A DNA stretch of 37,474 nucleotides from an uncultured Bacteroidota bacterium (GTDB lineage Bacteria > Bacteroidota > Bacteroidia > Flavobacteriales > Flavobacteriaceae). Below the pieces are notes generated by a model. It searched no databases. It was not told where the DNA came from and saw only the letters and a list, made by a program, of their open reading frames with translations. The stretch is taken from assembly GCA_903889745.1 (NCBI GenBank), contig CAISYO010000204.1, positions 1 to 37,474 on the forward strand, in the 5' to 3' direction. This document shows, one piece after another, positions 1 through 37,474 of the stretch. Numbering within the stretch: position 1 is the first letter of the stretch; each line of letters begins with the position of its first letter. Position numbers and translations under genes: made by a program.

Positions 1-1
1 A

Positions 2-2635
2 ATCAATAAAATTGTTCCTCATTTACTAGTGCTTATCGGATTTGTTTTAGTGTCCATCATCTATTTTTATCCGGTCTTACAAGGAAATAAAATTTTTCAA
101 TCCGATATCGTTCAATATACCGGAATGGCAAAGGAGCAAAATGATTTTAGAACAGAATCAAATGAAGAACCGTATTGGACGAATAGTGCTTTTGGTGGAA
201 TGCCAACGTATCAATTAGGAGCAAAATATCCAAATGATTTTATTGGAGAAATTGATAACGCACTTCGTCTTGTTCCAAGAGCTGGGGCAACGCAGTTTTT
301 ATATCTTTTTATCTATGATTTATTATTTCTTACTTTGTTTTTGTTTATGAAAGTTGAACGAAAATTTGCTTTCTGGGCAGCATTTATATTTAGTTTTATT
401 TTTTATTGGATCATATTGCCTCGTCCCGCCGATTATCTATTTCTTTATTTCTTAGGGTTTTATGTGTTGTTAATGGTGTTGAAAGTAGATCCATTGAAAG
501 CCTTCTTTGGTGCTTTAGCCTTTGGATTGTCTACCTATTTGATTATTATTTTAGGTGTTGGTCACAATGCAAAAGCACACGCAATAGCCTATATGCCTAT
601 GGTGGTAGCTGGTGTTTTATTAGTTTTCCAACGAAGATACATAGTTGGAGGCTTATTAACTATGGTTGCGGCAGCATTAGAAATTAATGCAAATCACTTT
701 CAAATGACCTATTATTTGTTGTTTTTATTACTGATAATGGCTATTTATTATGTTGTTATTGCAATTAAAAATAAGGAATATATAGCATTAGGTAAGACAG
801 TTGGCGTTTTTGCAGCAGCCGGAATTTTAGCCATTGGTACAAACGCTACAAATTTATTGGCTACAGCCGAATATACCGATTTTAGTATCCGAGGAAAAAG
901 CGAATTAACTTTTAAACCTGATGGATCAAAAAACACAACAAATTCAGCAATGGAGCACGAATACATTACTGAATATAGTTATGGAATAGCCGAAAGTTTT
1001 AATTTAATTGCACCTCGACTTTTTGGAGGTGGAAATAGCGAAACATTAGGTGAAGATTCGGCATTATATTCATTTTTGTTAAATTATGGTGCCACACCTG
1101 CTGAAGCACTTCAAACCGTTGAATATTATGGTAAAACCTATTGGGGCGATCAGCCTATTGTTGCTGCGCCGGCTTATATTGGAGCTATAGTTTTCTTTTT
1201 AGCCGTATTGGGTTTGTTTCATGATAAACGTAAAATAAAATATGTTTTTTTAGCGGGTGCCATTCTTTCATTAGTACTTTCTTGGGGTAAGAATTTTGAC
1301 GGATTAACCCGATTTTTTATCGATTTTGTTCCTTTATATGATAAATTTAGAGCCGTTTCTTCGATTCAAGTAGTTTTAGAATTATGTATTCCGGTATTAG
1401 CCATCATGGGTTTACAATCGTTTTTCTCAAATGACAAGGATAAACAATGGACAAGTTTATGGAAAGCTTCTGCAACAAGTTTAGGTTTAATAGTTGCTTT
1501 GTTTTTGGTAAAAGGCACCTTTAATTTTTCAGGTGCGATGGACGAACAATTGATGCAAATGTTTGGCGAAAGTCAGGATAAATCATTTGGAATCAATTTT
1601 ATCAAAGCGCTTAAAGAAGATCGAATGAATTTTTATACCAGTGATTTGTTGCGTTCGGGATTATTAATCTTAGTTGCTGCTGTGGTGCTTTGGTTGTACA
1701 TTAAAAATAAATTAGGGTCTACAACGACTATCATTGTAGTAGGATTTTTCATGGTAGCCGATTTATTTATGGTCGATAAACGTTATGTTTATAACAATCC
1801 AGACCAATTCAAATCTGCTCGCGAAGTCGATATGCCTTTTGAGCCTACTGAAGTAGATAACCTCATTTTAAAAGATACTTCAAATTATAGAGTCTACGAA
1901 ATTCAAGGTAGAATGCAAGCTAGAACATCTTATTTCCATAAATCAGTTGGAGGATATAGTGCCGTAAGACCTCGACGTTTTGATCAATTGTTTGATTATA
2001 ATGTAGAGAAAAACATCAATGAATTAGGAAGTTCAATCGATTTTCAAACACTAAGTTTTACAAAAAGTAATCCGGTTTTGGATATGTTAAATGTAAAATA
2101 TGTGATTGTGCCTACAGGTCAAGGTGATGTTCCAATTACAAATCCATTTGCTAATGGCAATGCGTGGTTTGTTTCGAAAGTAAAAGATGTAATGACTGCA
2201 GATCAAGAAATTAAAGCTTTGGATAAGTTGAAAACAAATGACGAAGCTATTATTAGTTTTGCATCAAATAATGCGATGTCGATTAAATCAATGGGGGGAT
2301 TTTCAAAAGATTCTACTTCAATTATCGAGCTGACGTCACACAAACCAAATCATTTAAAATACGTTTCTAATAACTCTAAGAATGGTTTTGGTGTGTTTTC
2401 TGAAATGTATTACGAAAACGGTTGGAAAGCTACTATTGATGGAACTGAAACTAAAATACATCGTGTAAATTATGTGCTGCGTGGTTTACAAATTCCAGCA
2501 GGAAAACATACTATAGAATTCAAATTTGAGCCTAAAGTTGTTAAAACAGGAAGCACAATTGCATTAATTAGTTCTATTGTAATGCTTTTACTAATTGGAG
2601 TAGGAATTTATTTGGAGAGAAAAAAGAAGATTTAA
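2..2635 (+). CDS. YfhO-family large membrane protein, 5'-truncated by window edge
   Basis: Reading frame is open upstream of the listed GTG at 29 (INKIVPHLLVLIGF...). Multi-TM protein with YfhO-like motifs (QSDIVQYTGMAKE, FGGMPTYQ) and a C-terminal YYENGWKATIDG region. Confidence 0.85.
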   Translation: MNKIVPHLLVLIGFVLVSIIYFYPVLQGNKIFQSDIVQYTGMAKEQNDFRTESNEEPYWTNSAFGGMPTYQLGAKYPNDFIGEIDNALRLVPRAGATQFLYLFIYDLLFLTLFLFMKVERKFAFWAAFIFSFIFYWIILPRPADYLFLYFLGFYVLLMVLKVDPLKAFFGALAFGLSTYLIIILGVGHNAKAHAIAYMPMVVAGVLLVFQRRYIVGGLLTMVAAALEINANHFQMTYYLLFLLLIMAIYYVVIAIKNKEYIALGKTVGVFAAAGILAIGTNATNLLATAEYTDFSIRGKSELTFKPDGSKNTTNSAMEHEYITEYSYGIAESFNLIAPRLFGGGNSETLGEDSALYSFLLNYGATPAEALQTVEYYGKTYWGDQPIVAAPAYIGAIVFFLAVLGLFHDKRKIKYVFLAGAILSLVLSWGKNFDGLTRFFIDFVPLYDKFRAVSSIQVVLELCIPVLAIMGLQSFFSNDKDKQWTSLWKASATSLGLIVALFLVKGTFNFSGAMDEQLMQMFGESQDKSFGINFIKALKEDRMNFYTSDLLRSGLLILVAAVVLWLYIKNKLGSTTTIIVVGFFMVADLFMVDKRYVYNNPDQFKSAREVDMPFEPTEVDNLILKDTSNYRVYEIQGRMQARTSYFHKSVGGYSAVRPRRFDQLFDYNVEKNINELGSSIDFQTLSFTKSNPVLDMLNVKYVIVPTGQGDVPITNPFANGNAWFVSKVKDVMTADQEIKALDKLKTNDEAIISFASNNAMSIKSMGGFSKDSTSIIELTSHKPNHLKYVSNNSKNGFGVFSEMYYENGWKATIDGTETKIHRVNYVLRGLQIPAGKHTIEFKFEPKVVKTGSTIALISSIVMLLLIGVGIYLERKKKI

Positions 2636-2672
2636 GATTGATGATTAACGATTTTTGATTTTGAATTTGTAA

Positions 2673-3980
2673 TTGAACTTGATATTGAAACCAACAAAAA
2701 AAATACTTATCATATCGTATTACTGGCCACCAGCAGGAGGTCCGGGTGTTCAGCGTTGGTTAAAATTTGTCAAATATTTACCCGATTTTAATATTGAACC
2801 GTACGTTTATATTCCAGAAAATCCAACGTATCCTTTGATTGATGAAAAATTAGTAAGTGAAGTTTCGGAAAAAGCCATAATCATCAAACAACCTATTTTT
2901 GAACCTTACGGATTGGCTTCGGTTTTTTCGAAAAATAAGACTAAAAAAATCAGTTCAGGTATCATTCCGAATCAAAAAAAACAATCGTTTGTTGAGAAAG
3001 CTATGCTTTGGATTCGTGGTAATGTGTTTATTCCAGATGCAAGAGTTTTTTGGGTAAAGCCTTCGGTTACATTTTTAAAAAAATACCTGAAAGAACATCA
3101 AATCGACACCATAATTACCACTGGTCCGCCACATAGTCTGCATTTGATAGGTTTACAATTGAAAAAAGAGCTAAATATAACTTGGTTGGCCGATTTTCGT
3201 GATCCTTGGACAACTATAGGCTATCATAAACAATTAAAATTGAGTTCTTGGGCTGCAAATAAACATAAGGCGTTAGAAAAAGAAGTCATGAATTCATGTG
3301 ACCAACTCATCGTTACTTCACCTACCACAAAAGCTGAATTTGAAGCTATAACATCAAAACCTATCGAAGTAATTACAAATGGCTATGATGTGGAGCAAGT
3401 GATTAAAAAACCGTTGGATGAGAAATTTACTTTAGCACATATTGGATCATTTTTGTCGGCACGAAATCCACAAATTTTATGGAAAGCCTTACAAGAATTG
3501 ACTGAAGAAAATTCGGAATTTAATCAACAATTACAGTTAAAGTTAATAGGTGCGGTGAGTGCTGAAGTATTACAGTCTATTAAAGAATTTAAGTTGGAAA
3601 ACCACGTTAATCTTCTTGGATATATGCCGCATAATGAAGCAATAATTGAACAACGAAGTTCGCAAGTGTTGTTGCTTATCGAAATTGATTCAGAAGAAAC
3701 TAAGTGCATTATTCCTGGCAAATTGTTCGAATATATGGTTTCGGAACGCCCAATTATAGCCATCGGACCAGAAAACGCAGATTTTTCTCAAATCATAAAA
3801 GAAACCAATACAGGAACGTTTTTTAAATATAATGAATTTGACGCTCTGAAAAAACAAATTTTAACCTGTTTCGAGCAATTTCAACAGCATAATTTAAAAG
3901 TATATCCAGTGGGATTGCAACAATACAGCAGAAAATCATTGACCGAGAAGTTGTCAAAACTTTTGAATTCTAAATTCTAA
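2673..3980 (+). CDS. Glycosyltransferase family 4-like protein
   Basis: N-terminal ILIISYYWPPAGGPGVQRWLKFVKYL; C-terminal IIPGKLFEYMVSERPIIAIGP typical of GT-B transferases. Start codon uncertain (TTG or alternative). Confidence 0.85.
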   Translation: MNLILKPTKKILIISYYWPPAGGPGVQRWLKFVKYLPDFNIEPYVYIPENPTYPLIDEKLVSEVSEKAIIIKQPIFEPYGLASVFSKNKTKKISSGIIPNQKKQSFVEKAMLWIRGNVFIPDARVFWVKPSVTFLKKYLKEHQIDTIITTGPPHSLHLIGLQLKKELNITWLADFRDPWTTIGYHKQLKLSSWAANKHKALEKEVMNSCDQLIVTSPTTKAEFEAITSKPIEVITNGYDVEQVIKKPLDEKFTLAHIGSFLSARNPQILWKALQELTEENSEFNQQLQLKLIGAVSAEVLQSIKEFKLENHVNLLGYMPHNEAIIEQRSSQVLLLIEIDSEETKCIIPGKLFEYMVSERPIIAIGPENADFSQIIKETNTGTFFKYNEFDALKKQILTCFEQFQQHNLKVYPVGLQQYSRKSLTEKLSKLLNSKF

Positions 3981-3995
3981 ATTCATACTTCAAAA

Positions 3996-5462
3996 ATGGG
4001 AATCGTCATCAAACAATCAATTAGAAACACAATCACAACTTTTTTAGGGTTTGGAATTGGTGCGTTGAATATCTTGTTTATGTACCCCTACTTTTTAGGA
4101 AAAGAGTATTTCGGATTAACGGGTTATGTGTTGTCAGCAGCTAATATTTTGTATCCTATTATGTCTTTTGGGATTCAAAATACATTGATCAAATTTTTTA
4201 ATGAAAACAATAAAACAGAACAAGAGTTAAATAGTTATATGACTTATATGTTGCTGGTTCCTTTGTTTTTTATTACGCCTTTAATGGTTTTGTTTTACGT
4301 GTTTTATGATACCATTGCAGCTTATGAATCTCAAGAAAACCCAATTATCAATTCATTTGTTTGGGTCATTCCAATTATTGGAATTTTTATGGGCTATTTT
4401 GAAATTTTCTATGCATGGTTGCGTGCGCACATGAAATCGGTTTTTGGAAGTTTTGTGAAAGAAGTTTTTGTTCGAATTTTGATAACCATTTTGCTATTTG
4501 GAGTCTATTTTGAATACATTACCCCATCAGATTTTATTTATTCATTGGTTTTGGTCTATGGAATAAGCCTTCTGTTGATTATTTTTTATGCCAATAAAGT
4601 CAAAAAAATCGTTTTACATTTCAAAATTCCAAAACAAAGCAAAGCGATTTTTACCTATACGGTTTTTATTATTTTATCGGCAAGTATAGCTAATATGTTG
4701 TTGGATATTGATAAGTACATGATTAAGTATTATATGAAGATTGATAATATTGCTTTTTATTCGGTAGCCATTTTTATAGCAATGGTAATTTCTGTTCCTA
4801 GCAGAGCCATGCACCAAATCACTTATCCGATAACAGCAAAGTTAATGAGCGAAAATAAATGGCAAGAATTAAACGATTTGTATAAAAAATCTTCAATTAC
4901 TTTGCAAGTTGTGGGCGGTCTGATTTTGCTTGGAATTTTAGTGAATATTAATCAATTATACTTAATGTTACCGGTTGAATATACTCAAGGTTTATTTGTT
5001 GTTTTTGCGATTGGGTTGTCAAAGTATTTTGATTTAATTTTAGGAAATAACAATGCAATTATCTTCAATTCAAAATACTACCGCACAGTTTTAATACTAG
5101 GGTTGCTATTGGTGGTGCTTATAGTGTTATTAAATATGTATTTTATTCCTAATTTCGGTTTAAATGGGGCCGCATTAGCTACTTTAATAGCAATTACTTT
5201 ATACAGTTTGGCAAAATTACTTTTTGTTGTTTTAAAAATGAAATTATTTCCATTTACCATTAAAACAGTACTTTCTTTAGTTATTGTTGTTGTTAGTTTT
5301 TTAGTTTTTTATTATTGGGATTTCAATTTTAATCCTTTTTTAAATATTCTACTAAAATCGGTTTTAGTGTCTATTTTCTATGTGGGATTAAGCTTTTATT
5401 TAAACATATCTTCCGATATTAATTTTGTGATAACTTCTTTTTTTAAGAAAGTATTTAAATAA
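3996..5462 (+). CDS. Oligosaccharide/polysaccharide flippase family protein (Wzx/MATE-like)
   Basis: 488 aa, about 12-14 TM segments, RNTITTFLGFGIGALNILFMYPYFLGKEYFGLTGYVLSAANIL; follows a glycosyltransferase. Confidence 0.8.
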   Translation: MGIVIKQSIRNTITTFLGFGIGALNILFMYPYFLGKEYFGLTGYVLSAANILYPIMSFGIQNTLIKFFNENNKTEQELNSYMTYMLLVPLFFITPLMVLFYVFYDTIAAYESQENPIINSFVWVIPIIGIFMGYFEIFYAWLRAHMKSVFGSFVKEVFVRILITILLFGVYFEYITPSDFIYSLVLVYGISLLLIIFYANKVKKIVLHFKIPKQSKAIFTYTVFIILSASIANMLLDIDKYMIKYYMKIDNIAFYSVAIFIAMVISVPSRAMHQITYPITAKLMSENKWQELNDLYKKSSITLQVVGGLILLGILVNINQLYLMLPVEYTQGLFVVFAIGLSKYFDLILGNNNAIIFNSKYYRTVLILGLLLVVLIVLLNMYFIPNFGLNGAALATLIAITLYSLAKLLFVVLKMKLFPFTIKTVLSLVIVVVSFLVFYYWDFNFNPFLNILLKSVLVSIFYVGLSFYLNISSDINFVITSFFKKVFK

Positions 5463-5463
5463 A

Positions 5464-5499
5464 AAATCCTGCTTCATCTTCCCAGAATCCACAGGATTT
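5464..5499 (-). terminator. Candidate intrinsic terminator for the 5521-6201 gene
   Basis: Stem AAATCCTG / CAGGATTT (8 bp) with about 20-nt loop; on the minus strand followed by a T-run (CAGGATTTTTT). Confidence 0.5.
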
Positions 5500-5520
5500 A
5501 AAAACAAACTAACCAACCAA

Positions 5521-6201
5521 CTATTTATCTTTTTTAATTTCTAACGTTTCTCTTTTGATTTCGTTTACATCTTCTTCAGTCATCTTGGCTTTTGAACCGT
5601 CTTTTTTGTAGTAGTAATAGTCATTATCGTTTCCATAATTATCATCGTCTTCGAAGCCATAGCCACCGTTTCCTCCAGAATAATGAATTCCTCTAGGATT
5701 GTATACATAACCGTTGTTTGCATAGTTTATAAACCCAAATACATCTACTATACTTCCTCTTCGGTCGTAAATTATTCGCATGTTTCCTACTTTTGTAACT
5801 GCAAAACTGTTGTAGCTCATATATATAGTTCCTATGCGTTTTACTCGTCCAAAAACATCATAATTAATGTACACGTTTCCAACGCGTCTTACTCTACCAA
5901 AAATATCATGTTCAATTCGAATGCCTCTTTCTGAAGTTCCATAATACACTCCTCTTGGCGCAACAGTTGTTGCATTTGTTCTTGATCGTATTGGTCTTGT
6001 ATTGAAATCAAATTCGCCATTAGGAAACAACATAAATTCAATTCCACGTTCTTTGAAAATGATAGGTTCAGCATCTCTATAATCAATGTAAAAGCCTCTT
6101 CTATTTGTGTTGTCAGAAAAAACTGGGTTTTCTGACGCATAAGCCATACTTCCTTCCAGAAGGATACTGGCTACTACTAAAAGTGTAATTTTTTTATTCA
6201 T
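5521..6201 (-). CDS. Secreted hypothetical protein with tandem ~16-aa YxFGRVxRIG repeats and acidic/Tyr-rich tail
   Basis: Likely start is the internal Met (MNKKITLLVVASILLEGSMAYA signal peptide) rather than 6246. Repeat units RIEHDIFGRVRRVGN / VYINYDVFGRVKRIGT / IYMSYNSFAVTKVGN / MRIIYDRRGSIVDVFG. Confidence 0.75.
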   Translation of the reverse strand: MNKKITLLVVASILLEGSMAYASENPVFSDNTNRRGFYIDYRDAEPIIFKERGIEFMLFPNGEFDFNTRPIRSRTNATTVAPRGVYYGTSERGIRIEHDIFGRVRRVGNVYINYDVFGRVKRIGTIYMSYNSFAVTKVGNMRIIYDRRGSIVDVFGFINYANNGYVYNPRGIHYSGGNGGYGFEDDDNYGNDNDYYYYKKDGSKAKMTEEDVNEIKRETLEIKKDK

Positions 6202-6452
6202 GAAGTACAGATTTAGTTTTCGGAATTCGTGAATCTTCGATTTCATGATACAAATATTTAAAGATTAAACTAACAACTCCATTTTAAAACTCGTTTCTAA
6301 AAAGGTTGCTTGATTAGTTATTTCCAATTGTCGTGCCAAACTTTAAAACTGAACTGTAAATAATTTGTTAATGAGTTGTTATTGATTTTATTTGAAGTAG
6401 AAAATCAAATCAAAATTGGTTGACTAGTATGAAAGTTATGCTAAAAAAAGAG

Positions 6453-6460
6453 TACTTTTG
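6453..6460 (+). promoter_or_regulatory. Candidate Bacteroidetes -7 element TACTTTTG
   Basis: Matches TAnnTTTG, 20 bp upstream of the ATG at 6481; no convincing -33 TTG at the expected spacing. Confidence 0.4.
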
Positions 6461-6480
6461 ATTTCTTAAATAGGAATATA

Positions 6481-6666
6481 ATGAAACAGTTTATTTCAAT
6501 ATTATTAATTGCTGGTTTTGGAATTTTAGCGTTAGTTGAGCAATCAAAATCTCATCCTAATCAGTATATTATGATTGGCGCAATGGCTGTTTTTATGTTC
6601 GGATTATTTAGATTAATGAAGAAAATTCCATCCAAAAAAGAGGACGAAGATGATACGAAAATTTGA
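6481..6666 (+). CDS. Small membrane protein (61 aa), two predicted TM segments
   Basis: MKQFISILLIAGFGILALVEQ...YIMIGAMAVFMFGLFRLMKK; promoter-like motif upstream; overlaps the next CDS by 17 bp. Confidence 0.65.
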   Translation: MKQFISILLIAGFGILALVEQSKSHPNQYIMIGAMAVFMFGLFRLMKKIPSKKEDEDDTKI

Positions 6667-7210
6667 AATAGGAGATGAGGTAGCAGTCTTAGATGACGAT
6701 ATTTCCGGAATAGTTGTTCAGGTTCAAAACGAACAAATTTCTATTATAACTACAGACGATTTTATGATGACATTTTTTGTCAACGAATTAGTTAAAATAA
6801 ACAATTCCAATGATTTAGGTAGTTTTTTTTCAAGTCAAAGTTTAAGTTCTGTATTGAAAGAAAAAGAGCTTCCAAAAAAGCGAAGTTTTGTTAAGGAAAA
6901 GAAATCACGCAAGGATGAATTTGTGCTGGAAGTTGATTTGCATATCGAAAAGTTGGTTCCTTCAAAACGAGGAATGAGCAATTATGATATTCTAACTTTA
7001 CAAATGGAAACGGCTAAACGCCAACTTGAATTTGCCCTTAAAAATCGAATGCCAAAATTAGTCTTTATTCATGGTGTTGGTGAAGGTGTTTTGAAAGCAG
7101 AATTAGATTTTCTGCTCGGTCGTTATGATACTATTTCATTCCAAGATGCAAACTATCAAAAATATGGTTTAGGGGCAACCGAAGTTTATATTAAACAACA
7201 AATGCGTTAA
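6650..7210 (+). CDS. DUF2027/Smr-domain protein (MutS2-type Smr C-terminus)
   Basis: C-terminal VFIHGVGEGVLKAELDFLLGRYDTISFQDANYQKYGLGATEVYI matches the Smr domain signature; N-terminal GDEVAVLDDDISGIVVQ. Confidence 0.85.
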   Translation: MIRKFEIGDEVAVLDDDISGIVVQVQNEQISIITTDDFMMTFFVNELVKINNSNDLGSFFSSQSLSSVLKEKELPKKRSFVKEKKSRKDEFVLEVDLHIEKLVPSKRGMSNYDILTLQMETAKRQLEFALKNRMPKLVFIHGVGEGVLKAELDFLLGRYDTISFQDANYQKYGLGATEVYIKQQMR

Positions 7211-7211
7211 C

Positions 7212-7718
7212 CTATAAATTGGTTTTATAATTTCCAAAAATATAAGAGTTGAAACTGAATGAGTTTTCAGCGTTTGAAAAATTCACGTTTACAAGTCGAA
7301 TATTGTGAGTGTAACCTGAAACTGTAATTCCATCGGCAGCAAATAATTTATCGGTAATTATTTCAATGTTACCCCCAGAGGCGTTCCATTCATTTGAAAC
7401 TACAGGATTTGCTGGAGGTAAAATGCTACAAATACCACTTAAACTAATATTGTCTGAATAAATGCGATAAATTATTTTATTGGTACTATTGACAGGGATA
7501 ACTCTAGGACTTCCATCGGGTGTTTCTTCATTTGCAAAACTACTTGTTGGAATATTTAAAAGCAATAATTCGTTGTTTTTTATTTTAAAAACTAAATTAT
7601 TTGAAGCACAATTTTGAACAAGTACATTGTCAAAATTAAATGATTCTAAGGCAATATCTCCATCATCACAGGCTTGTAGCAAGAAAATTGAAGCTACTAA
7701 AACAAATAGTTTTTTCAT
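7212..7718 (-). CDS. Hypothetical lipoprotein
   Basis: From internal Met: MKKLFVLVASIFLLQACDDGD, a lipobox (LLQAC). Confidence 0.7.
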   Translation of the reverse strand: MKKLFVLVASIFLLQACDDGDIALESFNFDNVLVQNCASNNLVFKIKNNELLLLNIPTSSFANEETPDGSPRVIPVNSTNKIIYRIYSDNISLSGICSILPPANPVVSNEWNASGGNIEIITDKLFAADGITVSGYTHNIRLVNVNFSNAENSFSFNSYIFGNYKTNL

Positions 7719-7829
7719 CGATTGATCATATTTATGTCGCAAAAATAAAGGTTTTAATTTATTAATTTGCTAAAGTTTGTTAATTTCCACACGAATTGAT
7801 TTATAAGATTTATAAAATAAAATGATTTG

Positions 7830-7837
7830 TATATTTG
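7830..7837 (+). promoter_or_regulatory. Candidate -7 element TATATTTG for the cysteine desulfurase gene
   Basis: Matches TAnnTTTG about 92 bp upstream of the ATG; no -33 box at the ideal distance. Confidence 0.3.
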
Positions 7838-7929
7838 CTCAATGAAATGAGCACTTTCTGTTTTTTTATTTTTTTACCAATTTTAATGTGCGAATTACAT
7901 TTGATCAATAAAACAATTAAAAGCTTCTA

Positions 7930-9051
7930 ATGCAAAAAGTATATTTAGATAATGCCGCAACCACAGCTATTCATCCGGAAGTTATTTCGGTAATGATGGA
8001 TGTGCTTCAAAATGATTTTGGAAATCCATCTTCAACGCATAGTTTTGGCCGAAGTGCGAAGACTTTGTTAGAATCGGCTCGAAAATCCATTGCTAAACTA
8101 CTAAATGCGCAAGCTTCTGAAATTATTTTTACATCAAGTGCCACCGAAGCAACGAATTGGATTTTGACCAGCGTTGTAAAAGATTTAGGAATAAAACGTA
8201 TTATTACGACTAAAATTGAGCATCACGCTACCTTGCATACCGTCGAACATTTAGCAAAGGAATTCGGAATTCAAGTTGAATACATTGCGATTTTACCAAG
8301 CGGAAACATCGATTACCAAGATTTAGCAGCGAAATTACCTTCAGATATTCCTACTTTGGTTTCGTTAATTCATGTAAATAATGAAATAGGAACGATTTTA
8401 GACATCAAACGTGTTTCAGACCTATGCCAATATGCAAACGCACTTTTCCATTGTGATACGGTCCAATCCATCGGAAAAACGAATATAGATGTACAAGAGT
8501 TGGGAATCGATTTTTTAGTAGCTTCTGCACATAAATTTCATGGTCCAAAAGGCATTGGGTTTGCTTATTTGAAAAAGAATTCGATGTTACAACCCATGAT
8601 TTTTGGAGGCGAACAAGAAAAAGGAATGCGTGCCGGAACTGAACCAGTTCATCAAGTAGTAGGAATGGCAAAAGCCTTTGAATTAGCTTACGCGAATCTA
8701 GAAAACGATATCAATCATATTTCTTATATAAAAGACTATTGTTTTTCGGAATTAAAAAAAGTTTTTCCAGAAGTTAAAATCAACGGAGAAAACACCTTTT
8801 ATAACCTTTTGAATGTTCAATTACCTTTATCGGAAGAAAAGACATCAATGTTGCTATTTACGTTAGATATGAAAGGAATTGCCGTTTCTCGCGGAAGTGC
8901 TTGTCAAAGCGGAAGCGTTAAACCATCGCACGTTTTAGCCGAATTTTTAGCACCAGAAGAAGTTATAAAACCAAGTGTACGCATTTCATTCAGTCATTTC
9001 AATACGAAACAAGATATTGATTTGTTGGTGGAAGCTTTGAAAACTTCATAA
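7930..9051 (+). CDS. Cysteine desulfurase (class V aminotransferase, NifS/IscS family)
   Basis: VYLDNAATTAIHPEV, SSATEATNW, SAHKFHGPKGIGFAY (PLP lysine), SRGSACQSGS (catalytic Cys loop). Confidence 0.95.
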   Translation: MQKVYLDNAATTAIHPEVISVMMDVLQNDFGNPSSTHSFGRSAKTLLESARKSIAKLLNAQASEIIFTSSATEATNWILTSVVKDLGIKRIITTKIEHHATLHTVEHLAKEFGIQVEYIAILPSGNIDYQDLAAKLPSDIPTLVSLIHVNNEIGTILDIKRVSDLCQYANALFHCDTVQSIGKTNIDVQELGIDFLVASAHKFHGPKGIGFAYLKKNSMLQPMIFGGEQEKGMRAGTEPVHQVVGMAKAFELAYANLENDINHISYIKDYCFSELKKVFPEVKINGENTFYNLLNVQLPLSEEKTSMLLFTLDMKGIAVSRGSACQSGSVKPSHVLAEFLAPEEVIKPSVRISFSHFNTKQDIDLLVEALKTS

Positions 9052-9054
9052 AAA

Positions 9055-9078
9055 AAAGTCCGTTTAAAAACGGACTTT
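9055..9078. terminator. Bidirectional intrinsic terminator between convergent genes
   Basis: AAAGTCCGTTT AA AAACGGACTTT hairpin between the stops at 9051 (+) and 9101 (-). Confidence 0.85.
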
Positions 9079-9100
9079 CATTTTTATTTAAATTACGGAA

Positions 9101-9490
9101 TTACAATTTCCCCATATTTTCAGCCAATGTTTCAATGAATTTTGATATTGGACCTTTAATCATCATTGCCATCATTGGGTTAAACTCACCTTCAAAAGTT
9201 AATTGAACATCAGTTGAATCGTTTACTTCGGTTAAGTTTGCGGTTAAAGTAAACGGTAATTTACTTGAAGCTGCTCCTAAAACGACTTGCGAATTTGGAG
9301 TACCACCTTTTTTTACCAATTTAATTTCTGGCATTCCTTTTAATCCGAATTCAAAGCAATTTTCGTCGATTACTTCAAATTTTGCGATATTTTCTGGCAT
9401 TAATTTTTCAAAATTCTTAACGTCGTTCAAAGCATTGAATAAATATTCAGCCGATTTTGCTACGTTTACTTTTGGACTTTCTAAGTTCAT
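9101..9490 (-). CDS. SRPBCC/START-like family protein
   Basis: 129 aa, SPKVNVAKSAEYLFNALNDVKNFEKLMPENI ... typical ligand-binding SRPBCC N-terminus. Confidence 0.75.
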   Translation of the reverse strand: MNLESPKVNVAKSAEYLFNALNDVKNFEKLMPENIAKFEVIDENCFEFGLKGMPEIKLVKKGGTPNSQVVLGAASSKLPFTLTANLTEVNDSTDVQLTFEGEFNPMMAMMIKGPISKFIETLAENMGKL

Positions 9491-9505
9491 ATGTTTTTAT
9501 TTATT

Positions 9506-9562
9506 AAAGTTTCAGGTTTAAAGTTTCAAGTTTTGTCTTCTATTTTCTAACTTCTATTTTCT
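9506..9562. repeat. Two consecutive 14-bp-period tandem duplications
   Basis: AAAGTTTCA at 9506 and 9520 (period 14); CTTCTATTTTCT at 9537 and 9551 (period 14). Confidence 0.6.
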
Positions 9563-9568
9563 GTCAAA

Positions 9569-10216
9569 TTAAATTTCTGTGTTCCATTCGGCAGGATTGG
9601 CGTTCCAAGCGCTTAATGTTTCTAGTTCGTTTTCTGAAACATATTGTTTGTCAACTGCTTTCTCTAATAAATTTTCGTAATTACTAAGCGTGTAAACATC
9701 CAAATTAGCGGCCTCAAAACGTTCCTTTGAAACTGGAAAACCATAGGTAAAAATCGCCGCCATTCCTTTGATATTAGCACCTTCATTACGCAACGCTTCA
9801 ACAGCTAATAAACTACTTCCTCCAGTCGAAATCAAATCTTCAACCACAACTACATTTTGTCCTTTTTGTAAAAAACCTTCCACTTGATTTTGTCTTCCGT
9901 GTTTTTTTGGTTCAGGTCGAACGTATACAAAAGGCAATCCCATTGCTTCGGCAACTAAAATTCCGATGCCAATAGCGCCTGTTGCAACACCTGCAATAAC
10001 ATCGGGCTTGCCAAATTTCTCTTCAATTTGTTTCGCAAATTCATCACGAATATAATTTCTAACCGCTGGAAATGAAAGGATTATGCGGTTATCACAATAA
10101 ATCGGAGACTTCCAGCCAGAAGCCCATGTAAAAGGATTTTTGGAATTTAATTTAATTGCGTTTATTTGTAAAAGCAATTCGGCTGTTTGTTGTGCTGTGT
10201 TGTTATTAAAAATCAT
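9569..10216 (-). CDS. pyrE: Orotate phosphoribosyltransferase
   Basis: VVVVEDLISTGGSSLLAVEALR (PRPP-binding motif), DVIAGVATGAIGIGILVAEAMGLPFVYVRPEPKKHGRQNQVEG. Confidence 0.95.
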   Translation of the reverse strand: MIFNNNTAQQTAELLLQINAIKLNSKNPFTWASGWKSPIYCDNRIILSFPAVRNYIRDEFAKQIEEKFGKPDVIAGVATGAIGIGILVAEAMGLPFVYVRPEPKKHGRQNQVEGFLQKGQNVVVVEDLISTGGSSLLAVEALRNEGANIKGMAAIFTYGFPVSKERFEAANLDVYTLSNYENLLEKAVDKQYVSENELETLSAWNANPAEWNTEI

Positions 10217-10220
10217 ATTG

Positions 10221-10228
10221 CAAATGTA
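10221..10228 (-). promoter_or_regulatory. Candidate -7 element TACATTTG for pyrE
   Basis: Minus-strand TACATTTG matches TAnnTTTG, 4 bp upstream of the pyrE ATG; plus strand reads CAAATGTA, containing the NUDIX ATG. No clear -33 TTG. Confidence 0.45.
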
Positions 10229-10832
10229 TAAAGTTTTTGTGAACGATAAGCCACTTTTTTTGACAAATCAGGTTCAAAAAGAAACCGATTTCAAACTTTT
10301 TTTATTAGAAAGTGTTGATATCAAGAAGTTGATCGTTAAAATATTTCAGCATAAAATTCAGAAAGCGTTTCTATATCATCCAGATGAGAAGTTAATTATG
10401 AAAACGCTTCGTGCCAAATTACCTGTGGAAAAAGCAGGTGGTGGATTGGTTTATAATGCAAATGGAGACGTACTTTTTATTTTCAGAAACGGAAAATGGG
10501 ATTTGGCAAAAGGCGGCATGGAAAAAAACGAAACCATAGAACAGACCGCTATCAGAGAAGTTGAAGAAGAAACTGGCGTTACTGGATTAATCATTACCGA
10601 AAAACTGCAAAAAACCTATCATATTTTTAAGCGCAATGGTCGTTATAAATTAAAAATAACCCAATGGTTTGAAATGCAAACCAAATACGAAGGCACTCCT
10701 CAAGGTCAAGCCGATGAAGGTATTGAAAAAGTAGAATGGGTAAACCTAAAGGATATTCCGATGTTATTAGAAAATTCCTATGAGAATATTAAGTTGTTGT
10801 TTGAGGAGGAAAAATCTAATGTGTCAATTTAA
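10224..10832 (+). CDS. NUDIX hydrolase
   Basis: NUDIX box GGMEKNETIEQTAIREVEEETGV. The listed 10140 start overlaps pyrE; the Met at 10224 (MYKVFVNDKPLFL) is preferred. Confidence 0.9.
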   Translation: MYKVFVNDKPLFLTNQVQKETDFKLFLLESVDIKKLIVKIFQHKIQKAFLYHPDEKLIMKTLRAKLPVEKAGGGLVYNANGDVLFIFRNGKWDLAKGGMEKNETIEQTAIREVEEETGVTGLIITEKLQKTYHIFKRNGRYKLKITQWFEMQTKYEGTPQGQADEGIEKVEWVNLKDIPMLLENSYENIKLLFEEEKSNVSI

Positions 10833-10885
10833 TAATTAGCCAATGTGTTAATTTAGTCTCATTGGCACATTGACAAATTGTCTAA
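10818..10885. repeat. Degenerate direct/inverted repeat at convergent 3' ends
   Basis: AATGTGTCAATTTA (10818-10831) repeated as AATGTGTTAATTTA (10842-10855), 13/14; inverted copy of core, CAATGTG vs CACATTG (10866-10872). Confidence 0.6.
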
Positions 10886-12630
10886 TTCATACGATAAACC
10901 GGATACTGCAAATGCGCTTTTTCATAATAAGGCGATTGTCTATACACCCAATCCAATTGTGCCGCACCGTTTTCAGCGAAAGCTTTGTCATTTTGTTTCT
11001 TTTGTTCTAATTCGGATTTTATTTTTGGGTTTTTGTCCAAAAATTCTTTGGCTAAATCTTCAAAAACATAACTCGAAAAATACTCTTTTTGTTGTAAAAT
11101 AGGATCAAAGAAGTTCCAATTGAAATAACTGTCCACCGCTTCTGGTTCTAATGTTTCAACTAAATATTTCACGCCTGGTTGATTTGAGTAGAATACATAA
11201 TCGCCATAATGAAACTGTACTTTTTGAGTCGATTTAGATACTTTCGTATTGTAATGTCCGTAATGACCTTCATAAGATGATTTTGACGTTTGATAACTTT
11301 CAATTTTATACGATTCCACTTCAATTAGGGTGTCTTTTTGAAGTCGATGCGCATTGATATTATTTAATTCCAATAGGTCTAAAACTTGCCATTGCGATTG
11401 CGGAATAATATAAGCTTTCGGAATGTTTACGAATTTCGTGGGTTTATAATTGCCATAAAACGGAATTTTCTTGGTAAACGGTTTGCTTTTATTATAAAAC
11501 AATCGGTCTTTTCCTGAAATGTCACTTGGTTTATAACCGCCTTGATACCCTTTAAAATCAATATAAGACACTTTCGTTGAATCAATTACCCAATCTAATG
11601 GATATTGCATCTCAACTTGATATTCATTCAAAGCATCTTTACGCATTTGCTTGATTTTTTGCCAATTTGCATCTGCGAAATTAATCGTGCTCACCATAAA
11701 TTCATAAGTAACCTTAACTCGTTCTTCATACACTTTCAACATGTGTGTTTCTGGAACAAATCCTAAAGTGTGAAATAGGGTAGTGTAACCTGTGGCATAT
11801 CTTGGCGTATCGGTAAATTGTTCAAAACCTTTGTCAGGCATATCGCCATGAATATTCACATACGGCACCACATCGATGTTCTTTTTGTTCATGTCTTTCA
11901 CAATTGAAGGATATAATTCGTTGATGAAATAATTGCCCAATTTGTTTCCCAAACGTTCATGTTGGGTTGCAATGCAAGTAAACGTATATTGATAATCAGC
12001 ACCATTTGAAACGTGATTGTCTATGAAAATATCGGGATTTAACTGGGTAAACAACTTTTGAAAACTTCTCGAATTTTTAGTATCCGATTTAATAAAATCG
12101 CGATTCAAATCATAATTTCGAGCATTTCCTCTGAAACCATATTCTTCGGGTCCGTTTTGATTGGCTCTTGAATGCGAATTTCGATTCAACATCCCACCCA
12201 CATTATACACCGGAATAGCTGCAATAAAGGTGTTTTTAGCCGTTTTAATTTTTCCCATGGCTAAATCGCGCATTAACATCATGGTAGCGTCTATACCATC
12301 GGGTTCGCCTGCGTGAATGCCGTTGTTGATTAAAATTACGGCTTTGTTTTTAGTAAAATATTCGTCAAAATCAAATTTGCCTTCGCTTGAATAAAGCACT
12401 AAATGCAGAGGTTTTCCGCTATCAGTGGTACCTTTATAAATCATTTGGATGTTGGCAAAACGTTCGTCTAATTGTTCATAAAATGAAATACAATCTTCAT
12501 AAGTAGTTGATTGATTGCCATTGCCACGTTCAAAAGGCGTGGATAAATCGTTTTGTGAAAATACAAAAATTGAAAAGAAAAGTAAACTTATAGTTAAAAA
12601 ACGCATAGCATAATAGTATTTGATTTTCAA
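10882..12630 (-). CDS. M14-family zinc carboxypeptidase, secreted
   Basis: Signal peptide (FLTISLLFFSIFVFS), NNGIHAGEPDGIDATMMLMRDL (HxxE Zn-binding), FIDNHVSNGADYQYTF. Confidence 0.9.
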   Translation of the reverse strand: MKIKYYYAMRFLTISLLFFSIFVFSQNDLSTPFERGNGNQSTTYEDCISFYEQLDERFANIQMIYKGTTDSGKPLHLVLYSSEGKFDFDEYFTKNKAVILINNGIHAGEPDGIDATMMLMRDLAMGKIKTAKNTFIAAIPVYNVGGMLNRNSHSRANQNGPEEYGFRGNARNYDLNRDFIKSDTKNSRSFQKLFTQLNPDIFIDNHVSNGADYQYTFTCIATQHERLGNKLGNYFINELYPSIVKDMNKKNIDVVPYVNIHGDMPDKGFEQFTDTPRYATGYTTLFHTLGFVPETHMLKVYEERVKVTYEFMVSTINFADANWQKIKQMRKDALNEYQVEMQYPLDWVIDSTKVSYIDFKGYQGGYKPSDISGKDRLFYNKSKPFTKKIPFYGNYKPTKFVNIPKAYIIPQSQWQVLDLLELNNINAHRLQKDTLIEVESYKIESYQTSKSSYEGHYGHYNTKVSKSTQKVQFHYGDYVFYSNQPGVKYLVETLEPEAVDSYFNWNFFDPILQQKEYFSSYVFEDLAKEFLDKNPKIKSELEQKKQNDKAFAENGAAQLDWVYRQSPYYEKAHLQYPVYRMN

Positions 12631-12689
12631 AAATAATGAATCTTTTTAGCATATTTTTTAATTCTTAATTTTTAATTCAAAATTGGCTT

Positions 12690-12697
12690 TATCTTTG
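12690..12697 (+). promoter_or_regulatory. Candidate -7 element TATCTTTG of the helicase gene
   Basis: TAnnTTTG match ending 4 bp before the ATG at 12702. Confidence 0.5.
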
Positions 12698-12701
12698 CCG
12701 C

Positions 12702-14048
12702 ATGAGTCAAAATCCGTATTCCAACAATGTACTATTGAATCTTGGTATTCAAAGTTTAAATAAAATGCAAGAAGTAGCACAACATGCTATTTTGAATGAA
12801 GATAATATTTTATTGCTTTCGCCAACAGGTTCGGGGAAAACTTTAGCTTTTTTATTACCCATTTTTCAATTATTAGAAGAAGATGTAAAAGGCGTGCAAT
12901 GTATAATTTTAGTGCCTTCTCGCGAATTAGGTTTGCAAATTGAACAAGTTTGGAAAAAAATGGGCACGCATTACAAAGTCAATATGTGTTATGGTGGCCA
13001 TTCGATTGATATCGAAATCAATAATTTGAGTAACCCTCCAGCGCTTTTAATTGGGACACCAGGAAGAATTGCCGATCATTTAGACCGAGGAAGTTTTGCT
13101 ACCGAAAATATTAAAACGTATGTGTTAGACGAGTTTGACAAATCATTACAATTGGGTTATCATGAGGAAATGTCATACATTATTGGAAAAATAACTAGAG
13201 CCAATAAACGTATTTTAGTTTCTGCGACTTCTGGCGTGGAAATTCCGAAATATACCAAAGTAATTGATCCGAAAGTAATTGATTTTATTCCGAACCAAAA
13301 ACAGAACGATAATTTAGATGTTCGCATCGTATTTTCGAAATCCAAAGATAAAATTGATTCGTTGTTTCAGTTGATTTGTTCTTTAAATTCAGAAGCTGCG
13401 ATTATTTTTTGCAACCATAGAGAAGCGGTAGAACGCATTCATGAAATGTTAACGCAAAAAGGTATTATTTCGACTTATTATCACGGCGGATTAGATCAAG
13501 ACGAACGCGAACGTGCTTTGATTCAGTTTCGAAATGGAAGTGTTTCCTATTTGATTACGACTGATTTAGGTGCGAGAGGTTTGGATATCCCTGAAATGAA
13601 ACACGTAATTCATTACCATTTACCTGCAAAGGAAGACGAATTTACTCACAGAAACGGAAGAACCGCACGTATGTTAGCAACCGGAACCGCGTATGTGTTA
13701 ATTCACGAAACCGAAAAGAAAGCTGATTATTTTGATTATGGCAAACGAAGATTAGATGTTTCCAATGCGAAATCATTACCAAAAGCACCTTTATATCAAA
13801 CGCTTTACATCAGCGGAGGAAAGAAAAACAAGTTGAATAAAATCGACATTGTTGGTTTCTTTTCGCAAAAAGGAAAGTTGGAAAAAGACGACATTGGATT
13901 AATCGAAGTCAAAGATTTTATTTCCTTTGTAGCGGTGAAATATCCGAAAGTAAAATCGTTATTGCAAAACATCAAAGAAGAGAAAATGAAGGGGAAGAAG
14001 TATAAAATTGAAGTTGCGAGAAAAGTGATTAAGAAAGAAGAGGAGTAA
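12702..14048 (+). CDS. DEAD/DEAH-box RNA helicase, DbpA-like with C-terminal DbpA RNA-binding domain
   Basis: SPTGSGKT, TPGRIADHL, VLDEFDK (motif II DEFD), VSATSG, TDLGARGLDIPEM, HRNGRTAR; C-terminal LYISGGKKNKLNKIDIVGFFSQKG...DIGLIEVKDFISFVAV matches the DbpA RBD. Confidence 0.92.
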   Translation: MSQNPYSNNVLLNLGIQSLNKMQEVAQHAILNEDNILLLSPTGSGKTLAFLLPIFQLLEEDVKGVQCIILVPSRELGLQIEQVWKKMGTHYKVNMCYGGHSIDIEINNLSNPPALLIGTPGRIADHLDRGSFATENIKTYVLDEFDKSLQLGYHEEMSYIIGKITRANKRILVSATSGVEIPKYTKVIDPKVIDFIPNQKQNDNLDVRIVFSKSKDKIDSLFQLICSLNSEAAIIFCNHREAVERIHEMLTQKGIISTYYHGGLDQDERERALIQFRNGSVSYLITTDLGARGLDIPEMKHVIHYHLPAKEDEFTHRNGRTARMLATGTAYVLIHETEKKADYFDYGKRRLDVSNAKSLPKAPLYQTLYISGGKKNKLNKIDIVGFFSQKGKLEKDDIGLIEVKDFISFVAVKYPKVKSLLQNIKEEKMKGKKYKIEVARKVIKKEEE

Positions 14049-14056
14049 TACTTTTT

Positions 14057-14129
14057 TGTCATTCCGACGAATGGAGGAATCACATAACGTAGATTGAATA
14101 ATGAGATTTCTCCTTACGTCGAAATGACA
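14057..14129. repeat. REP-like imperfect inverted repeat (25-bp arms, 23-bp spacer)
   Basis: TGTCATTCCGACGAATGGAGGAATC (14057-14081) versus reverse complement of 14105-14129 TGTCATTTCGACGTAAGGAGAAATC: 21/25 identical. Confidence 0.8.
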
Positions 14130-14155
14130 GTGTGTTGATATAAATTTAGTAAAAA

Positions 14156-14788
14156 ATGAATCCAACCTGCCCACTTTGCCAATCCAAATCAACGCTTTTC
14201 TGCGATAAACCAAAGCATTTGTTTTATAAATGCGATACTTGCGAAGGCATTTTCAGACCTAAACACACTTTTTTAACCGCTGAAGAAGAGAAATTACATT
14301 ACGAAAAACACAATAATGATGTTTTTGACAAGCGTTATCAAGCGTTTGTTTCACCAATAGTGGAGGCTATTTTACACGATTTTTCTCCAGATACTCAAGG
14401 TTTGGATTTTGGTTCAGGAACGGGTCCAGTAATTGCTAAAATGTTGACCGATAAAGGTTTTCAAGTGCAGAATTACGATTTGTTTTTTGCAAATGAACCA
14501 TCACTTTTGGATGAAAAATATAATTATGTTTCTTGTTGTGAAGTAATGGAACATTTTCATCAACCATACAAAGAATTTGAATTATTGAAAAGCTTATTAC
14601 TTCCGAAAGGGAAATTATATTGCAAAACAGAAATTTTCAATAACCAAAAACCCTTTGAAAATTGGTATTACAAAGATGATTTTACCCATGTTTTCATTTA
14701 TCAACCCAAAACCTTGGAATGGATAAAATCTGAATTTAGTTTTTCGAATTTAATTGTAAAAGAAAAGTTGATTGTGTTTGAAAATTAA
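14156..14788 (+). CDS. Class I SAM-dependent methyltransferase with N-terminal Zn-ribbon-like CPLC...CDTC
   Basis: CPLC-x15-CDTC, GLDFGSGTGPV (motif I), YNYVSCCEVMEHFHQP. Confidence 0.85.
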   Translation: MNPTCPLCQSKSTLFCDKPKHLFYKCDTCEGIFRPKHTFLTAEEEKLHYEKHNNDVFDKRYQAFVSPIVEAILHDFSPDTQGLDFGSGTGPVIAKMLTDKGFQVQNYDLFFANEPSLLDEKYNYVSCCEVMEHFHQPYKEFELLKSLLLPKGKLYCKTEIFNNQKPFENWYYKDDFTHVFIYQPKTLEWIKSEFSFSNLIVKEKLIVFEN

Positions 14789-14790
14789 AG

Positions 14791-14846
14791 ACACGAATAT
14801 CGCAAATTGGCACAAATGAATTAGTGAAAATCAGTGAAATTCGTGT
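14791..14846. repeat. 56-bp imperfect palindromic repeat
   Basis: ACACGAAT (14791-14798) and ATTCGTGT (14839-14846) are perfect complements; about 20 of 28 positions pair across the whole palindrome. Confidence 0.6.
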
Positions 14847-14851
14847 TAGAA

Positions 14852-15310
14852 TTATTTCTTATTTAAAACCGATTCAGGAACTAGTTGTGAAATATCGCCA
14901 CCATTTCGTAATACATCACGCACTATACTTGAGGATATATAGGAAGTTTTTGCTGCTGTTAACAAAAAAACGGTTTCTATTTTTGATAATTTTCGGTTGG
15001 TATGAGCAATGGCTTTTTCAAACTCAAAATCGGCAGGGTTTCGTAAACCTCTTAAAATAAATTCGGCATTTTCTTTTTTACACAAATCAATGGTTAAGCC
15101 AGAGTAAGAGATCACTCTAACTTTAGGTTCGTCTTTGAAAGCCTCTTCTATAAAGCGTTTTCGGTCTTCTAATGAAAACATGTATTTTTTTTCGGCATTC
15201 ACACCAATTGCTACAATGACTTCATCAAATAAAGAAACACCTCTTTTGATAATATCAAAATGACCGTTGGTAATTGGGTCAAATGAACCTGGAAATATTG
15301 CTTTTTTCAT
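14852..15310 (-). CDS. coaD: Phosphopantetheine adenylyltransferase
   Basis: KKAIFPGSFDPITNGHFDIIKRG (HxGH nucleotidyltransferase), ISSSIVRDV. Confidence 0.97.
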   Translation of the reverse strand: MKKAIFPGSFDPITNGHFDIIKRGVSLFDEVIVAIGVNAEKKYMFSLEDRKRFIEEAFKDEPKVRVISYSGLTIDLCKKENAEFILRGLRNPADFEFEKAIAHTNRKLSKIETVFLLTAAKTSYISSSIVRDVLRNGGDISQLVPESVLNKK

Positions 15311-15312
15311 AA

Positions 15313-16287
15313 TTATTTCTTTAAAGCCAATTCAATAGCGTTTTCAAACAATTCAGGTAATGAGATTCCAGCTTCGCGAGCTTGTTGCGGCAAAATACTT
15401 TCGGTAGTTAAACCTGGAATTGTGTTCATTTCTAACATGTACGGCTCATTGTTTACAATAATGAATTCACTTCTCGAAAAACCTTTCATTTTCAGTACTT
15501 CGTAGGCTTTTTTAGCAACCGCTTCAATTTTAACTTTCAATTCGTCTGAAATTCGAGCCGGTGTAATTTCTTTAGATTTTCCCAAATATTTGGCTTCGTA
15601 ATCAAAAAAGTCGTTTTCCGATACGATTTCGGTAATAGGTAAAACAGTAACCTTTCCTTTATAATTAATCACACCAACCGAAACTTCTGTTCCGTCTAAG
15701 AAACTTTCTATGATGATTTCGTCGTCTTCTTTGTAAGCATTTTCAATGGCTGGAAGAAATTCTGATGCTGTTTTTACTTTCGAAATTCCGAAACTTGAAC
15801 CCGATTTATTCGGTTTTACAAAACAAGGTAAGCCTACTTTCGACAAAATAGTATCAACGTTAATTTCGTCGCCTAAATTCAAATAAAAAGATTCCGCTGT
15901 TTTAATTCCGTAAGGTTTTAAAACCGATAACATATCACGTTTGTTGAATGTTAGTGCAGCTTGATAATAATCACAAGACGTTTGAGGAATATTTAATAAT
16001 TCGAAATAAGCTTGCAACAAACCGTCTTCACCAGGTGTTCCGTGAATTGCATTAAAAACGACATCAAAATTGATTTTTGAACCATTTACAATTACTGAAA
16101 AATCGTTCTTGTCAATTGGAAATTCGGTATCATTTTCATCTACATACACCCATTTTTCTTTGAAAATATGAATGCGATATGGATTATAGTTCGTGCGATT
16201 CAAATTATTGAATACCACATTTCCACTCGTGAGTGATATTTTATATTCGCTGGAATAACCTCCCATTACGATGGCCACGTTTTTCAT
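15313..16287 (-). CDS. ddl: D-alanine--D-alanine ligase
   Basis: KNVAIVMGGYSSEYKISLTSG, HGTPGEDGLLQAYFELLNIP, EMNTIPGLTTESILPQQA. Start set at internal Met MKNVAIVMGG. Confidence 0.96.
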   Translation of the reverse strand: MKNVAIVMGGYSSEYKISLTSGNVVFNNLNRTNYNPYRIHIFKEKWVYVDENDTEFPIDKNDFSVIVNGSKINFDVVFNAIHGTPGEDGLLQAYFELLNIPQTSCDYYQAALTFNKRDMLSVLKPYGIKTAESFYLNLGDEINVDTILSKVGLPCFVKPNKSGSSFGISKVKTASEFLPAIENAYKEDDEIIIESFLDGTEVSVGVINYKGKVTVLPITEIVSENDFFDYEAKYLGKSKEITPARISDELKVKIEAVAKKAYEVLKMKGFSRSEFIIVNNEPYMLEMNTIPGLTTESILPQQAREAGISLPELFENAIELALKK

Positions 16288-16422
16288 CTGCTTTTTCTTG
16301 TTTTGGTATAACAAAATTACATTATTTCTTTAGAATTTAGTAAATATATTTCAAAGGATTTATTCTTTTAATTTTTAATGTAAAACAAAGTAAATTGAAT
16401 CCTATAATGTTTTCAATTTTTA

Positions 16423-16430
16423 TATCTTTG
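16423..16430 (+). promoter_or_regulatory. Candidate -7 element TATCTTTG for the PASTA-rlu operon
   Basis: TAnnTTTG 18 bp upstream of the ATG at 16449; TTG at 16395-16397 with 25-bp spacing (slightly long). Confidence 0.45.
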
Positions 16431-16448
16431 CTAAAATATCTTTATTGT

Positions 16449-17111
16449 ATGAGTTTGTTTAAATATATCACCAGTAAAACCTTTTTTCTTCAAGTATTCA
16501 TTGCGGCTGCTATTGTTGCAGCTTTTACGTTTTTGTTGATTTTATTTTTAGATTTTAGAACAAATCATGGACAAGAAATTAAAGTGCCCGATTTATCTAA
16601 AATGAAACTAGAAATTGCAGAAGAAAAGCTTAATGATATTGATTTAGAAGTGTTTTTATTGGATACTGTCGATTTTAATCCTGAATTTCCACCCTTTACC
16701 ATTTTAGAACAAGATCCAAAAGCAGGAAGTTTAGTAAAAGACGGTCGAAAAATATATGTAAAATTAAATGCGGGTGAATTTACTAATATTGAAATTCCTG
16801 AATTTAAAGATAAAACCTATCGTCAAATTTTAGCAACAATAAAATCATTAACCTTAAAAGAAGGGAAAATAACGTATAAACCACACATTGCAAAAGATGT
16901 TGTTTTGCAAATTTATCAAAATGGCAGACGTTTGAGAGCTGGTGATATTGTAAAGAAAAATTCGACATTAGATTTTGTGTTGGGTGATGGAAAAGAAGTC
17001 TTTAATGAAGAAACATTTAGTTCGGAAGAACCTACCGATACGTTAGCACCATCGGATACTCCGATAAAAGAACAACCAGTTGAATTTAAAGAGAATAATG
17101 GCGGAATATAA
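16449..17111 (+). CDS. Single-pass membrane PASTA-domain protein
   Basis: N-terminal TM (FFLQVFIAAAIVAAFTFLLILFL), then PASTA-like units (IKVPDLSKMKLEIAEEKL...ILEQDPKAGSLVKDGRKIYVKLNAG). No kinase or transpeptidase domain. Confidence 0.85.
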   Translation: MSLFKYITSKTFFLQVFIAAAIVAAFTFLLILFLDFRTNHGQEIKVPDLSKMKLEIAEEKLNDIDLEVFLLDTVDFNPEFPPFTILEQDPKAGSLVKDGRKIYVKLNAGEFTNIEIPEFKDKTYRQILATIKSLTLKEGKITYKPHIAKDVVLQIYQNGRRLRAGDIVKKNSTLDFVLGDGKEVFNEETFSSEEPTDTLAPSDTPIKEQPVEFKENNGGI

Positions 17112-18138
17112 AGCGGAAAACGAGTTAGACGACGAATTATTTGAACACCATCGTTTTGAAGCAGCAAAAGGACAATCTTCTTTGCGAGTGGATAAATTTT
17201 TGATGAATTTGATTGAAAATACCACGCGAAATAAAATTCAACAAGCAGCAGAATCGGGTTCCATTTTAGTAAATGATGTTGCGGTAAAGTCAAATTATAA
17301 AGTAAAAGCAGGCGATATTGTTCGTTTGGTTTTGGCTCATCCTACTTATGAGCAATTACTCACGCCAGAAAATATTCCATTAGATATAATCTTTGAAGAT
17401 GATCAATTATTGGTCATCAACAAACCGGCAGGTATGGTGGTTCATCCAGGTCATGGAAATTATTCAGGAACTTTAGTCAATGCATTGGCGTTTCATTTTG
17501 AAAATTTACCCATGAATAGTTCGGAACGACCAGGCTTAGTGCATCGTATCGATAAAGACACAACCGGTTTGTTGGTTGTTGCTAAAACTGAACATGCGAT
17601 GGCTTATTTGTCTAAGCAATTTGCTGAAAAAACGTCAGAACGAGAATATATTGCTTTAGTTTGGGGAAATATTGAGGAAGAAGAAGGTACCATCGAAGGT
17701 AATATCGGTCGCCATGATACTAATCGAATGCAAATGGCGGTTCACGAAAGTGAAGAAAAAGGAAAACCAGCAGTTACCCATTTTAAAGTTTTGGAACGAT
17801 TTGGCTACGTTACCTTGATTTCTTGTCAATTAGAAACGGGTAGAACACATCAAATAAGAGTTCATATGAAACATATTGGTCATACGCTTTTTAATGACGA
17901 GCGTTATGGCGGTAATTCTATTTTAAAGGGAACAACTTTTACAAAATACAAACAGTTTATTGATAATTGTTTTAAAACTTTGCCTAGACAAGCACTTCAT
18001 GCTAAAACACTAGGTTTTGAGCACCCAATTACCAAAGAATTCTTACGTTTTGATACACCAATTCCACAAGATTTACAAGATTGTATTGAAAAATGGAGGG
18101 TATATTCAAAAGCGCAAACGTTTACCGAAGAAACATAA
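17098..18138 (+). CDS. RluA-family (RluD-like) 23S rRNA pseudouridine synthase with S4 domain
   Basis: LRVDKFLMNLIENTTRNKIQQAAESGSILVNDVAV (S4), GLVHRIDKDTTGLLVVAKT (catalytic motif), GRTHQIRVHMKHIGH. Confidence 0.95.
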   Translation: MAEYKAENELDDELFEHHRFEAAKGQSSLRVDKFLMNLIENTTRNKIQQAAESGSILVNDVAVKSNYKVKAGDIVRLVLAHPTYEQLLTPENIPLDIIFEDDQLLVINKPAGMVVHPGHGNYSGTLVNALAFHFENLPMNSSERPGLVHRIDKDTTGLLVVAKTEHAMAYLSKQFAEKTSEREYIALVWGNIEEEEGTIEGNIGRHDTNRMQMAVHESEEKGKPAVTHFKVLERFGYVTLISCQLETGRTHQIRVHMKHIGHTLFNDERYGGNSILKGTTFTKYKQFIDNCFKTLPRQALHAKTLGFEHPITKEFLRFDTPIPQDLQDCIEKWRVYSKAQTFTEET

Positions 18139-18166
18139 TTTCAACCCTTAATTATCTTTTAATCGT

Positions 18167-18925
18167 ATGAAAATTGTTATTTCACCAGCAAAATCTTTAA
18201 ATTTAGATAAAGAACTTCCCATATCTTTATTTACGGAATCGTCTTTTTTAAAACAAGCTGAAACCATCCAGAAAACGTTAAAAAAGAAAAAGCCAAAACA
18301 ATTGATGGAATTAATGGATATTTCTGAAAAATTAGCAGATTTAAATTGGCAGCGAAATCAAGATTGGCAACTTCCATTTACTGCAAATAATGCTCGTCCA
18401 GCAATTTATACTTTTGATGGAGAAGTGTATACAGGGTTAGACGTGTATTCTTTACCTGCAGAGAAAGTTACAGTTTTACAAGAAAAATTACGCATTTTAT
18501 CTGGATTGTATGGTATACTAAAACCTTTAGATTTAATGCAAGCTTATCGTTTAGAAATGGGAACATCCATAGCAATAGGTTCGAAGAAAAATTTATACGA
18601 ATTTTGGAAAAAATCAATTACGGATTATTTAAATTCTGAATTAAATAAAGACGAGTTGTTTGTAAACTTGGCCAGTAATGAATATTTTTCTGCTGTTGAT
18701 GTAAAAAAACTAAAAGTTCCTGTTATTACTCCAGAATTTAAAGATTATAAAGACGGGAAATTGAAGATGATTTCGTTTTTTGCCAAAAAAGCCAGAGGTT
18801 TAATGGTTCGATACATTATTGATACAAATGCTAAAACAATTGATGATTTAAAAGGTTTTAACTATGAAGGTTATGCGTTTGATGCTAATTTAAGTAACGG
18901 AAACAAATTGGTATTCACCCGATAA
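18167..18925 (+). CDS. yaaA: Peroxide stress protein YaaA (DUF328)
   Basis: MKIVISPAKSLNL, YTGLDVYSL, ILSGLYGILKPLDLMQAYRLEMGT, NLASNEYFSAVD. Confidence 0.95.
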   Translation: MKIVISPAKSLNLDKELPISLFTESSFLKQAETIQKTLKKKKPKQLMELMDISEKLADLNWQRNQDWQLPFTANNARPAIYTFDGEVYTGLDVYSLPAEKVTVLQEKLRILSGLYGILKPLDLMQAYRLEMGTSIAIGSKKNLYEFWKKSITDYLNSELNKDELFVNLASNEYFSAVDVKKLKVPVITPEFKDYKDGKLKMISFFAKKARGLMVRYIIDTNAKTIDDLKGFNYEGYAFDANLSNGNKLVFTR

Positions 18926-19489
18926 TTAATTTTTTAACCAATTTTCTAATATTTTTTTTCCATCGGGAGTTAAAATACTTTCTGGATGAAATTGAACACC
19001 TCGAACATCGTAAACACTGTGTTTAACCGACATGATGTTTTTGTTTTCATCTACAGAAGTGATTATTAAATTTTGCGGGAAATTGTCATTTGAAATTACC
19101 CAAGAATGATAACGACCAACTTCAATTTCGTTTGGCAAATCGTTGAAAATATAATCGTTTTCAATAATGCTTATTTTTGAAGCCACGCCGTGATACACCT
19201 TATCTAAATTGATTATTGTGCCACCAAAAACTTCTCCAATAGCTTGTAATCCCAAACAAATTCCTAAAATACTTTTGGTTTTAGCATAAGTTTGTATAAC
19301 TTCTTTCAACAAGCCTGCCTCACTTGGAATTCCTGGGCCTGGCGATAAAACTATTTTATCAAAAGCATCTAATTCTTTTAATTCAAATTCATCATTTCTA
19401 AAAACAGTAACCTTAGCACCTAGATCTTCTAAGTAGTGGACTAAATTATAGGTAAAACTATCGTAATTATCAATGACAGCAATTTTCAT
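18926..19489 (-). CDS. Anthranilate/aminodeoxychorismate synthase component II (glutamine amidotransferase; PabA/TrpG)
   Basis: IDNYDSFTYNLVHYLEDLGA, LSPGPGIPSEAG, GICLGLQAIGEVFGG, VQFHPESILTPDG. Confidence 0.93.
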   Translation of the reverse strand: MKIAVIDNYDSFTYNLVHYLEDLGAKVTVFRNDEFELKELDAFDKIVLSPGPGIPSEAGLLKEVIQTYAKTKSILGICLGLQAIGEVFGGTIINLDKVYHGVASKISIIENDYIFNDLPNEIEVGRYHSWVISNDNFPQNLIITSVDENKNIMSVKHSVYDVRGVQFHPESILTPDGKKILENWLKN

Positions 19490-21891
19490 TAATATAAATT
19501 AGGATATTTAGACGGATTAGCTTCGTTCATAATAGCATACACTTTTTCAAAAATATCTTCTGCAGATGGTTTTGAAAAATAATCGCCATCTGTTCCATAA
19601 GCTGGTCTGTGTGGTTTTGCCGTTAATGTTTGTGGTGCACTATCTAAATATTGGTAGGCCTTTTGATTTTCAATAATCTCTTGTAAAATATAAGCACTTG
19701 CTCCACCCGGAACGTCTTCATCAATTACTAAAAGGCGGTTTGTTTTTTCGATAGATTTCACAATATCATGTTTGATATCAAATGGTAAAAGGGATTGAAT
19801 ATCAATAATTTCGGCACTAATTCCAACCGATTCTAATTCGTTAGCGGCTTGTTCCACCAAACGCAAAGTCGAGCCATAAGCCACTAAAGTTATATCAGTT
19901 CCTGTTTTGATTGTCTCAACTACTCCAATTGGTGTTTTAAATTCACCTAGGTTAGTAGGCATTTTTTCTTTTAATCGGTAACCATTTAAACATTCGATAA
20001 CCAAAGCAGGTTCGTCAGATTCTAAAAGAGTATTATAGAAACCGGCCGCTTTTGTCATGTTTCTTGGAACTAAAACATGAATTCCTCTTAGGGCATTAAT
20101 AATCATACCCATTGGCGAACCAGAATGCCAAACACCTTCTAAGCGGTGACCACGTGTTCTTATAATTAAAGGTGCTTTTTGACGACCAGCTGTTCTGTAA
20201 TGCAATGTAGCTAAGTCATCACTCATGATCTGAATAGCATACAACAAATAATCTAAATATTGAATTTCAGCAATTGGTCGCAATCCTCGCATAGCCATAC
20301 CAATTCCTTGTCCTAAAATTGTAGCTTCACGAATACCTACATCGGCAACACGCAATTCACCATATTTTTCTTGCATCCCTTCTAAACCTTGGTTTACATC
20401 ACCAATATTACCTGAATCTTCACCAAAAATTAGTGTTTCAGGATATTTTGAAAAAATGGCATCAAAATTATCTCTTAATACTAAACGAGCATCAACCTCT
20501 TCTGCTGTTGCATCATAAGTAGCTGCGGTTTCTTTTATATTAGTTACTGATTTTTCTGAATGTGAAAATAAGTGCGAACTGAATTTTGGTTGAATTTTTT
20601 CCGTGTAATTTTCGATCCAAGTTGCTAAAGAGGCACGAGAATTTTCACTTATAATCAAACGAAGTGCTTTTCTAGCACCACTAAGTATATCCTTACGAAT
20701 AGGCTCTTTTATTGAAGCAATATCATTTGCAATTTTCTCTATAAAAACTTTATTTGCACTTTCAGAAGCAATTGAGTTTAATAAACTGACTAATTCTTGT
20801 TGTACCGTTTTTATAGGAGTTATAAAGTTAGACCAAGCGGTTTTCTTTCCTTCTAAAACGTCTTTTTTGGCTTGATTATCAATTTCGTCTAATTCTTCTA
20901 GCGTTGCTATATTATTGTAAATTAGCCACGTTTTCATTTTAGTTAAACAATCAAATTCTACTTCCCAAGCTAATCGCGCTTCATTCTTATAACGTTCATG
21001 ACTACCTGAAGTTGAATGTCCTTGAGGTTGTGTTAATTCTTGAACATGAACAAGAACAGGTACGTGTTCTTCACGAGCAATTTCTGCTGCTTTTTGATAG
21101 GTTTCTATTAAGGAAGGATAATCCCAACCCATAACGCGTAAAATCTCGTACCCTTTATTATCTGTATCTCTTTGAAATCCTTTTAAAATTTCTGAGATAT
21201 TTTCTTTGGTGGTTTGATAACGTGCGTGAACCGAAATTCCATATTCGTCATCCCAAACACTCATTACCATTGGTACTTGTAAAACACCAGCTGCATTGAT
21301 GGTTTCAAAGAATAATCCTTCTGAAGTAGAAGCATTTCCGATGGTTCCCCAAGCTATTTCATTTCCGTTTTTAGAAAAGTTAGTTTGATTAATTCCAGAA
21401 ACATTTCTGTAAATTTTTGAAGCTTGTGCTAATCCTAATAAACGAGGCATTTGCCCAGCAGTAGGAGAGATGTCTGAACTTGAATTTTTTTGTTCAGTTA
21501 AGTTATTCCAATTTCCGTTTTCGTCTAAAGAATGGGTAGCAAAGTGACCGCCCATTTGTCGTCCGGCGCTCATTGGGTCAAAATTAATATCGGTATGACC
21601 ATATAAACCAGCAAAAAACTGTTCAATTGTTAACTTACCAATTGCCATCATAAACGTTTGATCTCTGTAATAGCCTGAACGAAAATCACCATTTATAAAT
21701 GATTTTGCCATTGCTAATTGAGGTACTTCTTTTCCATCGCCAAAAATACCAAATTTGGCTTTTCCAGTTAAGACTTCTTTTCGACCTAATAAGCTACATT
21801 CTCTACTAATACGAGCAATCTTATAATCGTTAATGACTTCATTTTTGAAATCTTCAAAAGAGACTACTTCAGATGTAATTGCTTTTTCCAT
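19489..21891 (-). CDS. Fused alpha/beta E1 component of a 2-oxoacid (branched-chain type) dehydrogenase
   Basis: N-terminal ThDP alpha-type half (GNASTSEGLFFETINAAGVLQVPMVMSVWDDEYGISV) and C-terminal transketolase-like beta half (LIFGEDSGNIGDVNQGLEGMQEKYGELRVADVGIREATILGQGIGMAMRGLRPIAEIQYLDYLLYA). Confidence 0.92.
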   Translation of the reverse strand: MEKAITSEVVSFEDFKNEVINDYKIARISRECSLLGRKEVLTGKAKFGIFGDGKEVPQLAMAKSFINGDFRSGYYRDQTFMMAIGKLTIEQFFAGLYGHTDINFDPMSAGRQMGGHFATHSLDENGNWNNLTEQKNSSSDISPTAGQMPRLLGLAQASKIYRNVSGINQTNFSKNGNEIAWGTIGNASTSEGLFFETINAAGVLQVPMVMSVWDDEYGISVHARYQTTKENISEILKGFQRDTDNKGYEILRVMGWDYPSLIETYQKAAEIAREEHVPVLVHVQELTQPQGHSTSGSHERYKNEARLAWEVEFDCLTKMKTWLIYNNIATLEELDEIDNQAKKDVLEGKKTAWSNFITPIKTVQQELVSLLNSIASESANKVFIEKIANDIASIKEPIRKDILSGARKALRLIISENSRASLATWIENYTEKIQPKFSSHLFSHSEKSVTNIKETAATYDATAEEVDARLVLRDNFDAIFSKYPETLIFGEDSGNIGDVNQGLEGMQEKYGELRVADVGIREATILGQGIGMAMRGLRPIAEIQYLDYLLYAIQIMSDDLATLHYRTAGRQKAPLIIRTRGHRLEGVWHSGSPMGMIINALRGIHVLVPRNMTKAAGFYNTLLESDEPALVIECLNGYRLKEKMPTNLGEFKTPIGVVETIKTGTDITLVAYGSTLRLVEQAANELESVGISAEIIDIQSLLPFDIKHDIVKSIEKTNRLLVIDEDVPGGASAYILQEIIENQKAYQYLDSAPQTLTAKPHRPAYGTDGDYFSKPSAEDIFEKVYAIMNEANPSKYPNLY

Positions 21892-22073
21892 AAACGTTAC
21901 TACGAAATTGATAATTTAACAAATTTAATTAAATCCGAATTAAAAACAATATGACCGACTTCTTTTTTTTAATTATTACTAATTTATCAAAGGTTTTGGT
22001 TTAAAAAAACCAATGAATTCAGTAATTAGGTAGTTACAGTTGTGAATTTCGTAATAAATTCTGTATTTTTATA

Positions 22074-24896
22074 TTAAAACCATTTTCGGGTAAAAAGCGA
22101 TACTAAAGTTTTTGGGCTTAAGGTGACTACAAATCTGATTTTTTCACCATAATTATTCGAATTTAATTCAAATCCATTTGAGGAATAAACGGGTAAAAAC
22201 AACTCAAAATAATCGGGAACAAGATTTAAGTGCAAACCTGAATCATAAACACATTTTGGATTGCTGTATTTGTTTTTCATCATTCCTACATCGCCATATA
22301 CTTGAATCCAATTCCAAATAGTAAAAGTTGCGTTTATGGTGCTCATCCATTGATTAGCAAATCGATCTTGTAATTTTGATTTGAATCCTCCTTCGGCATA
22401 CACATATTGCTGGCTGTAAATTCCAGTAGCTTCGCTGCGACCTAGTAAATTATAATCAAACATATAATCATTAGGTCGATCTAAGCCGAAACTAAAAAAA
22501 TCTGAATTGGTACTTCGATACATAAAAGCACCAAAGAACCATCTCAGGCTAATTTGACGATTGTTTTCGAATAATTTTCGATAGTGTATTTCGGTGGCTA
22601 TTTTTCCGAAAGAATTGGCTAATTGAAAATCATTTGAAAAATAAAAATGTTTTGTTCCTTCAGATTGAAAATTACTGTATTTGGCATTGAAAATATTGTA
22701 ATTTTCAGTACTTGAATCAAGTGTAAATGCGGATCTTTCTCTATTGATATAAACTTGTCTCAATTGAATTAATTCAGATTTATTTTTTCGTAAATTTTCA
22801 TCTCTAAATCGGAATTGAACTATAGGAACAAAATTGGTATAAAAAGCATTTGGCGCATAATGAAAACGACTTCCGGCAACGATATACCTTATATTATATA
22901 ATTTTCCTTTTTCTCTAATATTGTCTTCAACTATAGCATTGAATTTTCCAACGATTGTGCCAGTATTTGTTGATAACATAGGAGAGACACTGAAAGTAAA
23001 CGGTTTATTTAACATAGATCGATTATTGATTCGTAAACCCAGTGCAATTCCGTCATAGGCATTAAATTCTACTTCAGGAACATAAAATATTTGGTTATAA
23101 TGTGGTTCTTCTAAATCCTTGAAGAAGTTTAATTTAAAGGGTCTGTTGTTAAAGAAAAAACCATTAAATGATTTCCAATTATTGCGTAAATTGTATTCAG
23201 GAACTTCATTATTATAATTAAGTACAATTTTATCGGCTCCTAGTCTAGGAATACTAAATGTTGAATCTGTTGAAACATTGTGAATCCAAACTTTATTTAC
23301 AATGGTATTGTTTTTCAATTGGTACAATGAGATGGGCACATTTGTATTTGTTTTATTGATTATTTTAAACGAAATAGAGTCTTTAGTCTTAGTAACTTTT
23401 CCAAATTTAAAATCAATAAGATCCCGACTTTCAACCATAGTTTTAAAAAACCAATCGATTTTTTGAGGTGCATTTTTTTCTAAAATTGTTTCAAATTGTC
23501 TTGTATTTGAGCTAGAATATTGGTTAAGCAACATGAATTCTTTTATGCTTGAATTCACAATTTGATTGCCTAGAAAATTATCCAAATAGTTTAAACTTAA
23601 ACCTGCTTTGTATTTATTTGCAATTTGTTCGTTAAATTTTATCAATTTGTTTTTTGGCTCATTTAGTGCTTGGTCTAAATTTTTTCGAGCCATTAACATA
23701 TGTAAATAATTGTATTGTTGATTGAACGGTAAATTAATGAAATGATACGATTTTAGTAGTTTTAAGTCAGCTAAATTACCGGTCATTTTACTATTTGGAT
23801 AATATTTTTCGATATAGTTCATCATCAAAAAGACTTGAATTCCGTCATATATCCATGCTTCATTTCTAGGATTAAGTTGTAAATTTTCTTTCAGATAATT
23901 GTTTAAATACGCTTTTAAAAATTTAAGTTCAAACATAAAATCATCTGAAAAAGGACTCAAAAATCCGGGAAGTTGATTGAGGCCATAAAACGGTTGTCGT
24001 TGATAATCTTCTTGCGAAATCAGTATTTTATGGGTAAACGATTTTCCAAGTTTTTCAGCCGTAAAACGAGTGATTTTATCAATGATTTCTGCTTTTTTGG
24101 TTTCATTTACTTTAGCATCATCAATTCCGCAACTCACTTCAATGTGTTCATTTTTATAGTTATTAAATGTGTTTTTTGTCTGTAAATAAAGAACTGCTTC
24201 CTGCTTGTTTGAAGCTTTTAATGAATAATAGTTTTTATCGTCGCTTAAAAGCTGATTTTCTTCATCTAAATTGCTAGATAATTTTAAATGGGATGGTGTT
24301 TCAATTTCAATTTCAAAATCGGTTAGCGCATTTGGAATATCGTCTAAATTCTCATTGCTTTGTTGAATAAATTGTTTATTTTCATATTGTGAAGGTGATA
24401 AGTACCAATGTTTTAAAATAAGATTTCCCTCTTTATCAAATCCGTATTTCGTAAATTTTTCATTAGGAATTTTAACTGAATATTCTATGATAATGATTTC
24501 CTTTTTACACGGTAAGATAGGGGAGTTAAGTAGTATTTTTATAACATCAATGTGTTTGTCGAGTCTTTCCCATTGCATATTCTTTTTATTTACATCACTA
24601 ATTGCTAAAATTGAGGTATAGCCTCTGTCTTTTTCTTTTGCTAAATGAAAAGATCTTGAAAATTCATCAGAAAAATGATTCGCAAGAGCAGATTTTTTTG
24701 AAGAAAAGGCATGGTTCCAATCATTAAGAATAATTTCTGACAGTGAATCGTTTGAAGTATTATTGTAAGTTAATGACTGCTTTATGTGCAACATTTTATT
24801 TTCAGCATCAACCACAACATTCATTTTAGAATAATGTTGCGCTGAGGCTGATAATGTGAAAAATAAAAGAATACTAAATAAATAATTGTATTTCAA
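22074..24896 (-). CDS. M1-peptidase-like periplasmic domain fused to C-terminal outer-membrane beta-barrel; apparently lacks HExxH
   Basis: Signal peptide MKYNYLFSILLFFTLSASAQ; M1-like N-terminal beta region; NEAWIYDGIQVFLMMNYIEKYYP resembles the M1 AWLxEG segment; C-terminal amphipathic strands ending in Phe (LFTRKWF). Confidence 0.65.
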   Translation of the reverse strand: MKYNYLFSILLFFTLSASAQHYSKMNVVVDAENKMLHIKQSLTYNNTSNDSLSEIILNDWNHAFSSKKSALANHFSDEFSRSFHLAKEKDRGYTSILAISDVNKKNMQWERLDKHIDVIKILLNSPILPCKKEIIIIEYSVKIPNEKFTKYGFDKEGNLILKHWYLSPSQYENKQFIQQSNENLDDIPNALTDFEIEIETPSHLKLSSNLDEENQLLSDDKNYYSLKASNKQEAVLYLQTKNTFNNYKNEHIEVSCGIDDAKVNETKKAEIIDKITRFTAEKLGKSFTHKILISQEDYQRQPFYGLNQLPGFLSPFSDDFMFELKFLKAYLNNYLKENLQLNPRNEAWIYDGIQVFLMMNYIEKYYPNSKMTGNLADLKLLKSYHFINLPFNQQYNYLHMLMARKNLDQALNEPKNKLIKFNEQIANKYKAGLSLNYLDNFLGNQIVNSSIKEFMLLNQYSSSNTRQFETILEKNAPQKIDWFFKTMVESRDLIDFKFGKVTKTKDSISFKIINKTNTNVPISLYQLKNNTIVNKVWIHNVSTDSTFSIPRLGADKIVLNYNNEVPEYNLRNNWKSFNGFFFNNRPFKLNFFKDLEEPHYNQIFYVPEVEFNAYDGIALGLRINNRSMLNKPFTFSVSPMLSTNTGTIVGKFNAIVEDNIREKGKLYNIRYIVAGSRFHYAPNAFYTNFVPIVQFRFRDENLRKNKSELIQLRQVYINRERSAFTLDSSTENYNIFNAKYSNFQSEGTKHFYFSNDFQLANSFGKIATEIHYRKLFENNRQISLRWFFGAFMYRSTNSDFFSFGLDRPNDYMFDYNLLGRSEATGIYSQQYVYAEGGFKSKLQDRFANQWMSTINATFTIWNWIQVYGDVGMMKNKYSNPKCVYDSGLHLNLVPDYFELFLPVYSSNGFELNSNNYGEKIRFVVTLSPKTLVSLFTRKWF

Positions 24897-25027
24897 TTTT
24901 GAGTATTGTTTGATTTTTACTACTAAATTTTTATAAAAATAGTTAAAATCACTAAAAAAGCAACTTAATTTAAGATTAATATTTTTGGTCTCTCATGTTT
25001 CAAAAATAACTTATCGTTAAAAAATAG

Positions 25028-25035
25028 TATCTTTG
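25028..25035 (+). promoter_or_regulatory. Candidate -7 element TATCTTTG for the secreted nuclease
   Basis: TAnnTTTG 13 bp upstream of the ATG at 25049. Confidence 0.45.
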
Positions 25036-25048
25036 ATTAAAATAGTAA

Positions 25049-27073
25049 ATGATGTTTAAAAATATTCTAGTATTATTTTCTCTTATATTTTTCAATATAA
25101 CCTTTTCACAAGTGTTCATCAATGAGATCGATGCTGATAATCCGGGTAGCGATGTAAGGGAATTTGTAGAGTTGAAATCGAGTACTCCAAATTTTTCATT
25201 AAATGGTTATGTACTTGTTTTTTTTAATGAATCAAATACAGCAAGCTATTATGCTTATGATTTAGATGGATTTGTTACTGATGCAAATGGTATTGCACAT
25301 TTTGGGAATATTTTAGTTTCACCATCACCTATTGGAACTATTCCTAACAATAAAATGCAAAACGGACCCGATGTCGTTGCATTGTATCTTGGTAACGCAA
25401 CTGATTTTCCAAACACCACATCAACTGGGACTACTGCTACAACTACAAATTTAATAGATGCAATTGCTTATTCAAACAGTAATACTACCGTAGCCACAAA
25501 TTTAATGGCAATTTTAAACCTTACGGTAAGTACGGCAGATATTGAAACAACCAATTCCGTCTCAAAGTCAATTCAGCGTAAAAATGATGGTACATATGAA
25601 GTAAAACCACCAACACCTGGCGTTAATAATGATGGAAGTGGAGTTGCTCTTAATTATTTGTCAACTTCAATGATTGCTGATAATTTTAATGAAGGACAAC
25701 AATTTACAATACAATTCTCAACATCAGTACCAGTTCCTTCTAATCTTGTTTTTACATTTACTTTACAAGAAGGAAATTTTACAATCGCAGATTATTCTGG
25801 TGCTGATGTTAATGCTACCACAGGAGTTTTAACAGTTACTATTTTAGCTGGAACTTCCTCTGCTTCAACAATTATAAACTTAACGGATGATACTATTTAT
25901 GAAGGTGATGAAGAAACACATCTTGTTTTATCTACTTTGCCATCGGGTTATGTAAAAAACAATGATAATATTTATATACGAATTTATGATAATGATTTTA
26001 TCGTTCAAAATTTTGGCACTCCATTAAATCCCACATATAGCAATGTTTCGCCTACCATTCCTTCTGGTTATTATGATTCTTTGGAAGGATTATCAGGTGT
26101 CGCATTAAAACAAGCAGTTCAAGACATTATTGCAAATCCTTCGGTAGTTAGGTTACATAGTTATGCCGATATTTGGGATATTATTCGAACTGCAGATCAA
26201 AATCCAGCCAATTCAAACCAAGTTTGGTGTATGTATGTTGAATCGCCAATGGCTAAGATAGACCAACAAGTGGGGAGTAGTATTGTAGGAAAATGGAATC
26301 GTGAACATATTTTTTCTCAGTCAAGAGGTGGTTTTGAAGTATCCAGCAATGATTCAGCTGATGGTATTAATTTTTGGAGTTCAACAAGCGCAGCTTCGGT
26401 TGTAGATGGTGTTTCAGATGCACATCATATTCGGGTTGAAAATGGCCAAGAAAATTCTTCGCGAAATAATAAAAATTTCGGTACAGTAACGTCGGCAACA
26501 GTTTACGCTGGACCTTCTAATACGCAAGGTTCATGGCGAGGAGATGTAGCACGATCATTGTTTTATATGGCAGTTCGTTACAATGGGTTGAATGTTGTGA
26601 ATGGTGATCCAAGTGAATACTTACCAAGTACAACAACTTCTTCAGGAAATATTGGTGATTTAGCAACTTTACTCAATTGGAATACAACAGATCCAAGAGA
26701 TGATTTTGAAATGAATCGAAATAATTACATTTATACTTGGCAAATGAATCGAAACCCATTTATTGATTATCCTCTTTTAGCGAATTATATTTTTGGAGCT
26801 AATTTTGGGCAACCTTGGTCAGCTAGCTTAACCACACAAAATCCCGTTCAAAATAAAATTGTAGTGTATCCAAATCCAGCTGAAGATTATTTAATTATAT
26901 CGGGATTAGAAGGTAATGCAATTGCCGAAATTTATACCCTTATAGGTCAGTTAATTCAGCGCATCGAATTTGAAAATGAAATAAAACTGAATTTAAATTG
27001 CAAAGCCGGAATGTATTTAGTTACAATAACTAATGGCTCACAAACAACCACAAAGAAAATAATTGTAAAGTAA
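25049..27073 (+). CDS. Secreted endonuclease I with N-terminal lamin-tail-like and Calx-beta-like domains and a type A T9SS C-terminal sorting domain
   Basis: Signal peptide; VFINEIDADNPGSDVREFVELKS (LTD-like); VGKWNREHIFSQSRGG and DAHHIR (endonuclease I family); C-terminal VVYPNPAEDYLIISG...GMYLVTITNGSQTTTKKIIVK (T9SS CTD). Confidence 0.88.
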   Translation: MMFKNILVLFSLIFFNITFSQVFINEIDADNPGSDVREFVELKSSTPNFSLNGYVLVFFNESNTASYYAYDLDGFVTDANGIAHFGNILVSPSPIGTIPNNKMQNGPDVVALYLGNATDFPNTTSTGTTATTTNLIDAIAYSNSNTTVATNLMAILNLTVSTADIETTNSVSKSIQRKNDGTYEVKPPTPGVNNDGSGVALNYLSTSMIADNFNEGQQFTIQFSTSVPVPSNLVFTFTLQEGNFTIADYSGADVNATTGVLTVTILAGTSSASTIINLTDDTIYEGDEETHLVLSTLPSGYVKNNDNIYIRIYDNDFIVQNFGTPLNPTYSNVSPTIPSGYYDSLEGLSGVALKQAVQDIIANPSVVRLHSYADIWDIIRTADQNPANSNQVWCMYVESPMAKIDQQVGSSIVGKWNREHIFSQSRGGFEVSSNDSADGINFWSSTSAASVVDGVSDAHHIRVENGQENSSRNNKNFGTVTSATVYAGPSNTQGSWRGDVARSLFYMAVRYNGLNVVNGDPSEYLPSTTTSSGNIGDLATLLNWNTTDPRDDFEMNRNNYIYTWQMNRNPFIDYPLLANYIFGANFGQPWSASLTTQNPVQNKIVVYPNPAEDYLIISGLEGNAIAEIYTLIGQLIQRIEFENEIKLNLNCKAGMYLVTITNGSQTTTKKIIVK

Positions 27074-27075
27074 AT

Positions 27076-27106
27076 AAAAAAGTCCTTCAATTTGAAGGAC
27101 TTTTTT
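27076..27106. terminator. Bidirectional intrinsic terminator
   Basis: AAAAAAGTCCTTCAA T TTGAAGGACTTTTTT: 15-bp complementary arms between convergent genes. Confidence 0.9.
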
Positions 27107-27107
27107 A

Positions 27108-27833
27108 TTAGAAATTAGGCGATAAATTATATTTTTTATAGAAGTTGTCTAACGCTTCTAATACTTCATCTTCTGTGTCAACCACTTTTATGAGGTTTAA
27201 ATCATCTGGATTTGCATTTTTCATTTTGTCAATCATAACCATTTTAATCCAATCTAATAAACCCGACCAAAATTCAGTTCCAACTAAAATAATGGGAAAT
27301 TTTCCAATTTTCTTTGTTTGAATTAAAGTTACGGCTTCAAATAATTCGTCTAAAGTTCCAAAACCTCCTGGCATTACTACAAAACCTTGTGAATATTTTA
27401 CAAACATGACTTTTCTTACAAAGAAGTAATCAAAATTTAAGTTTTTGTCTTTATCGATATACGGATTGAAGTGTTGCTCAAAAGGTAATTCAATATTTAG
27501 ACCAACCGATGTTCCACCACCATGATGTGCTCCTTTATTTCCAGCTTCCATAATACCAGGACCGCCGCCAGTAATTACACCATAACCTGCTTTACTAATT
27601 TTGTAAGCAATTTTTTCGGCTAATAAATAATATTTATCTTCTGGTTTTGTTCTTGCCGAACCAAAAATTGAGACACAAGGACCTATTCTTCCCATGGTTT
27701 CATAACCGTTCACAAACTCGGACATGATTTTAAAAATGGCCCAAGAATCGTTTGAGCGTATTTCGTTCCAAGTTTTTTGCTTAAATTTTGCTTGAATTCT
27801 ATGATCGTCGTTTTCGTATTGATCTGCTGCCAT
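27108..27833 (-). CDS. LOG-family / TIGR00730 Rossmann-fold nucleotide-binding protein
   Basis: VITGGGPGIMEAGNKGAHHGGG and MPGGFGTLDELFEAVTLIQTKKIG (PGGxGTxxE). Confidence 0.93.
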   Translation of the reverse strand: MAADQYENDDHRIQAKFKQKTWNEIRSNDSWAIFKIMSEFVNGYETMGRIGPCVSIFGSARTKPEDKYYLLAEKIAYKISKAGYGVITGGGPGIMEAGNKGAHHGGGTSVGLNIELPFEQHFNPYIDKDKNLNFDYFFVRKVMFVKYSQGFVVMPGGFGTLDELFEAVTLIQTKKIGKFPIILVGTEFWSGLLDWIKMVMIDKMKNANPDDLNLIKVVDTEDEVLEALDNFYKKYNLSPNF

Positions 27834-27865
27834 ATTCGTTTCGTTTTAATTTTTAAAATAGCTTA

Positions 27866-30700
27866 CTAAGATAATTCTTTTTTCAAAAATTGTGCTGTGT
27901 AGCTTTTTTTATTTTTTATAATTTCTTCTGGAGTTCCTTTTGCAACCACATCTCCGCCACCTTTTCCGCCTTCATAGCCAATATCAATAACATAATCGGC
28001 TAATTTGACTACATCTAAATTGTGTTCGATGATTAAAACCGTATTTCCTTTATCAACCAACACATTTATAACATCCATTAATACACGAATATCTTCAAAA
28101 TGTAGGCCTGTTGTGGGTTCGTCTAAAATATAAAACGTATTACCAGTATCTTTTTTAGACAATTCACCTGCTAATTTTATTCGTTGCGCTTCACCACCTG
28201 AAAGGGTTGTGCTTTGTTGGCCTAAGGTGATATAACCCAATCCAACATCTTGAATGGTTTTTACTTTTCGATAAATTTTTGGAATATTTTCAAAGAATTC
28301 TACCGCTTCATCAACCGTCATGTTCAACACATCAGAAATCGATTTTCCTTTGTAGCGAATTTCCAATGTTTCTCTATTAAATCGTTTTCCCATACAGGTT
28401 TCACATTCCACATAAACATCGGGTAAAAAACTCATTTCTATGGTTCTAACGCCTGAACCTTCACAAGTTTCACAACATCCACCTTTTACATTGAAACTAA
28501 ATCTTCCTGGTTTGTAACCACGAATCATTGCTTCAGGTGTTTGCGTGTACAAACTTCTAATTTCCGAAAAAACATCGGTGTACGTTGCTGGATTTGAACG
28601 CGGTGTTCTTCCAATCGGACTTTGGTCGATGTCAATTACTTTATCAATATGCGCTAAACCTTCAATTTTTTTGAAGGGTTGAGGTTTCTTTACCGCATTG
28701 AAAAAATGCGCGTTTAATATCGGATACAATGTTTCGTTAATTAATGTCGATTTTCCGCTTCCCGAAACTCCGGTAACACAAACTAATTTTCCTAACGGAA
28801 TTTCAATCGACACATTTTTTAAATTATTACCAGTTGCACCAGATAATTTAATGGATTTTCCGTTGCCTTCTCTACGTGTTTTTGGCACTTCAATCTTCAT
28901 TTTACCGTTCAAATATTGTGCGGTAATCGTATCTTCTTTCAATAATTCTTTTGGTGTGCCTTTACTGATGATTTGTCCGCCAAAACGACCTGCTTTCGGA
29001 CCAATATCAATCACATAATCTGCACGTTCTATCATGTCTTTGTCGTGTTCTACTACAATTACAGAGTTGCCAATATCGCGTAAACTTTCTAATGATTTTA
29101 TCAAACGCTCGTTATCTCTTTGGTGTAAACCAATACTTGGTTCGTCTAATATATACAAAACCCCAACCAATTGCGAACCAATTTGCGTTGCCAATCGAAT
29201 GCGTTGTGCTTCGCCACCAGAAAGTGATTTTGAACTTCGGTTGAGTGATAAATAATTTAAACCTACGTCTAACAAAAATTGCAAGCGTGCGGTAATTTCT
29301 TTAACCACTTCAACAGCTATAACCTTTTGTTTTTCAGATAAATATTGGTCTAAATCAGCAAACCATTGCGATAATTCAGCGATATCCATTTGTACTAATT
29401 CGCCGATGTTTTTTTCGTTTAATTTGAAATATAAAGATTCTTTTTTCAAACGTGTACCTTCGCAATCAGGACAATTATTTTCGTCCATAAATTCTTTTGC
29501 CCAACGTTTAATGCTTGCCGAATCGGAATTATCGTATTGATTTTTAATGAAGTTTGAAATCCCTTCAAAATCAATTTTATAATCTTTAGTAATTCCCATG
29601 ACCTTTGATACAACAGAGAATTTTTCGTTTCCTCCATACAAAATCATTTCCATGGCTTCTTTCGGAATATCCTCAATAGCATCAGTTATTTTGAAATCAT
29701 ATTTTTGAGCAATAATTTCCAATTGTTTGAAAATCCAAGAACTTTTATATTCACCCAAAGGGGCAAAACCACCATTTTTAATCGATGATTTCGGATTAGG
29801 GATAATTTTCTGCAAGTTTATTTCGTTTACAGTTCCTAATCCGTTGCAACACGGACAAGCGCCTTTTGGAGAATTGAATGAAAAATTATTGGGTTCCGGA
29901 TTTGGATACGAAATTCCAGAAGACGGACACATTAAATTTCGACTGTAAAAGCGCACTTCTTGACTCTCTTGCTCGATTACCATTATTACATCCTCGCCAT
30001 GATACATTGCAGTTTTAATACTTTCCGATAAACGTTTATCAGTATCTTCTTCGGTATCAATAGCCATTCTATCGATTACAATTTCAATATCATGTGTTTT
30101 GTATCGATCGACTTTCATGCCAAATTCTAAATCCCGAATTTGACCATTCACCCGAACTTTTAAGAATCCTTGCTTGGCAATTTGTTCAAATAATTCACGA
30201 TAATGTCCTTTACGAGAACGAACAACAGGTGCTAAAATAGAAATTCGTTTTCCGTTAAAATCTTCTAAAATCAGTGACTTAATTTGGTCATCGGAATACG
30301 AAATCATTTTTTCGCCCGTATTATAACTGAAAGCATCAGCTCCTCTAGCATATAACAAACGCAAAAAATCGTAAATTTCAGTAATTGTTCCTACGGTTGA
30401 TCGAGGCGATTTATTCGTGGTTTTTTGTTCAATAGCAATTACTGGCGAAAGTCCGTCGATTTTATCCACATCAGGACGCTCTAATCCACCCAAAAATTGA
30501 CGAGCATAAGCCGAAAAAGTTTCGATGTATCTTCGTTGTCCTTCGGCATAAATGGTATCAAAAGCCAATGACGATTTACCAGAGCCCGAAAGTCCAGTAA
30601 TTACCACTAGTTTTTCACGCGGAATGGATACGTCAATATTTTTAAGATTATGGGCTCTAGCTCCAATAATTTCAATGAATTCGTCGGGTGTATGTTGCAT
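27866..30700 (-). CDS. uvrA: Excinuclease ABC subunit A
   Basis: [37 protein letters not shown], two ABC signatures ([20 protein letters not shown]), zinc-finger cysteines. Internal Met MQHTPDEF preferred. Confidence 0.98.
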
Positions 30701-30783
30701 AATTTTAAGCAAAACGCAAAGATACTGATTTCAAAACGATTTTTATAGTAAACAAATGCGAAGAAAAATAAAAAAAGAAAGCA

Positions 30784-31746
30784 TTAAAGTAAACGCTTTC
30801 TTTGTCTATTATTGATGTAATCGTTGATGGCTTTTTTTGTGGTTACCCAATTTCTACCTTCTTTATAAGCATCAATTTTTCCTTGCCTTGCTAATAAACT
30901 AACATATTCTTGACTGTAAGGTGTATTAGGCTCACTAACAATGCTTGTAATCGATTGATAATCTTCATCTTCATCACTTGGAATAGAAGTTAAATATATA
31001 TTAACAGAACGCTCTAAAGCTTGGCACATTAATAACGTTAACTTTTGATAATTACCATTATTTGCTTGGTTTAAAGCGTCATAATATTTATTTCTATCAT
31101 TTTTTAAAATGATTGCTGGCGGAAATCCTTTTCGCATGAGTAATAAATTCATAGCTAAACGAAAGGTTCTTCCGTTTCCATCAAAAAAAGGATGAATCCA
31201 AACTAATTTATGATGAAATATTGTAGCCAACTCAATATCATTCAATTGCAATGGATTTTGATTTACAAATTGAATCAATTCATCTAATAAATCAGAAACT
31301 TTATTAGCATTTGGAGGAATAAAATTTGCACCAGTAATTCTTACACCAGCGTTTCTAATTCTTCCCGCATAATCATCTTCAATTGTTCTTAATACCAAAC
31401 CATGTAGCGACAAAATATCAATACTTCTAAGGATGTAATCATCATCAATAATTTGATACAAATAATTAATCGCATGCTCGTGATTTTTTGCTTCAAAATG
31501 CTCTCTTAATGATTTTCCTTTTACTGTGATACCATCTTGAAGCACCATTTGTGTTTCTCGAAGTGAAAGCGTGTTACCTTCAATACTGTTAGAATTATAG
31601 GTCCATTCAATTGAAAGTGATTCTTTAATTTTTGAAATAGCCGAATAGGGAAGTGGTCTGTTTTGATTGAGCACAGCTAGTTTATCATACAATCTTTCGA
31701 ATGTTGATTGAAATTCTTTTTGATATGATAGATCAATATTCCACAT
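30784..31746 (-). CDS. Fic-family (FIC-domain) protein, class II N-terminal inhibitory motif, C-terminal excisionase/HTH_17-like DNA-binding domain
   Basis: HPFFDGNGRTFR (HxFx(D/E)GNGRxxR), SNSIEGN inhibitory-helix motif, C-terminal YSQEYVSLLARQGKIDAYKEGRNWVTTKKAINDYI. Confidence 0.93.
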   Translation of the reverse strand: MWNIDLSYQKEFQSTFERLYDKLAVLNQNRPLPYSAISKIKESLSIEWTYNSNSIEGNTLSLRETQMVLQDGITVKGKSLREHFEAKNHEHAINYLYQIIDDDYILRSIDILSLHGLVLRTIEDDYAGRIRNAGVRITGANFIPPNANKVSDLLDELIQFVNQNPLQLNDIELATIFHHKLVWIHPFFDGNGRTFRLAMNLLLMRKGFPPAIILKNDRNKYYDALNQANNGNYQKLTLLMCQALERSVNIYLTSIPSDEDEDYQSITSIVSEPNTPYSQEYVSLLARQGKIDAYKEGRNWVTTKKAINDYINNRQRKRLL

Positions 31747-31765
31747 GGTTTTTATATTTCAACCA

Positions 31766-31773
31766 CAAAAGTA
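31766..31773 (-). promoter_or_regulatory. Candidate -7 element TACTTTTG for the fic gene
   Basis: Minus-strand TACTTTTG (plus CAAAAGTA) matches TAnnTTTG, 19 bp upstream of the ATG and directly abutting the inverted repeat. Confidence 0.6.
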
Positions 31774-31815
31774 TTAATATCGGATAAAATAAAAAAATAT
31801 TTTATCCGATATTAA
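31774..31815. promoter_or_regulatory. Perfect 18-bp inverted repeat, candidate operator of the fic gene
   Basis: TTAATATCGGATAAAATA (31774-31791) - AAAAAA - TATTTTATCCGATATTAA (31798-31815), zero mismatches. Confidence 0.8.
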
Positions 31816-31837
31816 AATTTTTGACAATTGATTTTTG

Positions 31838-31881
31838 GATATTTGGTGTTGGAATTTGGAATTTTAGTTATTGGAATTTAC
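31838..31881. repeat. Degenerate TTGGAATTT-type short repeat
   Basis: TTGGTGTTGGAATTTGGAATTTTAGTTATTGGAATTTA contains several TTGGAATTT-like units. Confidence 0.45.
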
Positions 31882-31916
31882 CTTTTAATTGAACTTAATT
31901 GGTTCTTGTACTTGGC

Positions 31917-33734
31917 TTACTCAATTATCATAGATTTCAAGCGGAGTCTGTATTTTTCTAACACGAGATGTTTGTGGATAAAACCAAGAAAGATCCCATC
32001 TTTTAAAACAGGGAGGACTTTACAATCAGAAGTGTCAAATTTATCCATTATGGTTTCTAAGGTTTCATCGTAGAAAATGATCTCTTTAGGAGGTTGCATG
32101 ATTTCCTCGACAGCGGTATATTTAACTTTAAATGCTGAAAATACAATTGGACGAATGTCATCCAATACAATTAATCCAATTAAATGATTGTCATTGTCTA
32201 AAACAGGAAAGAAATGTTCGTCTGATTCTTGAATTTTTTGCACCAATTCCTCTAAGCTATTACTCAATGAAATCGGTTGATAATCAGTTTGAATTAATTT
32301 TGAAACGTCAATAGAATTAAGAATATTGGTGTCTCTATTATCGGTGAAAACTTCGCCCTTATCGGCTAAATTTTTGATATCAAAAGAATAGGGTTCAAAA
32401 CGTTTAGAAATAGCAAAACTTACCGAAGATACAATCATTAATGGAACCATTAAATTATATCCTCCTGTAATCTCTGCAATAAGGAAAATAGCTGTTAATG
32501 GTGCATGAAACAATCCGCTTAGTATTCCCGCCATTCCTACAAGCGTAAAGTTTCCAACAGGTAATTTTGATAGTCCTAAAATATTAACGAAATAAGCCAC
32601 ACAAAACCCTAAATAAGATCCTACAAATAAAGAAGGGGCAAAATTTCCGCCATTACCTCCAGCACCAAGCGTAAAACTAGTTGCATATACTTTAATTAGC
32701 ATCGTTGCGCTTACAAACAGTAATAGAATCCATTTAGAATCTTTAAAAGTTTCAAAAAAAGTATTTTGCACTAACTTTTCAGGATTATTATCTGCTAATA
32801 GTTTAATACTTTCATACCCTTCACCAAATAAGGATGGAAAAAAGAAGATTAATATCCCAAGAATTCCAGCCCCAAAGAATGCTTTGTTAATGTAATTGAA
32901 TTTTAATTTGGAAAAATAATGTTCAATTTTCCTGAAAGTTCGTGCATAATTAATGGAAACAAAACCGCTTAAAATCCCTAAAACAACATAATAGGGTAAA
33001 TTATGAAAATCAAAAAATTGTACTTTTTTAAAGGAAAATAAAACATCTTCATTTAGCATTATTGTTGAAACTAATGCTCCAGTGGCAGCACTAATCATTA
33101 TTGGAATGAAGGCCGTAATACTAATTTCGGTTAAAACAACTTCTATTGCAAATAATACGCCGGCAATTGGAGCGTTAAAAGCCGCACTTATTCCGGCTGC
33201 AACACCACATGCTAATAGTAAGGTTCGGTCTTTATAGCTAAGTCTGTAATTTTGCGCATAATTACTACCAAAGGCCGCTCCTGTAATGGTAATAGGTGAT
33301 TCTAATCCGGCACTTCCACCCATGCCTACAGTAAACGAACTTGTAATTATTTGTGCAAACATTTGTTTTCGAGGCATAATACCACGTTTTTTTGCAACAG
33401 CATACATGATTTGAGCTGTACCTTTTTCAATGGAACCATCAAGCACTTTTTTAATGATAATTACTGTAATTATAATTCCAATAACAGGTAAAGTACTGTT
33501 ACTAAAAGGTAGGTGAAAAATTTCATCAAGATTTTGAGACGATTTAAAAACCCAATGGGCAAAAGTTTTTAATACAATTACTGCAAGTGCAGAGGATATT
33601 CCTACTAACACACAAGACAAATAAATAAATTGTCGAGGTGTTAACATTGCTTTTAATAAAAAAATAAAACCCTCTAACCGTCTAAAATTCTTATATAGTA
33701 TGGTTTTAAAGTAATTTCTTTTTTTTGATGACAT
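31917..33734 (-). CDS. ClC-family chloride channel/antiporter with C-terminal CBS domain pair
   Basis: GMGGSAGLESPITITGAAFGS, GGNGGNFAPSLFVG, C-terminal CBS domains (FFPVLDNDNHLIGLIVLDDIR; VLPVLKDGIFLGFI). Confidence 0.93.
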   Translation of the reverse strand: MSSKKRNYFKTILYKNFRRLEGFIFLLKAMLTPRQFIYLSCVLVGISSALAVIVLKTFAHWVFKSSQNLDEIFHLPFSNSTLPVIGIIITVIIIKKVLDGSIEKGTAQIMYAVAKKRGIMPRKQMFAQIITSSFTVGMGGSAGLESPITITGAAFGSNYAQNYRLSYKDRTLLLACGVAAGISAAFNAPIAGVLFAIEVVLTEISITAFIPIMISAATGALVSTIMLNEDVLFSFKKVQFFDFHNLPYYVVLGILSGFVSINYARTFRKIEHYFSKLKFNYINKAFFGAGILGILIFFFPSLFGEGYESIKLLADNNPEKLVQNTFFETFKDSKWILLLFVSATMLIKVYATSFTLGAGGNGGNFAPSLFVGSYLGFCVAYFVNILGLSKLPVGNFTLVGMAGILSGLFHAPLTAIFLIAEITGGYNLMVPLMIVSSVSFAISKRFEPYSFDIKNLADKGEVFTDNRDTNILNSIDVSKLIQTDYQPISLSNSLEELVQKIQESDEHFFPVLDNDNHLIGLIVLDDIRPIVFSAFKVKYTAVEEIMQPPKEIIFYDETLETIMDKFDTSDCKVLPVLKDGIFLGFIHKHLVLEKYRLRLKSMIIE

Positions 33735-33789
33735 TGTATTGTTGTATTTTTTACGAAGGTAAATTTTTAAACTGATAAATAAAACAAAA

Positions 33790-34455
33790 TTAAAGTAATC
33801 GCAAAGCTTCTCTTGAACTTAAAGGTTTTAAGTTTGTCGATAATACAAAGTTTTTAACGCCAATAGGATTAAATCTGCTATAATCTCGTAAAGCCCAACC
33901 AATGGCTTTTTGAATAAAAAACTCGTTAGAGTGCTTATGCTTTTCGCATTCTGATTTGAGTAATTCAAAATTTGTTTTTTCTTTGTAACTCAACTGAAAT
34001 AATAGCGCACTTCGGTTAAGCCACATGTTATTTGAATTAGAAAATCGTTCAATAACATTAAAGGTTTCTGATGGAAATTGTTTTAAATAACCTCCCAATA
34101 AATATTTTGCTATTGTATCAACTGAATCCCACCATGAGTTGGTTATTATAAGTTTTTCAATGAGATATATATCTTCAATAGTGTAGTTTTTTTTGAATTC
34201 TTTTACTAACAAGTCGATAGCACATATGTGAAATTCTCTTTCTTTCATATTGAATAATTCCCAAGCAATATTTCTAAAATTAGACTTAATCTCAATTTCG
34301 TGTGCAAGATATTTTGTTTTGAAAATAGTTCTTCGTTGTTCCGTTTTTATACCCAAAAAAACAAACTTATTTTTCATATATTTTTCCATTGGAATTGCTA
34401 TAGTTCTATTCGATACAGCTTTATAATCATGGAAAATTGATTCACAAAATTTCAT
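33790..34455 (-). CDS. DNA alkylation repair protein (AlkD-like HEAT-repeat)
   Basis: WWDSVDTIAKYLLGGYL, NMWLNRSALLFQLSYKEKT, FFIQKAIGWALRDYSRFNP are AlkD-family motifs. Confidence 0.88.
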   Translation of the reverse strand: MKFCESIFHDYKAVSNRTIAIPMEKYMKNKFVFLGIKTEQRRTIFKTKYLAHEIEIKSNFRNIAWELFNMKEREFHICAIDLLVKEFKKNYTIEDIYLIEKLIITNSWWDSVDTIAKYLLGGYLKQFPSETFNVIERFSNSNNMWLNRSALLFQLSYKEKTNFELLKSECEKHKHSNEFFIQKAIGWALRDYSRFNPIGVKNFVLSTNLKPLSSREALRLL

Positions 34456-35038
34456 AGAGTTCAGTTATTTTTATTTTACTAGATTCTTTTAATTCTTCAA
34501 AAAATAAAGTGAATTCGTTTTCAAATTCTTTATAATTGTTTTTAAGTTCTACTACCGCTTCATGCATCGCAACTCTATGGTGTGTTTTGTAATCCATTTG
34601 TAAAAGAATTTTTTCAATTCCGGTTACTGATGCATAACTTTCAAACCAATTTTGAGCTACTAAATAAGGAACAATTTTCTTGGTTTTTTCTGGAAGCAAA
34701 TCAAGATTATTTTCTAATATTTTATAAAAATTTTTCGAAAAATCGGGTAGCGAAATCGCATTATATTTTCCCCAGTTTTTCGCTAAAAAATGATCATATA
34801 AAATATCCATAATTACACCTGAATAATGACCATATTTTTCATGTAATCGATGCTTACTTTGTCTGTAAATAGGATGTGCATCAGTATAACTATCGATGTG
34901 CCGATGTAGTAAAATTCCATGCTGTAACTCTTTCTCATAATTTAGATATTGGCTCCCTTTGACGCTATCGGCCATAAAATTGCCAACTTTTATCAAATCA
35001 TTTGCACCAGACAAATAAACATGAGCCAGATAATTCAT
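34442..35038 (-). CDS. ACP phosphodiesterase-like (DUF479/AcpH family)
   Basis: MNYLAHVYLSGANDLIKVGNFMADSVKG, GILLHRHIDSYTDAHP, YSGVIMDILYDHFLAKNW. Internal Met start preferred over 35089; overlaps the next gene by 14 bp. Confidence 0.88.
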   Translation of the reverse strand: MNYLAHVYLSGANDLIKVGNFMADSVKGSQYLNYEKELQHGILLHRHIDSYTDAHPIYRQSKHRLHEKYGHYSGVIMDILYDHFLAKNWGKYNAISLPDFSKNFYKILENNLDLLPEKTKKIVPYLVAQNWFESYASVTGIEKILLQMDYKTHHRVAMHEAVVELKNNYKEFENEFTLFFEELKESSKIKITELYEIL

Positions 35039-35107
35039 TTTGGTAAATTCTTTTTGTAAATATAAAAAAAATAGTCGTGTATGTGTCACTTTGCCAACTA
35101 CATCTTT

Positions 35108-35115
35108 TATATTTG
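35108..35115 (+). promoter_or_regulatory. Candidate -7 element TATATTTG for glmM
   Basis: TAnnTTTG match 24 bp upstream of the ATG; TTTG at 35090-35093 with a short (14-bp) spacer. Confidence 0.45.
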
Positions 35116-35139
35116 TAGTTTAAAATTAATTTGTAAAAA

Positions 35140-36537
35140 ATGACATTAATAAAATCGATTTCTGGAATCAGAGGAACTATAGGTGGAGCAGTAGGAGATA
35201 ACTTAACGCCAGTCGATGCTGTGAAATTTGCATCGGCATACGGTTCATTTTTAAAAATAAGACACGCTTCAAAAGGAAATGAACGATTAAAAGTAGTCAT
35301 TGGACGCGATGCACGAATTTCGGGACCAATGATTCATAATTTAGTCATGAATACTTTAGTTGGTTTAGGAATTGATGTCATTGATTTAGGCTTATCAACA
35401 ACACCAACAGTTGAAATTGCGGTGCCACTAGAAAAAGCAGATGGTGGTATTATTTTAACCGCTTCTCATAACCCAAAACAATGGAACGCATTAAAATTAC
35501 TCAATGAAAAAGGAGAATTTTTAAGCGGAAAAGAAGGTGAATTAATTTTGGAAATTGCAGAAAAGGAAGCATTTGATTTTTCTGATGTCGATAATTTGGG
35601 TGAAGTAACTGAGAATAATGCCTATATGGATATTCATATTGATGAAGTACTTGAATTACCTTTGGTTAATGCTGATTTGGTAAAAACCAAAAAGTTTAAA
35701 GTGGTTGTAGATGGTGTTAATTCTTCGGGAGGTATCATTATTCCTAATTTATTAGAACAAATGGGCGTTGAAGTGGTAAAATTATATTGTGAACCTAATG
35801 GTCATTTTCCACACAATCCAGAACCATTAAAGGAGCATTTAGGTGATATATGCCAATTAGTTGTTGCAGAAAAAGCCGATTTTGGAATAGTAGTGGATCC
35901 AGATGTAGATCGTTTAGCGTTTATTTCTAATGATGGAGAAATGTTTGGCGAAGAATATACTTTGGTAGCTGTTGCCGATTATGTTTTGTCTAAAACACCT
36001 GGAAATACCGTTTCAAATATGTCTTCTTCTCGCGCCTTAAGAGATATAACCGAAAAACATGGCGGAAGCTATCAGGCAAGTGCTGTGGGAGAAGTAAATG
36101 TAGTCGAATTAATGAAGAAAACCAATGCGATTATTGGCGGTGAAGGAAATGGAGGGATTATTTATCCATCTTCACATTATGGACGCGATAGTATGGTTGG
36201 CGTTGCTTTGTTTTTAACCTATTTAGCCGAACAAGATAAAACGGTAGCCGAAATTAGAGCAGGTTATCCACAATACTTTATGAGTAAAAATAAAATTGAA
36301 TTGACGCCTCAAATTGATGTAGATAATGTATTGGCTACCTTAACAGATAAATACAAATCCGAAAATATCACAACAATTGATGGTGTAAAAATTGATTTTC
36401 CTACCGAATGGGTGCATTTAAGAAAATCAAATACAGAACCAATAATTCGTATTTATACTGAAGCGCCTTCACAAAGCGAGGCAGATGTTTTAGCAGAACG
36501 TTTTGTAAAGGAATTAAAAGAGATAGCAGGAATATAA
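35140..36537 (+). CDS. glmM: Phosphoglucosamine mutase
   Basis: SISGIRGTIGGAVGDNLTP, LTASHNPKQWNALKLL (phosphoserine loop), DPDVDRLAF, GEGNGGIIYP. GlmM versus another hexose phosphomutase not distinguishable with certainty. Confidence 0.88.
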   Translation: MTLIKSISGIRGTIGGAVGDNLTPVDAVKFASAYGSFLKIRHASKGNERLKVVIGRDARISGPMIHNLVMNTLVGLGIDVIDLGLSTTPTVEIAVPLEKADGGIILTASHNPKQWNALKLLNEKGEFLSGKEGELILEIAEKEAFDFSDVDNLGEVTENNAYMDIHIDEVLELPLVNADLVKTKKFKVVVDGVNSSGGIIIPNLLEQMGVEVVKLYCEPNGHFPHNPEPLKEHLGDICQLVVAEKADFGIVVDPDVDRLAFISNDGEMFGEEYTLVAVADYVLSKTPGNTVSNMSSSRALRDITEKHGGSYQASAVGEVNVVELMKKTNAIIGGEGNGGIIYPSSHYGRDSMVGVALFLTYLAEQDKTVAEIRAGYPQYFMSKNKIELTPQIDVDNVLATLTDKYKSENITTIDGVKIDFPTEWVHLRKSNTEPIIRIYTEAPSQSEADVLAERFVKELKEIAGI

Positions 36538-36542
36538 TTTAT

Positions 36543-36572
36543 AAAAAAGAGTAACTCGGGTTACTCTTTTTT
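36543..36572. terminator. Bidirectional intrinsic terminator
   Basis: AAAAAAGAGTAAC TCGG GTTACTCTTTTTT: 13-bp arms between glmM and the convergent hydrolase gene. Confidence 0.9.
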
Positions 36573-37438
36573 TATTCAATAAATTTAAGAATGGTTTCGA
36601 TTACTGATGGATCACCAACGATTTTGAGATGTCCTAATCCTTCAGTAATAAATAATTCAGAATGTACTAAGTGTTTGTCAATATGATAGGCAGAATTAAC
36701 CGAAACATCTTCGTCATTTTGATCGTGAATCACAAGAACAGGAATTTGCACCATTTGCGCTGCTTTATAGGCTGAATAATCATCCATTTCTCCTCCAAAT
36801 TTGGTTTCAAAATGATCTTTTATACGCAAACCATATTCGGGTTTAAGTTTTAAATTTTTAACAAAATCATCAATAATATCTTGAATTATATCGCCACTTC
36901 CAATGGTTACCGCTTTTTTTACGACTAAATTTTGTTTTATCGCATTTAAGATCGACATTCCTCCTAAAGAATGACCAATAGCATATTCAAAAGGGCCATA
37001 TTTTTGTTCCATTTCTAAAATAGACGCAATAAATTCGGGCATAATTGAAAAATTACCTTTCGATTTTCCATGCGCTGGAGCATCAAAACTATACACCATA
37101 AATCCTTTTTCAAGTAAGGCATCTGCTATTTTTACTAATTGAGTACCTCTGCCAGACCAACCATGAACTAATAAGACTTTCTTATTACTCGCCCCGTATT
37201 CATATACCACAATTTCTTTATTTATTTTTGGAACAAACAACGGAAACTGTTGGCTATTTTGATCCATTGCCAATTCTCTTTTTGGTATTTTATGGCGTAT
37301 AGGAGTTGTAAATAATTTTGCAGCATACAAAGTGGCTAATTTTGTAGAAAAAGCTTGTAAAAATTGCGCAATTACACTAATTATTTTAGGGATTTTTTGG
37401 CTTGGAACCACTTTATTTGTATTTTTTGACATGCTCAT
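36572..37438 (-). CDS. Alpha/beta hydrolase
   Basis: VLLVHGWSGRGTQLVKIADAL, AIGHSLGGMSILNAI (GxSxG), VLVIHDQNDEDVSVNSAYHI, GLGHLKI. Confidence 0.9.
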   Translation of the reverse strand: MSMSKNTNKVVPSQKIPKIISVIAQFLQAFSTKLATLYAAKLFTTPIRHKIPKRELAMDQNSQQFPLFVPKINKEIVVYEYGASNKKVLLVHGWSGRGTQLVKIADALLEKGFMVYSFDAPAHGKSKGNFSIMPEFIASILEMEQKYGPFEYAIGHSLGGMSILNAIKQNLVVKKAVTIGSGDIIQDIIDDFVKNLKLKPEYGLRIKDHFETKFGGEMDDYSAYKAAQMVQIPVLVIHDQNDEDVSVNSAYHIDKHLVHSELFITEGLGHLKIVGDPSVIETILKFIE

Positions 37439-37474
37439 TACTTTTTACGCAAATTACAATAAATTAAGGTAAAT

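Follow-up and report, generated by a model that had tools for sequence, protein, structure and literature searches.

The fic locus and its inverted repeat

The window analysed here, a stretch of 37,474 nucleotides from an uncultured Bacteroidota bacterium of the Flavobacteriaceae, carries on its minus strand a fic gene (30784-31746) encoding a 320-residue Fic AMP-transferase with a C-terminal HTH_17-like domain. The Pfam Fic profile matches the window protein with E=1.3e-18. The catalytic motif HPFFDGNGRTFR (residues 185-196; 31159-31194, minus), which satisfies HxFx(D/E)GNGRxxR, is near-invariant in the family alignment, and the N-terminal inhibitory motif SNSIEG (residues 52-57; 31576-31593, minus), which satisfies (S/T)xxxE(G/N), is conserved in the same alignment; since both are present in full, the fic product is a class II Fic protein. 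The HTH_17-like domain, the proposed reader of the operator described below, covers residues about 276-314 (30805-30921, minus). HTH_17 matches the C-terminus (PYSQEYVSLLARQGKIDAYKEGRNWVTTKKAINDYI...) in 33 of 34 family members, with a best E of 5.5e-6, and in the window copy taken alone it scores under Pfam's cut-off. The AlphaFold model of Fic reached a mean pLDDT of only 57.7, with PDB matches recovering Fic cores only, and because of this poor quality the evidence for the HTH does not include the structure model. A second Fic paralogue with 38% identity is encoded in the source genome (G000:C55:6497-7258, L019); its match ends before the HTH and it has no such operator. A scan of viral contigs confirmed no relative, and phage and plasmid Fics are distant.

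Upstream of fic, and outside the operator, lies clc (31917-33734, minus), a member of the chloride channel family with a CBS-like C-terminus. Between both genes a perfect inverted repeat was found, in which the arm TTAATATCGGATAAAATA (31774-31791) is followed by the loop AAAAAA and by its exact complement (31798-31815), ending 27 bp upstream of fic. Thus, the 18-bp palindrome with a 6-nt spacer claimed by the sequence-only reading, an earlier annotation made from the letters of the window, is present as described. When two mismatches per arm were allowed, the arms grew to 26 nt (31766-31791 and 31798-31823) with 92% complementarity. The repeat reached an inverted-repeat score of 19.8, against a maximum of 13.0 among 200 dinucleotide shuffles of the 130-bp upstream region. 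Among inverted repeats whose arms reach 14 bp and whose loop does not exceed 10, the window holds just one other, near 27073. This other element (27073-27110) is an ordinary terminator-like stem-loop (AAAAAAGTCCTTCAATTTGAAGGACTTTTTT) flanked by convergent genes.

Promoter elements interleaved with the repeat

Read along the minus strand, the repeat is directly followed by the box TACTTTTG (31773-31766), which fits TAnnTTTG as had been claimed, then by 19 nt and by the fic ATG (31746). TAnnTTTG was found near the start, just downstream of the operator, in 80/80 orthologues. With the -7 box at positions -12 to -5 (PMC9723704), transcription is predicted to start near 31761, which would place the operator (31774-31815, minus) at about -54 to -13. 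Additionally, a TTTG upstream of the box was observed at 20 nt in 19 orthologues and at 19 nt in one, while no orthologue had it at any other distance between 10 and 33 nt; the window reads TTTT at the -33 position. On these sequence grounds, the fic promoter is predicted to be of the Bacteroidota sigma-A type, with its -33 element inside the operator spacer. The ATG follows the -7 box by 7 nt in 59/80 orthologues (L020-L099), so that their fic mRNA would be nearly leaderless; the gap is longer in the window, at 19 nt.

Conservation of the site among fic orthologues

The upstream regions of 80 fic orthologues with 75-98% identity, drawn from the genome_contigs collection and nearly all from Flavobacterium, were compared. 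A site was defined by agreement with TTAATATCGGATA-N-TATCCGATATTAA at 20 or more of 26 positions in the 160 bp before the start. Such a site was present upstream of 80/80 orthologues, where its absence would have spoken against an operator, and only one site of equal score occurred outside fic promoters in 538 kb of flanking locus DNA, so that the expected confinement to fic promoters was borne out. At 21/26 or more, 77/80 orthologues remained positive and no site was found elsewhere in the 538 kb. The element conserved upstream of all 80 is TTAATATCGGATA-N16-TATCCGATATTAA, with a spacer of 16 bp in nearly all orthologues and 15 bp in a few. Among 77 aligned sites, ATCGG is invariant in the promoter-distal half-site, whose core TATCGGATA (31803-31811, minus) spans positions of about -50 to -42 relative to the predicted start, and CCGATA is nearly invariant in the promoter-proximal one, whose core TATCCGATA (31778-31786, minus) lies at about -25 to -17.

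The 16 spacer positions, on the other hand, are A/T-rich and unpaired, since their complementarity equals that of shuffled partners and is even lower at the centre. The inner AAATA/TATTT pairing of the arms is specific to the window's lineage. Therefore, the innermost 5 bp of the window arms are part of the spacer, and that the hairpin is perfect in the window is a matter of local chance. The conserved element differs from the 18-bp palindrome in having arms of 13 bp and a spacer of 16 bp. Because neither the inner 5 bp of each arm nor the loop is conserved, the element is, to judge from the alignment, a pair of half-sites in DNA, hence an operator rather than a hairpin formed in RNA. Orthologues with only 57-71% identity, belonging to other genera and families, also retain both the C-terminus and the site (L014, L156 and L157).

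Distribution across Flavobacterium genomes

A strict motif, TATCGGATA-N13..18-TATCCGATA, was searched in 200 genomes of the genus Flavobacterium and was found in 32, whereas a control motif read backwards was found in one. A Fic protein search of the same set detected fic in 52 genomes, and all 32 genomes with the strict motif carry it, which corresponds to 32/52 fic genomes versus 0/148 fic-less genomes (Fisher p=1e-23, with the relatedness of the genomes ignored). The 20 fic genomes in which the strict motif was missing can be compared with a separate set, that of the 80 orthologues, where such cases have degenerate sites. Out of 34 strict sites, 32 precede fic by 20-31 bp, and the two remaining ones are a second operator copy (G372) and one unlinked site (G428). 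A wide regulon was rejected, as just these 2/34 sites are not directly at fic. A dispersed genomic repeat was also rejected, considering that, with no more than one mismatch allowed, the home genome contains few half-site matches, and those outside fic are single half-sites only. The sequence-only reading had named an unrelated repeat occurring throughout the genome as a finding against an operator; instead, the strict motif occurs only in fic genomes and almost only at fic.

Some individual loci deserve description. The operator occurs twice in G372 (L137, 2222-2255 and 2872-2905), once on each side of an inserted segment of about 0.6 kb that separates clc from fic. The unlinked site of G428 (L138, 3869-3910) is a perfect 26/26 operator remote from fic, flanked by an HxlR-type regulator gene on one side and by an NAD-dependent epimerase-like gene on the other; it could represent another target or what is left of a fic copy since lost. 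In G391 (L140, about 1300-1720), fic is interrupted by an insertion-sequence-like transposase gene, and its 5' part and the operator are gone. The fic match of G350 (C36:59543-60196) stops at residue 218, the C-terminus being lost or frameshifted, with the operator intact, as if the loss were recent.

Association with the DNA-binding domain

The presence of the site follows that of the C-terminal domain. None of 29 Fic homologues whose match ends before the HTH, which comprise paralogues, proteins of other Bacteroidota and plasmid Fics of Bacillota and others, has such a site anywhere in its locus, and the operator was found in 11/12 HTH-bearing loci, the exception (L191) being an N-terminally incomplete fragment. 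A Chloroflexota plasmid (NZ_CP128402.1, L158) encodes a full-length HTH-bearing Fic homologue with 42% identity, and a palindrome differing from the Flavobacterium operator, AGATAATTACTACGAAT-N16-ATTCGTGGTAATTATCT, lies 18 bp upstream of its ATG (p=0.005). The same test applied to five HTH-less plasmid Fics found no palindrome. Although this is one distant case, such a pattern is expected if every Fic-HTH protein reads its own half-site. This plasmid palindrome, AGATAATTAC...GTAATTATCT at about 68-18 bp upstream of the Fic ATG, begins with AGATAAT, which is similar to the CccR half-site AGATAATCAT.

Proposed autorepression and alternative explanations

The palindrome is very probably the operator of the fic promoter, to which a Fic dimer binds by its C-terminal HTH_17-like domain, repressing its own gene. 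The sequence comparisons show the site, its conservation, its restriction to fic, its dependence on an HTH-bearing Fic and the promoter elements within it, whereas the identity of Fic as the bound protein, its dimeric state on the DNA and the repressive effect are inferred. In the proposed mechanism, the dimer would use this domain to contact the two inverted half-sites TTAATATCGG...CCGATATTAA (13-bp arms, 16-bp spacer) and would thereby cover the -33 to -7 region, blocking RNA polymerase, and the resulting negative feedback would hold a self-inhibited AMP-transferase at a low level. This model was favoured because the 15-16 bp spacing is fixed and ATCGG invariant across the 80 orthologues while the spacer varies, because the strict motif is restricted to fic genomes and placed almost always just before fic, and because the HTH-less homologues lack the site that nearly all HTH-bearing loci possess. 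It was also favoured because the site is kept in other families, because the HTH-bearing plasmid homologue has its own palindrome at the same place, because HTH_17 is found in almost every family member, because promoter elements and operator are interleaved and because CccR provides a proven precedent (PMC9755527). Against it stand the score of the window HTH under Pfam's cut-off, the poor structure model and the one unlinked strict site in G428.

The site could alternatively be read by another protein, a transcription factor whose gene lies elsewhere in the genome, considering that an operator by itself does not identify the protein bound to it. However, a separate regulator would not require the motif to be missing from each of the 148 fic-less genomes and very seldom found away from fic; no linked regulator gene is common to the loci, where even clc is not always adjacent; and Fic carries an HTH of its own, while HTH-less Fics are devoid of the site. 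A separate reader is therefore improbable. Whichever factor occupies the site, Fic or another, it might activate the promoter instead of repressing it, since an activator could be accommodated at the distal half-site (about -50 to -42). However, the proximal half-site falls between the -33 element and the -7 box, where bound proteins normally block the polymerase, the -7 box agrees well with the consensus, and CccR, which follows the same logic, represses (PMC9755527), making activation very improbable.

A role at the clc end, as a transcription terminator or as a hairpin in the RNA, would agree with the window copy, a perfect stem-loop that was scored as terminator-like on both strands in a mechanical scan, with short T runs 3' on each strand, and with the position of clc upstream of fic in 69/90 loci. 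However, no stem is conserved, the spacer pairing being that expected by shuffling; clc is present in 195/200 genomes, whereas the motif tracks fic only; and fic loci away from clc retain the site (e.g., L028, L044, L045, L083, L156 and L157). A Rho-independent terminator or hairpin of clc was rejected on account of the unconserved pairing and of the absence of the motif from clc-bearing fic-less genomes, and this explanation is hardly credible. The sequence-only reading had preferred an operator over a terminator, invoking the lack of a T-tract; the preference is sustained by the unconserved spacer pairing and by a motif that tracks fic, whereas the T-tract argument is not quite accurate, given the short T runs on both strands.

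Beyond autorepression, the operator may also be an allosteric ligand, with promoter-bound Fic held as a non-AMPylating (or deAMPylating) dimer and with loss of operator occupancy, for instance during phage infection, both freeing the enzyme and inducing more of it. This extension is rather unlikely; if true, it would constitute an antitoxin-free, DNA-tethered defence switch.

Novelty and implications

In the literature searched, whose coverage leaves out most subscription journals, we found neither the operator nor a report of its conservation across the lineage, nor any paper on Fic promoters in Flavobacterium; searches with the half-site letters gave, among the matches listed, apparent chance sequence matches. 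The operator and its spread through Flavobacterium thus appear to be undescribed. A DNA-binding domain is present in many bacterial Fic enzymes and, in the literature found, a specific DNA target has been shown for CccR only. A candidate target of 42 bp, conserved in no fewer than 80 orthologues, makes it possible to test autorepression in Bacteroidota, as well as cognate, instead of random, DNA as a switch of Fic catalysis. Additionally, comparing the presence of the HTH with that of a palindrome may predict the operators of other Fic-HTH proteins.

Comparison with known Fic systems

The nearest solved Fic cores, by both sequence and fold, are those of FICD/HYPE and Fic-1 (PDB 4u04, 5jj6), which differ from the window protein in being TPR-bearing animal proteins without an HTH. 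SoFic, of the Sofic anti-phage defence (PMC12249575; PDB 3eqx), is likewise a single-protein class II Fic with a C-terminal domain, and the PADLOC SoFic profile matches the window Fic over its whole length (E=3.1e-33). Assignment to the SoFic equivalog (NCBI NF046030) was rejected, the score being 40.5 bits against a curated cut-off of 550. DNA binding by SoFic is undemonstrated according to PMC10628234.

CbFic2 of Coxiella burnetii (PDB 8cil) is another class II Fic with a C-terminal HTH, by which it binds DNA, and it was demonstrated that DNA drives its switch to a deAMPylating dimer (PMC10628234), so that DNA binding leads to CbFic2 dimerisation and altered activity. Only random DNA was used in that study, whose authors state that the specific binding sequence is missing (PMC10628234). 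CbFic2 differs from the window Fic in its HTH, which is of the DeoR-like/winged type, and in acting on host histones.

The closest parallel is offered by CccR of Yersinia pseudotuberculosis (PDB 7cb8), a Fic protein with a C-terminal HTH that represses its own gene at AGATAATCAT-N26-ATGATAATCT, as supported by footprint, EMSA, ITC and reporter data (PMC9755527). Both systems share a self-inhibited Fic, a C-terminal HTH, a wide-spaced inverted repeat over the own promoter and, in the proposed model, single-gene autoregulation; for the window fic, the conserved inverted repeat overlaps its own promoter and the C-terminal HTH is found in the family, being sub-threshold in the window copy. However, the CccR half-site AGATAATCAT and its 26-bp spacer contrast with TTAATATCGGATA and the 16-bp spacer of the window fic, the similarity to 7cb8 extends over the Fic core and does not include the HTH, and CccR is a T6SS effector, nothing of that kind having been seen for the window Fic. 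The CccR orthologue assignment was rejected because of the different half-site and spacer and of the homology confined to the core. By analogy, the window fic most likely works like a CccR-type autoregulated Fic-HTH system without being a CccR orthologue.
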